Assembly (NCBI GenBank): GCA_000384615.1
Contig: ARQU01000012.1
Coordinates: 1-64,000, forward strand
DNA from: an alpha proteobacterium SCGC AAA536-G10
GTDB taxonomy: Bacteria; Pseudomonadota; Alphaproteobacteria; Puniceispirillales; Marisalimonadaceae
Reading direction: 5' to 3'
Length of the DNA: 64,000 bases
The notes below the pieces were generated by a model. That model worked only from the letters and a program-made list of their open reading frames with translations. It was not told where the DNA came from and searched no databases. Within the stretch, counting starts at the first letter, position 1, and every line of letters starts with the position of its first letter. The translations under genes were made by a program, and so were the position numbers. Of the stretch, positions 1 through 64,000 are shown one piece after another.

Positions 1-95
1 TAGGAAGGTCGCGGTAGGATTTAACGCCGTAATTATAAAGCTGTGCATTACCGGGACAACTCATCGGTTTCAACGCATAAGGGTTTTTGTCCTTT
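1..95. repeat. 95-bp inverted repeat, left copy (inside thrS)
   Basis: Bases 1-95 are the exact reverse complement of 26227-26321. Position p pairs with 26322-p, and the match stops at 96/26226. Whether it continues left of base 1 cannot be seen. It lies in the thrS catalytic-core coding sequence. Confidence 0.95.
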
Positions 96-1075
96 TCACC
101 TTGGCTGTCTTCATTAATAATGAACATATTTTCACGGTATTTGTCCCAGTGGCCTGAGGCTTGCCAGAAACGGGAATCCAGCATTTGGGGAGTATTTACC
201 TCGATATAGTTATGGTTGCGGACCTTATGACGCATATATGCCAGCAGCTCTGTATAGACAGTCCAGCCTTTGTGGTGCCAGAACACCTGGCCTGGTGCTT
301 CATCCTGAAAATGAAATAGCTCCATTTCCTTACCTAATTTACGGTGGTCGCGCTTTTCTGCTTCTTCCATTTGGTGTAAATGTGCATCCAGCTCTTCCTG
401 AGTTCGCCAGGCAGTTCCATAAATGCGGCTAAGCATAGGTTTGCTGGAATCGCCACGCCAGTAAGCACCTGCAACTTTCGTCAGTTTAAAGGCCGTGCCG
501 ATATGATTAGTACTGGGCATATGTGGCCCAAGGCATAAATCAAGCCATTTCCCTTGCTTATAAATTGTGATTGTTTCGTTTTGGGGAAGATCTTTTATTA
601 GTTCGACCTTGAAGTGTTCGCCTTTATTTTCAAAAAATTTAATAGCCTCTTTGCGGCTCCAGATCTCACGGGTGAAGGGCTGGTTTTGTTCAATGATCTG
701 ACGCATTTTCTTTTCGATTTTAGGTAGATCCTCAGCTGAAAAAGGCTCTTCACGGAAAAAATCATAATAAAAACCGTTTTCAATCGCGGGGCCAATTGTA
801 ACTTGTGTTCCTGGGAATAGTTCTTGTACCGCTTCGGCCATCACATGAGCTGCATCGTGTCGGATCAGTTCCAAAGCCCGATCGTCTTCGCGTCTAATGA
901 TATTCATCTTACAATTTTGTTCTATAGCAAAAGATAGATCATGAAGTTGATTATCCAAATCAACCGCAATTGCTGCTTTGGCCAAGGATTTTGCAATACT
1001 TTGTGCAACCTCCAGACTTGTTGTTCCAGCGGGGAATTCAAGTGTATTGCCATCAGAGAGTGTGATTGTGATCAT
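1..1075 (-). CDS. thrS: Threonyl-tRNA synthetase, N-terminal part (cut by window edge)
   Basis: Charges tRNA-Thr with threonine in the cytoplasm. The ATG is at 1075 and the frame stays open to base 1, giving 358 codons. In order I see a TGS domain ([14 protein letters not shown]), the editing domain with its HDAAH pair and the later CLGPH motif, then the start of the catalytic core up to MSCPGN. The remaining third lies in opposite orientation at 26227-27178; together they make 1932 bases (643 aa), normal for ThrRS. The gene is clearly richer in G+C than its neighbours, suggesting acquisition from another lineage. In many bacteria thrS lies upstream of infC on the same strand; here it is divergent from infC across a 554-base spacer. 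Confidence 0.95.
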
Positions 1076-1629
1076 ATTACTTGCACTCTTTTTTTACGGT
1101 ACGGGGAGCTATAAATTTTTAAATTATTCATATGTTTATCGCTTTCCATGATTTCTGATGATTAAAAGTTTCGTGAAATTGGCTAACATGATGACTTGCG
1201 AGAGAACAGCAATAGCATTTTTTAAAATAATGTTGAACTCTAATCGGATTATCATTAATATTTCTCTACTTGTTTTCATAAATATATTGATAGAAAAGAT
1301 GAGTAACATTATAACACTTTGTGTTTAGGTCAACTAAAAAAACTCTATTCAGTATATGTTGATATTACATTGATAAAGCTGAAAAAGCACATATATTGGC
1401 AATGCAAGCTATAGGACTTAACTACAATTTGAAACTTAGTGAAGGTACATTTTATGGTTAAAAACTTGTGGTAAACAAGAGCAAGAAAATAAAAGTCTAT
1501 TTGTGATGTGCTTAAGTACAAAAAATAAGAATTGTTGCTTTGTTAACTATTTTTTTTGAAATTTATTAACAAATTTACAAAAAATGTTGTAATAGTATTT
1601 GGAAATTAAACAATAAAGGAGATTTTCAT
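1076..1629. other. Gene-free spacer between divergent thrS and infC
   Basis: These 554 bases are very A+T-rich and contain no convincing ORF. They must hold the thrS promoter (leftward) and the infC operon promoter and leader (rightward), but I cannot place either with confidence. The right end carries the infC ribosome binding site. A short in-frame stretch near 1378-1460 ends at a stop and looks like a possible coding remnant, too short to identify. Confidence 0.6.
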
Positions 1630-1632
1630 ATA
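1615..1632 (+). promoter_or_regulatory. infC ribosome binding site with probable AUA start codon
   Basis: AAAGGAG at 1615-1621 is followed after 8 bases by ATA at 1630, in frame with IF3. No ATG, GTG or TTG lies at usable spacing, and the next in-frame GTG (1702) would delete conserved IF3 N-terminal sequence. E. coli infC uses AUU, and IF3 represses its own translation by discriminating against that codon. The same logic is inferred here. Confidence 0.6.
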
Positions 1633-2163
1633 GTTGGATTAAATAACACGCCACCAAGCCAGGATGGTCCAAGAATTAATGAGTTAATTAGAGCCGAAAA
1701 TGTGCGTTGTATTGGAGCAAATGGAGAACAATTGGGTGTAATACCGATACTTGAGGCTTTGAAGTTGGCAGACAATCTAAACTTGGATCTTGTTGAAATT
1801 CAACCAAATGTTGAGCCACCAGTTTGTAAAATTCTTGATTATGGCAAATTCAAATATGAAGCCCAAAAAAGAAAAAATGAAGCAAGAAAAAAACAAAAAA
1901 TTATTGAAGTTAAAGAAATAAAATTAAGACCAAATATAGATAGTAATGATTTCATAGTTAAAATGAAACAAGTTAAAAAATTTATAGATAATGGAGATAA
2001 AGTAAAAATCACCTTAAGATTTAGAGGGCGTGAAATGGCACATCAAACCCTGGGTGCCACGGTTTTAGATAGGGTAAAAGAAGATACTGAAGAATTATGT
2101 AAAGTTGAAACGATACCTAAGTTAGAAGGTAGACAAATGGTGATGATTTTGGCACCAAAATAA
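1630..2163 (+). CDS. infC: Translation initiation factor IF-3
   Basis: Binds the 30S subunit, prevents premature 50S joining and checks the initiator codon and tRNA. With the ATA start it is 177 aa, normal for IF3; a GTG start at 1702 would give only 153 aa and lose the conserved GPRINE segment. The N-terminal domain contains [14 protein letters not shown], leading into the lysine-rich linker helix. The C-terminal domain contains [13 protein letters not shown] and ends MVMILAPK. It heads the operon with rpmI, rplT, pheS and pheT; 106 bases separate it from rpmI, room for an L20-responsive leader as known in other bacteria, though I did not resolve one. The non-AUG start is an inference from spacing and conservation. 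Confidence 0.92.
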
Positions 2164-2269
2164 TGTTTGATTAAATTAATTTAATTAAGTTCAACTTTAT
2201 CTTGCTAACTTAGTGTACCTTATGTATAAGCATCGATAATAATTTTAATATAATGGTTTTAAGATAAAT

Positions 2270-2467
2270 ATGCCTAAATTAAAAACTAAAAGTGGAGCAA
2301 AAAAAAGATTTAGCCTTACTGCGTCAGGTAAAGTTAAAGGTAGTCCAGCTTTTCTAAGTCACAATTTACGTAAAAGATCACAAAAAATGAAAAGGCAAGC
2401 TCGTGGTACTATGATACTAAACGAAAGTGATTCCAAAATAGTTAAACAATTTATACCATACGCCTAA
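2270..2467 (+). CDS. rpmI: 50S ribosomal protein L35
   Basis: Small basic protein of the large ribosomal subunit. The 65-aa sequence begins [14 protein letters not shown], the L35 family signature, contains [15 protein letters not shown], and has the normal family length. It lies 12 bases before rplT, whose ribosome binding site (AAAGGAG) overlaps the rpmI stop. It is expected to be translationally coupled to rplT, as in other bacteria. Confidence 0.97.
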
Positions 2468-2479
2468 AGGAGTTGATTA

Positions 2480-2836
2480 ATGGCTAGAGTTAAAAGAGGT
2501 GTCACAACTCACGCGAGACATTCAAAAGTTATTAAAGCTGCTAAAGGATATTATGGTGCGAGAAAAAACCTTTTTACTGTCGCCACACAAGCTGTCGAAA
2601 AGGCTAGTCAATACGCTTATAGAGATCGTAGAAATAAAAAACGTAGTTTTAGAGGTCTTTGGATACAAAGAATAAATGCTGGTTCTCGTTTATATGGTCT
2701 AAACTATTCAAAGTTCATGAATGGACTTAAAATAGCTGGTATTGAGATTGATAGGAAAATTTTGTCAGACTTAGCAGTTTACGAACCTTTAGCTTTTGAA
2801 GAACTTGTGTCAAAAGCAAAATCTGCATCTACTTAA
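2480..2836 (+). CDS. rplT: 50S ribosomal protein L20
   Basis: Early-assembly protein of the large subunit; in other bacteria it also represses this operon by binding the leader mRNA. The 118-aa protein starts [16 protein letters not shown] and has the basic N-terminal extension followed by the globular domain ([18 protein letters not shown]), full family length. The AAAGGAG ribosome site sits 7 bases upstream of the ATG. It follows rpmI directly and precedes pheS by 66 bases. Confidence 0.97.
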
Positions 2837-2902
2837 TCTTTTATATAATTAATAAACCACTAAGATTATCGCAATTTCATTGAATTAGGTTTTAAATTAC
2901 AT

Positions 2903-4018
2903 ATGATTTCTGAATTAAAAGCAAAACTTTTAAATTTGTCAGATAAAATTACTAATTCAATATCTGAAGCAAAAAATATAAAGGATATAGAAGAGATCAG
3001 AGTTAAAAGTCTGGGTAAAAAAGGTTCAATAACATCATATCTAAAAAATTTAAGAGAATACGATAAAGCTTCAAAAAAAGAAATTGGGGCTTTAGTTAAT
3101 GAAATTAAAAACAAAATCAATCATTTGATAATTGATAAGAAATCTTTTTATAAAACTGAAATTCTAAATGAAAAACTATTAACAGAAAAAATTGATGTTA
3201 CTTTAACACCTCATGAAAATGAAACTGGTACTTTGCACCCATTATCTAGAACAGTAGATGAGTTGTATGCAATATTTGCTGACATGGGTTTTTCAATTGT
3301 AGAAGGACCAGATATTGAAACAGACTACTATAATTTTACTGCATTAAATATTCCATATGAGCATCCTGCTAGACAAGAGCACGATACTTTTTATCTTCAA
3401 CCTGATCAAGACGGTAATAGAAAAGTTTTAAGAACTCACACTAGTCCAGTACAAATTAGAACAATGGAAAAACTCAATTTAGAAAATTTTGATGAAATCA
3501 GATATATTATACCAGGAAGAACTTATAGATCAGATCATGATTCTACTCACTCACCTATGTTTCATCAATGTGAGGGTCTAGTTCTTGGTAAAAATATTAA
3601 TATGGGACACTTAAAGGGTTGTTTAATCGATTTCTGTAGAACTTTTTTTAATAACGAAGATCTACCTGTTCGTTTCAGACCAAGTTATTTTCCATTTACT
3701 GAACCTTCTGCAGAAGTTGATATAGGTTGTAAAAAAGATACAGATGGAAGTTTATCAATAGGTAGTGGAGAGGACTGGCTAGAAATTTTAGGGTCAGGAA
3801 TGGTCCATCCTCGTGTTCTTGAAGGGGTTGGTATTGACCCTTCAAGATATCAAGGGTTTGCTTTTGGAATGGGTTTGGAACGATTAACTATGTTAAAGTA
3901 TGGTATTCCTGATTTGAGACCATTCTATGATAGTGATCTGAGATGGCTAAAACATTACGGTTTTATTCCTGTAGATAACCCTAGTTTACATTCTGGTCTA
4001 AATGGTGTTTTTTCATGA
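2903..4018 (+). CDS. pheS: Phenylalanyl-tRNA synthetase alpha chain
   Basis: Catalytic subunit of the alpha2-beta2 enzyme that charges tRNA-Phe. The 371-aa protein has an N-terminal coiled-coil region rich in Lys and Glu (about residues 1-90), then the class II core: motif 2 around the YRSDHDSTHSP segment (about 210) and motif 3 GFAFGMGLERLTML (about 330). It overlaps pheT by 4 bases (ATGA), so the two chains are probably translationally coupled. A tRNA-Phe gene, its substrate, lies at 14941. Family length is normal and there is no sign of damage. Confidence 0.97.
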   Translation: MISELKAKLLNLSDKITNSISEAKNIKDIEEIRVKSLGKKGSITSYLKNLREYDKASKKEIGALVNEIKNKINHLIIDKKSFYKTEILNEKLLTEKIDVTLTPHENETGTLHPLSRTVDELYAIFADMGFSIVEGPDIETDYYNFTALNIPYEHPARQEHDTFYLQPDQDGNRKVLRTHTSPVQIRTMEKLNLENFDEIRYIIPGRTYRSDHDSTHSPMFHQCEGLVLGKNINMGHLKGCLIDFCRTFFNNEDLPVRFRPSYFPFTEPSAEVDIGCKKDTDGSLSIGSGEDWLEILGSGMVHPRVLEGVGIDPSRYQGFAFGMGLERLTMLKYGIPDLRPFYDSDLRWLKHYGFIPVDNPSLHSGLNGVFS

Positions 4019-6417
4019 AATTTACATGGCATTGGTTGCTTGATCATCTTGAAACAGACAAGAATTTAAACGAAATTGTAGAGATTTTACCTAAACTGGG
4101 CTTGGAAGTTTCTTCGGTAATCAATCTTGCTAAAGACCTCAAGGAATTTATTTCTGTAAAAGTTCTAGAGGTAAAAAAACATCCAAATGCTGATAAACTC
4201 AAGTTATGTAAAGTATTTGACGGAGATAATACATTTAGTGTTGTTTGTGGTGCACCTAATGTAAAAGCCGGAATGATAGGTGTTTTTGCTAATGTTGAAA
4301 CATATATTCCAGGTATAAATTTGATATTAAAAAAAACTAAAATTAGAGGTGAATCTTCTGAAGGAATGTTATGTTCAGAAAAAGAATTAACGTTATCAGA
4401 TAATCATGAAGGTGTCATAGAGCTCCCAAAGGGTTCAAAAATTGGATCGCCAATTGTAGATATTATGGATTTAACTGATCCAATAATTGAAATAGAGATT
4501 ACTCCTAACAGAGGGGACTGTCTAGGCATACGAGGAATTGCTAGGGATTTAGCTGCTGCTGGGATGGGTGTTTTAAAAGATTTAGAAGTAATACAAATTG
4601 AGGGTGATTTTGAAAGTATAATTGATTGGAAAATAGATTTAAATGAAGACAAAAAAAATCTCTGTCCGAAGATATTTGGTAGATCTTTTCAAAATGTAGT
4701 TAATGTAGATTCTCCATCTTGGTTAAAGAAACGTTTATTAGCTGTAGATCAACGTCCTATTTCATCATTAGTTGATATAACTAATTATATAATGATTGAC
4801 ATAGGAAGACCTTTACATGCTTATGATGCAGATAAAATAGTTGGAAACACACTTACAATTAAAGAATCAAAAAAGGGTGAAAAGTTTTTTGCACTCAATG
4901 GTAATGAATATGAATTAGATCAAGGAATGTTGGTAATATCTGACGACCAAGGTATTGATGACTTAGCAGGTATTATGGGTGGAGAAAGGACTAGTGTAAC
5001 AGAACATACTACTAAAATGTTTTTAGAAGCAGCAATTTTTGACCCTATTTCAATTGCAAATACAGGTAGGAAGTTGAATATAAATTCTGACGCCAGGTAC
5101 AGGTTTGAAAGGGGTCTAGATTATGACTTACCAGATTTAGTTATGCACTATGCTGCGTCAATGGTGAATAAAATATGTGGAGGCACTTACAGTAAAATAG
5201 TTAAATTTGAGTTAATTAGAGAAACTAAATCAATTATATTTAATCCTAATAACACTTATAAATTAACCGGTGTAAAAATTGAAAATCAAGTAGCTAAATC
5301 AATTTTAGAAAAATTAGGATTTTTAATAAATGATAAAAACGATATTTGGATTGTAACTCCTCCATCTTGGAGACCTGATATTGATGGTATTTCAGATATT
5401 GTTGAAGAAATTATTAGAGTAAATGGTTATGATTATATACCGTCTACAAAACTACCAAGAAAGAATTATATTGCAAAACCTTCAATGAATATAAAACATA
5501 GACAAACATCTATTGCATCTAAAACATTAGCTAACAGAGGATATAGTGAGGTCATAACATTTTCTTTTATAAATGAAGTGATGGCAAAACAATTTAATGG
5601 TGGTAGCGATACGCTTGTTTTAGTAAATCCAATTTCTTCGGAATTAACTAATATGAGACCCTCAATTATTCCACCATTATTAGGAACTGCACAAAGAAAT
5701 TTAAATTTAGGTATAGACACTTTATCTATATTTGAGGTTGGCCCAATTTTTAAAGGTGATAAACCAGATGATCAGATAAGTAGCATCTCGGGCTTAAGAT
5801 TAGGTAGTAAAGTTAAAAAAGATTGGAAAAATTCTTCGGTAGATTTTGATTTTTATGACGTAAAATTGGACGTTCTGAAGACTCTAGAATCTATTGGTGT
5901 CAATATAAGTAGTCTACAAACTTATGAAAAATCACCAAGTTACTTTCATCCTGGAAGAAGTGCTGTTTTAAAAATAGGACAAAAACTTATAGCTCATATG
6001 GGAGAAATACATCCTGAAATTAATGATTTCTATGGATTCGGAAAATCTACTTTAGCTTTTGAAATCTTTTATGAGAATATACCAGTTCCTAAAAAAGTTA
6101 AAGTTTCCAGGCCTATGCTAAAAATTTCGCCGTTACAATCAGTTATAAGGGAGTTTGCATTCGTAATAGATGAAACAACACCCGCTGAAAAACTAGCTCA
6201 AATTGCGAAATCGACTAATAGGGATTTAATTAAGGATGTTTTAATCTTTGATGTTTATAAAGGTAAAAAAATCCCAGATGGTAAAAAATCAATCGCAATT
6301 AAAGTAATTATTCAACCTAATTTAGAAACTTTAACTGATGATGACCTAGAAAAACTTAGTTCGGATCTGATTAACTTAATTGATACAAAATTATCAGGAT
6401 CTCTAAGATCTCAATAA
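4015..6417 (+). CDS. pheT: Phenylalanyl-tRNA synthetase beta chain
   Basis: Non-catalytic partner of PheS that binds and edits tRNA-Phe. The 800-aa protein shows an EMAP-like tRNA-binding domain (KVLEVKKHPNADKLKLCKV, about 48-66), the B3/B4 editing region (RPISSLVDITNYIM), the B5 domain, a catalytic-like core, and a C-terminal FDX-ACB anticodon-binding domain (SVIREFAFVIDETTP through the end). It overlaps pheS by 4 bases and ends the operon. The tRNA-Thr-derived repeat at 6445 begins 28 bases after its stop, so the gene abuts a recombination site. Confidence 0.97.
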   Translation: MKFTWHWLLDHLETDKNLNEIVEILPKLGLEVSSVINLAKDLKEFISVKVLEVKKHPNADKLKLCKVFDGDNTFSVVCGAPNVKAGMIGVFANVETYIPGINLILKKTKIRGESSEGMLCSEKELTLSDNHEGVIELPKGSKIGSPIVDIMDLTDPIIEIEITPNRGDCLGIRGIARDLAAAGMGVLKDLEVIQIEGDFESIIDWKIDLNEDKKNLCPKIFGRSFQNVVNVDSPSWLKKRLLAVDQRPISSLVDITNYIMIDIGRPLHAYDADKIVGNTLTIKESKKGEKFFALNGNEYELDQGMLVISDDQGIDDLAGIMGGERTSVTEHTTKMFLEAAIFDPISIANTGRKLNINSDARYRFERGLDYDLPDLVMHYAASMVNKICGGTYSKIVKFELIRETKSIIFNPNNTYKLTGVKIENQVAKSILEKLGFLINDKNDIWIVTPPSWRPDIDGISDIVEEIIRVNGYDYIPSTKLPRKNYIAKPSMNIKHRQTSIASKTLANRGYSEVITFSFINEVMAKQFNGGSDTLVLVNPISSELTNMRPSIIPPLLGTAQRNLNLGIDTLSIFEVGPIFKGDKPDDQISSISGLRLGSKVKKDWKNSSVDFDFYDVKLDVLKTLESIGVNISSLQTYEKSPSYFHPGRSAVLKIGQKLIAHMGEIHPEINDFYGFGKSTLAFEIFYENIPVPKKVKVSRPMLKISPLQSVIREFAFVIDETTPAEKLAQIAKSTNRDLIKDVLIFDVYKGKKIPDGKKSIAIKVIIQPNLETLTDDDLEKLSSDLINLIDTKLSGSLRSQ

Positions 6418-6444
6418 TTTGAAAATTCGAAATTTAAGATAAAT

Positions 6445-6496
6445 TGGTGCCGTCAACTGGATTTGAACCAGTGACCTCGTCATTACCAATGACGCG
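6445..6496 (-). repeat. att-like 52-bp direct repeat, left copy (3' part of tRNA-Thr)
   Basis: Bases 6445-6496 are identical to 8718-8769, which are the 3' 52 bases of the intact tRNA-Thr gene including the encoded CCA. The copy lacks the D arm and the 5' acceptor strand, so it is not a functional tRNA. A duplicated tRNA 3' end is the usual footprint of tyrosine-integrase insertion into a tRNA gene. Confidence 0.85.
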
Positions 6497-6757
6497 GAAA
6501 TCATACTCAGAACAGCAATAACACCCATAAATAATCTAGTATAATCAATTAGGTGTCATTAGATTCAAACTTAAGGTGTTAAAAGGTGTATTTTGGCACA
6601 ATTCTGACACACAAATTTACAAACTTTACTTAAATTTGAGATAAAATGTTTAATATTTAAGCTAATTATATATGTAAATTTAAAGTACATTGATTGTAAC
6701 TTCAGTTTACTGTTTTAATTTTATTTAATTAACAAGTTATGTTTTTTGAGTAATGAA
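6497..6757. other. Island left flank, no gene seen
   Basis: This A+T-rich stretch lies between the left tRNA-derived repeat and the regulator gene. It contains TTCTGACACACAAATTT near 6602; a related word, GTGACACAAATTTGACACAG, recurs near 8606 just inside the other end. The pair could be arm-type integrase sites, but this is only an inference. No integrase reading frame is present. Confidence 0.4.
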
Positions 6758-7228
6758 ATGAATATATCTACAAAACCAGTAATTTTAGAAAATTTTGAAA
6801 ACTATTTTTTTCGTCGTACCTTAAAATCTTTGTGTACTTATGAACTAAAAATATATCAAGGCAGAATTGATCGTTTAGACACAAAAATGCAAAGATATTT
6901 TAACTCTACGCCTATTAGAAATGCTTTTGCATCTCTAATGGTGATTGGTGAATGTAATAATAAATCATATACAATTACTGAAATTGTTAACAATCTTAGA
7001 AGTAACAGGCAGTCAATTTCTACAATGGTAGATGAAAGTAAAAAAGAGGGCTGGATAATAGTAAGTAAGAATGGAAATAAAGTTCAATGCAAGGCCTCAG
7101 AGGAATTGGTTAAAGGTTTTCATGATTATATGACATTTAGTAAAGAAATTTCTAAGGATTATTTTAATAGTTTGGAATTACAAAAAATAAAAAATATAAT
7201 GTCAAATGAGTTGTCACAGAATAGCTAA
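6758..7228 (+). CDS. Small winged-helix (MarR-like) regulator, putative
   Basis: The gene encodes 156 aa from ATG 6758; a TTG at 6746 would add four residues. The middle resembles a winged helix-turn-helix: YTITEIVNNLRSNRQSIST as a recognition-type helix pair, followed by a basic wing VSKNGNKVQCKA. I see no ligand-binding motif that would name the ligand. It lies 273 bases upstream of the TRAP binding-protein gene on the same strand, inside the tRNA-Thr-bounded island, so it may regulate that gene. MarR-type assignment is by fold pattern only. Confidence 0.55.
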   Translation: MNISTKPVILENFENYFFRRTLKSLCTYELKIYQGRIDRLDTKMQRYFNSTPIRNAFASLMVIGECNNKSYTITEIVNNLRSNRQSISTMVDESKKEGWIIVSKNGNKVQCKASEELVKGFHDYMTFSKEISKDYFNSLELQKIKNIMSNELSQNS

Positions 7229-7501
7229 TGAATGTAAATCTGTTAGGTATTGTTAATTTATTAATCATTATTTAAATTATAAATTGGAATTTCGAGATGT
7301 ATTTCTTGGAATTCCTCCCTTAATTTTCATAGCAATGTAAAGTTCTTTTACAGTTCTTCTCGTAACTATGTAAAGCTGTAACACATTGTTTCACAACAAA
7401 TCTTAAAATAATATTAACAATTGATTTTGTAAAATATGCAGAATCACAGAGTGAATTTGAAATCATTCAAATTTTTAATTAATCATTTTGGGGAGATCAA
7501 T

Positions 7502-8542
7502 ATGAAATTATTTTTAGGTGCAGCTGTTATCGCTGCGACTAGTTTAGTAGCCATCTCAGCACAAGCTGGTGAAAAGTTACGATATAAAATGCAAAGTACT
7601 TGGGGTAGCCAGGTTGCCATTAACGGTGAAGCTGCTGTTTATTTTTCTAATAAAGTGAAAGAGGTTTCAGGCGGTGATGTAAGAGTGAGATTTCATGAGC
7701 CAAATGCACTTGTACCCTCATTAGAAGTTTGGGATGCTGTTAAGAACGGTTCAGTAGACGCAGGTTTTACATCTCCAGGGTATCACGCTGGAAAAATTCC
7801 AGCTGTTTCGTATTTTGCAGCTGTTCCTTTTGGACCAGGTGGAAGTGAATATATGGGATGGATGGAATATGGTGGTGGAAACCAGCTTAAAGAAAGAATT
7901 TATGGTGACTACGGTCTTATGCCCTTGAATTGTGGTATGCACGCTCCAGAGACTTCAGGTTGGTTTAGAAAGAAAATCAACAAAGTTGAAGAAATGAAAG
8001 GTATGAAAATGCGTTTCTTCGGGCTAGGCGCAATGGTAATGACTAAGCTTGGTGTATCAACACAGTTACTAGCAGGTGGAGATATTTATCCAGCACTAGA
8101 AAAAGGTGTTATTGATGCAACAGAATTTTCTATGCCTACACATGATTTAAGTTATGGTTTTTATCAGTTAGCTAAATATAACTATTTCCCAGGATGGCAC
8201 CAGCAAACATCTATTATTGAGTTGCTTTTAAATAAAAAAGCTTGGAACGGTCTAACAAAAACACAACAGTCAGTTATTAAAACTTCCTGTGATGCGACAA
8301 CAATTTGGACATTTGTTAGATCTGATGCAAAGCAGGTTCCTGCGATGCGTGAGCTTGAGAAGAAAGGCGTAACATTTGTAACATGGCCTGATTCAGAAAT
8401 TGCTAAGTTTAGAAAAGCATGGGAAGAAGTTGTAAAAGAGAAGTCAGCAAGTGATCCTTTATTTAAAGAAATCACTGCTAGCTATGACGCTTTCAGAAAA
8501 GACTACAGCATTTGGTCATCAAAAGCTTATCTAAAAAGATAA
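7502..8542 (+). CDS. TRAP transporter solute-binding protein (DctP family, TakP-like)
   Basis: Periplasmic receptor that would hand an organic acid to a TRAP permease. I place the start at ATG 7502, after GGGGAGAT and directly before a signal peptide (MKLFLGAAVIAATSLVAI, cleavage near AQA-GE); an earlier in-frame ATG at 7436 gives an implausible leader. The mature part has the family segments FHEPNALVPSLEVWDAVKNG, GMKMRFFGLGA and LAGGDIYPALEKGVIDATEF, closest in my judgement to alpha-keto-acid-binding receptors. No TRAP membrane genes (dctQ, dctM) occur in the window, so the receptor is an orphan and must use a remote permease. A strong hairpin terminator follows. Confidence 0.88.
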   Translation: MKLFLGAAVIAATSLVAISAQAGEKLRYKMQSTWGSQVAINGEAAVYFSNKVKEVSGGDVRVRFHEPNALVPSLEVWDAVKNGSVDAGFTSPGYHAGKIPAVSYFAAVPFGPGGSEYMGWMEYGGGNQLKERIYGDYGLMPLNCGMHAPETSGWFRKKINKVEEMKGMKMRFFGLGAMVMTKLGVSTQLLAGGDIYPALEKGVIDATEFSMPTHDLSYGFYQLAKYNYFPGWHQQTSIIELLLNKKAWNGLTKTQQSVIKTSCDATTIWTFVRSDAKQVPAMRELEKKGVTFVTWPDSEIAKFRKAWEEVVKEKSASDPLFKEITASYDAFRKDYSIWSSKAYLKR

Positions 8543-8564
8543 ACTTAATCTTATTGACTATTTT

Positions 8565-8594
8565 AAGCACACCAGTTTTGGTGTGCTTTTTTTT
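8565..8594 (+). terminator. Rho-independent terminator after the TRAP receptor gene
   Basis: AAGCACACC (8565-8573) pairs perfectly with GGTGTGCTT (8580-8588) across a 6-base loop and runs into eight or more T residues. It starts 22 bases after the stop codon. Confidence 0.9.
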
Positions 8595-8717
8595 GTTAAT
8601 AATTTTGTGACACAAATTTGACACAGATAATTTTTATATTTAAAAAATTAAATCATTAGTAAATAACTAATACTTAAAATTTTTAGGAAATAAGTAAGAT
8701 TTTACTTAATCAGAAAA

Positions 8718-8769
8718 TGGTGCCGTCAACTGGATTTGAACCAGTGACCTCGTCATTACCAATGACGCG
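8718..8769 (-). repeat. att-like 52-bp direct repeat, right copy (within tRNA-Thr)
   Basis: Identical to 6445-6496. It makes up the 3' 52 bases of the intact tRNA-Thr gene, so the putative island lies between 6445 and 8717 and the tRNA was restored at this end. Confidence 0.85.
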
Positions 8770-8793
8770 CTCTACCGCTGGAGCTATGACGGC
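8718..8793 (-). tRNA. tRNA-Thr (anticodon GGT)
   Basis: The 76-base minus-strand gene has acceptor pairing GCCGTCA/TGACGGC, an anticodon stem CGTCA/TGACG enclosing loop TTGGTAA (anticodon GGT), a T arm with GGTTCAAATCC, and an encoded CCA end. Its 3' part is duplicated at 6445-6496. Confidence 0.95.
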
Positions 8794-8900
8794 ACGTTTT
8801 GACTGAATAATCTAATTATGTTTTCGTTAATGACAAGCTTTATTATTATATGATATAAAATAAAATTTAAATTACTTAAATTACTAAAAATAAAAGAACT

Positions 8901-9084
8901 ATGAAAAAAAAAAAAAAAATTAGATAATTTATCACTTTCCTTGAAAAAAAACTTAGAATTAAGAAAAAAACAAATTTATGAAAGAGATGATAAAAATATT
9001 ATAGGAAAAAGAACTAACAAAATTGGTATTTCTAGGCTAAATTTAGAAATTAACAAAAATCAGTTTAAATATAATAATGAATGA
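8901..9084 (+). CDS. Small lysine-rich ORF before murA, frameshifted at an A16 run
   Basis: An ATG at 8901 is followed by 16 consecutive A residues. Read literally, the frame stops after eight codons. With 15 (or 18) A residues it opens into a 60-residue basic protein: KLDNLSLSLKKNLELRKKQ, then YERDDKNIIGKRTNKIGIS, ending NQFKYNNE at 9084. It overlaps the murA start by 8 bases, typical of coupled genes. Either the run length is a sequencing error, or expression depends on polymerase slippage, or the gene has just been lost. I do not recognise the family. Confidence 0.45.
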
Positions 9085-10354
9085 TTTTTCAACTTTTAGT
9101 TCTGATAAAATTTATATCAAGGGTGAAAATATTCTTAATGGTAAAGTTAAAATTAGTGGAGCCAAAAATGCAGCTCTGCCTCTTATGGCTTTGTCCTTAA
9201 TTATTAATAAAGATTTCACTTTATATAATGTTCCTGATCTGGTTGACACAAGGTTAATGTCTAATCTTTTAATTGATCTAGGTATAAATCTAAATTGGAA
9301 AAATGGAAAAATTGATTTTAATGGAACTCCAAAAAGAGAAGAAGCTTCATATGATTTAGTTAGAAAAATGAGAGCTTCAATTCTTGTGCTAGGACCTTTA
9401 TTAGCGTCAAGAGGTTTGGCTAAAGTTCCTTTACCTGGGGGCTGTGCAATTGGCAGTAGACCTATAGATTTACATATAATGGTTATGGAAGCTCTTGGAG
9501 CTAAAATTTGTTTTGACTCTGGATTTATAGTTGGGTCATTAAATTCTGATGGTTTGAGAGGGGGAATAATAAATTTTCCTAAAGTATCAGTTGGTGCTAC
9601 TGAAAGTGCAATAATGACTGCTGTATTAGCAAAAGGACAAACAAAAATTACAAATGCGGCTCAAGAACCTGAAATTACTGATTTGGCAAATTGCTTAAAC
9701 AATGCAGGTGCGGATATTAGAGGAGAAGGAACAAACACAATAATAATAAATGGTGTTAATCATTTAAACAAAGTTGAATATGGAGTAGTATCAGACAGAA
9801 TAGAGGCAGGTTCTTTTGCTATTGCATCTAGCTTGACTATGGGTAACGTTGAAATAGATAATATTAACCACAAAAATTTAGATACTTTTTTAAAAGTGCT
9901 AGAATTTACAGGCAGTGAAATTGAAGTTGCAGAAAATTCTATAAAAGTTTTTTCTTCACTGAGACCAAAGCCTTTTGATATTATTACAGAGCCTCATCCT
10001 GGCTTTCCAACTGATCTTCAAGCGCAATATATGTCACTTATGTCTATAGCTAATGGAACAACATTTATAAAAGAAACTATATTTGAAAATAGATTTATGC
10101 ATGTTCCAGAACTCATGAGAATGGGGGCTAAAATTTCTGTGAACAACGAAGAAGCTATTGTTAACGGTGTCGGAAAATTAAAAGGGGCAAAAGTTATGGC
10201 ATCGGATTTAAGAGCGTCAATGTGCTTAATTTTAGCTGCTCTTGCTGCTTCTGGTACAAGTGAGATAGAAGGTGTTTTTCATTTAGATAGAGGGTATGAA
10301 AATTTAGAAGATAAATTATCAAACCTTGGTGCAAATATTAAAAGATCAACGTAG
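9077..10354 (+). CDS. murA: UDP-N-acetylglucosamine 1-carboxyvinyltransferase
   Basis: Transfers enolpyruvate from PEP to UDP-GlcNAc, the first committed step of peptidoglycan synthesis. The 425-aa protein has the two-lobed EPSP-synthase-like fold. The catalytic cysteine is Cys123 in LPGGCAIGSRPIDLH, so it is the Cys-type (fosfomycin-sensitive family) form. Lys in SGAKNAALP (about 30) and the PHPGFPTDLQAQ and DLRAS motifs are present. It is followed by the DUF2948 gene and hisG, a usual alphaproteobacterial order, and overlaps a small frameshifted ORF at its start. Confidence 0.97.
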   Translation: MNDFSTFSSDKIYIKGENILNGKVKISGAKNAALPLMALSLIINKDFTLYNVPDLVDTRLMSNLLIDLGINLNWKNGKIDFNGTPKREEASYDLVRKMRASILVLGPLLASRGLAKVPLPGGCAIGSRPIDLHIMVMEALGAKICFDSGFIVGSLNSDGLRGGIINFPKVSVGATESAIMTAVLAKGQTKITNAAQEPEITDLANCLNNAGADIRGEGTNTIIINGVNHLNKVEYGVVSDRIEAGSFAIASSLTMGNVEIDNINHKNLDTFLKVLEFTGSEIEVAENSIKVFSSLRPKPFDIITEPHPGFPTDLQAQYMSLMSIANGTTFIKETIFENRFMHVPELMRMGAKISVNNEEAIVNGVGKLKGAKVMASDLRASMCLILAALAASGTSEIEGVFHLDRGYENLEDKLSNLGANIKRST

Positions 10355-10381
10355 AATTTAAATTTATCAAATTATAAAAAT

Positions 10382-10804
10382 ATGTCTATTGAAAAAAAAA
10401 TTCGTCTAGCTGTAACTTCTGATGAAGAACTAAAAATATTATCTTCTTTGTGTCAGGATGCTATAGTATCAAAAGAAGAATTTTTTTTTGACAAAAAAAT
10501 GAAGCGTTTTGTTGCAACTTTTTCTAGATATTGTTGGGAAAAAGAAGAAATAAATAATTATAAAAATTTTAATTATAGAGTGGTGTCTGGTATACAAATT
10601 AAAAATGTTGGAAAAATTACTTTGAAGAATTTTAAATCAAATATACCTTTCCTTAATTTGCTATCCATATCATATAGTAAAAAAAATATAACTTTATATT
10701 TTTCAGAGTCTACAGAGATAATTTTATATTGTGAAAAATTAGATATATTATTGGAAGACATTGATGTTCCTTGGCCAACGAAACTTAAACCCAAGCATGA
10801 ATAA
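10382..10804 (+). CDS. DUF2948 family protein
   Basis: A 140-aa protein of unknown function found between murA and the histidine genes in many alphaproteobacteria. Recognisable features are the opening IRLAVTSDEELKILSSLCQDAIV, the KKMKRFVATFSRYCWE segment and the ending EDIDVPWPTKLKPKHE. No catalytic motif, signal peptide or membrane segment is visible. The identification rests on its position plus these segments. It ends 16 bases before the chosen hisG start. Confidence 0.8.
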   Translation: MSIEKKIRLAVTSDEELKILSSLCQDAIVSKEEFFFDKKMKRFVATFSRYCWEKEEINNYKNFNYRVVSGIQIKNVGKITLKNFKSNIPFLNLLSISYSKKNITLYFSESTEIILYCEKLDILLEDIDVPWPTKLKPKHE

Positions 10805-10820
10805 ATTTGTAGGTGTTAAT

Positions 10821-11480
10821 ATGTATTTAAATAGAAAATTCACTATAGCTTTGCCTAAAGGTAGAATTCTAGACTTAGTTGTTCCCATTTTATCTAAAAT
10901 TGGTATTGAGCCAGATGATACTTTTTTTGACGATAATGACCGTAAATTAAGATTTAATACAAATATTAGTGATATTGATATTATTAGAGTTAGATCATTT
11001 GATGTAGTAACTTTTCTAGCATATGGCGCTGCTCAAATAGCCTTTGTAGGAAGTGATGTTTTAACTGAATTTAATCATGCAGAAGTATATTCACCAATTG
11101 ATCTTAATATTGGACAATGTAGAATGGTGGTTGCATCTCAAAAAGAAACTGTTGAAAACGAAGATCCTAGGACTTGGAGCCATGTAAGAGTTGCTACTAA
11201 ATATCCAAACATTACACAAAATTATTTTGAAGCAAGAGGTGTCCACGCAGAATGTATAAAACTGAATGGTGCTATGGAATTAGCACCATCGATGGGCTTG
11301 TGTAAAAGAATAGTGGATCTGGTAGAAACAGGATCAACATTAACAGCTAATGGTTTAATAGAGGTAGAAGAAATTTGTAAGGTCTCTACCAGATTAGCAG
11401 TAAATAGAAGTTATTTGAAAACTAATTTACAAATTATACAGCCATGGATTAATAAAGTGGAAGAGGTAATACATGGCTGA
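10821..11480 (+). CDS. hisG: ATP phosphoribosyltransferase, short form
   Basis: Catalyses the first step of histidine synthesis, joining PRPP and ATP. I start at ATG 10821 (MYLNRKFTIALPKGR); the frame is open back to 10761 but that would overlap DUF2948 and add unconserved residues. The 219-aa length is the short HisG form, which lacks the C-terminal regulatory domain and normally works with HisZ; hisZ is not in this window. The PRPP loop is ELAPSMGLCKRIVDLVETGSTL. It overlaps hisD by 8 bases. Confidence 0.94.
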   Translation: MYLNRKFTIALPKGRILDLVVPILSKIGIEPDDTFFDDNDRKLRFNTNISDIDIIRVRSFDVVTFLAYGAAQIAFVGSDVLTEFNHAEVYSPIDLNIGQCRMVVASQKETVENEDPRTWSHVRVATKYPNITQNYFEARGVHAECIKLNGAMELAPSMGLCKRIVDLVETGSTLTANGLIEVEEICKVSTRLAVNRSYLKTNLQIIQPWINKVEEVIHG

Positions 11481-12780
11481 AACTCAAACTAAAATCATAA
11501 ATATCAAAGATAAAGATTTTCAATATAAATTAAATGCTCTTATAAGAGCTGACGAGAAAAATCACCTTAATATTCATAATACTGTTTTTGATATAATACA
11601 GAAAATTAAAAAACTAGGTGATAATGCATTAATTGAATTTATAAATAAATTTGATGCCACTAAGATAAATCAAATTGAAGAATTATATATAAAAAAAGAT
11701 GTATTAAAAAATGCTTATAACAGTTTGAAAATAGAAGAAAAACAAGCCTTAAAAATTTCTGCTCAAAGAATTAAGAAATTCCACATGCATCAAATACCAG
11801 TAGATGTAAAATATAAAGACAGTATTGATGTAAACTTGGGACTTAAATTCACTCCAATAGATTCGGTTGGCTTTTATGTTCCTGGAGGTAAAGCTATTTA
11901 TCCATCTTCAGTATTAATGAATGCTATTCCAGCACTTGTAGCTGGTGTAGAAAGAAGAGTTGTAGTAAGTCCAGTTTCAGATTTAAATAAATCGTCCATT
12001 GTCTTAGCAGCTGCTCATGTGGCTAATGTAACTGAATTTATTTGTATGGGTGGTGCTCATGCTATAGCAGCACTTGCATATGGAACTGAAACAGTAACAA
12101 AAGTAGATAAAATTGTTGGACCTGGCAACGCATACGTTGCAGAAGCTAAAAGACAAGTATTTGGTAAAGTAGGTATTGATTCAATTGCAGGACCTTCGGA
12201 AGTTTTAATAGTATGTGATAAGTCAGCTAACCCAAATCACGTTGCAATTGATCTTTTATCTCAAGCAGAGCATGACGAGTCAGCCCAAGCTATTCTGATA
12301 ACTGACAATGAAGAACTTGCGGTAAAGGTGGAATCTTCAATTAGAAAATTTCTTAATAAACTTCCTAGATCAAAAATTGCAAGCTTATCGTGGAATGATT
12401 TTGGTGCAATTATTCTTGTAGAGGATATGAACGATGCAATTAAATTAGTAAATTTCATTGCACCAGAGCATTTACAATTAATTTTTAAAAATGCCAAAAA
12501 ATTTGTTAATAGAGTAAAAAATGCTGGAGCTATTTTTATAGGACCCTTTACTCCTGAGGCTGTAGGAGATTATATTGCAGGTCCTAATCATATTCTTCCA
12601 ACAAGAGGAACATCAAAGTTTTCAAGTGGCTTAGGTGTAGTTGATTTCTATAAAAGAACAACAACAGTGAACTTTAGTAAGAAAAATCTTAATGAGTTAG
12701 GTCAACATGTTGTTACGTTAGCTAAAGCAGAAGGTCTTGATGCACATGCTATGTCAGTATCCTTAAGATTAAATAAATAA
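11473..12780 (+). CDS. hisD: Histidinol dehydrogenase
   Basis: Oxidises L-histidinol to histidine in two NAD-dependent steps. The 435-aa protein carries the expected metal and catalytic segments: GFYVPGGKAIYPSSVLMNAIPA, GPGNAYVAEAKRQVFG, the QAEHDESAQAILIT zinc region, the catalytic FIAPEHLQL, and AGPNHILPTRGTSKFSSGLG near the C-terminus. The start overlaps the end of hisG, so the two are one transcript. Length and motifs are complete. Confidence 0.97.
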   Translation: MAETQTKIINIKDKDFQYKLNALIRADEKNHLNIHNTVFDIIQKIKKLGDNALIEFINKFDATKINQIEELYIKKDVLKNAYNSLKIEEKQALKISAQRIKKFHMHQIPVDVKYKDSIDVNLGLKFTPIDSVGFYVPGGKAIYPSSVLMNAIPALVAGVERRVVVSPVSDLNKSSIVLAAAHVANVTEFICMGGAHAIAALAYGTETVTKVDKIVGPGNAYVAEAKRQVFGKVGIDSIAGPSEVLIVCDKSANPNHVAIDLLSQAEHDESAQAILITDNEELAVKVESSIRKFLNKLPRSKIASLSWNDFGAIILVEDMNDAIKLVNFIAPEHLQLIFKNAKKFVNRVKNAGAIFIGPFTPEAVGDYIAGPNHILPTRGTSKFSSGLGVVDFYKRTTTVNFSKKNLNELGQHVVTLAKAEGLDAHAMSVSLRLNK

Positions 12781-12852
12781 TTTATTTTATAAAAATCTTG
12801 ACTAATTAATTATAATAGTGAGATTAATCATAAATACATTAAAAGAGGTTAA

Positions 12853-13071
12853 ATGGCTAAAGAAGGTGTAATTGAATTTTCTGGTATTGTTGAAGAACTT
12901 TTACCTAATGCAATGTTTAGGGTTAAACTTGATAATGAACACGAAGTTCTTGCTCATACTAGCGGCAAAATGAGAAAAAATCGCATAAGAGTTTTGCTAG
13001 GTGATAGGGTTAACGTGGAAATGACTCCCTATGATTTAACAAAAGGAAGAATTACTTTTCGATTTAAATAA
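12853..13071 (+). CDS. infA: Translation initiation factor IF-1
   Basis: A 72-aa single-OB-fold protein that occupies the 30S A site during initiation. The sequence [20 protein letters not shown] and later [21 protein letters not shown] are standard IF-1, at normal length. AAAAGAGG lies just before the ATG. It precedes maf by 13 bases and opens the conserved infA-maf-rng-yacG string. Confidence 0.97.
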
Positions 13072-13084
13072 TTTATAATTTTTA

Positions 13085-13693
13085 ATGTTTTTTATGAATA
13101 AAACTAAATTAAACAAACAGTTTATACTAGCTTCTGGTTCTAAAAGACGCCTTGATCTTTTAAACCAAATCGCCGTAAAGCCTGACTTAATATTAACTCC
13201 AGACATAAATGAAACATATTATCCAAAAGAATTACCTCAAAATTATGTGAGAAGAATGTCTATTGAAAAAAATAAAGTTTTTCAATCTAAATATTCCCAG
13301 TCTATAATCCTTACTGCAGATACAGTAGTGTCTTTAGGGAGAAGGATATTGCCCAAAGCCATAAATTTAAAGATGGCAGAAGAATGTTTAAATTTAATTT
13401 CAGGAAGAAGACATAAAGTTTTAACTAGTTTTGCTTTATACTCACCAGATACTCCTCTTAAAGTTAAAACAATACAATCTATTGTAAAGTTTAAAAGACT
13501 TCATTCTGAAGAACTGGAATATTATCTTAAATCAAAAGAATGGGAAGGCAAAGCTGGAGGTTATGCAATACAGGGAGTTGCAGCATCTTATATTAATTTT
13601 TTGTCAGGGTCTTATAGCAATATTGTTGGCTTACCATTGGCTCAACTATACAGAGCTCTTCTATCTATCGGATATGATTTTAATAATGGTTAA
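13085..13693 (+). CDS. maf: Maf family nucleoside-triphosphate pyrophosphatase
   Basis: Cytoplasmic house-cleaning enzyme that hydrolyses non-canonical or excess NTPs. The 202-aa protein has the N-terminal substrate loop ILASGSKRRLDLLNQI, the catalytic TADTVVS segment, SGRRHKVLTSFAL, and GGYAIQGVAASYINFLSGSY near the C-terminus. A second ATG at 13094 is an equally plausible start. It overlaps the start of the decayed RNase G gene by 8 bases, the usual operon arrangement. Confidence 0.94.
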   Translation: MFFMNKTKLNKQFILASGSKRRLDLLNQIAVKPDLILTPDINETYYPKELPQNYVRRMSIEKNKVFQSKYSQSIILTADTVVSLGRRILPKAINLKMAEECLNLISGRRHKVLTSFALYSPDTPLKVKTIQSIVKFKRLHSEELEYYLKSKEWEGKAGGYAIQGVAASYINFLSGSYSNIVGLPLAQLYRALLSIGYDFNNG

Positions 13694-14707
13694 AAAAATT
13701 TATGGTCATTTCATTCTAGTCGATAAATGTGCAGAACAAACAAGAATATTAGAAATTTTAAGTTATAAAATTGTTAAAATGATTTTTTGGTTTAATAAGT
13801 TTCCGCCAATAATTGGGAATGTTTATGATTCTATAATTATTAAAAAACTTAATGGCGGAGTGGCACGAGCAAAAATAGAAGATAAAAAATTTTATCTGTT
13901 AGGGGTGTTCCAAAATTTACCAATATAAATAGTAAAATAAAAGTAATAATTACAAGCGAGGAATACGATGACAAGCCTATCCAAAGCAAGAATATTATAC
14001 GCAAATTCAAAAAATCACTAAAACTCAGATGATGTCCAAAGGATAATTGATCTTTTTTTCACAAAAAATATCCCTATAATTGAAGATAAGTATGCTATAT
14101 ATTGGAATGTCTTAGACTTGGATAGTCAATTTATATTTGCTTTACAACCAAAAATAGAATTAAGTGATGATGGGCTTATTTGGATTGAAAAAACAAGAGC
14201 GGCTACTTTTATTGATATAGACACACATAAATTATTATTTAAATCTGAGGAAGAAATATTAAAATTTTGTAAAAGAGCATTTGTTAGATGTGTTCAAGAA
14301 ATTAAACTGATAAATATTGGAGGTATGATAATTATAGATTTTCCAAGAATGTCTTATAATAGAAAAAAACATCTTCATCAAAATATTAAAGAAATAGGTA
14401 ACCAATATTTCTACGATGTCAGTTTTCTTGGTTTTTCAAGATTAGTTTTATATGAAATGTATATTCCTAGAAATTTTGGTTCATTAGAAAGTTTTTATTT
14501 TGATAGAGTTTCATATAATAATCAAAATCATTTAAGATCATTGTGTAGAAAATCTAAAAACTAAAATCGAAGAATAATGTTCAATTTTTTTGGGTAACAA
14601 ATTTGTATAAGAATTTAAAAAATAGAAAGGTCCCACCTTTTATAAATATTATTCAAAGAACAGATTTTCTCAAAGATCACGTTGAGTTAATGGAAACAAA
14701 AAGATGA
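13686..14707 (+). pseudogene. rng: Ribonuclease E/G family gene, decayed by frameshifts
   Basis: Position between maf and yacG is where alphaproteobacteria carry a short RNase G. Three pieces fit: 13686-13928 has the start and an S1-like part (PPIIGNVYDSIIIKKLNGGVA); about 13919-14032, one frame off, reads IKVIITSEEYDDKPIQ; 14028-14564, back in the first frame, has the catalytic-core homologue KIELSDDGLIWIEKTRAATF, IDIDTH and INIGGMIIIDFPRM. A last remnant near 14629-14707 ends in a TGA overlapping the yacG ATG, as an intact gene would. At least two frame changes and stops separate the pieces. The core carries substitutions relative to active RNase G, so long-standing decay is more likely than sequencing error alone. 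Confidence 0.75.
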
Positions 14708-14880
14708 CTATATTAAAATTTAAAAAAGCTAAATGTCTTACATGTAATAAAGAATTTGATATAACTTTAAAAACAAAGCCCTTTTGTTCTAAGCGATGTA
14801 GTTACATAGATTTAAATAATTGGTTAGTAGAAAAGTATTCAATTAAAGCTAATGAGAATGATTATGAAAAAGATATTTGA
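14704..14880 (+). CDS. yacG: DNA gyrase inhibitor / zinc-binding protein YacG
   Basis: The 58-aa protein binds one zinc ion; the E. coli homologue binds GyrB and inhibits gyrase. The four ligands are visible as CLTCNKEF and PFCSKRCSYIDL (C-X2-C and C-X3-C), followed by the family's N-W-L segment (LNNWLVEKYS). It overlaps the end of the RNase G remnant by 4 bases (ATGA), so it is the last gene of the infA-maf-rng-yacG string. It has stayed intact although its neighbour decayed. Confidence 0.9.
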   Translation: MTILKFKKAKCLTCNKEFDITLKTKPFCSKRCSYIDLNNWLVEKYSIKANENDYEKDI

Positions 14881-14940
14881 TTTTTTATCGTTGTTAGCTA
14901 GACATAATCTGGTGATCACGTTATAGATTACTTAGTGAAA

Positions 14941-15016
14941 GCCCGGGTAGCTCAGTAGGTAGAGCAGAGGACTGAAAATCCTCGTGTCGGTGGTTCGAAT
15001 CCGCCCCCGGGCACCA
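14941..15016 (+). tRNA. tRNA-Phe (anticodon GAA)
   Basis: The 76-base gene has acceptor stem GCCCGGG/CCCGGGC, D arm GCTCAGTAGGTAGAGC, anticodon stem and loop AGGACTGAAAATCCT (anticodon GAA), a T arm with GGTTCGAATCC, and an encoded CCA. It lies 60 bases after yacG, where a tRNA-Phe is common in alphaproteobacteria. Confidence 0.97.
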
Positions 15017-15124
15017 CAGATAGCTATAGATGTTTTATGCGAACAGAGATTAATTTGCTAGTAATAGATGGCTTTTCCTTTAAAAAAAACAAATCAAAAT
15101 ATAAAGTCAAAGGAGTTTTGAAAA

Positions 15125-16614
15125 ATGAATTTGAGCTGGATCAAACCTTCAATTATGTCTATATTGATTTTAGTAATTTTTATTTTTTTGTTTGAAACTG
15201 TTTTATGGTTTGGATATAAGATTTCAGGATCAGTATATTTAGAAAATTTTTCTGAAACTCAAATGAGAGGTAATGGAAATTCTTCTTTATATCCTTATAA
15301 AAAAATTACATTTGTTGAGGACTTGAATTCAGCTGATATGAAGATAGCAATATTTGGTGGCAGTAGCTCAGCTGGATATGCATCTCCGGTCAGTTTTACA
15401 TCACTCTTAAAAGATACTTATGGGCCAAAAATCGTAGTTCATAATTATGCTAAACATGGGTCACCTTTTGTAGGCTTCCAGTCAGAAATACTAAAGACAG
15501 TTAGGAATTATTATGATGTGATTATAATTTATGCTGGGCACAACGAACTATGGAGTCAATTATACTCAAAAGCACGACATTCTGGAGATTTTAATCTTCC
15601 CACCGGGCATATAGTAGAAGGGTCAAATATTTATAGAAATTTAGATTTTGAACTTTATACTATCAAACAAGCTTTAAAAGTTTTTAAATGGGTTCATTAC
15701 ATAGAAAACTCCCGCATTGCAAATTTAGGTCGCAGAATAATAAATAACATTTTTTCATATTTTAATAATGATAAAAAGATGCAGCTAACTAAATTACCAT
15801 TTTATTTGCCTAAAATGATTATTACAAAACATGAAAAGACTAATATTGTTGAAAATTTAAATATGAGTTATCCGACATTGTTACTAATTTAAAACCTGAC
15901 CAAAAGATTATTATTAGCACAGTTTTGTCTAACGACCTCTACCCCCCAAACCTTGATTTTTTTAATGGTAAAAAATCAGCATTAAATGCTTTAAATAAAG
16001 AAACATATTTGTTGTATGAAAAAATATTCAACAACAAACACATAGAACCAAGTCAAATTGATGAACTACCAAATGGATCACATAAGCTTTTTTTAAAAGG
16101 GATTTTATGCTTAAAGGATAATCCAACAAGTGATTTTAATTTATTAAAAAAATGTACTAATTTATTAGTGTCAGCTCGTGATAATGATATTTTACCATAC
16201 CGTGTATTGGAAGAAATTAATAATTATATAAGAAGTTTATATGTAAACAAAAAAGTTTTTATTATCGATCCAGCTAAGACTTTAGAGTGGGATAAAATGT
16301 CTGATTATTTTGTTGATTTTCAACATCCGTCTACCTTAGGACATATAGTAATAGCAAATTTAATTATTGAAATTCTTGATGGTAAAACTTCAAAAAAGAA
16401 AATAAAAGGAATCAACTATAATTGTAAGAATGAAATATTTATAAAAACATCTCAAAATGATGGTGTAATTATAGATACTTATCCTAGATTTGTAAAAAAT
16501 GCAGCTATTATTAATAAAAATTGGCTAGAACGTTTTATAGCAACTAGTTCAGCACCATATATGCATCAATATTATCTTAAAAAAGCTAAATCACTTTTAA
16601 ATGGATGTAAATAA
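15125..16614 (+). pseudogene. SGNH/GDSL-type hydrolase, membrane-anchored, split by one frameshift
   Basis: Two adjacent frames, 15125-15892 and an ORF ending at 16614, make one protein of about 495 aa. The first has an N-terminal membrane helix (SIMSILILVIFIFLFETVLW), the nucleophile block FGGSSSAGY, and GHNE in place of the usual GxND. The second holds the His block near its end (DFQHPSTLGH). One base missing from the A/T run at 15852-15861 separates them: adding an A there reads ENLKYELSDIVTNLKPDQ straight into the second frame. All three catalytic blocks survive, so either the gene broke recently or the base call is wrong. The substrate is unknown; such proteins often de-esterify or acylate surface glycans. 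Confidence 0.72.
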
Positions 16615-17181
16615 ATGAGAACTATTAGACGAGCGATATAGTTACGTACTGAATTAACAGTTCAATATTGGAAACCTTTGATTTTGTCTGAACTATTTTT
16701 TACCTCTTAAGTTTTTCCTTCTATAAAATTCTTTAAGTTTGTTTCTTGTATTATTATTGCAGTTAGTATTACATGCTTATGAATGATTATGCACTACCTT
16801 TACAATTATTTATATCTCGAGGTGGATTCTTTTTTGTCATTGGTATGCAATTGGCGAACAAACACTTAATGATAGGCTTAGTGTGACAAGTGGATAACGA
16901 TTTTTATTGCCATGGCAACGCAAGTAGATGGTCCTAAGAACTATCTGGAAAAACTGAAAAAATATATGAAAAAGCTAAAGTAATTTATAATTGATAATCT
17001 GTGATGGAATAGTGGTATCCAAAAAATCACAATATCAGTCTTCATTAAAATTAAATAAGTAAAATAAATGCCAAATAATTTTGATAATTATCATATTTTA
17101 ATGGCTTATATTTTGCATTATAACTTTATATTATGTTTTAATGTCCATTAACTTGATAATAACAATTTTAAAGTTAAAAAA
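16615..17181. other. Gene-poor spacer, 567 bases
   Basis: The stretch is A+T-rich with no ORF of useful length. One in-frame run at 16912-16983 ends in a lysine-rich tail (KNYLEKLKKYMKKLK) and a stop, like the last residues of a lost gene. I cannot name it. The far end should hold the promoter for the DUF1800/DUF1501 pair. Confidence 0.5.
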
Positions 17182-18633
17182 ATGAATAAATCTTTTTTTA
17201 GAAAAGTTGGATTTGGTCTTAGTGTTAATGACAAAGTACCAGGAAATCCTCTTGATTGGGCTATAGATCAAATTTCGATCATACCAGATCTAAATTGGAA
17301 AGGTCCAATTTATTCATTAAAAGAAATGATGAATTACCATGCTGAATATAATTATACAGACAGAAGGGTGCTAAGACAAAGTTTCAAAAATAGCAGAAAA
17401 GAATATAAGAGAGCAAAAAAACTGTTGAAATATAAAACTGGTCATTATTATTTTGAACCTTTGTGGATGTCCATAAGACAAAATGAAGCTATAAATGGTA
17501 ATTCTCCAGTATTTCATAGATTTTTACATTTTTGGGGAAATCATTTTGCTATTCAGAAAAAAAATTCAATGTATTCTTATGATGTAGGTCCTTATCATAG
17601 AGAAGTTATTACTCCTTCGATGTTAAAAAATATCGAAGATCTTGTTTATAATGTGACTATATCATGGGCAATGATACATAATTTAGATAATTCAAAATCT
17701 ATTGGTCCAAATTCACCTAGAGCATTTAAAAATATGGATAGAGGTAAATCTGCAAACCTCAATGAAAATCATGGTAGAGAATTACTAGAGTTACACACAG
17801 TATCTCCAAGTGCTGGTTATGATCAAGAAGATGTAATAAACATGTCAAAAGTAATGTCAGGATGGATGCATAGAATTCCGAAAATGAGTTCCAAAATTCA
17901 TAAAAAAGAAGAAAATGTCCCTGTTAGTTTCATAGAAGAATATCATGATAGTGGTCCATTTAAAATATTAGGAAAAAAATATATTGAAAGTTTTGGAACT
18001 AAGGCTGCAAAATCAATGTTACGAAAGGTTATTAAAGATTTAGTTAGGCATCCATCCTGTATTGAATTTATTTCTCACAAGTTATGTAACCATTTCGTAA
18101 CACAAAATCCTTCCTCTGAAATAGTCAATCCTGTAATAAATGCATGGAAAAAATCAGAGGGTGACCTTAAATCTATTCACACTGAGGTGATAAAACAAGC
18201 TTATAAATATTCTTCATTAAGAAAATTTCAACAACCTGAAACTTGGTTTATTCAATTTATCAAAATGGGTGGTATCAAATATTTTCCGAATAACTTTGAT
18301 TATGATTTTAAAACTATGATTTCTAGAGAAAAAGACCAAATTAGAAGGATATGTAGAAATTTAGGTCAATTACCTTTTAGACCTCTTCAGCCAAATGGAT
18401 GGTCTGATTATGAGGAAGATTGGTTGTCTCCTGAATTATTATTTAGAAGAATTGGTGTTTTGAATAAAATTAAAGATAAAGGGAGATATAAACATATTGA
18501 TCATGAATATTTAAATGAAATACTAAAAAGGAACTTTGATAACTCGAAGGAAATAATTTCATTTTTAAAAAACATTGGTAATGATGAAAAATTAATAGCT
18601 CTTTTTTCTAGTAAATGGATGCTCAAAACATGA
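17182..18633 (+). CDS. DUF1800 domain-containing protein
   Basis: A 483-aa protein of the DUF1800 family, which is usually encoded next to a DUF1501 gene. Visible family segments are GFGLSVNDKVPGNPLDWAID at the start, the LHTVSPSAGYDQEDVINMSK block (about 215) preceded by NENHGRELLEL, and QLPFRPLQPNGWSDYEEDWLS (about 405). The N-E-N-x-x-R-E-L-L-E-L block is the strongest match. No classical signal peptide is seen. The function is unestablished. It overlaps the DUF1501 gene by 4 bases. Confidence 0.88.
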   Translation: MNKSFFRKVGFGLSVNDKVPGNPLDWAIDQISIIPDLNWKGPIYSLKEMMNYHAEYNYTDRRVLRQSFKNSRKEYKRAKKLLKYKTGHYYFEPLWMSIRQNEAINGNSPVFHRFLHFWGNHFAIQKKNSMYSYDVGPYHREVITPSMLKNIEDLVYNVTISWAMIHNLDNSKSIGPNSPRAFKNMDRGKSANLNENHGRELLELHTVSPSAGYDQEDVINMSKVMSGWMHRIPKMSSKIHKKEENVPVSFIEEYHDSGPFKILGKKYIESFGTKAAKSMLRKVIKDLVRHPSCIEFISHKLCNHFVTQNPSSEIVNPVINAWKKSEGDLKSIHTEVIKQAYKYSSLRKFQQPETWFIQFIKMGGIKYFPNNFDYDFKTMISREKDQIRRICRNLGQLPFRPLQPNGWSDYEEDWLSPELLFRRIGVLNKIKDKGRYKHIDHEYLNEILKRNFDNSKEIISFLKNIGNDEKLIALFSSKWMLKT

Positions 18634-19775
18634 AATTGAATAGAAGACAATTTACCCTTGGCTCTACATCCTTATTGTTATCAGGTTTGTTACCGCTAAA
18701 AGTGAAATCATCTACAATAGACAATAAAAAGAACCTTGTTGTTATAATGTTAAGAGGTGCAATGGATGGCTTAACCGCTGTTCCATATATTCATGAAAAT
18801 ACACTTGAAAAAGTTAGGCCGGATATATTTGTAAAAAAGTTGTTCAAATTAAATAGCGATTTTAGTTTACATCCAAAATTATCAGGTTTTCATAATCTTT
18901 GGAAAAAAGACCAAGCTACAATTATTCACGCAACTAATATACCTTATACTGGTAGATCTCATTTTGATGGTCAAAACTTAATGGAAAGCGGGGGTATTAT
19001 TCCATATAAAACCAAAACTGGTTGGTTGGGTAAAGGTATAGATGTTGCTGGTTTAGATGGTTTATCGATGTCTTTACCAATGCCCTTGCTTTTAAGGGGG
19101 GAAAGAAATCAAGATAACTTTTATCCTTCTAAGTTTAGTATGCCATCAAGAAATTTGATTGATATTTTAAAAAATCATTATGCGGATGAACCTCTGTTAA
19201 AAAAATCATTTGATAAATTGACAAGTAGACCATTAAGTATGACTTCTGCTCCAAATAGTAAAAATATTAAAACTTTAGCAAGAATTGCTGGGGCAGAACT
19301 CAAAAAGGAATATGGTCCTCGGGTCGCTGTGTTTGAAATTTTTGGTTTTGATACTCACGCTGCACAAGGTGGAGCTGATGGAGAACATGGACAAAAGTTA
19401 AAAATTTTGGATGAAACTTTTGGAGTTTTAAAAAAACAACTTGGTAAAACTTTTGATAACACCTTAATACTTACTCTAACTGAATTTGGAAGAACAATCG
19501 TACAAAACAGTGGCTATGGAACAGAACATGGATATGGAACTGCAGTTTTATTGGGTGGAGGTTTGTTAAAAAAATCTCAAGTTTTTACTGATTGGCCTGG
19601 TATTAAGAAAAAAGAGTTATTCGAAGGAAGGGACTTAAACTCTACGTTGGATGCTAGATCAATTTATTGTTCTGCAATGTCAACATGCTTTAATACTGAT
19701 TTCAAACTGATGAATAAACATGTATTTCCTGACAAAACTCTTATTAATTTAAGCAATAAAATATTCAAATCATAA
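18630..19775 (+). CDS. DUF1501 domain-containing protein, Tat-type signal
   Basis: The 381-aa protein belongs to the DUF1501 group, related to sulfatase/alkaline-phosphatase folds. I start at ATG 18630 (MKLNRRQFTLGSTSLLL), which overlaps the DUF1800 stop as ATGA; the frame also opens at 18615. The N-terminus has a twin-arginine motif (RRQFTLG) and hydrophobic stretch, so export by Tat is likely. Later segments include VIMLRGAMDGL, HATNIPYTGRSHFDGQNLME, FDTHAAQG and LTEFGRT, the last resembling a metal-site region. It acts with the DUF1800 partner in an undefined role. Confidence 0.88.
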   Translation: MKLNRRQFTLGSTSLLLSGLLPLKVKSSTIDNKKNLVVIMLRGAMDGLTAVPYIHENTLEKVRPDIFVKKLFKLNSDFSLHPKLSGFHNLWKKDQATIIHATNIPYTGRSHFDGQNLMESGGIIPYKTKTGWLGKGIDVAGLDGLSMSLPMPLLLRGERNQDNFYPSKFSMPSRNLIDILKNHYADEPLLKKSFDKLTSRPLSMTSAPNSKNIKTLARIAGAELKKEYGPRVAVFEIFGFDTHAAQGGADGEHGQKLKILDETFGVLKKQLGKTFDNTLILTLTEFGRTIVQNSGYGTEHGYGTAVLLGGGLLKKSQVFTDWPGIKKKELFEGRDLNSTLDARSIYCSAMSTCFNTDFKLMNKHVFPDKTLINLSNKIFKS

Positions 19776-19891
19776 ATATTGTTAGATATATTAATTTACT
19801 CTTTAATTGTATTGTCAATGCAATTTGATTAACATTAATATGTTAATCAAGTTATAAACGAAAATCATTTGAAATATATTTTGGGGGTAAA

Positions 19892-20887
19892 ATGATTGAA
19901 AAAACTCAAATAAATAATAGTAACAAAAAAAAGGTTTTAATGGTTCAGGGTCTTCATGAGGAAGGTCAAAAGTTATTTCTGGCAAGAGATGATATTGAAC
20001 CTATTACTATTATGTCCTCGAATGAAGATGAAATCATGGAAGCTGCAAAGGATGTTCATGGTATTACTGTAAGGACTGCAAATATTTCTAGAAAAATAAT
20101 TGAAAATGCTAAAAATTTACTAATAGTTTCTAGGCATGGTGTTGGATATGATTCTATTGATGTTGATGCTTTGAATGATAGCGGTATCCCTCTAGCTATA
20201 GCTGCACATTCAAATATGATATCAGTTGCAGAACATGCAATGTTCATGTTGTTAGCTCTTTCCAAGAATGTATTTTATTATGATAAATTCGCAAGAAAAG
20301 CTGATTGGACAACAAGATGGGATATAAGGGCTTGGGATGTTGCTGAAAAAAAACTACTTGTCGTGGGTTTTGGAAGAATAGGATCTAGGTTAGTAAAACG
20401 TGCGCTTGCTTTTGATATGAAAGTTTATGTATATGATCCTTATGTTAATGCTGAAGAAATAAAAAAGTCAGGTGCTATTAACTTAGAAAATTATTTAGAC
20501 ATGTTGTCAGAAATGGACGCTGTATCTTTACATTGTCCCAAAAATAAAGAAACTACAGATATGTTTTCTGACAAAGAATTTAATATCATGAAAGATAGCT
20601 CATATCTTATCAACTGCGCAAGGGGAGGAATAGTTAACGAAAAAGCCTTATATGATGCATTAACTTCTAATAAAATTCGCGGTGCTGGATTAGATGTATA
20701 TGATGACGAACCCTCAACATCTTCAAATCCACTGTTTGGCTTAGATAATATTTTACTTTCTCCTCATATTGCTGGAGTTACTCAAGAAGCAACTATAAGA
20801 ATGTCAAAACAATCAGCTCAAAATGTGTTAGATGTATTTGACGATAAAGTAAATTCTGAAGTTATTATAAATAAGAATATTTTGTAG
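19892..20887 (+). CDS. D-isomer-specific 2-hydroxyacid dehydrogenase
   Basis: NAD(P)-linked oxidoreductase of the SerA-like family, 331 aa. The Rossmann motif is VGFGRIGSRLVKRALAF (about 157-173). The catalytic triad is visible as Arg in NCARGGIVNEKAL, Glu in DVYDDEPS and His in LSPHIAGVT. There is no ACT domain, so it is unlikely to be the housekeeping serine-pathway enzyme. GGGGGTAA precedes the ATG. It is followed after 11 bases by an HpcH/HpaI aldolase, so the two probably act in succession on a hydroxy or keto acid; the substrate is not readable. Confidence 0.9.
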   Translation: MIEKTQINNSNKKKVLMVQGLHEEGQKLFLARDDIEPITIMSSNEDEIMEAAKDVHGITVRTANISRKIIENAKNLLIVSRHGVGYDSIDVDALNDSGIPLAIAAHSNMISVAEHAMFMLLALSKNVFYYDKFARKADWTTRWDIRAWDVAEKKLLVVGFGRIGSRLVKRALAFDMKVYVYDPYVNAEEIKKSGAINLENYLDMLSEMDAVSLHCPKNKETTDMFSDKEFNIMKDSSYLINCARGGIVNEKALYDALTSNKIRGAGLDVYDDEPSTSSNPLFGLDNILLSPHIAGVTQEATIRMSKQSAQNVLDVFDDKVNSEVIINKNIL

Positions 20888-20898
20888 GAGATAACTAA

Positions 20899-21657
20899 AT
20901 GGAACAACAAACTTTAAGAAATTGCTGGTCAAAAGGAAAAGGTGCCATTAACGCGTGGTGTTCAATTCCCAGTGCTGTTACAGCTGAAATGATGTCAATG
21001 AGTGATTTTGACTCAATCACAATTGATATGCAACATGGACTAGTTGATTATCAAATGGCTCTTAACATGCTCCAAGTTATCTCAGGCTCAGGCAAAACTC
21101 CCATGGTAAGAGTTCCTTGGAATGAACCAGGAATTATTATGAAGGCTCTTGATGCAGGTGCATTAGGTATTATTTGTCCAATGATAAATACTCCTGATGA
21201 TGCCATTAGCTTTGTTGGAGCTACTAGATACGCCCCTGTTGGTCACAGGAGTTCAGGTCCTACTAGGGCATTGATGGTTCATGGTCCATCATATCATGAC
21301 GAGGCGAATGAAAAAATTATTTCATTTGCTATGATAGAGACCGTTGAGGCTCTTGAAAATGTTGAAAAAATTGCAGCTACTGACGGCTTGACTGGAATCT
21401 ATATTGGTCCCTCTGACCTAAGTATTTCTATGGGATTTAAACCAGGTCTGGATAGAGCTGAACCAGAAATGATTGATGCTATTAAAAAAATTAAAAATGC
21501 ATGTAAAAATAATAATATTAAAGTCGGAATTCATTGTCTTTCACCTTCTTACCTTAAAGATAAATTATCCAATGGCTATGATTTAGGGACTTTAGCAAGT
21601 GACGTTAGAATTTATGCAGAAGGAATTAGTAATAAAATGAAAGAAGCAAGATCATAG
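20899..21657 (+). CDS. HpcH/HpaI family aldolase
   Basis: Class II, metal-dependent aldolase of the group that cleaves 4-hydroxy-2-oxo acids such as 2-keto-3-deoxy sugar acids to pyruvate and an aldehyde. The 252-aa TIM-barrel protein has DSITIDMQHGLVDYQ, ALDAGALGIICPMINT (metal and substrate region), and MIETVEALENVEKIA with GIYIGPSDLSISMG near the end. It lies in a tight run with the hydroxyacid dehydrogenase upstream and the oxidoreductase downstream. The exact substrate is unknown. A second member of the family is at 44607-45353. Confidence 0.92.
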   Translation: MEQQTLRNCWSKGKGAINAWCSIPSAVTAEMMSMSDFDSITIDMQHGLVDYQMALNMLQVISGSGKTPMVRVPWNEPGIIMKALDAGALGIICPMINTPDDAISFVGATRYAPVGHRSSGPTRALMVHGPSYHDEANEKIISFAMIETVEALENVEKIAATDGLTGIYIGPSDLSISMGFKPGLDRAEPEMIDAIKKIKNACKNNNIKVGIHCLSPSYLKDKLSNGYDLGTLASDVRIYAEGISNKMKEARS

Positions 21658-21684
21658 TCTTTTTCGTAAATGAAAGGAATAAAA

Positions 21685-22656
21685 ATGAAAGCAGTTACAG
21701 TAGCTGAAACTGGTGTTCAAATTCTTGATGTAGATATACCAAAACCAAATAGTAGCGAGGTTCTCGTTAAAGTTTTTGCATGCGGACTTAATAGAGCAGA
21801 TTTAGTTGTAGCTGATGGAGGTGCTCACGGTGCTGCTGGAGGACCTGGAACTATAGTAGGTATGGAATTTTCAGGTGAAGTTGTTGAATGTGGTAATAAT
21901 GTAAAAAATGTCTCAATTGGTGACAGAGTTATGTGTTCAGGATCATCAACATGGGCAGAATACGCTATTGCTGACTATGGCCGTGTTATTAAGATACCAG
22001 ACAATAATATGGATTATTTAACAGCAAGCACTTTACCTGTGGCTCTTGCAACAATGCATAATGCAATTGTTACAATTGGAGAGTTTGCAAAGGGACAAAC
22101 AATTCTGATCCAAGGTGCAAGTTCAGGTGTTGGTCTTATGGGACTTCAAATAGCTAAACAATTAGGTGCAAAAATAATTATTGGAACTTCTACAAAAACT
22201 AAAAAATTCGATAAATTAAAGTCATTAGGAGCCGATGTTGTAGTAAACTCAAAAGATCCTGGTTGGGTTGATCAGGTATTAGCTACAACTAACAAGGAAG
22301 GTGTAGATCTTATTATAGATCAACTCTCTGGCTATACAGTTAATCAAAATATGCAAGCTACAAAAATAAAAGGTAAAATCGTTAATGTTGGAAGATTAGC
22401 AGGTGGAATAACAGATTTTAATTGTGATCTCCATGCATTAAGAAGAATAAATTATCAAGGGGTAACTTTTAGAACTAGATCTGTAGAAGAAATAAGGAGT
22501 GTCTATTTAGACATGTGGAACGATCTTGGAAATTCAGTGACAGCCGGTCAATTATCCCTTCCAATTGAAAAAGTCTATGATTTTAATGATGTAGCACAAG
22601 CATTATCCTCAATGAGAGATAATCAACACTTTGGAAAATTAATTTTAAAATTATAA
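21685..22656 (+). CDS. Zinc-independent quinone oxidoreductase-like MDR enzyme
   Basis: NADPH-dependent medium-chain dehydrogenase/reductase, 323 aa. I start at ATG 21685 because GAAAGGAATAAA precedes it; an ATG at 21670 lies within that site. The N-terminal GroES-like domain (GLNRADLVVADGG) lacks the catalytic-zinc ligands of alcohol dehydrogenases. The cofactor motif is GASSGVGLMGLQIAKQLGA (about 148-166). It ends with FGKLILKL, typical of the quinone-reductase branch. It follows the aldolase by 27 bases and could reduce the released aldehyde or enone, which is inference. Confidence 0.88.
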   Translation: MKAVTVAETGVQILDVDIPKPNSSEVLVKVFACGLNRADLVVADGGAHGAAGGPGTIVGMEFSGEVVECGNNVKNVSIGDRVMCSGSSTWAEYAIADYGRVIKIPDNNMDYLTASTLPVALATMHNAIVTIGEFAKGQTILIQGASSGVGLMGLQIAKQLGAKIIIGTSTKTKKFDKLKSLGADVVVNSKDPGWVDQVLATTNKEGVDLIIDQLSGYTVNQNMQATKIKGKIVNVGRLAGGITDFNCDLHALRRINYQGVTFRTRSVEEIRSVYLDMWNDLGNSVTAGQLSLPIEKVYDFNDVAQALSSMRDNQHFGKLILKL

Positions 22657-22669
22657 AGCTTATATTCAG

Positions 22670-23413
22670 TTGAATTCTGATCTCATAACAATAATAGCTA
22701 TCTTTACAGCTTTTGCTTTAGGTGGAATATTAAAAGGCGCAACTGGAGCAGGGGCTCCAATTATTACAATTCCTGTGATAGCAGCTTTTTATGATGTAAG
22801 AATTGCAGTAATTATTATGGTGATTCCTAATTTATTAACAAATATCGGCCAACTTTATCAATTTAGAAAAACTATTCTTCCCTCTTTTTTTACTGTCTCC
22901 TTTGCATTAGGTGGAGGAATTGGAGCTTTTCTTGGCACAATTTTATTAGTTAGTTTGCCAATTAAAATTTTAACTCTATCGGTAGCGATCATAGTAATAA
23001 TATATATTTTACTCAAAATTGCAGTACCATCTTGGAAATTAGTTTATGGAAAAGCAAAAAAATTAGTATTTATTATGGGAGCAGGGGGAGGTATCCTTCA
23101 AGGTTCAGCAGGCTTGTCAGCACCAATATCAATAACCTTTCTAAACTCTATGAAATTAGAACGAAATCAATTTATACCAACAATCTCAGTATATTTTGGC
23201 GTAATGTCTATATTCCAAATGCCTACCTTGTACTACTATGATTTTTTAAATTTAGAGATTATTATTGTAAGTGTTATGTCTACCATCGTACTTATGTGCT
23301 TTATGCCACTTGGTTCATGGATAGCTAAAAGTATATCCAAAGAAACTTTTGATAAAGTAACCTTAATTCTTTTAGGGTTTATTGCGTTAAGAATAATTTA
23401 TTTAAATTTGTGA
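22670..23413 (+). CDS. TauE/SafE family membrane exporter
   Basis: A 247-aa inner-membrane protein of the TauE/SafE (TSUP) family, linked elsewhere to sulfite, sulfoacetate or other organosulfur anion transport. The sequence is almost wholly hydrophobic with about eight helices, and shows the family's repeated glycine-rich segments GILKGATGAGAPIITIPVIAA and GAGGGILQGSAGLSAP. It begins with a TTG, 13 bases after the oxidoreductase, and ends the cluster. It probably moves a substrate or by-product of the preceding enzymes. It converges on the FecR-like gene, with 3 bases between stops. Confidence 0.87.
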   Translation: MNSDLITIIAIFTAFALGGILKGATGAGAPIITIPVIAAFYDVRIAVIIMVIPNLLTNIGQLYQFRKTILPSFFTVSFALGGGIGAFLGTILLVSLPIKILTLSVAIIVIIYILLKIAVPSWKLVYGKAKKLVFIMGAGGGILQGSAGLSAPISITFLNSMKLERNQFIPTISVYFGVMSIFQMPTLYYYDFLNLEIIIVSVMSTIVLMCFMPLGSWIAKSISKETFDKVTLILLGFIALRIIYLNL

Positions 23414-23416
23414 TAT

Positions 23417-24127
23417 TTATTTATATCTATTACCACATACCAATCGTCCATTCTGAGTAACACAACCATATTGAAGATCCCAATCTCTTTCTTTTGCTTT
23501 TAAGTTTTGGATTTTATTTACGCATCCTTGTAAAAATTTATTTGTGTATTGACTGGCATCAGTTGCATTATCAATTTCTAAAAGATTTTCTTTTTTGGAT
23601 ATTTTTGCATAAGAATAAGGTGGAATGTTTAAGTTCTTCTTGTCTTTAAACATAAGTTTTAATTTATTATTAAAGTTAAGAATTTCTAATTTATTTTGTT
23701 TTGATATTATAATTTCGTCTTTAAAATTATTTATTTTATAATCAGAGAAAATGATATTATATTTATTTTGAGAGTTATTAGGAACTGATAAAAGGATATT
23801 CCCTTTTTTAAAGCTTAAATTTATTTCATAATGATTTTCTGCCAATTGAATATTTTCTATTTTTAATGCAGAGTTATTAGACAAACAAACTTTTGTTTTG
23901 TCAGTCAAAAATAGGATTGCAGGGTTTTTCCTTGTACGTAAATAGTCTCCACTTTTAATTTTTGAAGATTTATTGAGAGTATATCTTTTACCGTAGATAT
24001 CAAGAACATGGACTGTGTTTTTGATCATAATAACTTTAATGTCTGAATAACTTAAGGAAGAAGATAATGAAAATATTATGAGTGAAAAGACAATTATATT
24101 TAGAAGTTTTTTTATTGCATAAATCAT
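23417..24127 (-). CDS. FecR-like exported protein
   Basis: A 236-aa protein with an N-terminal signal or anchor (LLNIIVFSLIIFSLSSSLSYS) and a beta-rich FecR-type region: SGDYLRTRKNPAILFLTDKTKVCLSNNSAL followed by repeated short strands. FecR domains occur in anti-sigma factors and in stand-alone periplasmic proteins. No sigma factor or TonB receptor gene is near, so a FecI/FecR regulatory role is not supported. The C-terminus has three cysteines (LQGCVNKIQ, YGCVTQNGRLVCG) that could form disulfides. Function is unknown. Confidence 0.6.
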   Translation of the reverse strand: MIYAIKKLLNIIVFSLIIFSLSSSLSYSDIKVIMIKNTVHVLDIYGKRYTLNKSSKIKSGDYLRTRKNPAILFLTDKTKVCLSNNSALKIENIQLAENHYEINLSFKKGNILLSVPNNSQNKYNIIFSDYKINNFKDEIIISKQNKLEILNFNNKLKLMFKDKKNLNIPPYSYAKISKKENLLEIDNATDASQYTNKFLQGCVNKIQNLKAKERDWDLQYGCVTQNGRLVCGNRYK

Positions 24128-24138
24128 AATTTAAATAA

Positions 24139-24165
24139 TGTAGCCATTATAATTCTATGGCTACA
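24139..24165. terminator. Hairpin between the BMP receptor gene and the FecR-like gene
   Basis: TGTAGCCAT and ATGGCTACA form a perfect 9-bp stem with a 9-base loop. The plus-strand side is followed by an interrupted T run and the minus-strand side by a weaker T-rich stretch. It would end leftward transcription of the receptor gene, so FecR needs its own promoter. Confidence 0.55.
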
Positions 24166-24185
24166 CTATTTTTTAAATTTTTATA

Positions 24186-25295
24186 TTATCCTGGGACTTT
24201 TCCATTAACACCTTTGAGGTAATAATTCATACCCCATAAGGCACCATCATCAAGACTTTTACCTGCAGGAATTATTTCTTTACCCGTGTTATCCACTAAA
24301 GGACCTGCAAATATATTAATCTTACCACTTTTGAGTCCATCTAGAGCTTCTTGTGCTTTTTTAGCAACGCTATCTGGCATATTTTGGAATTTAGAAATAA
24401 GCAACATTTCTGCTTTTAGTCCACCCCAATCATTGCCAGCCCAGTGGTCAGGACCATCACCAGTATTCCATTTGCCGCTTTTTAACTCTTCAATTTTTCT
24501 GATATAATATGGGCCCCAATTATTTATAGAGGCAAATAATTGAGCTTTTGGTGCGAATGCAGACATATCAGTTGATTGACCAAATCCAAGTGCACCTTTT
24601 TTCTCGGCTATTTGAAGCATGGCAGGTGAGTCTGTGTGTTGTGCAAGAATATCTGCACCTTCTGCAATATGTACCTTAGCGGCATCTGCCTCTTTTACTG
24701 GATCATACCATGTATTTGCCCATATAACTGAAATTGATGCATCCTTATTTACAGACCTTAAACCTTGAGCAAATGAATTAATACCCATAATTACTTCAGC
24801 TATTGGGTATGCACCAATATATCCGATTTTATTTGTTTTTGTCATTAAACCTGCTACTACACCTTGGATATATCGACCTTCATAAAATCGTATATTTCCT
24901 GTAGCAACATTTTTAGATCTTTTATAGCCGGTAATATGTTCAAATTTTACATTAGGAAATTCTTTAGCAACTTTTAAAGTTGGTTCCATGTAACCAAATG
25001 AGGTAGTGAATATAATTTCATTACCTTGTTTAGCAAGTTCTCTTATTACTCTGGTTGCGTCGGGACCTTCAGGGACATTTTCAACAACTGAAACTTTGAC
25101 ATCATTGCCAAATTGTTTTTCAACCATTTGTTTACCTAGTTCATGAGCGTAAGTCCAGCCATGATCTCCAGGTGTTGTTAAATAAACAAAACCTACTTTT
25201 GTTGGGTTACCAGCAAAAGCACTATTAAATATAAAAAATAAAACTGATGCACTTAATGCAAACAGTGAAAAAATACGCATACAAAATTTTAACAT
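24186..25295 (-). CDS. BMP family ABC transporter substrate-binding protein
   Basis: Periplasmic receptor of the Bmp/PnrA type, which in characterised members binds purine nucleosides or related compounds. The 369-aa protein has a signal peptide (MRIFSLFALSASVLFFIF, cleavage near AFA-GN), KVGFVYLTTPGDHGWTYAHELG at the mature N-terminus, EIIFTTSFGYMEP, YIGAYPIAEVIMGINSF and ADILAQHTDSP. AGGAG precedes the ATG. It lies 109 bases downstream of the truncated permease gene, so the operon ran permease to receptor. The ATPase and the second permease expected upstream are missing because the sequence is broken at 26226. Confidence 0.92.
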   Translation of the reverse strand: MLKFCMRIFSLFALSASVLFFIFNSAFAGNPTKVGFVYLTTPGDHGWTYAHELGKQMVEKQFGNDVKVSVVENVPEGPDATRVIRELAKQGNEIIFTTSFGYMEPTLKVAKEFPNVKFEHITGYKRSKNVATGNIRFYEGRYIQGVVAGLMTKTNKIGYIGAYPIAEVIMGINSFAQGLRSVNKDASISVIWANTWYDPVKEADAAKVHIAEGADILAQHTDSPAMLQIAEKKGALGFGQSTDMSAFAPKAQLFASINNWGPYYIRKIEELKSGKWNTGDGPDHWAGNDWGGLKAEMLLISKFQNMPDSVAKKAQEALDGLKSGKINIFAGPLVDNTGKEIIPAGKSLDDGALWGMNYYLKGVNGKVPG

Positions 25296-25404
25296 TTCAC
25301 ACTCCTAATTTGATAATAAAACCTTAAAAGTGAATCTTTAAAATAACAATAAAAAAAAATGAATTTTTATATTAAAATATAAAAATGCAAATATTTATGA
25401 CTTT

Positions 25405-26226
25405 TTATTGAGTATCAAAAAAAGGTTTTCCAAGAGATGCAGGTACTACGCTATTAGTTTTCGAAATCCTCCCAGATATCATTGTTAGAGCAACAATGGT
25501 AGCTAAATAGGGCATCATAGAAAGAATTTGAGATGGGATAGGCCAACCCCTTGATTGACCTACTAATTGAGCGATTGTTATTCCCCCAAAAATTAATGCG
25601 CCGACAATAATTCTCCATGGTATCCAGGAAGCAAAAACAACTAAAGCTAAGGCTATCCAACCTCTACCTGCGGTCATTCCCTCTGACCAATGTGGTGTCA
25701 ATACCAGTGGAATGTAGGCTCCTCCAATTCCCGCACACATACCCCCAAAACAAGTGGCGTACCAACGAATTTTTTTTACTGGATAGCCAACTGAATGAGC
25801 ACTTTGATGATCATCGCCAACGGCACGTAAGACAATTCCTGATTTAGAATATTTTAGAAAATAAGTAATGAAAATAATGATGGCGATCGACAAGTATGCA
25901 ATAAAATCTTGTTTGAATAAAATTTCACCAACAAATGGTATTTCTGACAATAAAAATATTTCTATCTTGGGTAAAGAAGGAACTGTTTTCCCGATTAAAG
26001 GGGCTCCAGCCAAACCAGTTAAACCAGTTGCAAAAATAGTTAATCCAAGCCCTGTTGCAACCTGATTAGTCATAAAGTTAATAGTAAAAATTGAAAAAAT
26101 AGAGGCCATAAAAATTCCAGATAAAGCTCCTGCAATTATTCCAAAATAAGGATTTCCTAACCATAACACGGCTCCTAAAGCTCCTACAGCACCACTTAAC
26201 ATCATACCTTCCACACCAAGGTTTAG
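25405..26226 (-). CDS. ABC transporter permease (BMP-associated), 5' end missing
   Basis: Inner-membrane permease of the RbsC-like group that serves BMP-type receptors. The readable part (about 273 aa) starts in the conserved FLNLGVEGMMLSGA segment, which in intact members lies a few dozen residues from the N-terminus, and continues through about eight hydrophobic helices, including VGYPVKKIRWYATCFGGMCA and AGRGWIALALVVFASW. At 26226 it runs directly into the 3' part of thrS, so the start, promoter and upstream operon genes are absent. If the first 26 kb is inverted, this becomes a truncation at the end of the sequence rather than a mutation. Confidence 0.88.
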   Translation of the reverse strand, partial: LNLGVEGMMLSGAVGALGAVLWLGNPYFGIIAGALSGIFMASIFSIFTINFMTNQVATGLGLTIFATGLTGLAGAPLIGKTVPSLPKIEIFLLSEIPFVGEILFKQDFIAYLSIAIIIFITYFLKYSKSGIVLRAVGDDHQSAHSVGYPVKKIRWYATCFGGMCAGIGGAYIPLVLTPHWSEGMTAGRGWIALALVVFASWIPWRIIVGALIFGGITIAQLVGQSRGWPIPSQILSMMPYLATIVALTMISGRISKTNSVVPASLGKPFFDTQ

Positions 26227-26321
26227 AAAGGACAAAAACCCTTATGCGTTGAAACCGATGAGTTGTCCCGGTAATGCACAGCTTTATAATTACGGCGTTA
26301 AATCCTACCGCGACCTTCCTA
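26227..26321. repeat. 95-bp inverted repeat, right copy (thrS junction)
   Basis: Exact reverse complement of bases 1-95. Its left edge is the precise point where permease sequence gives way to thrS sequence. No insertion-sequence end, target-site duplication or recombinase site is visible at the junction. Confidence 0.95.
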
Positions 26322-27178
26322 TCCGCATGGCAGAATTCGGGCGAGTGTTCCGGCAAGAATCTTCCGGAGCACGACATGGCCTTATGCGTGTTCAAGCTTT
26401 CACACAGGATGATGCACATATTTTCTGTTCGGATGAGCAGCTTGAGCATGAGATCATTGCAATGTGCGATCTCATCAAAGAAGTTTACACCGATCTTGGC
26501 ATGGCCAAAAACATAATAATTAATTTCTCAACACGCCCAGAAGAGCGTATTGGATCAGATGAAGACTGGGATCGTGCTGAGGAGGCATTGCAAAAAGTAC
26601 TGGAACGTATTGACATGAAATGGGTGCTCAATGCCGGAGATGGGGCTTTTTATGCACCAAAGCTTGACTTTATTCTCACTGATGCAATTGGTCGTGAGTG
26701 GCAATGCGGTACCATTCAAGTTGATATGAATATGCCAACCCGTCTTGAGATGAGCTATATAGGTGACGATGGCCAACGTCATACACCCCACATGATCCAC
26801 CGCGCTATTCTCGGCTCTGTAGAACGTTTTATTGGCGTTTTAATTGAGCATTATGCTGGCAAATTCCCACTCTGGCTTGCCCCAGTTCAAGTTGTTGTGG
26901 CCACCATAACCGAGGACATTGAAGGCTATGCTTATAAAGTGAAAGATGCTCTAATAAAAGTTGGCATTCGTACTGAACTAGATATACGCAATGAGAAAAT
27001 CGGTTATAAAGTGCGGGAGCATTCTATCAAAAAGGTGCCTGTTATTTTCGTATTAGGTAAACGGGAAAGTTTAGAAAATAGCGTGGCAATTCGCCGCCTC
27101 GGTTCTCAAGGTAATGAAACAATGAGCATTAAAGATGCTATAGCTATTATTAAAGATGAAGCAAATATACCTGATTAA
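26227..27178 (+). CDS. thrS: Threonyl-tRNA synthetase, C-terminal part
   Basis: This frame has no start of its own; it enters at 26228 from the permease junction. It encodes the ThrRS core from MSCPGN through RMAEFGRVFRQESSGARHG, the zinc/ATP region GFTQDDAHIFC (the text here reads AFTQDDAHIFC), TRLEMSYIG, HMIHRAILGSVERFIGVLIEHYAG (motif 3), and the anticodon-binding domain (LAPVQVVVATI through the C-terminus). A 60-base sample (26521-26580) has 28 G/C, against 13 in the next gene (27301-27360). Joined to 1075-1 it gives a complete 643-aa enzyme. Alone it cannot be functional. Confidence 0.93.
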
Positions 27179-27226
27179 TACAAGGGAACGAATAAAAAGA
27201 ACCAAATAATGGTAATATTGATAAGA

Positions 27227-28378
27227 TTAACCGTTCGTCTTATATTCTGCAATACATTGTTTATATAGTGACAAAGTCAATTTACACATTCTGTCATGAC
27301 TGAAATTTTTAGAAACGAATTTTTTTGAATAGTCACCCATCTTTTCTCTTTTAATAGTTTTTAAAGAAAGAGCTAGTGATATTTTTTCTGATAAACTTTG
27401 TATACTTAGAGGTTCTGCCAAAAATCCATTTTTTCCATTTATTATTGTTTCTGATGCTCCTCCATGATCAAATGCAATTGGTATTTTACCTAAAGCTTGT
27501 GCTTCCAAAATAATTCTTCCAAATGGCTCAGGTGTAACTGAGGGCATTATAATAATATCACCTAAGATCAAAGAAGCTTGAATGTCTCTTGAAGAATTTA
27601 CCAGTTTAACTTTAGTTTCTAAATTGAATTTTATAATGTTTTTTATTAACATATTTTGAAACTTTTTGCTTCCATCCCCTGCTCCAATTAACACACATTG
27701 ATAATTTTTATCAACTTTTGACAGTGCTTTCATTAGTAACAGGTAACCTTTCCACATTGCTGGACGAGCTGCCATCATTATAATAGGGTGGTTATCTTTT
27801 AAATTTAGAAGCTTTGATTGAGCAATGATTCTAGCAGGATTAATGTTACTAGGATTAAAAAGATCTAAATCAACACCTCTATGAATTACTTTTATTTTAT
27901 TAGTTACTTTTGGAAAAGATAATTTTATACTATCTTCAATATGCTTAGAAATTGCTATTATCGAATTACCTTTAATTAAAATACTATTGTAATATTTTTT
28001 TAGAAAATTAGTTTTTCTAAATCTCATATGAACAGAAGTTATAACTGGTATACCCAATATAGATCCAAGAGGCATTGCAATCCAGGCCGGAGCACGCGAA
28101 CAAAGATGTATTAAGTCAACTTTTTCATTTTCTAGTATGATTTTTAATTGGGCACGAATTTTAAACCATTTTAATGGATTTTTTGTTTTTACATCTAGTT
28201 CATAATGAATAGTACCATTTCTTTTCAATTGAGATACCATATGTCCACCAGAGGAAACAACAATAGATCTAAAATCATTATCAATTAGTGCTTTAGAAAT
28301 TTCAACGACACCTCTTTCTACTCCACCAGTATTTAATGCTGGTAAAATCTGAACTATAGTATATTTTTTTTTATTCAT
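27227..28378 (-). CDS. Glycosyltransferase family 4
   Basis: A 383-aa GT-B fold glycosyltransferase of the WaaG/PimB-like group, probably building lipopolysaccharide or another surface glycan on the cytoplasmic side. The N-terminal nucleotide-sugar fold has the donor-enzyme loop LPALNTGGVERGVVEI; the C-terminal half has AARPAMWKGYLLLMKAL and the E-x7-E motif in EPFGRIILEAQALG. No membrane segment is visible. It points toward the thrS fragment and is divergent from the hydrolase gene at 28410. Donor and acceptor cannot be read. Confidence 0.9.
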   Translation of the reverse strand: MNKKKYTIVQILPALNTGGVERGVVEISKALIDNDFRSIVVSSGGHMVSQLKRNGTIHYELDVKTKNPLKWFKIRAQLKIILENEKVDLIHLCSRAPAWIAMPLGSILGIPVITSVHMRFRKTNFLKKYYNSILIKGNSIIAISKHIEDSIKLSFPKVTNKIKVIHRGVDLDLFNPSNINPARIIAQSKLLNLKDNHPIIMMAARPAMWKGYLLLMKALSKVDKNYQCVLIGAGDGSKKFQNMLIKNIIKFNLETKVKLVNSSRDIQASLILGDIIIMPSVTPEPFGRIILEAQALGKIPIAFDHGGASETIINGKNGFLAEPLSIQSLSEKISLALSLKTIKREKMGDYSKKFVSKNFSHDRMCKLTLSLYKQCIAEYKTNG

Positions 28379-28409
28379 TTTAGTTGACCTTGAACCGAAT
28401 GGACATTTA

Positions 28410-29150
28410 ATGGCAAATTATATTGATACTCCTAATGGTAATACAATAGCATACAACCAATTAATAGGAAAAAAGACGGGTATAGTATTTCTAAGTGGTT
28501 TTAAATCTGACATGAAAGGTAATAAAGCACTTCATATAGAAGAATGGGCAAAAGATAATGATCATAGCTTTTTGAGATTTGACTATTCTGGTCACGGTGA
28601 GTCGTCTGGAGAAATTAATAATAAATGTTTTTCTGATTGGTATATGGATGCTGAGTTTTTAATTAATAAACTCACAAAGGGAAAACAAATACTAATAGGA
28701 TCTTCAATGGGAGGTTGGATAATGTTAATGTTAGCTAAAAACCTTCAAAAAAAAGTATTTGGAATGATCGGGTTAGCGCCTGCACCTGATTTCCCTAAAC
28801 TATTAATTTGGGATAAAATGAATGTTGATCAGAGGAGAAGTCTAATAAAAAATAGAAGAATTTCTATAAGTAATTGTGATGGATCAGAAAATATTTTTTC
28901 ATATAAACTTATAAAGGATAGCTTTAAAAATTTAGTTCTATCAGAAAATTTATACTTTGACGGACCTATATATTTATATCATGGAATGGCAGATAATGAT
29001 GTGCCTTACACTTTGAGTATAAACATTATGAAAAATATTGTTGGGACTCAAAATGTTAACTTACTATTAGATAAGGATGCTGGCCATAGGTTATCAGAAA
29101 CTAAACAGATCAAAAATATTATTGATATAATAGAGAAAATGACTAAATAG
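28410..29150 (+). CDS. Alpha/beta hydrolase
   Basis: A 246-aa serine hydrolase with a complete triad: nucleophile Ser in GSSMGGW (about 97), Asp in YHGMADNDVP (about 197) and His in DAGHRLSE (about 229). The oxyanion region is FLSGFKSDMKG and the RFDYSGHGESSG strand-loop is typical. There is no signal peptide, so it is cytoplasmic. It resembles the small esterase/thioesterase-like group found widely in alphaproteobacteria. The substrate is unknown. It converges on the GST gene. Confidence 0.88.
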   Translation: MANYIDTPNGNTIAYNQLIGKKTGIVFLSGFKSDMKGNKALHIEEWAKDNDHSFLRFDYSGHGESSGEINNKCFSDWYMDAEFLINKLTKGKQILIGSSMGGWIMLMLAKNLQKKVFGMIGLAPAPDFPKLLIWDKMNVDQRRSLIKNRRISISNCDGSENIFSYKLIKDSFKNLVLSENLYFDGPIYLYHGMADNDVPYTLSINIMKNIVGTQNVNLLLDKDAGHRLSETKQIKNIIDIIEKMTK

Positions 29151-29156
29151 CATTAA

Positions 29157-29825
29157 TTACATATCTATCAATCTATATTTTTCATTTGGGTTTAATCCAA
29201 CTATTTGATCTTTTAATAACGTTTTAAACGAAGGTCTAGATTTAAGTTTAAAATACCAATCTTTAATATTATGATTATCTTTAAAGCTTAGTAATCCAAG
29301 ATAATCTAATATAGAAAAATTTGCTGAGGCTAAAAAATCTAAGTAAGTTAAATTATTAGTAACAAGATAATCTTGGTTATTTAATAAATAATCAAAATAG
29401 TTGATATGAAAACCTAAGTTTTGTATCGCTGCACGAATATTTGAACTATTTGGAGTTATATTATCAACAACCCTTGAAAATACTTTTTCATAAATAATTG
29501 GATCTAAAACTTCTTTTTTAAATAAAGTTTCAAACCAATAGTATAGTCGGTATATTTCTGCCTTATCTTTATAATTTTCACCTCCTAAATCAGGTTTCAA
29601 ATTTAAATCCTTAAAATATTCCAAACATGCATTTGATCCTATGATTGGGTAGTTTTGTTGATTAACAAGAATAGGTAAATGACCTGCTGGGTTAATTTTT
29701 AAAAAATCTTTTTGTGGTTTCCAATAATTTTCAAGCTGTAGAGTATATTTAATCTTGTACTCTTCTAAAATTAACCTAACAAATCTAGAAGATGGACAAA
29801 GATAATAATGATGAAGAGTATACAT
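29157..29825 (-). CDS. Glutathione S-transferase family protein
   Basis: The 222-aa protein has an N-terminal thioredoxin-like domain (YTLHHYYLCPSSRFVRLILE) with the cis-proline segment GHLPILV and the glutathione-binding SNACLEYF, then a helical C-terminal domain (LTYLDFLASANFSILDYLG). The active-site region reads CPSSRF, so Ser or Cys could be the thiol-activating residue. It could conjugate or reduce glutathione adducts. No neighbour fixes its substrate. It starts at an ATG with no strong ribosome site. Confidence 0.88.
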   Translation of the reverse strand: MYTLHHYYLCPSSRFVRLILEEYKIKYTLQLENYWKPQKDFLKINPAGHLPILVNQQNYPIIGSNACLEYFKDLNLKPDLGGENYKDKAEIYRLYYWFETLFKKEVLDPIIYEKVFSRVVDNITPNSSNIRAAIQNLGFHINYFDYLLNNQDYLVTNNLTYLDFLASANFSILDYLGLLSFKDNHNIKDWYFKLKSRPSFKTLLKDQIVGLNPNEKYRLIDM

Positions 29826-29940
29826 GTTTTTTATTCATTTAAAATTAAAGTATTAAACATGTATTTTATTACATTCAAACAATTAATAAACCATATTAAT
29901 AAATTATAACGAGGAATAAGTCCAAAAGAACTAATAAAAA

Positions 29941-31383
29941 CTATCTTGGTAAATCAGACTTACCCATTAGAAACTCGTCAATTGATTTTGCACATTGTCT
30001 ACCTTCTTTAATTGCCCATACAACTAGGGACTGACCCCGTCTTGAGTCACCTGCTGCAAAAACTTTATTAACTGATGTTTGATATTTATAATCATCGGCT
30101 TCTAAGTTTCCAACTGGTGTTAATTTAACTCCTAATTTTTTAATTAAACCTTCATGAACAGGGTGTACAAAACCCATTGCAAGTAAAACAAGATCAGCTT
30201 CAAAAGAGAATTCAGAACCTATTATTTCTGTCATCTTCATTCTATCATCATCACCTTTTTTCCACTCAACATTTACACAATTAAGCCTTGATACTTTACC
30301 ATTATCGCCTTCAAATGATTTTGTTAAAACTGACCAGTTTCTTTCGCAACCTTCTTGATGCGAAGTTGAGGTCCTCATTTTCATTGGCCAATTAGGCCAA
30401 GTTAACGCTTTATCCTCTTTTTCAGGTGGTTGATCAAGCAATTCAAGTTGTGTAACAGATTTAGCTCCTTGACGGTTGGATGTTCCAACACAGTCAGAAC
30501 CTGTATCACCTCCACCTATAACAAGAACGTTTTTTCCTTTTGCTGATATTTCAATATCAGATTTTATAATTTTACCTGAAACTCGATCATTTTGCTGTGA
30601 AAGAAATTCCATTGCAAAGTATACCCCTTTCAATTCTCTTCCTTCAACAGGAAGATCTCTTGGATGCTCAGAACCACCACAAAAAGCAATAGCCTCAAAT
30701 TCATTATTTAATTCTTCTATGCTAACATTATTTCCTACATGACTATTAACTCTAAACTCAACACCTTCAAGTTCCATTTGTGACATTCTTCTATCAATTA
30801 AAGTTTTTTCCATTTTAAAGTCGGGTATGCCTATTCTAAGCAATCCCCCTATTCTTTCATTTTTCTCAAAGACCACAACAGAATGTCCCGCCCTAGCTAA
30901 TTGCTGAGCACAAGCTAACCCTGATGGTCCAGAACCAATAACCGCAACTTTTTTATCTGATTTTTTTGAGGGTATTTGGGGCTTTATCCAACCTTCTTCC
31001 CATCCCCTATCTACAACAGAGCATTCGATTGTTTTAATAGCTACTGGGTTATCTGTAATATTTAATGTACATGAGGCTTCACAAGGTGCAGGACAAATCC
31101 TTCCGGTAAATTCAGGAAAATTGTTAGTTGAATGTAGTAAATCTAAAGCTTCTTTCCACCTATTATTATAGACCATGTCATTCCAGTCAGGTATCAAGTT
31201 GTTAACCGGACATCCTTGATGACAATATGGTATTCCGCAATCCATACACCTTGCGCCTTGTTTAGAAACTTCTTTTGGATCTAATGGTATTAAAAACTCT
31301 TTAAAATGTTTAACCCTATCTTCAACAGGTTCGTAATCTCTTTCCACACGATCTAGTTCCATAAATCCTGTTGTTTTTCCCAT
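29941..31383 (-). CDS. gltD: Glutamate synthase small subunit
   Basis: NADPH-oxidising, FAD-containing beta subunit of glutamate synthase; it passes electrons to GltB. The 480-aa protein starts at [12 protein letters not shown], one base after the gltB stop (an earlier in-frame ATG is less likely). The N-terminal iron-sulfur region shows [14 protein letters not shown] and [12 protein letters not shown]. The FAD motif is [20 protein letters not shown] (about 150), the NADPH motif [13 protein letters not shown] (about 290), and the FAD-binding end [19 protein letters not shown]. It is cotranscribed with gltB. Confidence 0.96.
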
Positions 31384-31384
31384 T

Positions 31385-34300
31385 TTATTCTCCAGCAATT
31401 CTATTGGGTGTATTATTTTTTGTATTTAATTTTTCTTTTCTTTCAATTAATGCTCTTTTAAAATCAAACGGAGTAATTTTATGAAAAAGACTAATATATT
31501 TATTCCAGTTATCTAAAATAATTTTGGCTTTTTTACTTTTAGTGAACTTAAAATGCTTTTGTATTATTAATTTTAATCGGGCTTCATCGAAGTCTAACAA
31601 ATCACTATTTATGCTTTTTACAGAATTATTTTCTGAACCTTCGAAACGAGATACTTTTTCTAATTCAACCATGGACTTATTACAATTGGCTTCAAAAGTG
31701 TTATCCTCATCAAGAATGTATGCAATACCACCAGACATTCCGGCTGCAAAATTTCTGCCTGTTTTTCCTAAAACAATAACAACACCACCTGTCATATATT
31801 CGCAGCCGTGATCACCACAACCTTCAACAACAGTCATTGCTCCTGAATTTCTTACGGCAAAACGTTCACCTACTACACCACTCAAGTAACATTCTCCTGA
31901 AATAGCTCCATACAAAAGTGTGTTTCCTGCAATTATATTGTCTTGAGCAATAATTGAACTATTTTCTTGAGGATGAATTGATATCCTACCTCCCGATAAG
32001 CCTTTACCCACATAATCATTAGCATCCCCTTCAAGATTAAAGGAAACACCTTTAGCTAGCCAAGCACCAAAGCTTTGTCCAGCATTACCAGAAAAGTTTA
32101 TTTTTATTGTATCATTAGGCAAGCCGTTATGGCCATATTTTTTTGCAATCACACCTGACAACATTCCACCAACTGTTCTGTTTGTGTTAACAATTTTTGA
32201 TTTAAAGTTAACCTTATTTTTGTTCAATATGGCATCATGTGATTTGGAAATCAAAAAATTATCAAGTGCAAGTTCTAATCTATGGTCTTGCTTTTGTGAA
32301 TTAAAGAAACTTTGGTTATTTTCTTTTTTCAAAGGAACAATTAGTCGCGCTAAATCAAGTCCATGTGCTTTCCAATGTTCTTCTGCACCATGAAAATCAA
32401 GCAAATCCCTTCTACCAATCAAATCATTAAAGTTTTTAATACCTAGTTGTGCCATTATTTCTCTAACTTCGTTAGCTATAAAAACAAAAAAATTAACAAC
32501 ATGATCAGGTTGACCTGTAAAATTTTTCCTTAATTCGGGATCTTGAGTTGCAACTCCGACTGGACAGGTGTTTAAATGACATTTTCTCATCATAATACAT
32601 CCTTCTGAGATTAGTGCTGCAGTAGCAAAACCAAACTCATCAGCACCTAACATTGCTCCTATAACTACATCTCTACCTGTTCGTAATCCACCATCAACCT
32701 GCACAGCTATTCTTTCTCTTAAACCATTCATTACCAGTGTTTGATGTGTTTCAGCTAAACCTGTCTCCCAAGGCCCCCCAGCATTTAATAATGAAGTAAT
32801 TGGACTTGCTCCAGTACCTCCATCATTTCCTGAAATTGTAACATGATCTGCATATGCCTTGCTTACTCCTGCTGCGACAGTGCCAACCCCAATTTCAGAA
32901 ACAAGTTTAACAGACACTCTAGCTTTTGGATTAACATTTTTTAAATCATGAATAAGTTGAGCTAAATCTTCTATAGAATATATATCGTGATGAGGTGGAG
33001 GAGATATTAAACCAACACCGGGAGTTGAATGCCTAATCTTAGCAATAAATTCGTCAACTTTACCACCTGGAAGCTGGCCACCTTCTCCTGGCTTGGCTCC
33101 CTGGGCCATTTTAATTTGAATGTCGGTGGCATTCGAAAGATATTCAGTTGTAACTCCAAATCTACCAGACGCCACCTGTTTAATTCTAGAATTCATAGAG
33201 TCACCATTTGACATGGGCTTAAACCTGGAAGTTTCTTCTCCACCTTCTCCTGTGTTAGATCTTCCACCAAGACGATTCATAGCAATTGCAAGAGTGGTAT
33301 GTGCTTCAGTGGAAATAGAACCTAGGGACATTGCTCCAGTGGCAAATCTTTTTACAATTTCTGAGGCTGGTTCTACTTCATCCAAATTTATTGGGTTAGA
33401 TTTAAAGTTAAATTTCAAAAGGCCTCTTAAATTCTTTAGCTTCATTGAATGATCATTGATTTTTTTTGAGTATTTTTTAAAAGTATTAAAGTTGGCGCTT
33501 CTGACAGAATGTTGGAGCATTCCTATTGTTTCTGGTGTCCAAACATGTTCTTCACCTCTAATTCTATAACTTAAATCTCCCCCAACATCCAAGTCATTGA
33601 GCAGTGTAGGTGAGTTGCCAAATGCTAATTCATGTCTATTTTCTGTTTCCTTTTGAATTTCGTCTAAATCAATACCCTCAACTTTAGATGCAGTACCACA
33701 AAAATATTTATCAATTAATTTTGAAGAAAGACCAACTGCGTCGAAAATTTGTGCACCTGAGTAAGATTGATAAGTTGATATACCCATTTTTGACATCACT
33801 TTAAGCATACCTTTAGTAACTGCTTTTATGTATTTGGTGTAAGCCTCACTTTCAGAGATGTTTTGATTATTATTTTTTATAATATTAGATAATGTGAAAA
33901 AAGCTAAATATGGATTAATCGCTTCAGCTCCGTAACCAGCTAAAAGACATAGGTCGTGAACTCTTCTAGCCTCTCCAGTTTCAACAACCAAACCAACTTT
34001 AGTTCTTAAACCTTTTTTGATCAAATGATGGTGTAGAGCGCTCGTAGCTAATAATGCAGGTATGGCGACATTATCTTTATCAAGGTCTTTATCTGACAAA
34101 ATGATAATATTACATAATTTGTCATTAATTAAATTTTCAGCCTTTTCGCAAATCTTTTCAATAAAATCAGCAATTTTGAATTGTTTATTAACTTTTTTGT
34201 TATAACAAATACTGAGAGTAAAGGATTTTAAATCTCCTGATGAAAAGTTTTCAATTTTTCTTATTTTTTCGATATCTTCGTTGCTTAATATAGGATGATT

Positions 34301-36019
34301 AACTTCAATTAATTTTTGATTTGCGCCTGATTTGGGATCAAGTAGGTTAGGTCTTGGGCCAATAAAATTCATTAGTGACATTACTAACTCTTCACGTATA
34401 GGATCAATCGGAGGATTTGTTACTTGAGCGAAATTTTGAAAAAAGTAATCATACAATAAACGGTTCTTATCAGATAAAGCAGCTAAAGGAATATCACGTC
34501 CCATAGAACCTATGGGATCTTGTCCTTCTAAAATCATAGGTTCAAGAAAAAATTTTAAGTCTTCTTTATTGTAGCCAAAGGCTTGTTGTGTATCTAATAA
34601 AACATCTTCGTCAGGAAATTCTTTGTTAGTTTTAATGTCAAAAGATTCAATCTTTATTTTAGATGCTTTAACCCAACTATCATAAGGAAAAGTATTAACT
34701 AGCTTATCTTTAAGTTCCTCATCAGATATTATTCTTTGTTCTTGCAAATCTACAAGGAGCATTTTACCTGGCTGTAATCGCCATTTTTTTATTATTTTAT
34801 TTTCTGGTATATCTCGAAGTACTCCAACTTCGGAAGACATAATTACCAAATCGTCATTGGTAACAACATATCTAGCAGGTCTAAGTCCGTTTCGATCTAA
34901 AGTAGCAGCTATTTGCATACCGTCAGTAAATGCCATAGCTGCTGGACCATCCCATGGTTCTATTAAAGCTGAATAATATTCATAGAATGATTTACGTTTA
35001 GGGTCCATTAATGAGTTATCTTTCCAGGCTTCTGGTATCATAAGCATCATAGCATGCGGTAATGAATAACCAGACATTACGAGTAGTTCTAAAGCGTTAT
35101 CGAATGTAGCTGAGTCTGAAGGAGATTTTTCAATAATTGGCCATATTTTCTTTAAATCATCTTTTAATACTTCTGATGACATACTGTACCTTCTTGAATT
35201 CATCCAGTTAGTATTGCCTTTGACAGTGTTTATTTCTCCATTGTGACATAAATACCTAAATGGTTGCGCAAGTCTCCAAGAAGGAAAAGTATTTGTAGAA
35301 AATCTTTGATGAAACAAAGCAATAGCTGTCTTAAAATTTTTGTTTTGGAAGTCAATATAAAATTTAGATAAGTTTGGGGCTAAAACCATTCCTTTAAATA
35401 TAATTGTCCGTGAAGAGAGCGAAACAACATAGAAGTCGTCCCAGTCATCTTTTTCATTTTGGAGTAAAAAAAGACATTGTTTTCTGATAACATAAAGTTT
35501 TCTTTGAAACTCCTGCTCTGTTAATTTATCTTTGACTTTTTTAATAAAAAATTGTTTTATAATCGGAGCATTATCTTTAACAGTTTTACCTAATACACTT
35601 TCATCTACAGGAACATCTCTCCAACAAATTAGTTCTTGATTTTCGTTTTTTATTGCCTTTTCAACTGCTTGAACTGCTAATTCTGCCCTCTTTTTTTGAG
35701 ATGGTAAAAACACCATTCCTACACCATAGCTTCCAACTTTAGGTAAGTTTATATTGGAATTAATGAAGGTTTTTCTAAAAAAGTCATCAGGTATCTGTAT
35801 TAATATCCCCGCACCATCTCCAGCTAAAGGATCTGCTCCTATTGCACCTCTATGATCAAGATTATGAACAATTTCTAGGGCTTGATGGACTATTTCATGT
35901 TTTGGTTCATTTTTTATATTCGCAATAAATCCAAAACCACAATTCTCATGTTCGTTTTGAGGATCATATAAACCATATTCCTTTGGAAAACCCATTTTGT
36001 TAATTTTGTTTTTCTTCAT
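31385..36019 (-). CDS. gltB: Glutamate synthase large subunit
   Basis: Alpha subunit of glutamate synthase, which moves the amide nitrogen of glutamine to 2-oxoglutarate. The 1544-aa protein has a short propeptide, then the class II amidotransferase cysteine in ENCGFGFIA (about 27), the central domain, the FMN synthase domain with [24 protein letters not shown], the 3Fe-4S cysteines ([19 protein letters not shown]), and the C-terminal GxGxG helix domain ([14 protein letters not shown]). Length and domains are complete. It precedes gltD with one base between. A LysR regulator lies upstream on the same strand. Confidence 0.97.
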
Positions 36020-36182
36020 CCATTAATCCTTAGTATTAATTGGCTAATGTAAGTTATAGAGCGCGTATTATTATTAGGTATCACTTTAAGGGAAGTGGAA
36101 CATAATTAATATAACTTCAATTGTAAAATGATTCATTATATGTCAGGTATGCATAAATTGCATTTCAAAAATGATTAACAAA

Positions 36183-37076
36183 TTAATTAATTGTTTCTGC
36201 TTCTTTTGTCATAAAATCTTTAAAAGCTTTTATTCTAGAGTCATTTCTTAATTCATAATTAAAACATAATGATATTGACATTTTAGGACCATCTAATTGT
36301 GATAAAACTTCAGTAAGCTCTATCATTTCAAATTCCATCCAATCAGGTAATGAGGCTATTCCCATACCAACTTCAGTAGCTTTTGCGATGCCATAAATAC
36401 TTGAAACTTCTAAAATTGGTTTTCTAGGTCTTTTATTTTCTTTGCCAATTGTTAACAACCAATTTAACCTATGCCTATCAATTGGTGGTTGAGCATCTTC
36501 ACCATAAGAAATAATTTTGTGGTTATCTAAATCACTACTGGTTTTAGGATATCCATTTTTCGAAATATATTCATTTGATGCAAATATCTTATATTTACAA
36601 TCAGCCAACTTAATTTGAACATCATCTTGTGACACACTAGGAGTCATTCTAACTTCTATATCTGAATTAAAATTTGTAACTCTTGGCTCAGAATCTCTTA
36701 GACTAAGTGCCACACTTATATCAGGATACATAGATTTAAATTTAGACATCCTCGGTGCAACCCATAAAGCTCCAAAAGCATTTGTTGCAGAAACATTTAA
36801 CCTTCCAGAGGGAACATACATATCTTCAAGCAACTGATTATGTGTTTTACTTATATCAGAGGCTAAAACTTGAACAGAAGATGACAATCTCATTCCCGCC
36901 TTGGTTAATGAAATACCATCAGAGTTTCTTAAAAAAAGTTTTATACCTAATTCATTTTCAAGCGCCTTCATTTGTCTACTTAAAGCAGATTGACTTATGT
37001 GTAATATATAAGACGCTTCAGTTATATTTCGTGTTTGAGCGACAATGTTGAATAATCTTAATCTATCCCATTTCAT
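36183..37076 (-). CDS. LysR family transcriptional regulator
   Basis: A 297-aa DNA-binding regulator. I start at MKWDRLRLF (37076), preceded by AAAGGT; the frame also opens at 37097. The N-terminal winged helix (FNIVAQTRNITEASYILHI, then SQSALSRQMKALENELGIKLF) is classical LysR, followed by a periplasmic-binding-protein-like sensor domain. It sits between a CysJ-like reductase gene (41 bases upstream) and gltB (163 bases downstream), all on the minus strand. It may control sulfite reduction or nitrogen assimilation; neither is shown by the sequence. Confidence 0.9.
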   Translation of the reverse strand: MKWDRLRLFNIVAQTRNITEASYILHISQSALSRQMKALENELGIKLFLRNSDGISLTKAGMRLSSSVQVLASDISKTHNQLLEDMYVPSGRLNVSATNAFGALWVAPRMSKFKSMYPDISVALSLRDSEPRVTNFNSDIEVRMTPSVSQDDVQIKLADCKYKIFASNEYISKNGYPKTSSDLDNHKIISYGEDAQPPIDRHRLNWLLTIGKENKRPRKPILEVSSIYGIAKATEVGMGIASLPDWMEFEMIELTEVLSQLDGPKMSISLCFNYELRNDSRIKAFKDFMTKEAETIN

Positions 37077-37117
37077 TGCGTTGACCTTTAATAACAAGAA
37101 AATTAAATTAGTATTAT

Positions 37118-38236
37118 TTAATATACATCTAATAAATATCTTTTTTCTTTTTTTAAATTTTTAATATATTCCAAGCTTTTGATTTCGTTACAATCAAGTT
37201 GATCTTTTATTATTCTTTTTAACATATTATCTACGTCTTTTGCCATTTTTAGTGCGTCACCACAAACATATAAAATAGCACCATCTTCTAGCCATTGAAA
37301 AATTTCTGCTCTTGATTCATACATTTTATCTTGTACATATATTTTTTTTGATTGGTCTCTAGAAAATGCTAAATCTAATTTTTGCAAAACCTTATTTTTT
37401 TTAAAATTTAAAATTTCATTTTTATAAATGAAATCGTTCATTCTAGTTTGAGCACCAAAGAAAAGCCAATTTTTTCCTGTACACCCTAAAAATTTTCTTT
37501 CTTGAAGAAAAGAAATAAAAGGGGCAATACCTGTACCTGGACCAATCATTATTACAGCTTTTTCTTGAATTTTAGGTAATTTAAAAATTCTATTAGGTAT
37601 CAAGAAAACTTTAATTTTAGTACCCTTAAAACATTTATCAGCCAGAAAGGTTGAACAAACACCATGGTAATCTCTTAAATTATTTTTCCATCTTTGTGTA
37701 GATACAGTAAGATGAACTTTTTTTGGGTATGCATTATAGCTTGATGTAATTGAATAAGCCCGGTGCTGAAGTGGTTTCAAGAGTGTTAAAAATAAATTAA
37801 GATCTATTTTTAAATTTTTATCTAGATTAATAAAGTCTAAAACATCTTTTCCATATTTAAATTCATTTAATAAGTTTTTATTATCACTTTTTATAGCCTT
37901 GTTAAGATCATTATGTTTAATATTTTCATTTATAAAATATATTAATCTATTTGTCGGAGTTAATATCTCATAATGTGATATGAGAAGCTCAAATAAAGAA
38001 GAATTTTGGCCATCTGGAATCATTGAAGAATTTACATCTAGTCTATCTATAATAGCTAGGACAAGATTATGATCATTTGTTGGAATTACTGCTAAACTAT
38101 CTCCTGGTTCATAGTATATTCCGCTATCTCCTAGAGAAATCTCATAATGCATAATTTCTTTGTTAGAATATTTACCTGATAATAGCTTACCAGAAGTGAT
38201 TTCTGCTAAATATGGTTTTTTTCTATTCCAAATCAT
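37118..38236 (-). CDS. Sulfite reductase flavoprotein-like (CysJ-type) FAD/NADPH reductase
   Basis: The 372-aa protein is a ferredoxin-NADP-reductase-type flavoprotein resembling the C-terminal two-thirds of CysJ, without the N-terminal flavodoxin domain. Motifs are HRAYSITSS (FAD), GVCSTFLADK, the pyrophosphate/NADPH loop MIGPGTGIAPFISFLQE, FFGAQTRMNDFIYKNE, and YVCGDALKMAKDVDNML, ending in an aromatic residue (YLLDVY). It would pass electrons from NADPH to a partner such as sulfite reductase or another redox enzyme; no cysI or sir gene is in the window. The assignment to sulfite reduction is plausible but not certain. Confidence 0.78.
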   Translation of the reverse strand: MIWNRKKPYLAEITSGKLLSGKYSNKEIMHYEISLGDSGIYYEPGDSLAVIPTNDHNLVLAIIDRLDVNSSMIPDGQNSSLFELLISHYEILTPTNRLIYFINENIKHNDLNKAIKSDNKNLLNEFKYGKDVLDFINLDKNLKIDLNLFLTLLKPLQHRAYSITSSYNAYPKKVHLTVSTQRWKNNLRDYHGVCSTFLADKCFKGTKIKVFLIPNRIFKLPKIQEKAVIMIGPGTGIAPFISFLQERKFLGCTGKNWLFFGAQTRMNDFIYKNEILNFKKNKVLQKLDLAFSRDQSKKIYVQDKMYESRAEIFQWLEDGAILYVCGDALKMAKDVDNMLKRIIKDQLDCNEIKSLEYIKNLKKEKRYLLDVY

Positions 38237-38351
38237 CAATTACTACATAAGCTAAAAGTTTAAATTTTTATAAAAGTATCAAGTTAATTTTTTTATTAGA
38301 TAATATGATTATATAAGTCTAATAATATTTATACAAATTAAAGAGTATTAA

Positions 38352-39143
38352 ATGGCCTTAGAAATAATTATTATACTTTCAATGATACAGGGTATTACTG
38401 AGTTTCTTCCAATTTCTTCAAGTGCTCATCTAATAATTATTCCAGAGATATTTGGATCCATATCATCTAAGAGAAGTTTTGATGTCTCTTTGCATTTTGG
38501 ATCTCTTTTAGCAGTAATATTTTATTTAAAAAAAGATATTTCAAAAATAGCTCTTTATACTTTTTTTCTAAAAAAAAGTAATGAAGGGTTTATAACTTTT
38601 AAAAACTTGGTTATTAGCACCATACCAATCGTTTTTGTAGGGTTTTTAATACATTTATATGATTTCGATATAATTCGTAATTTAGAAATTATAGGATGGT
38701 CAACTCTAGTTTTTGGAATTTTACTAGGGATAGCTGATACAAACCTTAAGATCAGAAAATTTATCAAAAGCTTAAATTTAAAAGATGCTTTCATCATAGG
38801 ATTATTTCAAATTTTAGCTCTGATTCCTGGTACTAGTAGATCAGGTATTATTATTACTGCAGGTTTATTTATGGGCTTTAGTCGATATGATGCTTCTAAG
38901 TATTCTTTGCTATTATCAATTCCTGTAATACTTGCCGCAATGACATTAGAAAGTTTTTCACTTTTTTACAAAGAGGGTTTTTTCTTTGATGTTGAAATAT
39001 TCATGGGTATTATTCTAAGCTTTTGTTCAGCCTTTATAACAATTAAACTATTTATGAAATGGATAAACACAGCCTCTTTGAAAATTTTTGTTTTTTACAG
39101 AATAGTTCTTGGTATTGTGATTTTAATATATGCTTATTATTAA
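38352..39143 (+). CDS. uppP: Undecaprenyl-diphosphate phosphatase
   Basis: Inner-membrane enzyme that recycles the lipid carrier of peptidoglycan and surface glycans by removing a phosphate from undecaprenyl diphosphate. The 263-aa protein has about eight helices and both conserved active-site segments: GITEFLPISSSAHLIIIPE (about 14-32) and PGTSRSGIIITAGLFMGFSR (about 159-178). It is divergent from the CysJ-like gene and converges on the NDUFA9-like gene with 6 bases between, a pairing often seen in alphaproteobacteria. Confidence 0.96.
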   Translation: MALEIIIILSMIQGITEFLPISSSAHLIIIPEIFGSISSKRSFDVSLHFGSLLAVIFYLKKDISKIALYTFFLKKSNEGFITFKNLVISTIPIVFVGFLIHLYDFDIIRNLEIIGWSTLVFGILLGIADTNLKIRKFIKSLNLKDAFIIGLFQILALIPGTSRSGIIITAGLFMGFSRYDASKYSLLLSIPVILAAMTLESFSLFYKEGFFFDVEIFMGIILSFCSAFITIKLFMKWINTASLKIFVFYRIVLGIVILIYAYY

Positions 39144-39149
39144 CTAAAT

Positions 39150-40064
39150 CTATCGATAAATATTGACTAATTCTTTTTTCATATCAGTTGGCTTGATACC
39201 CAACTCTTTTAAACCCGGCAAATTATAATCTAATATATTGTCTTTTTTTAAAAGTTTCATTTGATCAACTGTGAAAGGTGGTTTTGGTAGTTGTTGTAAA
39301 AAAAATGCAGGTATCATCATCAATTGAGGATTAAGAGGGATTAAAATTCTCTTAATATTTTTAATCTCTAATAAAATTTTTAAAAGTTCCTCAAAACTAT
39401 AAATGAATTCTCCTCCAATTTCAAAAGTGGTTTGTTTATATTTTGTACTTTCTAATAAATTAATTATAGCCATTGCAACATCATCTACAAAAACAGGTTG
39501 AAATTTTGTAGTTCCAGAAATTAAAGGTAAAAAGGGTGATAGACAGGCCATTTCTGAAAATTGACCAAAAAAATTATCCCCTTTTCCAAATAATAACGAT
39601 GGCCTCAGTATTTTCGCTTTTGGAAAGTTTTCTAGTAACTTTCGTTCTCCAATTGCCTTACTTCTGGAATATATACTATCAGACAGCTCTGACACTCCTA
39701 ATGCTGAAACATGTATAAGATTATTGATTTTATTTTTTATAGAAAGTTTGCCTAAAAAAGCAGGAAAGTCAGAATGGACTCTAAAAAAGTCTCCGTGTTT
39801 ATTTTCGTATAAAATTCCGCATAAGTTGATAATACAATCTACATTTAAAATATTTTGTTCTATAAGTTCAGTATCATTCATATTAAAATTAATAACTTTA
39901 ATGTTTGAATACGACTTGTATTTTTCTATTAACCTTTCTGGACTAACTTTACGGGTAAACACAATTATATCCTTGTCCATTTTTATAAGAAATTTAATTA
40001 ATGAGTTCCCAAGAAACCCACTACCTCCAAAAACAGCAATTTTTTTGTTTTTTTTTGTTTTCAT
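39150..40064 (-). CDS. NAD-dependent epimerase-like, complex I NDUFA9 subunit family
   Basis: A 304-aa short-chain dehydrogenase/epimerase-like protein of the atypical group related to the NDUFA9 accessory subunit of complex I. The nucleotide loop is VFGGSGFLGNSLIKFLI (about 10-26); the active-site segment reads HVSALGVSELSDSIYSRSKAIGE, with Tyr and Lys in Y-x3-K. The later RPSLLFGKGDNFFGQF and QPVFVDDVA segments are family-typical. In bacteria its role in respiration is not established. It is convergent with uppP. Confidence 0.87.
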   Translation of the reverse strand: MKTKKNKKIAVFGGSGFLGNSLIKFLIKMDKDIIVFTRKVSPERLIEKYKSYSNIKVINFNMNDTELIEQNILNVDCIINLCGILYENKHGDFFRVHSDFPAFLGKLSIKNKINNLIHVSALGVSELSDSIYSRSKAIGERKLLENFPKAKILRPSLLFGKGDNFFGQFSEMACLSPFLPLISGTTKFQPVFVDDVAMAIINLLESTKYKQTTFEIGGEFIYSFEELLKILLEIKNIKRILIPLNPQLMMIPAFFLQQLPKPPFTVDQMKLLKKDNILDYNLPGLKELGIKPTDMKKELVNIYR

Positions 40065-40174
40065 CTTTTTTACCTTTATAAGAAATTATATGTATTATAA
40101 ACTTGTATTGGGGTTAATAATAATAGTTATATATTAAAGATTATTCTTACTTTTAAAAGTTTTATGGAAGATAA

Positions 40175-40798
40175 ATGAATTATTTTTTACATCATGATGA
40201 CATTCCATCAGAAATAAGTTTTGGTGATATAATAGCTCTTGACACTGAAACTATGGGACTTAACCTGCAAAGAGATAGATTATGTTTAATACAACTTTCT
40301 AGTGGTGATGGAAATGCGCACTTGGTCCAAATCTCAAAAAAAAGCTTAGAGCGTCAAGATAGCTTTTTAAACTTAAAAAAAATATTCCAAGATCCACAAT
40401 CAACTAAATTATTTCATTTTGCAAGATTTGATGTTGCTGTTATTGAAAAACATATATGTAAGTTAAACGGCCCAATATATTGTACAAAAATTGCTTCTAA
40501 ATTATCTAGAACTTTTGGTGCTAGACACGGACTTGGAGATTTATGTAAAGATCTTTTAGGCTTTGAATTAGACAAACAAAACCAAACATCCGATTGGGGT
40601 TCTAAAGATCTAAATACATCACAACTTAACTATGCAGCCTCAGATGTTGTTCACCTTCATCAAATAAAAATTGAATTGGACGCTATACTTAAACGTGAAG
40701 AAAAAGAAGATATTGCTAAACTTTGTTTTGACTTTATAAAAACAAGATCAAGGTTAGATTTGATTGGATTTGGTAATTTGGATATTTTTTCACATTAA
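40175..40798 (+). CDS. rnd: Ribonuclease D-type 3'-5' exonuclease
   Basis: A 207-aa DEDDy exonuclease consisting of the nuclease domain only, as in the short alphaproteobacterial form that lacks HRDC domains. Motifs are IALDTETMGL (Exo I, Asp and Glu), FHFARFDVAVIEKH (Exo II, Asp) and LNYAASDVVHLH (Exo III, Tyr and Asp). It probably trims structured RNA 3' ends such as tRNA precursors. It opens the rnd-lptC-lptA-lptB-ptsN run, 34 bases before lptC. Confidence 0.93.
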   Translation: MNYFLHHDDIPSEISFGDIIALDTETMGLNLQRDRLCLIQLSSGDGNAHLVQISKKSLERQDSFLNLKKIFQDPQSTKLFHFARFDVAVIEKHICKLNGPIYCTKIASKLSRTFGARHGLGDLCKDLLGFELDKQNQTSDWGSKDLNTSQLNYAASDVVHLHQIKIELDAILKREEKEDIAKLCFDFIKTRSRLDLIGFGNLDIFSH

Positions 40799-40832
40799 AA
40801 CTATAAAATTAAAGTTTTTTTGATTACAGAAA

Positions 40833-41405
40833 ATGAAATTAATTAGTAGTAAATCAATCTTTGCTTCTTTATTAGTGATTATAATTTTGATCTTTATAAT
40901 TAATAGCCTGTTTAATGATTTTATAAATTCAAAAAGTGACCTTTTAGGGCAAATTCCCCAAAATATTAATCAAGAAAAAGTACTTGGAGTAAAAATTCGT
41001 CAACAGAATAAAGATGGAGATAAATTTTTAATTGTTGCAGAAACCCTTGTTGAAAGTAAATCTGTTGATAAAAAAGTTATATTAGAAAACTCTTTGACAA
41101 CCATTGATCAAAAAGGGATTTTAACAATTATTTCAGCTGACCACGCAATATTATCAAATAACTATGATAATTTTGACTTTTCAGATAAAGTTAAAATTAC
41201 AAAAAAGCTAAGAAAGTTCGTTCTTAAAACAGAAAGTCTTAGTGGAAACTTTAAAAAAGGTGATTATTACACAGATGATGACGTAGACATAGTATCAGGT
41301 AACACGACAATCAAAGGACAAGGTCTTGATGTTAAAAAAAATGGTCAATACATAAAAATTAAAGGAAAAGCTGTGCTTAATATGCTTTTATCAGATAGAA
41401 AATGA
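40833..41405 (+). CDS. lptC: LPS export protein LptC
   Basis: The 190-aa bitopic inner-membrane protein links the LptBFG transporter to periplasmic LptA. It has one N-terminal membrane helix (FASLLVIIILIFIINSLF) and a beta-jellyroll periplasmic domain with alternating short strands (DADHAILSNNYDNFDF-like, here ISADHAILSNN). It overlaps lptA by 4 bases (ATGA). Family sequence conservation is low; position before lptA and the domain layout support the call. Confidence 0.85.
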   Translation: MKLISSKSIFASLLVIIILIFIINSLFNDFINSKSDLLGQIPQNINQEKVLGVKIRQQNKDGDKFLIVAETLVESKSVDKKVILENSLTTIDQKGILTIISADHAILSNNYDNFDFSDKVKITKKLRKFVLKTESLSGNFKKGDYYTDDDVDIVSGNTTIKGQGLDVKKNGQYIKIKGKAVLNMLLSDRK

Positions 41406-42196
41406 TAAATATAAAAATCTACTTATTTTCTTTAATTTTTTTATCCTCTTTTTCAAATACTGTCTTAGCAAAACAAGTAAATCAATCGAAGAGCTCTGAT
41501 TTATCTGTAGAGGCAGACATCTCTATTGAATGGTTTGAAAAAGAAAAATATTATTTGGCAAAGGGTAATGTTGTTTTAAAAAAGGATGGACTAACATTAA
41601 AAGCTGATATTGTTAGAGCTGATTATGATTTAGAAAATGGTGAGAACGTAATTAAAAAAATAACTGCAAGAAAAAAAGTTATTCTTACTAAAGACAAATC
41701 TACAGCAACTGGGCAATTCATGACATATGACGTTGAAAAAAAAATTGCAATCATATCTGGCACATTTCAAACTTTTTCATATCCAACTGGATATGTTGAA
41801 TCAAAAGAGATTATAATGTTTGATGATTTAAAAAATAAAGCAGAGGCAAATGGTAATGTTAAGATCATTTTATCAAATAAAAATATAATTTTTGCTGATA
41901 ATGTTAAAGCAGATTTCACCTCAAAAGATAAGTCTTTAGAGAAAGCTATTGCAAAAGGAAACGTTATTATAGAAAGTAAGGAAAAAGGAAAAAAATCAAA
42001 AGCTGATGTTGGTGTATATAGTTCGTCAGATCAAATTGTTAGACTTTCAGGAAATGTTACAATTATTAACCAGAATTCTATTGTTAATGGTTCTAAAGGA
42101 ATAACTAATCTTAAAACTGGTATTAGTAACATTATTGGAGATCCAAAAAAAAGAAAACGAGTTAAAGGTATTTTTTCTCCCATCAAAAAAAATTAA
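41402..42196 (+). CDS. lptA: LPS transport periplasmic protein LptA
   Basis: The 264-aa protein forms the periplasmic bridge carrying lipopolysaccharide to the outer membrane. A signal peptide is visible (KIYLFSLIFLSSFSNTVLA-KQ), followed by OstA-type beta strands: YYLAKGNVVLKKDGLTLKAD, AEANGNVKIILSNKNIIFAD and AIAKGNVIIESKEKGKKSKA. It is longer than E. coli LptA, as is common in alphaproteobacteria, because of extra strand repeats. It lies between lptC (4-base overlap) and lptB (15 bases). Confidence 0.92.
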   Translation: MINIKIYLFSLIFLSSFSNTVLAKQVNQSKSSDLSVEADISIEWFEKEKYYLAKGNVVLKKDGLTLKADIVRADYDLENGENVIKKITARKKVILTKDKSTATGQFMTYDVEKKIAIISGTFQTFSYPTGYVESKEIIMFDDLKNKAEANGNVKIILSNKNIIFADNVKADFTSKDKSLEKAIAKGNVIIESKEKGKKSKADVGVYSSSDQIVRLSGNVTIINQNSIVNGSKGITNLKTGISNIIGDPKKRKRVKGIFSPIKKN

Positions 42197-42211
42197 ATAA
42201 AGGGGCTTAGA

Positions 42212-43045
42212 TTGAGTAGTTTAGAAGAAGAACTTAATAGACTGAAATCTTCTTTTCAAAAAATTGAAAATAATAATAAATTTAATGGTTTTGAACTTTC
42301 AAAAAGAGAATTAGAATCAGATATTCCAAGACAAGGATTAGTTGTACGATCTATTTCTAAAACTTATAATAATAGAAAGGTTGTTAATAAAGTTTCTCTA
42401 GAGTTAAAAAGAGGGGAAGCCATAGGTCTTTTAGGGCCTAATGGAGCAGGAAAAACGACATGTTTTTATATGATTGCTGGCCTTATCAACGCCGATGAAG
42501 GAAAAATAATTCTTGATAAGTCAAGAATTAATCACTTGCCAATGCATATTCGTGCCAGAAATGGCATTGGATATCTACCTCAAGAGTCATCTATCTTTCG
42601 CGGGTTAACCGTTGAACAAAATATTTTATCAGTTTTAGAAATTCAGAAATATACAAAAAATAAAAAAATGCAAATTTTAGAAGAATTAATGTCTGAATTT
42701 AATATTGGCAAAATTAGAAATTCATATGGTGCCACTTTATCTGGAGGAGAAAGACGACGTACAGAAATTGCTAGAGCTCTAGCAACAAACCCTAGTTATA
42801 TACTTCTGGACGAACCTCTTGCTGGAATTGATCCAATTGCTATTGATGATGTAAAAAATTTAATTAATAAATTGAAATCAAAAAATATTGGAGTACTTAT
42901 AACCGATCATAATGTAAGGGAAACATTGGGGATTATTGATAAAGCATATATACTTTTTGAGGGATCAGTTATAATGTCAGGAAATCCTCTTCAGATTAAA
43001 TCTGATAAAAGAGTTCGTGATGTTTATCTTGGAAATAACTTTTAA
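42212..43045 (+). CDS. lptB: LPS export ABC transporter ATPase LptB
   Basis: Cytoplasmic ATPase that powers lipopolysaccharide extraction with LptF and LptG. The 277-aa protein has Walker A GPNGAGKTTCF (about 79), Q-loop YLPQESSIFRGL, signature LSGGERRRTEIARAL, Walker B YILLDEPLAGID and the H-loop ITDHNV. An N-terminal extension of about 45 residues precedes the ABC domain; the start is a TTG, so part of that extension may not be translated. It is followed 89 bases later by ptsN; the rpoN and hpf genes often found between are absent. Confidence 0.95.
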   Translation: MSSLEEELNRLKSSFQKIENNNKFNGFELSKRELESDIPRQGLVVRSISKTYNNRKVVNKVSLELKRGEAIGLLGPNGAGKTTCFYMIAGLINADEGKIILDKSRINHLPMHIRARNGIGYLPQESSIFRGLTVEQNILSVLEIQKYTKNKKMQILEELMSEFNIGKIRNSYGATLSGGERRRTEIARALATNPSYILLDEPLAGIDPIAIDDVKNLINKLKSKNIGVLITDHNVRETLGIIDKAYILFEGSVIMSGNPLQIKSDKRVRDVYLGNNF

Positions 43046-43058
43046 TCAATAATTACAT

Positions 43059-43087
43059 TATTAACTTGACTGACACGCAAGTTAATA
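43059..43087. repeat. Inverted repeat between lptB and ptsN
   Basis: TATTAACTTG and CAAGTTAATA form a perfect 10-bp stem around a 9-base loop. No T run follows, so it is a weak terminator at best. It may be an operator or an mRNA-processing hairpin before ptsN. Confidence 0.6.
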
Positions 43088-43134
43088 TTAATTAACTGTT
43101 TCAAATTATTTCGAATTATTTATTTGGGTACAAA

Positions 43135-43599
43135 ATGAATATAATTGATATGTTGTCTGATAAATATTTTTTGGTAAATTTTACTGCAAGTAGTAAAAAA
43201 AATGTTCTTGATGAATTAACTAATTTGGCAGCAAAAGAAATTAAGATTGACTCACAAAGTCTACTTGAATCTCTAATAAAGAGGGAAAAATTGGGTTCTA
43301 CAGCGGTAGGTAATGGCATAGCTATTCCTCATGCTAACTGTCCAAATATAGACAAACCAAAGGTTTTTGTAGCCTTACTATCTAACGGTTTAGAATTTAA
43401 TGCTAATGACAATCAATTAGTTGATATAATATTTTTACTATTGGCTCCAGAAAACAGTGGTTCCGAACATTTGCAGGCTCTTGCGTTAGTCTCACGATTA
43501 CTTAGAAATAAAGAACTGACAACTAAATTAAGAGGTTGTAAGAAAACTGAAAGTGCTTTTGCCGTAATTACACAATCAGTCCACGAAGAAGCAGCTTAA
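43135..43599 (+). CDS. ptsN: Nitrogen-PTS EIIA protein
   Basis: The 154-aa EIIA(Ntr) accepts phosphate from NPr and regulates targets such as K+ transport and nitrogen or stress responses. The phosphorylated histidine is His66 in GIAIPHANC. The rest of the fold (LVDIIFLLLAPENSGSEHLQALALVSRLLR) is intact. It lies 89 bases after lptB with no rpoN or hpf between. No ptsP or npr gene is in the window, so its phosphate donor must be encoded elsewhere or be lost. Confidence 0.94.
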   Translation: MNIIDMLSDKYFLVNFTASSKKNVLDELTNLAAKEIKIDSQSLLESLIKREKLGSTAVGNGIAIPHANCPNIDKPKVFVALLSNGLEFNANDNQLVDIIFLLLAPENSGSEHLQALALVSRLLRNKELTTKLRGCKKTESAFAVITQSVHEEAA

Positions 43600-44580
43600 T
43601 CATTTATTCACTTGATTTGAAATTGGTTTTTTATCAATAAAATTTAATATTGAACTTATAGCCTCTGTTGCAATGTCATTAAAACACTCATCGGTCCAAC
43701 AAAGTGCATGCGGTGTAATTATAACATTGTCATGCTTAAGTAATCTACTATTTGAGTCTAGTGGTTCTATGTTAGTTACGTCTAAACCAGCTCCAGCAAT
43801 TTTTTTTTCCTCTAATGCTTTCTCTAAATCAATTTCGTTAATAACTGGTCCTCTTGATAAATTAAAAATATATCCACTCCTTTTCATCTTTGAAAAAAAT
43901 TCTGAATTAATCATAGCTTTAGAGGAACTATCAAGATTACAAAGTATCACTATGAAGTCAGATTTTGCTGCTAACTCATGAAGTTCAGTTTTGATTGCAC
44001 CTTTTTTAGAAATTTCTTGTTCAGACAAAAATGGATCAAAGGCTAGTATATTTTTAAAAAAAGGTTTAGACAATTTTATTGTTTCAGTACCAATACTTCC
44101 AGCACCAATAACACCCAAAGTTTTCCTACTAAGTCCAACACCCATAAAATTAGTTCTCTCATTCCAATTTCCCGTTCTTACAAGATTGTCTTTTTTTATC
44201 AATTTATTTGCTAAACCAAATATCATTGTCAACGTCGCAACAGCAACCGGTCTTCTGACAGCGTTTGGCGTGTTTGTGACTATAATGTTTTTTCTTTTCA
44301 TGGCCTCAATATCAACTGAATCAAATCCCACTCCAAATCTTGAAATAATTTTTAATTTACAATTAGCCTTAGAAACAGAATGAGCGTTTGCTTTTGGTAA
44401 ATTAAGTAATATCGCATCATACACAGACGTCATTTCAGAAGTTATTTCTGATATTGATTTATCCATCCAAGATATTTCTATATCTTTTCTATTTTTTAAA
44501 CGTTCTAATGGAGCATTACCAAAGCATGGTTCATTTTCATTATTTAATAAATCTCCAGAAATACCCAATTGAAACATCAT
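43600..44580 (-). CDS. D-isomer-specific 2-hydroxyacid dehydrogenase
   Basis: NAD(P)-linked oxidoreductase, 326 aa. The Rossmann motif is GVIGAGSIGTETIKLSKPFF (about 155-174); catalytic Arg is in NLSRGPVINEIDL, Glu in DVTNIEPLDS, His in ITPHALCWT. Its stop abuts the ptsN stop (convergent, no spacer). It is the last of three co-oriented genes, after an HpcH aldolase (26 bases upstream) and a GhrA-like reductase. This repeats the dehydrogenase-aldolase pairing at 19892-21657, but the proteins are not close copies. Confidence 0.9.
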   Translation of the reverse strand: MMFQLGISGDLLNNENEPCFGNAPLERLKNRKDIEISWMDKSISEITSEMTSVYDAILLNLPKANAHSVSKANCKLKIISRFGVGFDSVDIEAMKRKNIIVTNTPNAVRRPVAVATLTMIFGLANKLIKKDNLVRTGNWNERTNFMGVGLSRKTLGVIGAGSIGTETIKLSKPFFKNILAFDPFLSEQEISKKGAIKTELHELAAKSDFIVILCNLDSSSKAMINSEFFSKMKRSGYIFNLSRGPVINEIDLEKALEEKKIAGAGLDVTNIEPLDSNSRLLKHDNVIITPHALCWTDECFNDIATEAISSILNFIDKKPISNQVNK

Positions 44581-44606
44581 AAACTCTCCTTAAATCATAA
44601 ATAAAG

Positions 44607-45353
44607 TTACTGCAGAATTTGGGAAATTGATCTTGATAAAATACTCATTTCTGTACCAACAGCGATCATATTGAAACCAAGGTTAGAGTACATTTTAAGC
44701 TCATCAAGATTATTTACCATAATTCCAAGGCTTTTTTTATTTAATTTAGCAGCAGCAACAACCTTATTTATAGAATCTAAGTAAATATCTGAGCTAAATT
44801 GACCAGGAATATCTAAAAAGTTTGTTAAGTCAAAATGTCCAACCCATAAACAGTCTACTCCATTAACAGCTGCTATTTTTTCAACGTTTTCAAGCGCTAC
44901 TTTAGATTCTATTTGGATAATATTTATTAAGTTATCATTCGCTTTATCAATATACTTTGTAGGGTCTTCATTCTTGTAATTATCATGAGCAAAACCAAAG
45001 CCTGCACCCCTCACTCCATTTGGTGGATATTTAGAAGATTGAACAATTTTTAATGCTTCTTCTTCTGTGTTAACCATAGGAGCCATAATACCAGCAGCTC
45101 CCAAATCTAAGGCTCTAGCTACATAATTATAATTAACTTCCGGTATTCTTATTAAAGGTGAGATGTTGTTAGCATTACTTATTATTGCAAGAGTTTTAAA
45201 TTGCTCTAAAGAGAGACCACCATGTTCCATGTCAAAAATAATAAATTGGCAACCTGCATTTTTTAAAATAATGGGTATACCGGGGCTAAAGAATTCAAAA
45301 ATCATTGCACCTCGGATATTATTCAAATCAATAATTTGTTTTTTTAAGGTCAT
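44607..45353 (-). CDS. HpcH/HpaI family aldolase
   Basis: Metal-dependent class II aldolase for 4-hydroxy-2-oxo or 2-keto-3-deoxy acids, 248 aa. Family segments are FIIFDMEHGGLSLEQ, ALDLGAAGIMAPMVNTEEEA, NIIQIESKVALENVEKIA and LWVGHFDLTNFLD. It is related to the aldolase at 20899 but differs widely, so the two likely have different substrates. It lies between the two dehydrogenase genes on the minus strand with short spacers, consistent with one pathway. Confidence 0.91.
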   Translation of the reverse strand: MTLKKQIIDLNNIRGAMIFEFFSPGIPIILKNAGCQFIIFDMEHGGLSLEQFKTLAIISNANNISPLIRIPEVNYNYVARALDLGAAGIMAPMVNTEEEALKIVQSSKYPPNGVRGAGFGFAHDNYKNEDPTKYIDKANDNLINIIQIESKVALENVEKIAAVNGVDCLWVGHFDLTNFLDIPGQFSSDIYLDSINKVVAAAKLNKKSLGIMVNNLDELKMYSNLGFNMIAVGTEMSILSRSISQILQ

Positions 45354-45380
45354 GAAAATCTCCTTACGAAATTATATATA

Positions 45381-46319
45381 CTAATAACCTAAATTGCGAT
45401 CTATTGTATTTGGGGGTAATTCTCCCTTATTAATACAATTTATTGCATTAGCTATCTGTTTGGCGGCCGTCTCTGGATTAGTTTCGGCAGCTACATGTGG
45501 CCATATTCTAATATTCTTTATTTCCCAAAATTTATGATCTTTTGGTAAAGGTTCATCTCTGTAAACATCTAAAATCGCACTTGAAATGTGGCCAGATTTA
45601 CAATTTTCAATTAAATCATCTTCAACAACATGATCCCCTCTGCCTGCATTTATAAAACAAGATCCATATTTCATGTTAGCAAAGATTAGTTTGTTAAAAA
45701 TATTGGTCGTTGATTGCGTAAGAGGTAAAAGACAAACATGAATATCACATTTCTTAATTAATTGTTCAAAGGAATTTTCTCCATAATGACAATTGACACC
45801 TTGAATTTCTTTTTTAGTTCTGCTCCAAGCTTCTACCTTAAAGCCTAAATTATATAAATCCTTTGCTACCACACTTCCAATTGCGCCAACTCCATAAACT
45901 CCAATTTTTAAAGACAAAAAATTCAATTCTTTTCGAGGTTCATATTTTTTTAATTTTTCCTGTTCATAATATCCATAAGTATCTCTGACAAAATTTAGGA
46001 TAGAAAGTATTACCCAGTGACTCATAGATTTTGCCATATAAGGATCAACTATTCTGACAATTGGTATATATGTAGGAATTGAATTACTTTTAAGAATGTG
46101 GTCTACCCCTTGGCCCAAAGATATTAAACCTTTTAGATTTTTTAGATCTTTCAATCTTTCAATAGGAGGTTTCCATAAAAGAGCTGTTGTTACTTGCTCT
46201 GCATGTTCGGATAATAATGGTACTAAATTAATTGATGGCAAATAGATTCTTAGCCTTTTTTCCCATTCGTTTTGAAGCTTAATAGTAGAATTTTTGCTAA
46301 AAAAACCAACAATTGCCAT
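45381..46319 (-). CDS. Glyoxylate/hydroxypyruvate reductase A-like dehydrogenase
   Basis: A 312-aa D-2-hydroxyacid dehydrogenase of the GhrA branch, which reduces glyoxylate and hydroxypyruvate with NADPH. The cofactor motif is YGVGAIGSVVAKDLYNLGF (about 138-156), with SRTK after the second strand, compatible with NADPH. Catalytic residues are in NAGRGDHVVEDDL, DVYRDEPLPKDH and WPHVAAET; the WPHVAAETNP segment is characteristic of GhrA. It is first in the three-gene cluster, 27 bases before the aldolase. Confidence 0.88.
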   Translation of the reverse strand: MAIVGFFSKNSTIKLQNEWEKRLRIYLPSINLVPLLSEHAEQVTTALLWKPPIERLKDLKNLKGLISLGQGVDHILKSNSIPTYIPIVRIVDPYMAKSMSHWVILSILNFVRDTYGYYEQEKLKKYEPRKELNFLSLKIGVYGVGAIGSVVAKDLYNLGFKVEAWSRTKKEIQGVNCHYGENSFEQLIKKCDIHVCLLPLTQSTTNIFNKLIFANMKYGSCFINAGRGDHVVEDDLIENCKSGHISSAILDVYRDEPLPKDHKFWEIKNIRIWPHVAAETNPETAAKQIANAINCINKGELPPNTIDRNLGY

Positions 46320-46400
46320 ATAAGTGACCTTTATAATAAAAATCGTTGCGATTAATCTTTAAACTTTTAATTTAATATATAAGTCCGTAATTTTAGTAAT

Positions 46401-46476
46401 TGGTGGAGCTAAGCGGGTTCGAACCGCTGACCTCTACACTGCCAGTGTAGCGCTCTCCCAGCTGAGCTATAGCCCC
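46401..46476 (-). tRNA. tRNA-Ala (anticodon GGC)
   Basis: The 76-base minus-strand gene has acceptor GGGGCTA/TAGCTCC (with one G-T pair), anticodon loop CTGGCAG (anticodon GGC), T arm with GGTTCGAACCC and encoded CCA. It begins 8 bases after the TIGR02300 gene stop, so the two are probably cotranscribed. Confidence 0.96.
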
Positions 46477-46484
46477 TAATTTTG

Positions 46485-46889
46485 TTATTTTTTCTCTTCA
46501 TCTACAACATCATCTACAACATCATCTACAACATCATCTCCATTAATTTCATCGTCGTCAATAAAAGAAATAGTGTCACCGATATTTATTTCATCATCAA
46601 CATCTGTATCTTGATTCTCCTTATTTACTTCGAGTAAATGATCGTCGTTTTCTTCAACGTCCGTATTAGGATCAATATCATCTATACTTGATACCTCTTC
46701 AGAAATTTTTTGATTATTTTCGGAAGCCATTTTAATTGACATGTTCTTACTTTTCGTACTTTTTAAATAAACATCAGGATCAAACTCAGCTCCACAAGAA
46801 GGACAAATAATAGGAGATTTATTTAAATCGTAATATTTTGTGTTACAAGCAAGACAAATTCTTTTTTTACCCCATTCTGGTTTTGCCAT
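46485..46889 (-). CDS. TIGR02300 (FYDLN acid) family protein
   Basis: A 134-aa alphaproteobacterial protein of unknown function. The N-terminal 45 residues form a zinc-ribbon (RICLACNTKYYDLNKSPIIC, then PSCGAEFDP; two C-x2-C pairs). The rest is very acidic, rich in Asp, Glu and Asn, with no hydrophobic core, as usual for the family. It ends with three Asp-Asp-Val-Val repeats encoded by 12-bp tandem units. It lies directly upstream of tRNA-Ala and divergent from aroA, a conserved arrangement. Confidence 0.88.
   Translation of the reverse strand: MAKPEWGKKRICLACNTKYYDLNKSPIICPSCGAEFDPDVYLKSTKSKNMSIKMASENNQKISEEVSSIDDIDPNTDVEENDDHLLEVNKENQDTDVDDEINIGDTISFIDDDEINGDDVVDDVVDDVVDEEKK
46499..46534 (-). 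repeat. Three 12-bp tandem repeats in the TIGR02300 gene
   Basis: The unit CATCTACAACAT occurs three times without change (46499, 46511, 46523), followed by a partial fourth. Because the unit is a multiple of three it adds or removes Asp-Asp-Val-Val blocks without a frameshift. Confidence 0.9.
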
Positions 46890-47026
46890 TATTTAACTCC
46901 ATAAATTTTTTTATTAAGGGATTAGACTTAAAAAATTCATTCTGTCAAAAGATTTTTTAAGAATTTTATTAACTTTTAATAAATTAGATATATATTGACA
47001 TTCTTAATAAGAAACAATGAGTTTTA

Positions 47027-48355
47027 ATGAATTCGATATCATCTAATAAATCTTTAAATTTATCTGGAAATTTAATTGTTCCAGGGGATAAATCCATTTC
47101 ACATAGATCTTTGATTATTGGTTCTTTAGTGAATGGCAGAATTGAAGTAAATAATCTTTTAGAAAGCGAAGACGTTATTGCAACAAGTAACGCTCTAAAA
47201 ATTCTAGGTGTTAAAATAAATAAATTAAATGAAAAATGGGAGGTCTTTGGCAGCGGAATAGGTAATTTTTTTGGATCTGATTATACATTAAATATGGGTA
47301 ATTCTGGAACTGGGGCTAGATTGCTGATGGGTTTAGTAGCAGGATCTGATGTTGAAGCTACATTTATTGGAGATGAGTCTTTATCAAAAAGACCGATGAA
47401 AAGAGTAACGGCACCCTTAGAGAAAACAGGTGCAATAATCAAGGGGGAAACTAATAATTTACCCATCAAAATACAAGGTAGTAAAATTCCTTTACCTATT
47501 AAATATCATAGCCCTGTTTCGTCAGCTCAAGTAAAATCAAGTATACTACTAGCAGGATTATCCTCATTGGGAAAAACAACAATTATAGAACCATCTTTGT
47601 CAAGGGATCATACAGAAAGAATGCTGAAATTTTTTGGTGCTAATATTTCAACACATCAGTTGGATGATATGTCATGGAAGATAACTTTAGACGGCATACC
47701 CGAACTCATGCCATTAGACCTCAATATTCCCGCAGATCCTTCTAGTGCATCGTTTCCAATAGTTTCTGCCATAATAACTCCTAATAGTAAAATTAAGGTT
47801 CTAAATGTATGCATAAATGAGCTTAGAACTGGTTTATATAAAACTTTGATTGAAATGGGTGCTAACATTCAGTTTTCTAATGACAGAGAAATATGTGGTG
47901 AATTGGTTGCCGATATTACTGCTAGTTCGAGTTTTTTGAAAGGAATAACCGTCCCAAAATCAAGAGTTGCATCTATGATTGATGAATACCCTATATTATC
48001 AATGGCCGCTACCAGAGCTACAGGTAATACTATAATGGAAGGTGTTGAAGAGCTTAGATATAAAGAAACAGATAGGATAAAAACAATTTGTGAAGGTTTG
48101 CAAAAAATTGGTATAGTTACTCATGACACAAAAGACAGAATGGTCGTAGAAGGAATAGGTCCCAATGCTAAAATAATCGGAAATGTAGAAATTGATTCCA
48201 ATTTAGACCATAGAATTGCTATGTCTTTTTTATGTTTGGGATTGGTTACAGAAAAAGCAATTATCGTAAGAAACACTGATACAATAAATTCTTCTTTTCC
48301 TTTTTTTATGCATAAAATGAACAAGATTGGTGCTAACTTAAAATTTTTTAATTAA
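47027..48355 (+). CDS. aroA: 3-phosphoshikimate 1-carboxyvinyltransferase (EPSP synthase)
   Basis: Sixth step of the shikimate pathway, joining PEP and shikimate-3-phosphate. The 442-aa protein has GDKSISHRSLIIGSL (about 22), the PEP-site segment GNSGTGARLLMG (about 90), RPMKRVTAPLEKTGA, and SNLDHRIAMSFLCLG (about 395). The pattern fits the class II type common in alphaproteobacteria. It leads the aroA-cmk-rpsA-ihfB run and is divergent from the TIGR02300 gene. Full length. Confidence 0.96.
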   Translation: MNSISSNKSLNLSGNLIVPGDKSISHRSLIIGSLVNGRIEVNNLLESEDVIATSNALKILGVKINKLNEKWEVFGSGIGNFFGSDYTLNMGNSGTGARLLMGLVAGSDVEATFIGDESLSKRPMKRVTAPLEKTGAIIKGETNNLPIKIQGSKIPLPIKYHSPVSSAQVKSSILLAGLSSLGKTTIIEPSLSRDHTERMLKFFGANISTHQLDDMSWKITLDGIPELMPLDLNIPADPSSASFPIVSAIITPNSKIKVLNVCINELRTGLYKTLIEMGANIQFSNDREICGELVADITASSSFLKGITVPKSRVASMIDEYPILSMAATRATGNTIMEGVEELRYKETDRIKTICEGLQKIGIVTHDTKDRMVVEGIGPNAKIIGNVEIDSNLDHRIAMSFLCLGLVTEKAIIVRNTDTINSSFPFFMHKMNKIGANLKFFN

Positions 48356-48373
48356 CAGAAAAAACAATTTTTA

Positions 48374-49036
48374 ATGATAGAAATAGCAATTGATGGAACA
48401 GCAGCTTCTGGAAAAGGAACTTTAGGTAAAAAACTGTCTGAAAAATATAGTTTTCCTTATTTGGACACAGGTATGTTGTATCGCAAAGTTGCTTATGAAC
48501 TTATTAAGAGTAATAAAATTAACACAGAAAAATTAGAACAAACTTGTTGTGATTTTGGAACAATTGTAACTTTTAAAGAATTAAAGAATAAGAATTTAAG
48601 AACTGAAGATGTTACTAAACTTGCATCAAAAATTGCTACTTTTCCTAACCTAAGAAAAATTTTAAATAACAAACAAAAAAAGTTTAACAATTTAAGCAAA
48701 AAAAAATATGGTGGTTGTATTTTAGATGGAAGGGATATAGGGACTACAATTCTACCAAATGCGGATTTTAAGTTTTTTATTACTGCCTCATTAGAAGTTA
48801 GAGCTAAAAGAAGATTATTAGAAAAAAATATATCTTTCTTGCATGAAAATGATGAAAAGTGTATGTTGCAAAATTTGATGAATAATATGAGAGAGAGGGA
48901 TAACCAAGATAGTAAGAGAAAAATATCACCTTTAGTTCCAGCTAAAGATGCACATATAATAGATACTACCATAATTAATCCTGAAGAATTATTGTTAATT
49001 GTAACTAATATAATTGAAAATAACATGAGCTGCTAA
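48374..49036 (+). CDS. cmk: Cytidylate kinase
   Basis: Phosphorylates CMP and dCMP using ATP. The 220-aa protein has the P-loop IDGTAASGKGTLGKKLSE at its start, the substrate segment LDTGMLYRKVAYEL, the CMP-binding LDGRDIGTTILPNADFKFFI and the lid region with RERDNQDSKRKISPL. It follows aroA by 18 bases and precedes rpsA, the standard order. A perfect 8-bp inverted repeat overlaps its stop. Confidence 0.95.
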   Translation: MIEIAIDGTAASGKGTLGKKLSEKYSFPYLDTGMLYRKVAYELIKSNKINTEKLEQTCCDFGTIVTFKELKNKNLRTEDVTKLASKIATFPNLRKILNNKQKKFNNLSKKKYGGCILDGRDIGTTILPNADFKFFITASLEVRAKRRLLEKNISFLHENDEKCMLQNLMNNMRERDNQDSKRKISPLVPAKDAHIIDTTIINPEELLLIVTNIIENNMSC

Positions 49037-49054
49037 AAAATGGAGGTTTTAGCA
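49031..49054 (+). repeat. Inverted repeat at the cmk stop codon
   Basis: TGCTAAAA (49031-49038, containing the cmk stop) pairs perfectly with TTTTAGCA (49047-49054) around an 8-base loop. There is no long T tract after it, so termination would be partial, perhaps allowing a separate rpsA promoter in the 120 bases that follow. Confidence 0.5.
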
Positions 49055-49174
49055 AATTAACTTTACAAATAACCTGCTGAGATTATTTTATTATAATTAT
49101 TAGATTGATTTCTTTTATTTTGATATTTATAAGCACAGCAATTGCCAATAAGCAAATAAAAAAAGGAGAACATA

Positions 49175-50881
49175 TTGTCCCAAGCTGATATAACAGCCAA
49201 ATCTATAAATGAGAGCTTTTCAGAATTATTAGATCAAAGCTTTCAAGAAATGACAAGCATTGAAGGTTCAGTAGTTGCTGGAACAGTTTTGTCTGTTGAA
49301 AAAGATATGATATTAGTTGATGTAGGACTTAAATCTGAAGGAAGAGTTCCATTAAGAGAGTTTGGAAATAATGAAGAAGATATTAAAATTAAAACTGGTG
49401 ACGTGGTTGAGGTTTATATTGAAAGATTAGAAGATATAAATGGACACGCAATATTAAGCAGAGAAAAAGCAAGACGAGAAGAGTCTTGGGTTAATCTTGA
49501 AAAAGCTCTTGAAAAACAACAAAGAGTCAATGGTGTTATATTTGGCAAAGTTAAAGGTGGTTTCACAGTAGATCTTGAAGGAGCAACAGCCTTTTTACCA
49601 GGAAGTCAAGTTGATATAAGACCTATTAAAGATTTAGGCGTTTTAATGGGTACTCCTCAACCATTTCAGATTTTGAAAATGGATAGAAGAAGAGGTAATA
49701 TTGTTGTATCTAGAAGAGCTGTTTTAGAAGATAGTAGAGCTGAAGCAAGAACAGAACTTGTTGCTAACCTCCAAGAAGGTCAGGTTTTGCAAGGTGTAAT
49801 TAAAAATATCACTGATTATGGTGCTTTTGTTGATTTAGGTGGTGTTGATGGCTTATTACACGTAACTGATATTTCATGGAAAAGAATTAACCACCCATCA
49901 GAAGCATTGCAAATAGGTGAGTCTGTACAAGTAAAAGTTATAAAATTTAATGATGAAACACAAAGAATCTCATTAGGTATAAAACAACTTACTGAGGATC
50001 CTTGGTTAAAAGTTTTTGAAAGATTTCCCGTTGGTTCAAAGATGTCAGGTATTGTAACAAACATTACAGATTATGGTTCATTTGTTGAGTTAGAAGATGG
50101 TATAGAGGGACTTGTGCACGTCTCCGAGATGAGTTGGACCAAAAAAAACGTTCATCCAGGCAAAATAGTATCTACCTCTGAAAAAGTTGATGTTATGGTT
50201 TTAGAGATAGATGTTCAAAAGAGAAGAATATCTTTAGGAATAAAGCAGTGTGTTAATAATCCATGGGAAGAATATAAATCAAATAACAAAGTTGGAGATA
50301 TAATAGAAGGTGAAATAAGGAATATAACAGAGTTTGGTATATTTATTGGTCTCAGTGAAGATATAGATGGTTTGGTGCATCTTTCTGATTTGAGTTGGGA
50401 TGGAAATGGCGATGAATTAATTAAAACTTTTTCAAAAGGGAGTTCAGTAAAAGCTAAAATTTTAGATATTGACGTGGAAAAAGAGCGTATTTCTTTAGGA
50501 ATTAAACAATTAGCTGAAGATGTAACTGCTACTAAATTAGGTAATATAAAAAAAGGTTCTACGGTTACTTGTATAATTACAAACATTACTGATAATGGTC
50601 TTGAAGTTAATGTTGGAGATAACATTAAAGGTTTTATTAAGAAAAGCGACCTATCCCGTGAAAGGTCAGATCAAAAAACTGACAGATATGGTGTAGGGGA
50701 TAAGGTTGATGCTACTGTAACAAATATCGATAAGAAAGCTAAAAAGATTATACTTTCCATTAAAGCAAAAGAAATAGAAGAAGAAAAGAAAGCTTTGGCC
50801 GAATATGGATCATCTGATAGTGGTGCGAGCTTAGGAGATATTTTGGGAGCTGCAATAGCAAAAAAAGAGTCAAGTTCTTAA
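49175..50881 (+). CDS. rpsA: 30S ribosomal protein S1
   Basis: Binds mRNA and brings it to the 30S subunit. The 568-aa protein starts at TTG, 8 bases after AAAAGGAG. It has six S1 (OB-fold) domains: domain 1 (GSVVAGTVLSVEKDMILVDVG), then repeats starting near 115, 198 (LQGVIKNITDYGAFVDLGG), 285 (SGIVTNITDYGSFVELEDG), 372 and 458, each closing on a variant of RISLGIKQ. The tail is lysine- and serine-rich. It is followed 23 bases later by ihfB. Length is normal. Confidence 0.97.
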   Translation: MSQADITAKSINESFSELLDQSFQEMTSIEGSVVAGTVLSVEKDMILVDVGLKSEGRVPLREFGNNEEDIKIKTGDVVEVYIERLEDINGHAILSREKARREESWVNLEKALEKQQRVNGVIFGKVKGGFTVDLEGATAFLPGSQVDIRPIKDLGVLMGTPQPFQILKMDRRRGNIVVSRRAVLEDSRAEARTELVANLQEGQVLQGVIKNITDYGAFVDLGGVDGLLHVTDISWKRINHPSEALQIGESVQVKVIKFNDETQRISLGIKQLTEDPWLKVFERFPVGSKMSGIVTNITDYGSFVELEDGIEGLVHVSEMSWTKKNVHPGKIVSTSEKVDVMVLEIDVQKRRISLGIKQCVNNPWEEYKSNNKVGDIIEGEIRNITEFGIFIGLSEDIDGLVHLSDLSWDGNGDELIKTFSKGSSVKAKILDIDVEKERISLGIKQLAEDVTATKLGNIKKGSTVTCIITNITDNGLEVNVGDNIKGFIKKSDLSRERSDQKTDRYGVGDKVDATVTNIDKKAKKIILSIKAKEIEEEKKALAEYGSSDSGASLGDILGAAIAKKESSS

Positions 50882-50904
50882 TAATATATTAAAAGGATAT
50901 AATC

Positions 50905-51183
50905 TTGAATAAATCAGATATAATTATAAAAATTGCTAAAATTAATCCTGAATTGTACCAAAAAGATGCAAATAAGATAGTGAATGTATTTTTCAATACC
51001 ATTAGCTCCGCGTTAATTAGAAATGAAAGAATTGAAATACGAGGTTTTGGCATTTTTGACGTTAAAAAAAGAGAGGCTCGCATAGCTAGAAATCCTAAAA
51101 ATGGCGAAGTTGTGGCTGTTCCTGAAAAAAATATACCTTATTTCAGAATGGGGAAAAAAATGAAAGAGCGTCTCAATAAATGA
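50905..51183 (+). CDS. ihfB: Integration host factor beta subunit
   Basis: DNA-bending protein of the HU/IHF family, 92 aa, usually working as a heterodimer with IhfA. It begins with TTG, after AAAAGGAT. The DNA-binding arm segment IEIRGFGIFDVKKREARIARNPKNGE is the family signature, with the proline-tipped arm (RNPKNGE). It directly follows rpsA, as ihfB does in most proteobacteria, which favours IhfB over HU. ihfA is not in the window. Confidence 0.9.
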   Translation: MNKSDIIIKIAKINPELYQKDANKIVNVFFNTISSALIRNERIEIRGFGIFDVKKREARIARNPKNGEVVAVPEKNIPYFRMGKKMKERLNK

Positions 51184-51220
51184 TGTTTATCTGGTCGGCT
51201 TTTTATCTAGTCCTTATATA

Positions 51221-51862
51221 ATGAAACAGTCATTTGAAATTAAGATATGTGGTATAAATGATCAAATTTCAATGAATGCTGCAATAAAAAATAGCGTTGA
51301 TTACATAGGTTTAGTTTTTTATAATAAGTCTCCGCGGAGATTATCAATAACAAACGCAAAATTTCTCATAAAAAATAGAACTAATATATCAAAAATAGTT
51401 GCTCTGACTGTAAATCCTGAAGATGATTTTCTACACAAACTTATAAAAAATATAAAACCAGATTTTATACAACTACATGGAGAAGAAACTCCAAAAAGGT
51501 GTAAAATTATAAAAGAAAAGTTTAATATTCCCATAATAAAAGGGATAGGTGTTGAAAAAGACATGAATTTAAAAAATTTTATCAAACCATATGAAGAAAT
51601 TTGTGATATTTTGATTCTAGATGCACCATCCAAGGAGTTGCCTGGAGGAAACGGAAAAAAATTTAATTGGGAAATTTTAAAAAATTATAAATCACAAAAA
51701 AAGTGGATGCTTGCAGGAGGATTGAATATAAAAAATATAAGCGATGCAGTTGATATAACTAAACCACCTGCAATAGATATTTCATCTGGCCTTGAAACAA
51801 ACAAAGGTGTTAAAGATCCTCAGTTAATCAAAAATTTTGTGTTGAAATGTAGAAATTTATAA
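51221..51862 (+). CDS. trpF: Phosphoribosylanthranilate isomerase
   Basis: Third step of tryptophan synthesis, an Amadori rearrangement. The 213-aa TIM-barrel has the catalytic cysteine in EIKICGIND (about 8), GLVFYNKSPRRLSI, IQLHGEE (about 88), the catalytic aspartate in LILDAPSKELPGGNGKKFNW and the phosphate loop GGLNIKNISDA and DISSGLETNKGVKD. It precedes trpB by 10 bases. Complete. Confidence 0.95.
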   Translation: MKQSFEIKICGINDQISMNAAIKNSVDYIGLVFYNKSPRRLSITNAKFLIKNRTNISKIVALTVNPEDDFLHKLIKNIKPDFIQLHGEETPKRCKIIKEKFNIPIIKGIGVEKDMNLKNFIKPYEEICDILILDAPSKELPGGNGKKFNWEILKNYKSQKKWMLAGGLNIKNISDAVDITKPPAIDISSGLETNKGVKDPQLIKNFVLKCRNL

Positions 51863-51872
51863 TGGATGAATA

Positions 51873-53093
51873 ATGTCAGAGATTAGTCTAAATAGCTTAA
51901 AAAAAGGACCTGATTCAAATGGTAAATTTGGAATTCATGGTGGAAGATTTGTCGCAGAAACGCTAATGCCTCTTATTCTTGAAGTAGAAAATTCATATGA
52001 AGAAGCAATAAAAGATAAATCCTTTATTAACGAGTTAGAAATTTATAGGAGAGATTATATAGGTAGACCTAGCCCTTTATATTTTGCAGAGAGATTAACC
52101 GAATATTTTGGTGGAGCTAAGATCTATTTAAAAAGAGATGAGCTTAACCATACAGGAGCGCATAAAATTAATAATGTAATAGGACAAATCTTGTTAGCAA
52201 AAAAGATGGGTAAAAATAAAATAATTGCTGAAACAGGTGCCGGCCAACATGGTGTAGCAACTGCTACTGCGTGTGCCCTGTTTGGATTTGAATGTGAAGT
52301 TTTTATGGGAGCAATGGATATTGAAAGACAAAAGCCAAATGTTCAAAGAATGCAATTATTAGGTGCTAAAATTAATCCTGTAACCTCAGGAACTGGCACT
52401 TTAAAAGATGCAATGAATGACGCATTAAGATTTTGGGTATCCAATGCAAACACACATTTCTATATTATTGGTACGGCCGCTGGGCCTCACCCTTATCCAA
52501 AGATGGTTAGAGACTTTCAGTCTATAATAGGAGAAGAGGCAAAAAAACAAATTTTAGAAAAAGAAAACAGGCTACCTGATGTTTTAGTTGCGTGTATTGG
52601 CGGTGGATCTAACGCTTTGGGATTATTTCATCCTTTTCTTGATGATCAAGAGGTAGAAATTTTTGGAGTAGAAGCTGCCGGCAAAGGTCTAAAATCTGAC
52701 TCACACGCAGCCTCTTTATCAGCTGGCTCACCGGGTATACTTCATGGCAACAGAACTTATTTACTTCAAGACAATGATGGACAAATAATTGATGCACACT
52801 CAATTTCAGCTGGGCTTGACTATCCAGGTATAGGTCCCGAGCATTCATGGTTACATGATATAGGAAGGATAAAATATTTATCAACAACTGATGAGGAAAG
52901 TTTAAGTGCGTTTAAGCTTTGTAGTAGATTAGAAGGTATTATACCAGCACTAGAACCAGCTCATGCTTTACATATCACTGGCATTCTGGCTGCTAAAAGA
53001 AAAGGACAAATTCTAATCATGAATATGTGTGGCAGAGGGGATAAAGATTTATCATCAGTATTACCATTGATAATAAAGAGTGAAGATTATTAA
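51873..53093 (+). CDS. trpB: Tryptophan synthase beta chain
   Basis: PLP enzyme that condenses indole with serine. The 406-aa protein has the PLP lysine Lys98 in [10 protein letters not shown], the [13 protein letters not shown]-type loop ([11 protein letters not shown]), the phosphate-binding [10 protein letters not shown], and [15 protein letters not shown]. It lies between trpF and trpA (6 bases), so the last steps of tryptophan synthesis are made together. The first genes (trpE, G, D, C) are not in the window. Confidence 0.97.
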
Positions 53094-53099
53094 AACCAC

Positions 53100-53918
53100 A
53101 TGAACCGAATTAAAAAAACTTTTAATCAGCTAAAAAATAATAATAAAAAAGCAGTAGGAATTTTTTTAACTGCTGGAGATCCCGATTTTGAAAGCTGTTT
53201 AAATCTCATACAGAAATTACCAGAAAAAGATGTAGATTTTATTGAAATTGGAATGCCGTTTTCGGATCCAATGGCAGATGGACCATCAATTCAATTATCA
53301 AGTCAAAGAGCTCTAAAATCAGGTATGAACTTGATCAAATGTTTATCTTTAGTAGAAAACTTTAGAAAAAAAAATAATCATACACCAATTATCTTGATGG
53401 GATATTACAATCCTATATATAAATTTGGAAAAGAAAAATTTATTGAAAATTGTCTTAGTTGTGGTGTAGATGGTCTAATCATTGTTGACTTACCACCAGA
53501 AGAAGATGACGAGTTTTATATTGAAGCTGAAAGAAATAAACTGAGCATTATTAGACTAGTTACTCCTACGACAGATAGAAAAAGACTAGATAAAATTTTA
53601 TCAAACGCTACTGGTTTTGTATACTATGTTTCAATAACAGGAATAACGGGGACACGGGCACCAAATTTAGAAGATGTATCAACGAATTTAAAAAAAATAA
53701 CATCTGTTACAGATCTTCCAGTAATAATAGGATTTGGAATTAAATCACCGTCACAAGCTTCATCAATGGCTGATATTTCGGATGGTATCGTTGTAGGTTC
53801 AGCAGTAGTTGATTTAATAAAATCATCGTTGGACAATGACGATAATTTAACAAAAAATACACTCGATTCATGTTTGGATTTTATAAGTAAAGTTTCAAAA
53901 AGTGTTAAACATAATTAA
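53100..53918 (+). CDS. trpA: Tryptophan synthase alpha chain
   Basis: Cleaves indole-3-glycerol phosphate and channels indole to TrpB. The 272-aa TIM-barrel has the catalytic Glu in FIEIGMPFSDPMADGP and Asp in the same segment, MGYYNPIYKFG, DGLIIVDLPPEE, the loop SITGITGTRAP and the phosphate site GFGIKSPSQA. It follows trpB by 6 bases and precedes accD by 39. Complete. Confidence 0.97.
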   Translation: MNRIKKTFNQLKNNNKKAVGIFLTAGDPDFESCLNLIQKLPEKDVDFIEIGMPFSDPMADGPSIQLSSQRALKSGMNLIKCLSLVENFRKKNNHTPIILMGYYNPIYKFGKEKFIENCLSCGVDGLIIVDLPPEEDDEFYIEAERNKLSIIRLVTPTTDRKRLDKILSNATGFVYYVSITGITGTRAPNLEDVSTNLKKITSVTDLPVIIGFGIKSPSQASSMADISDGIVVGSAVVDLIKSSLDNDDNLTKNTLDSCLDFISKVSKSVKHN

Positions 53919-53957
53919 GCCTTATTGTATTTATAAATAGAGATAAGGAGATTAAAA

Positions 53958-54812
53958 TTGAATTGGATTAAAGAAACAGTATTACCTAAGTTCAAGGCCT
54001 TTGTAAAAATAAAGGAGCCTGAAGAAATTTTATGGATTAAATGTAAATCATGTTCTCAAATGATATTTCATAAAGAATTTCATGAAAGTAATAACGTTTG
54101 TAAATCATGTGGTTTTCATGATCATCTATCTGCCAAAGAAAGAATTAATTTTCTTTTAGACCCAGATATTATTGAGGACATTACAATTCCAAAATTAAAA
54201 TTAGACCCTATCAATTTCAAAGATAAAAAAAAGTATATTGATCGTTTAAAAGATGCACAGAATAAAACAAAATTAGAGGATGCAATTTTAGTAAGTTATG
54301 GTTTTATTAATAGAATACCGGTAATATTGGCTTGTTTTGATTTCTCATTTATGGCTGGATCTATGGGTAGATATGTCGGAGACGGATTAATAGTAGCTGC
54401 TGAAGAAGCAATAAAAAGACAATGCTCTCTAATAGTAGTGCCATCTTCAGGTGGAGCAAGGATGCAAGAAGGTATTTTTTCATTAATGCAAATGCCAAGA
54501 ACTACTATTGCAATTAATAGAGTTAAGAAAGCAAAATTACCCTATATTGTTTTACTTGCCAATCCTACAACAGGAGGAGTTACCGCAAGTTTTTCAATGC
54601 TAGGAGATATCCACATAGCAGAACCAGGTGCAATTGTTGGATTTGCTGGAAGAAGAGTTATTGAAGAAACTGTAAAGGAAAAACTTCCAGAAAATTTTCA
54701 AACAGCAGAATATTTAAAGTCTCATGGTATGATAGACATTGTTATTCCTAGATCTAAGCAAAAACAAAAAATTACACATTTATTAAAAACACTAACTTTC
54801 TATATTAATTAA
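53958..54812 (+). CDS. accD: Acetyl-CoA carboxylase carboxyltransferase beta subunit
   Basis: Transfers the carboxyl group from carboxybiotin to acetyl-CoA, with AccA, in fatty-acid synthesis. The 284-aa protein starts at TTG after AAGGAG. The N-terminal zinc ribbon has Cys29, Cys32, Cys48 and Cys51 (CKSCSQMIF and CKSCGFHDH), and the crotonase-like core has FMAGSMGRYVGDG, PSSGGARMQEGIFSLMQM and NPTTGGVTASFSMLGDI. It follows trpA and precedes folC, the standard alphaproteobacterial order. Confidence 0.96.
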   Translation: MNWIKETVLPKFKAFVKIKEPEEILWIKCKSCSQMIFHKEFHESNNVCKSCGFHDHLSAKERINFLLDPDIIEDITIPKLKLDPINFKDKKKYIDRLKDAQNKTKLEDAILVSYGFINRIPVILACFDFSFMAGSMGRYVGDGLIVAAEEAIKRQCSLIVVPSSGGARMQEGIFSLMQMPRTTIAINRVKKAKLPYIVLLANPTTGGVTASFSMLGDIHIAEPGAIVGFAGRRVIEETVKEKLPENFQTAEYLKSHGMIDIVIPRSKQKQKITHLLKTLTFYIN

Positions 54813-54839
54813 CTGTAAAGATTATTATTTTTTAATAAA

Positions 54840-56072
54840 ATGATCAAAAAAAGTAAATTATCACAAACATTAGATAGAATGTATTCACTTCATCCGAAGC
54901 TGATAGACTTCGATCTTTCCAGGTTAAAATTATTAATGAAAAAATTTAATAATCCCCAAAATAAGTTGCAAAATGTAGTTCATATTGCAGGTACTAATGG
55001 CAAAGGATCAACAGCATCATTTCTCAAAAAAATATTGGAAAATCATAATTTATCTGTAAATTTATATACTTCACCCCATTTAATCAATTTTAATGAACGC
55101 ATAAGAATAAATAATAAATTAATTTCAGAAAATAAATTAGTAAAAATTTTAGAAGACGTAGAATTAAAGAATGAGAATAGACCTATTACATTCTTTGAAC
55201 TAACGACAGCAGCCGCCATAATTGCCTTTTATAGACACCCAAGTGATGTGAATATAATTGAAACAGGCTTAGGTGGTAGATTGGATGCCACAAATATTAT
55301 AGAAAATAAAAAACTTACTATTATGACTAAAATAGGTTTTGATCATATAGAGTTTCTTGGAGAAAAAATTGAAGATATTTCTCGTGAAAAGGCTGGGATT
55401 TTTAGACAAAACACACCAGTTATTATTGCAAAACAGAAGTATCTAAAAGCACAAAAAACACTATTAGCATATGCAAAAAAAATAAAAACTGAAATAGTCG
55501 ATGTTGAGAATATTTCTACTAATATAATACTTGGATTAAGTGGGGATCATCAATATGAAAACGCGTCTACAGCTTATACTGCCGCAAAAAAGATATTTCC
55601 ATTAATATCCTTACCAAGGACGAAATTAGCATTAAAACAAACGACATGGCCTGGAAGAATTGATCAAATAAAACACGGTAAAATTGTCAATTATAGAAAG
55701 AACATAACAATATTAGACGGTGCACATAATGTTGATAGTGCATATGCTCTAGAGCAATTCTTAAATAAAAAATCTATAGGTAAATGGAATTTAATAATTG
55801 GAATGTTAAAAAATAGAGATATTAAGGATTTTGTTAATATAGTAAAAACTCATATCAATAAAGTGTTTGCTATTTCTATTCCTGAAACAGAATCATCATA
55901 TACTCCAGATGAAATAATTATAAAATTAAAAAAATTAGGATTAGAAGTAATTCCTGCAAAAAATTTAGAAAATGCCATAAAACGTGCCGAAAAAGATGTA
56001 CCACTTTTAATTACCGGTTCACTTTATTTAGTAGGATACACTTTAAAATTTAATGGAACAAAAATTAATTAA
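54840..56072 (+). CDS. folC: Folylpolyglutamate synthase / dihydrofolate synthase
   Basis: Adds glutamate to dihydropteroate and folates. The 410-aa Mur-ligase-like protein has the P-loop HIAGTNGKGSTASFL (about 46), LYTSPHLINFNERIRIN, the omega-loop ETGLGGRLDATNII, the Mg/lysine region IGFDHIEFLGEKIEDISREKAG, and the C-terminal ILDGAHNVDSA. It follows accD by 27 bases and overlaps the convergent trxA stop by 4 bases. Complete. Confidence 0.95.
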   Translation: MIKKSKLSQTLDRMYSLHPKLIDFDLSRLKLLMKKFNNPQNKLQNVVHIAGTNGKGSTASFLKKILENHNLSVNLYTSPHLINFNERIRINNKLISENKLVKILEDVELKNENRPITFFELTTAAAIIAFYRHPSDVNIIETGLGGRLDATNIIENKKLTIMTKIGFDHIEFLGEKIEDISREKAGIFRQNTPVIIAKQKYLKAQKTLLAYAKKIKTEIVDVENISTNIILGLSGDHQYENASTAYTAAKKIFPLISLPRTKLALKQTTWPGRIDQIKHGKIVNYRKNITILDGAHNVDSAYALEQFLNKKSIGKWNLIIGMLKNRDIKDFVNIVKTHINKVFAISIPETESSYTPDEIIIKLKKLGLEVIPAKNLENAIKRAEKDVPLLITGSLYLVGYTLKFNGTKIN

Positions 56073-56389
56073 ATTGTCTCATTAACCCAAGATTGAAGGG
56101 CTGATTTTGGCAATGCACCCATTTTTTCAGAAATTTTTTGACCATCTTTAAAAATCATTAAAGCTGGAATACTTCTTATACCGTATGCTTGCGATGTTGA
56201 AGGATTCTCATCGATATTAATTTTCACTATTTTCAGTTTGCTTGACATTTCTTCAGATAATTCCTCAAGAGATGGACCAATAGCTTTACAGGGGCCACAC
56301 CACTCAGCCCAAAAATCAACCAAAACTGGTTCTTTTGATTCTAAAACATCTTCATTAAATTTTTGGTCACTAGTCTTTTTGGTTGCCAT
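56069..56389 (-). CDS. trxA: Thioredoxin
   Basis: Cytoplasmic disulfide reductase, 106 aa. The redox site is WAEWCGPCKAI (about 27-37), with the cis-proline segment IRSIPALMIFKDGQK. It has no signal peptide and the normal length for TrxA. The stop overlaps the folC stop in convergent orientation. A GGAG site precedes the ATG. Neighbourhood with folC is common in alphaproteobacteria. Confidence 0.96.
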   Translation of the reverse strand: MATKKTSDQKFNEDVLESKEPVLVDFWAEWCGPCKAIGPSLEELSEEMSSKLKIVKINIDENPSTSQAYGIRSIPALMIFKDGQKISEKMGALPKSALQSWVNETI

Positions 56390-56424
56390 TTTTAATCTCC
56401 TAATTTTCTTTGCCTAATTATAAT

Positions 56425-57834
56425 TTATTGATATTTTTTTTCTAGATCTTGAAGAAACTTGTCTAATTCTTCTAAAAATAATAGTTTTTCATCATCACCC
56501 TTAATTTCAAATTGTTCTCTAAAAGTATCTAACTCATGATATGATTTTGGAATTGTATTCCATTTTTCATTATCAGTACTTAAAATTTGTTTTGCAATAA
56601 TTTTATGAATAATATCGCGATCTGATTTTGGAAGTACTGAGGGTGCTTCTTCATAGATCAATCTTTGAGCAAAATATTTATATCTTTGATCTCTAAATTG
56701 GTTTGATATGTAAAACTTTTCTTCCCAATCAGCATTATGAAAATTTAACATTTTTAATTTATCATTGTTGTCCGGGAATCCCCCAAAATATAGGCTGTCT
56801 TCAGGTTCTAGATCAATCTGAGATTTAGATATCTGTTTTTCCTCATTTTCTTCAAATAATATTCTTTGAATTTTATTTTTAAAATCAGAGTTTTTTTTAA
56901 TCATCTCAGCTCTTTCATGAAGAACTTCAATACCTAAAGATTTGTAGAGAGGTATTCTTTCAATATAGCTTGCATCCAATAACACAGGATTTTTATTATT
57001 TTTTATTTCTCTTATTAGTTTCGGTCTTTGTTTAATTTTAATTTTTAAATCCTTAATTGACATATCAAAATAATCAACAGGATCGTGAAGCAAATCAAAA
57101 CACTGAGGATAATTAAAATGATTCTTGCATAAGTAGGTAACTACGTGAGTGTTGAATTTACCGAAAAAATATTCGTCCATACAAACAATATTATTAGTAA
57201 TTAGGAAGTTATCTACATCAATTTTATTGCTGTTATTCAAAGCTGAATTCCAAATTATATTAGCCTTGTTTTGTAAAATTTTTGTAATTTCTATAGTAGC
57301 TTCTACATCACCCATAGCGTCATGTGCATTATGGTTGATCTTATTTAACTCAGTTAAATTATCTAATTTAAATATTTGATTTCCTTTTTCATTCATACCA
57401 ATTTTTAAACATTCTGGATAATAATATTTAGATGTTCTTGTTATTCCCAAAACATCCGCTCTTTTATTTCCATTAAATTGTGTAATATAAGGTTCTAAAA
57501 GTAATTTAAAAAAGGTTTTTCTAAGAAATTCTTCATCAAAAGAAATAGTATTATATCCAATAAATATGGCTGGAGACCATTTTTTAAATTTGTCCTGAAG
57601 TTTTTTTATTAACTCATAATGTGATAGATTAATATTATTTAACATCTCTATTGATGTTTTATTAACTAATAAAGCGCCAGGTTCAGGGACCAAACCTGAT
57701 CTTAAACGACATCTATCTTCAAATCTTTCAATTTCATTGAAATTCTTATCAACTAAAATTGCCGCAACTTGAATGATTTGATCCCAAGAAGAGTTTCTAC
57801 CTGTAGTTTCCAAATCGTAAAAAATAAAGTTCAT
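56425..57834 (-). CDS. sbcB: Exodeoxyribonuclease I
   Basis: Single-strand-specific 3'-5' DNA exonuclease, 469 aa, close to the length of E. coli ExoI. The DEDDh nuclease motifs are FYDLETTGRNSSWDQIIQ (Exo I, at the N-terminus), GYNTISFDEEFLR (Exo II, about 95) and NAHDAMGDVEATIEI (Exo III, about 168). The SH3-like and helical C-terminal regions follow, with the family's FPDNNDK and QRLIYEEAP segments. It starts 5 bases after the restored end of tsaE, so the two were built as one transcript. Confidence 0.88.
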   Translation of the reverse strand: MNFIFYDLETTGRNSSWDQIIQVAAILVDKNFNEIERFEDRCRLRSGLVPEPGALLVNKTSIEMLNNINLSHYELIKKLQDKFKKWSPAIFIGYNTISFDEEFLRKTFFKLLLEPYITQFNGNKRADVLGITRTSKYYYPECLKIGMNEKGNQIFKLDNLTELNKINHNAHDAMGDVEATIEITKILQNKANIIWNSALNNSNKIDVDNFLITNNIVCMDEYFFGKFNTHVVTYLCKNHFNYPQCFDLLHDPVDYFDMSIKDLKIKIKQRPKLIREIKNNKNPVLLDASYIERIPLYKSLGIEVLHERAEMIKKNSDFKNKIQRILFEENEEKQISKSQIDLEPEDSLYFGGFPDNNDKLKMLNFHNADWEEKFYISNQFRDQRYKYFAQRLIYEEAPSVLPKSDRDIIHKIIAKQILSTDNEKWNTIPKSYHELDTFREQFEIKGDDEKLLFLEELDKFLQDLEKKYQ

Positions 57835-57839
57835 AGTTA

Positions 57840-58342
57840 TTAACTCAAGTTTCTGTTTATAGACAACTCCTTGACCCTATTAAACCAATTTATAGAACCA
57901 AATAGTGATAATTTTCTGTAATCTGACAATTGTTTATCATGTCCATTAATAAATGAAATAGTAATATTAAGAGGATCAAAATTATTTATTTCTGAATTAA
58001 ATCTTGGCCATTCTAGTAAAATAATTTTTTTTTTAAGTCTTCAAATATTCCAATTTCTTCTACTTCTTCAAAATTATTAATTCTGTAAAAATCACAATGC
58101 CATATCTCTATTTCTTTCTTCAAAGGATAAGTCTGAACGATGTTGAATGTTGGACTTGTTACTTCTTCTATTTTTGTAATGGCATTTATAATAGATTTAC
58201 AAAGAAAAGTTTTACCTACACCTAAATCACCTTCAAAAGTAATTAGGTCATTTGGTTTTAGTAAATATGATATCAAATTACCCATTTTTTTCATTTCATA
58301 TTCAGATTTGGTAATTATTTCTGATAATGGCTTCATGCTCAA
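57840..58342 (-). CDS. tsaE: tRNA threonylcarbamoyladenosine ATPase TsaE, frame broken at an A10 run
   Basis: ATPase needed for the t6A37 modification of tRNAs that read ANN codons. The frame from ATG 58342 has Walker [15 protein letters not shown] (about 38-51), [11 protein letters not shown] and HCDFYRI, then stops at 58013 after Lys-Lys-Lys-Leu-Phe-Tyr. In the coding strand ten A residues (58025-58034) sit at the break; one more A would read [12 protein letters not shown], the conserved TsaE end, and run to a stop at 57840, giving 167 aa. The restored end lies 5 bases before sbcB. A base-call error, a programmed slip or a fresh mutation are all possible; the gene is normally essential. It overlaps the ahcY stop by 4 bases. 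Confidence 0.82.
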
Positions 58343-59730
58343 TATCTATAATTATCCGACTTAAAAGGGCCTTGAACTGGAACACCAATATAATCAGCTT
58401 GCTCATTTGATAGCTTAGATAAAGTTGCTCCTACTTTTTCTAAATGTAATGTAGCAACCTTTTCATCTAAATGTCTAGGTAACGTATAAACCTTATTTTC
58501 ATAGTTTTTAGATTTTTGCCAAATTTCAATCTGAGCTAAAACCTGATTGGTAAATGAAGCACTCATTACAAAACTTGGGTGACCAGTCGCACAACCCAAG
58601 TTAACTAATCTTCCCTTTGCTAATACAATCAAACGCTTACCATCTTGAAATTCAACCTCATCAACTTGAGGTTTAACTTCCGACCATTTCATGTTTTGTA
58701 ATGATTCAACTTGAATCTCAGAATCAAAGTGACCAATATTACAAACTATAGCTCTATCTTTCATGTCTCTCATGTGATCAACTGTTATAACGTCTTTATT
58801 TCCAGTTGCAGTTACAAAGATATCTCCTCTTGGACAAGCGTCTTCCATTGAACAGACTTCATACCCTTCCATTGCAGCTTGTAAAGCACAAATTGGGTCA
58901 ATTTCTGTTACAATCACTCTTGCTCCACCTTGACGAAGAGAAGCAGCTGAACCTTTACCAACATCACCAAATCCTGCTACTACAGCTACTTTACCAGATA
59001 GCATTACGTCTGTAGCCCTTCTAATTCCGTCAACTAAAGATTCTCTACAACCATATAAGTTGTCAAACTTTGACTTTGTTACTGAATCATTTACATTTAT
59101 TGCAGGAAAGGGAAGATCGCCCTTTTCAGCCATTTGATATAACCTAAGAACACCAGTTGTTGTTTCTTCAGTTACTCCTTTAATGCTGTCTTTAACCTTG
59201 GTAAACCAACCTGAAGAAGATTTAAGTCTAGACATAATTTGAGCTTTAAGTGCCTCTTCTTCTTCATTAGCAGGTGAGACAAGAACTTTTTCGCCACTTT
59301 CAGCTTTAGCACCCAAAATTATGTATAACGTAGCATCACCACCATCATCTAGTATCATATTAGCAAAGGAATCATCAGACCATGTGAAAATGCTATCAAC
59401 ATACTCCCAGTACTCTTTTAGAGTTTCACCCTTTTTTGCAAAAACTGGGATGTTTTGTTTAGCAATAGCTGCAGCAGCATGATCTTGAGTTGAAAATATA
59501 TTACAACTAGCCCATCTCACACTAGCTCCAAGACTAACCAATGTTTCAATTAATACTGCTGTTTGAATAGTCATGTGTAAACAACCAGCAATTCGAGTCC
59601 CGTTTAATGGCTGCTCTTTGCTATACAACTCTCTACATGCTGTCAATCCAGGCATTTCAGTCTCAGCTATTGATATTTCTTTTCTTCCCCACTCCGCAAG
59701 ATTTAGATCTGATATTGAATAATCTTTCAT
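58339..59730 (-). CDS. ahcY: Adenosylhomocysteinase
   Basis: Hydrolyses S-adenosylhomocysteine to adenosine and homocysteine, clearing the inhibitor made by methyltransferases. I start at MKDYSISDL (59730), preceded by AAAAGGA; the frame also opens at 59766. The 463-aa protein has the long-insert form, catalytic Lys and Asp in [14 protein letters not shown], the NAD motif [27 protein letters not shown], and the intact C-terminal KSDNYRY that closes the partner's NAD site. It lies between chvG and tsaE; no SAH riboswitch was recognised. Confidence 0.97.
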
Positions 59731-59809
59731 AATAATCCTTTTAATAATTTTATTATCGTATAACATTTTAATGATGTTGTGAAAACCTTGAATTGATTGC
59801 TAGAAGACT

Positions 59810-61414
59810 TTATTTTTTACTTTCTTTAAAAGTAACTTTAATACTGCCACCAACACATTCATTTTTTTGATTCAATCTATTTAGAGCTTCAATAGTACCT
59901 CCGTGCGCTAGGACTATTTGTTTTGAAATAGATAAACCCAAACCAGAATGATTACCAAACTTTTCATCTTTTGGTCTGTCGGTATAAAATCGATCAAAAA
60001 CTTTGTTTAGAGATCCGCTTGAAAATCCGGGACCACTATCCTCTACTAGAACAATGACATCCTCTAGATTTTTTTCTAAACGAATATTTATAGTTTGTTT
60101 ATAATTTGAAAATGAAACTGAATTTTGTATTAAGTTGTCAAAAACTTGTGCAATCTTATTTTCATTTCCAAATACATATACATCTTCATAATACTTTAAA
60201 AAGTTTATTTTACAATTAAGCGTAGATGATCTTATATTAACCAGAGTTTCAAGTAGTTTTGAAATATTTGTTTTTTTCATTTCAATTCTAGACAATTCTG
60301 AATCTAACCTTGAGGCTGCAGAAATATCATTTATTAGTCTATCAATCCTCTCAACATCATTTTGGATAACCTTTATTAATTTTTTCTGCTCACTTGCATT
60401 TTTGACTTTACTAATTGTTTCGGAGGCAGATCTAACCGATGTTATTGGGTTTTTTAATTCATGAGCAACATCAGCTGCGAATTCCGCTATATGATCTATT
60501 CTTTTTTGTAATTGATTTGTCATTTTAAAAAATGATCTAGCTAATTTACCAATTTCGTCTTTCCTAAACCTAAATTCACTTAAGTTAAAACTTTTATTAT
60601 TTTGATCTTCGGCTATTTTATCAGCCTCATTTGATAACTTTACTATAGGATTAGTAATTGATCTTCCAAAATAAAGAGCAAGAGTTATTGTAGCTAGCAA
60701 TATTAACCCAAATGCCTTGAAAAGTTCAGTTTCTAAATCCACTAATTCTTTTTCTATTTTATCACCTGAAACCGATAGTAAAACTGCACCTCTGACCATA
60801 CGAATATTTTTGACAGGAATTGCAACTGATAAAAATAATTTTCCATTGTTATCTTGCCTAAGGATCTTTGAATTTTTACCTTTAAGAGCCTGAATAACTT
60901 CAGGAAAATTATTAAAGGAAAATTTTTTGTTATCGACATATAATGGAAGATTTAATGGCTTTGATATAATGTTTGAAAATAAAAATACAAAGTTATTAAA
61001 ATATTTTTTTAGGGAAATATCTTTTTCTACAGAAGGTAATGGGCTTACCTTAACAAAGGGACTATATTTCATACTTGCTTTTGTGTCGGCTATTAAATTT
61101 CCATACATATTAAAAAGTCTAGCTCTCATGTTGGACCCATAATTTACTTTTGGTATAAGACTTTGTAAGGCTGGACTAGAGATTTGATTATTTTGAATCA
61201 ATCCATATTGGTTTTCTGCCAAGGCAAGAGCTTTAGTTAGAGTAAGGCCCTGTCTTTCTATAGCTGCGAATTCAGATTTAATTAAAATATCTTGATACTT
61301 GTTAAAGTATAGAATAATTATGGGATATAGTAGTACAGGTAATAAGATTATAAATAATATTCTCATTTTGAGAGGAAAATATAATCTTTTTGTGATTCTA
61401 AAAAGCTTTCTCAC
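59810..61414 (-). CDS. chvG: Sensor histidine kinase ChvG-like
   Basis: Membrane sensor of the ChvG/ChvI two-component system, which in other alphaproteobacteria responds to acidity or envelope stress. The 534-aa protein has an N-terminal helix (MRILFIILLPVLLYPIIILYF), a periplasmic sensor of about 200 residues, a second helix (AFGLILLATITLALYF, about 235), a HAMP linker, the phosphorylated His in FAADVAHELKNPITS (about 316), and the ATPase N, G1 and G2 boxes (NLIQNSVSF, VEDSGPGF, GLGLSISKQI). It lies 3 bases after chvI. Confidence 0.93.
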   Translation of the reverse strand: MRKLFRITKRLYFPLKMRILFIILLPVLLYPIIILYFNKYQDILIKSEFAAIERQGLTLTKALALAENQYGLIQNNQISSPALQSLIPKVNYGSNMRARLFNMYGNLIADTKASMKYSPFVKVSPLPSVEKDISLKKYFNNFVFLFSNIISKPLNLPLYVDNKKFSFNNFPEVIQALKGKNSKILRQDNNGKLFLSVAIPVKNIRMVRGAVLLSVSGDKIEKELVDLETELFKAFGLILLATITLALYFGRSITNPIVKLSNEADKIAEDQNNKSFNLSEFRFRKDEIGKLARSFFKMTNQLQKRIDHIAEFAADVAHELKNPITSVRSASETISKVKNASEQKKLIKVIQNDVERIDRLINDISAASRLDSELSRIEMKKTNISKLLETLVNIRSSTLNCKINFLKYYEDVYVFGNENKIAQVFDNLIQNSVSFSNYKQTINIRLEKNLEDVIVLVEDSGPGFSSGSLNKVFDRFYTDRPKDEKFGNHSGLGLSISKQIVLAHGGTIEALNRLNQKNECVGGSIKVTFKESKK

Positions 61415-61417
61415 TTT

Positions 61418-62107
61418 TTATACATCTCTATACCTATATCCAACCCCATACAAAGTCTCTATACAATCAAAATTTTTATCGAAAACTCTGAATTTTCTTC
61501 TCATTCTTTTTATGTGACTGTCAATAGTTCTGTCATCTACGTATATTGTTTCTCCATATGCTGTATCTATAAGTTGATCTCTGTTTTTTACTAATCCGGG
61601 TCTAAGTGCTAAGGTATGAAGTATTAAAAATTCAGTAACTGTCAGTCTTATCTCTTGCCCCTTCCATATACAAAGATGCCTGTCTGGATCCAGAGATAAA
61701 TCATTTCTTTGAATCATTTTATCTGATGTATCTAAATTTTTGTATGAGCCTCTTCTTAGAACGGCTCTTATTCTCTCTATTAAAAGTTTTTGCGAAAATG
61801 GCTTAGTAATATAATCATCAGCTCCCATTCTGAGGCCAATTGCCTCATCAATCTCATCATCTTTACTAGTTAAAAAAATAACTGGCACATCATTAGATAT
61901 CCTAACCCGTTTTAAAAGTTCCATACCGTCAATTTTTGGCATTTTAATATCTAAGACAGCTAGATCTGGAGAGTTTTTTTGCAATGCAACAAGTGCTTGT
62001 TCACTATCATTATACGTTTCCACTAACCAGCCTTCTGCTTTTAAGGCCACAGAAACAGAAGCTAAAATATTACTGTCATCGTCAACAAGAATTATCTTTT
62101 CACTCAT
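61418..62107 (-). CDS. chvI: Response regulator ChvI-like (OmpR family)
   Basis: DNA-binding response regulator, 229 aa. The receiver has the acidic pocket VDDDSNI, the phosphorylated Asp54 in [12 protein letters not shown], the switch Thr in FLTSKDD and Lys in YITKPFS. The C-terminal winged helix ([21 protein letters not shown] and [16 protein letters not shown]) is OmpR/PhoB-type. It is cotranscribed with chvG. Targets cannot be inferred from this window. Confidence 0.94.
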
Positions 62108-62212
62108 ATTTCACCTACTTTTTTTAATAATAATTATTTTTTTTAATTATTTGATTAGAAAATTTAGGTTTATTCAAGGCTAAATTAAGTTGATTTATGT
62201 TAAATAATATAA

Positions 62213-64000
62213 TCAATGAGCTTCAGCCCAATTATTTCCAACGCCCACATCTACTTTTAAGTTAACTTTCAAAGGGACCATTGGTAGATTAGCTGTTTCC
62301 ATTATGGGTAAAATAATATTTGTAATTTCTTCTATACTATTATCACTTATTTCAAATACTAGCTCATCATGGACTTGCATCAACATAGATATTTCTTTTT
62401 TGTTCAAAAATTCTCTATGAATTTTAATCATTGCAAGTTTAATTATATCTGCAGCTGTTCCTTGGATAGGAGCATTTATAGCCTGCCTTTCTGCAAACCC
62501 TCTCAACCTTTGGTTTTTGGAATTACTATCATTAATATAAATACGTCTTTTGAATAAAGTTTCTACATATCCATTTGTATCTAAATTAGATTTAATTTCT
62601 TCCATGTAGTCTCTAATTCGAGGAAATCTATAAAAATACGAACTTATAAAATCCTTTGCTTCAATTGCAGAACACTTTAACTGTTTTGCAAGACCATATG
62701 CTGAAATTCCATAGATAATTCCAAAATTAATTGCCTTTGCCTTTCTTCTAAACTCTATAGTCATTTCTTTTAATGGTATACCAAACACCTTAGATGCGGT
62801 ATCTGAGTGAATATCTAAATTATCGTTGAAAGCATCCAACATTTTTTTTTCATCTGCAATATGAGCAATTAGCCTTAGTTCAATTTGAGAATAATCCATT
62901 GACACTAACTTGAAACCTTGCTTTGGCTCAAAGGCTGTTCTAATTAACCTTCCTTCTTCAGTTCTAATTGGTATGTTTTGTAAATTTGGATTGGAAGAGG
63001 AAAGTCTTCCTGTACTTGCTCCAACCATAGAATAGTTGGTGTGAACTCTATGAGTTTTAGAGTTTATTTGTTCAACTAATGCATCCGTATAAGTACTTTT
63101 AAGTTTAGAAAAATGTCTCCAACTCAAAATAACGTCTCCAATTTCGTGTCCCATATCAGAAATTTTTTCTAATATTTCAACACTTGTTTGCCAGGAACCA
63201 TTTTTTGAACGTTTGCCGCCTTCAATTTTCATCTTGTCAAACAAAATTTCACCTAACTGTTTAGGAGAACCTACATTAAAATTAGTTTCACTCAATTTGA
63301 ATATTTGATCTTCCAATTTATCAATCTTTCTTGATAAATTTTTAGAAATTTCATTTAGTTTTTTGGGATTAATAATAATCCCTGTATTCTCCATTTCTAA
63401 TAATACATTTATCAATGAATTTTCTAATCTTTTATAAACTGAAAATTTTTTTTCATTAATTATTCTTGGTAAAACTCTGTTATAAATTGATAAAGTTATA
63501 TCAGCATCTTCAGCTGCGTAATTTAAAGCATCTAAAGGAGATAATTGATTAAATAAGATTTTATTTTTTCCCTTTCCGCAAATATCTTCATATTTGATGG
63601 TATAATGGTTCAATTCACGCAATGCTAAAGCATCTAATTTGTGACTATCTACTCTTCCAGAGTCTACCACATATGAAATACACATAGTATCACCAACAGG
63701 GTTTAAATTAATATTACCATTATGTTCTTGTTTCATTATTAATGCGTCATATTTAATGTTGTGCCCAATTTTTAAAATTGAATTATCTTCTAGAAGTGGC
63801 TTAATTAAGTAGATCACATCATCAAATGGAATCTGTTTAAATGATTTTACATTGTCGAAAATAAAACCTGATTGGTTGTTTTCCAAATTTATTCCGTGCC
63901 TTAGGGGTATATAACAAGCCTCACCTTCTTCAAATGATAATGATAAACCAACTAAGTTAGCATTTTTAGCATTTAATGAGTCCGTTTCACAATCTACAGC
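62213..64000 (-). CDS. polA: DNA polymerase I, C-terminal two-thirds (cut by window edge)
   Basis: Replication and repair polymerase. The frame stays open through base 64000, giving 595 residues plus stop; the 5' nuclease domain lies outside. Present are the 3'-5' exonuclease domain, beginning VDCETDSLNAKNANLVGLS with its Asp and Glu, GHNIKYDALIM, YAAEDADITL, and the polymerase motifs A (VSMDYSQIELRLIAHIADE), B (RRKAKAINFGIIYGISAYG) and C (MQVHDELVFEI). Proofreading residues look intact, unlike some streamlined lineages. It ends with NNWAEAH. Confidence 0.96.
   Translation of the reverse strand, partial: AVDCETDSLNAKNANLVGLSLSFEEGEACYIPLRHGINLENNQSGFIFDNVKSFKQIPFDDVIYLIKPLLEDNSILKIGHNIKYDALIMKQEHNGNINLNPVGDTMCISYVVDSGRVDSHKLDALALRELNHYTIKYEDICGKGKNKILFNQLSPLDALNYAAEDADITLSIYNRVLPRIINEKKFSVYKRLENSLINVLLEMENTGIIINPKKLNEISKNLSRKIDKLEDQIFKLSETNFNVGSPKQLGEILFDKMKIEGGKRSKNGSWQTSVEILEKISDMGHEIGDVILSWRHFSKLKSTYTDALVEQINSKTHRVHTNYSMVGASTGRLSSSNPNLQNIPIRTEEGRLIRTAFEPKQGFKLVSMDYSQIELRLIAHIADEKKMLDAFNDNLDIHSDTASKVFGIPLKEMTIEFRRKAKAINFGIIYGISAYGLAKQLKCSAIEAKDFISSYFYRFPRIRDYMEEIKSNLDTNGYVETLFKRRIYINDSNSKNQRLRGFAERQAINAPIQGTAADIIKLAMIKIHREFLNKKEISMLMQVHDELVFEISDNSIEEITNIILPIMETANLPMVPLKVNLKVDVGVGNNWAEAH

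Follow-up and report, generated by a model that had tools for sequence, protein, structure and literature searches.

The window, a 64,000-nucleotide stretch of a SAR116-cluster genome (G000:C12; genome 2.16 Mb, ~90% complete), carries an intact tRNA-Thr(GGT) gene and, on the 3' side of this gene, an element of about 2.2-2.3 kb that ends in a second copy of the 3' part of the tRNA (Table 1). The two copies, 6445-6496 and 8718-8769, agree at 52 of 52 bp, the extended match reaching 56 bp at 98%, and a search of the genome with 6400-6520 as the query returned these two matches only. The repeat spans the full anticodon arm (CGTCATT-ACC-AATGACG) and all of the tRNA sequence 3' of the arm; this extent, together with the location of the element 3' of the tRNA, is the pattern expected from integration in a tRNA gene. 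A sequence-only reading had described an exact 52-bp direct repeat from the 3' part of tRNA-Thr, enclosing an interval that lacks an integrase. Both descriptions were borne out, as ARAGORN identified the tRNA and only a regulator-like ORF and dctP were found between the repeats.

Table 1. Features of the tRNA-Thr element and its target gene, in window positions
Feature	Position	Strand	Basis or remark
Distal attachment-site copy, 52 nt of the tRNA-Thr 3' part including the anticodon arm	6445..6496	-	Exact match to 8718-8769
Far end, conserved; ACACC/GGTGT words (6520-6589), single TGACACA (6605-6611)	6497..6620	+	Aligns across five filled sites, one with unrelated cargo
Regulator-like protein, 156 aa, MarR-type winged helix suspected	6758..7228	+	Weak MprA match; AF2 model of low confidence
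DctP, TRAP transporter solute receptor, without dctQ/dctM; variant of the core-genome DctP	7502..8542	+	PF03480, E=1e-43
Intrinsic terminator, probable, after dctP	8566..8594	+	AGCACACCA/TGGTGTGCT stem, then T run, read from the sequence
Double arm-type motif TGACACAAATTTGACACA, tRNA-proximal end	8608..8625	+	Invariant in all five filled sites
tRNA-Thr(GGT), intact; integration target	8718..8793	-	ARAGORN

The two genes had been named as a winged-helix regulator and a TRAP receptor. The receptor was confirmed by its domain match, whereas the winged helix is weakly suggested by a sub-threshold match to MprA (MarR-type; E=0.01) and by an AF2 model from a two-sequence alignment, in which the order of helices and strands fits such a fold at low confidence (pLDDT 41). 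At the same site in G033, G035 and G021, the regulator is 88-93% identical. In the island copy of G035, the regulator gene has at its 3' end a pheT-like coding fragment of ~37 codons (59% identical; L061:5818-5928).

The dctP gene was detected in 31 of the 40 genomes of the genus (E <= 1e-90), outside the island mostly as one copy per genome, and the core orthologues are 84-87% identical to the island DctP in most of the genus. Four core loci were read, where a dctQ-like gene follows dctP and a nucleotide-sugar/uronate-dehydrogenase-like gene is close by (both named by eye). The island copy is the only dctP in the window genome, while G033 has both island and core copies. Most differences between the island and core proteins fall near codons 120-150 and 240-270, and in these two blocks the island DctP of G035 is nearer to the core version. 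Judged from these sequences, the island DctP may be a variant receptor for a TRAP permease already encoded elsewhere.

An island inserted at this tRNA, as the sequence-only reading had it, should show empty sites and other cargo among relatives, rather than the same two genes and repeat fixed in all of them, and both were found. We read the pheT-tRNA-murA interval in 28 same-genus genomes. The site is empty in 23, with pheT, tRNA-Thr and murA separated by clean junctions and a pheT-tRNA gap of 17-34 bp in 22 genomes (among them G004, with a contig that stops within the tRNA); in G061 the gap measures 136 bp. The site is filled in the other 5, which are the window genome, G033 (C4, CABXSI010000004.1), G035 (C11, ATWQ01000011.1), G034 (C8, CACNRW010000008.1) and G021 (C24, QCHB01000024.1). 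Regulator and dctP are both present in the window, G033 and G035; in G021 the regulator is present and the contig breaks just before dctP. In G034 the same ends enclose an unrelated 654-aa lipoprotein-like protein with a caspase domain (PF00656, E=3e-18). A second contig of G021, ending at the same tRNA, carries an 86-aa secreted-type ORF and, at its broken end, a decayed left end of the element (score 118 against the G034 element end vs a maximum of 72 in 300 shuffles). Across this contig break, the G021 site probably holds two units in tandem, neither with an integrase. In the window genome, a caspase-like protein resembling the G034 cargo is encoded on another contig (L128:5142-6554, G000:C13), as part of a tRNA-Arg(TCG) island that has a DUF6538 integrase.

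The ends of the element can be aligned across the filled sites despite the different cargo, by TTAACACCC-AAATAA-TATAATCAATTAGGTGT and CTGACACAC on the left and TGACACAAATTTGACACA on the right. The distance from TGACACAAATTTGACACA to the tRNA is 92-93 bp in all five sites, and among 136 genomes of the order searched this motif occurs in the five filled genomes only, being absent from the 131 others. Its spaced form, TGACACA-N4-TGACACA, is present once in the 64-kb window vs 0 in 100 shuffles. Matches to TATAATCAATTAGGTGT at four further loci were rejected as elements, as they lack element ends and apparently lie inside a coding gene. The distal repeat copy is also intact (52/52) in G033 and G035, and decayed in G021 and G034 (46-52 nt at 88-96%). 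Between the window genome, G033 and G035, the near arm is likewise unchanged (19/19), although identity in the noncoding DNA next to these sequences is 57-93%. The lack of change in repeat and arm suggests that they recombined recently, underwent gene conversion from the tRNA or are under constraint.

The TGACACA words near the inner ends had been proposed to be arm sites, and this proposal gained support from the conservation of the ends across cargoes and from the presence of the motif beside integrase-bearing elements. TGACACA-N4-TGACACA was found in 25 of 40 genomes of the genus and 0 times in reversed-pattern controls, and is a signature of this genus. Most of these copies belong to islands at tRNA-Arg(ACG or TCG), with the order tRNA 3' end, ~69 bp, motif, ~17 bp and the start of a 327-aa tyrosine integrase (PF00589); the other end has a further copy of the motif and a duplicate of the tRNA 3' part. 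Integrase-less versions occur at tRNA-Arg as well: L202 (G014) is 1.9 kb long with a truncated integrase start, and in L208, L209 and L223 the cargo begins directly after the motif. In genomes other than these Alphaproteobacteria, 77 copies were counted, of which 14 are located 3' of a tRNA gene at a distance of up to 150 bp, compared with an expectation of 0.7% of bases; 12 of the 14 have the TGTGTCA sense, as at tRNA-Thr. Several copies in other phyla lie within 80 bp of an integrase ORF. The integrases of other phyla were named by eye from the C-terminal sequence, and those of L241, L284, L298 and L335 by similarity to the 327-aa integrase. We infer from these associations that the motif is a putative arm-type integrase site.

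Further observations were made on these islands. The tRNA-Arg islands L194-L202 and L195 (genomes G021, G008, G009, G004, G001, G016, G063, G023 and G014) are spread across the genus and span 2-7 kb, most with the 327-aa integrase and arms at both ends, and some contain extra internal arm motifs, as if assembled from separate modules. At L203:101-270 (G035:C15), the near and far ends of a tRNA-Arg element are joined with nothing between them, which resembles a microCIME. In several phyla, TGTGTCAAATNTGTGTCA stands beside an integrase near a tRNA (L241, L275, L276, L284, L298 and L335), and is possibly a general arm-site signature.

A search for a helper found no integrase at tRNA-Thr in the five filled genomes and the sister G031. 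The phage-integrase matches in these six genomes lie at tRNA-Arg, Val, Leu, Gly, Phe or Ser, or with no tRNA in the stretch read; this absence is weak evidence because the assemblies of G033, G034 and G035 are 60-80% complete. Neither the tRNA-Thr core nor the left junction of the element gave a match in viral contigs. Since the arm motif is oriented oppositely in the Thr and Arg classes, the tRNA-Arg integrase is no obvious helper.

Insertion and turnover at tRNA-Thr are well supported by these results. We interpret the locus as a non-autonomous, CIME-like integrative element that has kept its att and arm sites and carries a regulator and a variant DctP as cargo, with a probability of about 0.6. 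A circular ancestor would have been integrated by a tyrosine integrase at the anticodon region of tRNA-Thr(GGT), with the result that the tRNA gene took its 3' part from the element, and its original 3' part came to lie at the far end (6445-6496). The integrase would then have been lost from the element, or never carried. As both core sites and the arms (single at 6605, double at 8608) are kept, an integrase from another element, including one newly arrived next to it, could excise or insert it. If the element still moves, the recombinase is probably supplied by another element in this way. With this cargo, the host would gain a second receptor to serve a TRAP permease whose genes lie elsewhere. 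We infer that an integrase binds the arms, that the element can be mobilised and that the cargo has this role. The sequence-only reading had offered two alternatives, a decayed island and a small element mobilised by a helper integrase, and the data are compatible with both.

The strongest rival, which we regard as rather unlikely, is that of a decayed relic. On this view, the ancestor of a small subclade acquired an island with an integrase on a single occasion, the integrase was lost, and the remainder is now passed on vertically, with empty sites and other cargo produced by repeat-mediated deletion and ordinary homologous exchange. The lack of an integrase agrees with this, and so does phylogeny: in a tree built on infC, rplT, pheS and pheT, the five filled genomes all fall in a single subclade, inside which two empty genomes, the sisters G031 and G062, are nested, so that one gain, one loss and a cargo change are enough, although repeated insertion is also possible. 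At fourfold sites, dctP differs from the window by 0.28 (G035) and 0.18 (G033), about as much as the flanking pheT (0.22 and 0.24, respectively), which fits vertical inheritance. In contrast, the regulator differs by 0.06 (G035) and 0.10 (G033) and is, on small counts, nearer between genomes than its flanks are. Also against a relic, the distal 52 bp and the arm are unchanged in three lineages in which the noncoding DNA around them differs by 7-43%; the repeat, but not the arm, could be accounted for by gene conversion with the intact tRNA. The replaced cargo between the same ends in G034 and the probable second unit in G021 likewise argue against it.

It is improbable that the site is simply a homologous-recombination hotspot, in which exchange through the conserved flanking genes pheT and murA swaps the site and carries the end motifs along as passengers. 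Exchange of this kind would fit the neighbouring genes. murA and the next ORF (window 9077-10804) show ~69-73% nucleotide identity between the window or G035 and the sister genomes, forming a lineage of their own, and pheT and hisG on either side show ~87-90%, the two being a gene pair replaced in the window and G035, independently of their neighbours. However, such swapping leaves the tRNA duplication, the common ends beside unrelated cargo and the association of the motif with integrases unexplained. Local duplication can give tRNA fragments, but chance, or a duplication of the tRNA gene unconnected with mobile DNA, is very unlikely, as the exact 52-bp match is confined to the 3' part, empty sites occur and the ends are conserved.

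Beyond the non-autonomous element at this one locus, we put forward as a speculative and doubtful extension that SAR116 bacteria maintain, at tRNA genes, collections of cassettes that lack an integrase but have conserved ends of their own, that integrases of other elements move these cassettes in trans, and that receptor alleles of transporters already present are exchanged in this way. The case matters in showing how genes of streamlined ocean bacteria can be turned over by very small islands that lack a recombinase. TGACACA-N4-TGACACA near a tRNA 3' end offers a searchable marker for such elements, even those without an integrase, and the cargo, a variant receptor whose transporter is encoded at another place in most relatives, makes a concrete case of allele supply by mobile DNA.

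No title or abstract on this tRNA-Thr locus was found in the literature searches made here. We compared the element with known systems. Tycheposons of Prochlorococcus and others are marine, tRNA-bounded elements of 4-200 kb with nutrient-uptake cargo and a tyrosine recombinase (PMC10872708). The tRNA-Thr element is likewise marine and tRNA-bounded with nutrient-uptake cargo, but at 2.3 kb it is too small to be a tycheposon, and 6445-8793 holds no tyrosine recombinase. Helper-dependent elements without their own recombinase are a recognised kind, MITEs and CALINs being described as hitcher elements (PMC11389934); these are also integrase- or transposase-less DNA with recognisable ends, served by a recombinase in trans, but they differ in recombinase type and insertion site, whereas the tRNA-Thr element uses a tRNA gene. 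The tRNA-Arg islands of the same genus resemble it in the tRNA 3' duplication, the TGACACA-N4-TGACACA arms, the small cargo and the existence of integrase-less versions. They differ in the tRNA used, in the intact 327-aa integrase that many of them carry, and in their TGACACA-sense arms ~69 bp from the tRNA, compared with the TGTGTCA sense at 92-93 bp. CIMEs of Streptococcus are att-flanked, lack recombination genes, span 1.2-13 kb with cargo and stand in tandem with other units; by definition they are remnants of ICEs or IMEs (PMC7563491). The tRNA-Thr element is within this size range with its cargo and probably stands in tandem with a second unit in G021. It differs from CIMEs in having no known ICE or IME ancestor, no known conjugation gene and no autonomous element in tandem at tRNA-Thr; an ICE or IME at tRNA-Thr was not found in the genomes examined, and the arm motifs of the tRNA-Thr element are shared with integrase elements. 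Being att-flanked (52-bp duplication, empty sites in relatives) and without recombination or transfer genes, it nevertheless falls, on structural grounds, within the CIME definition of PMC7563491.
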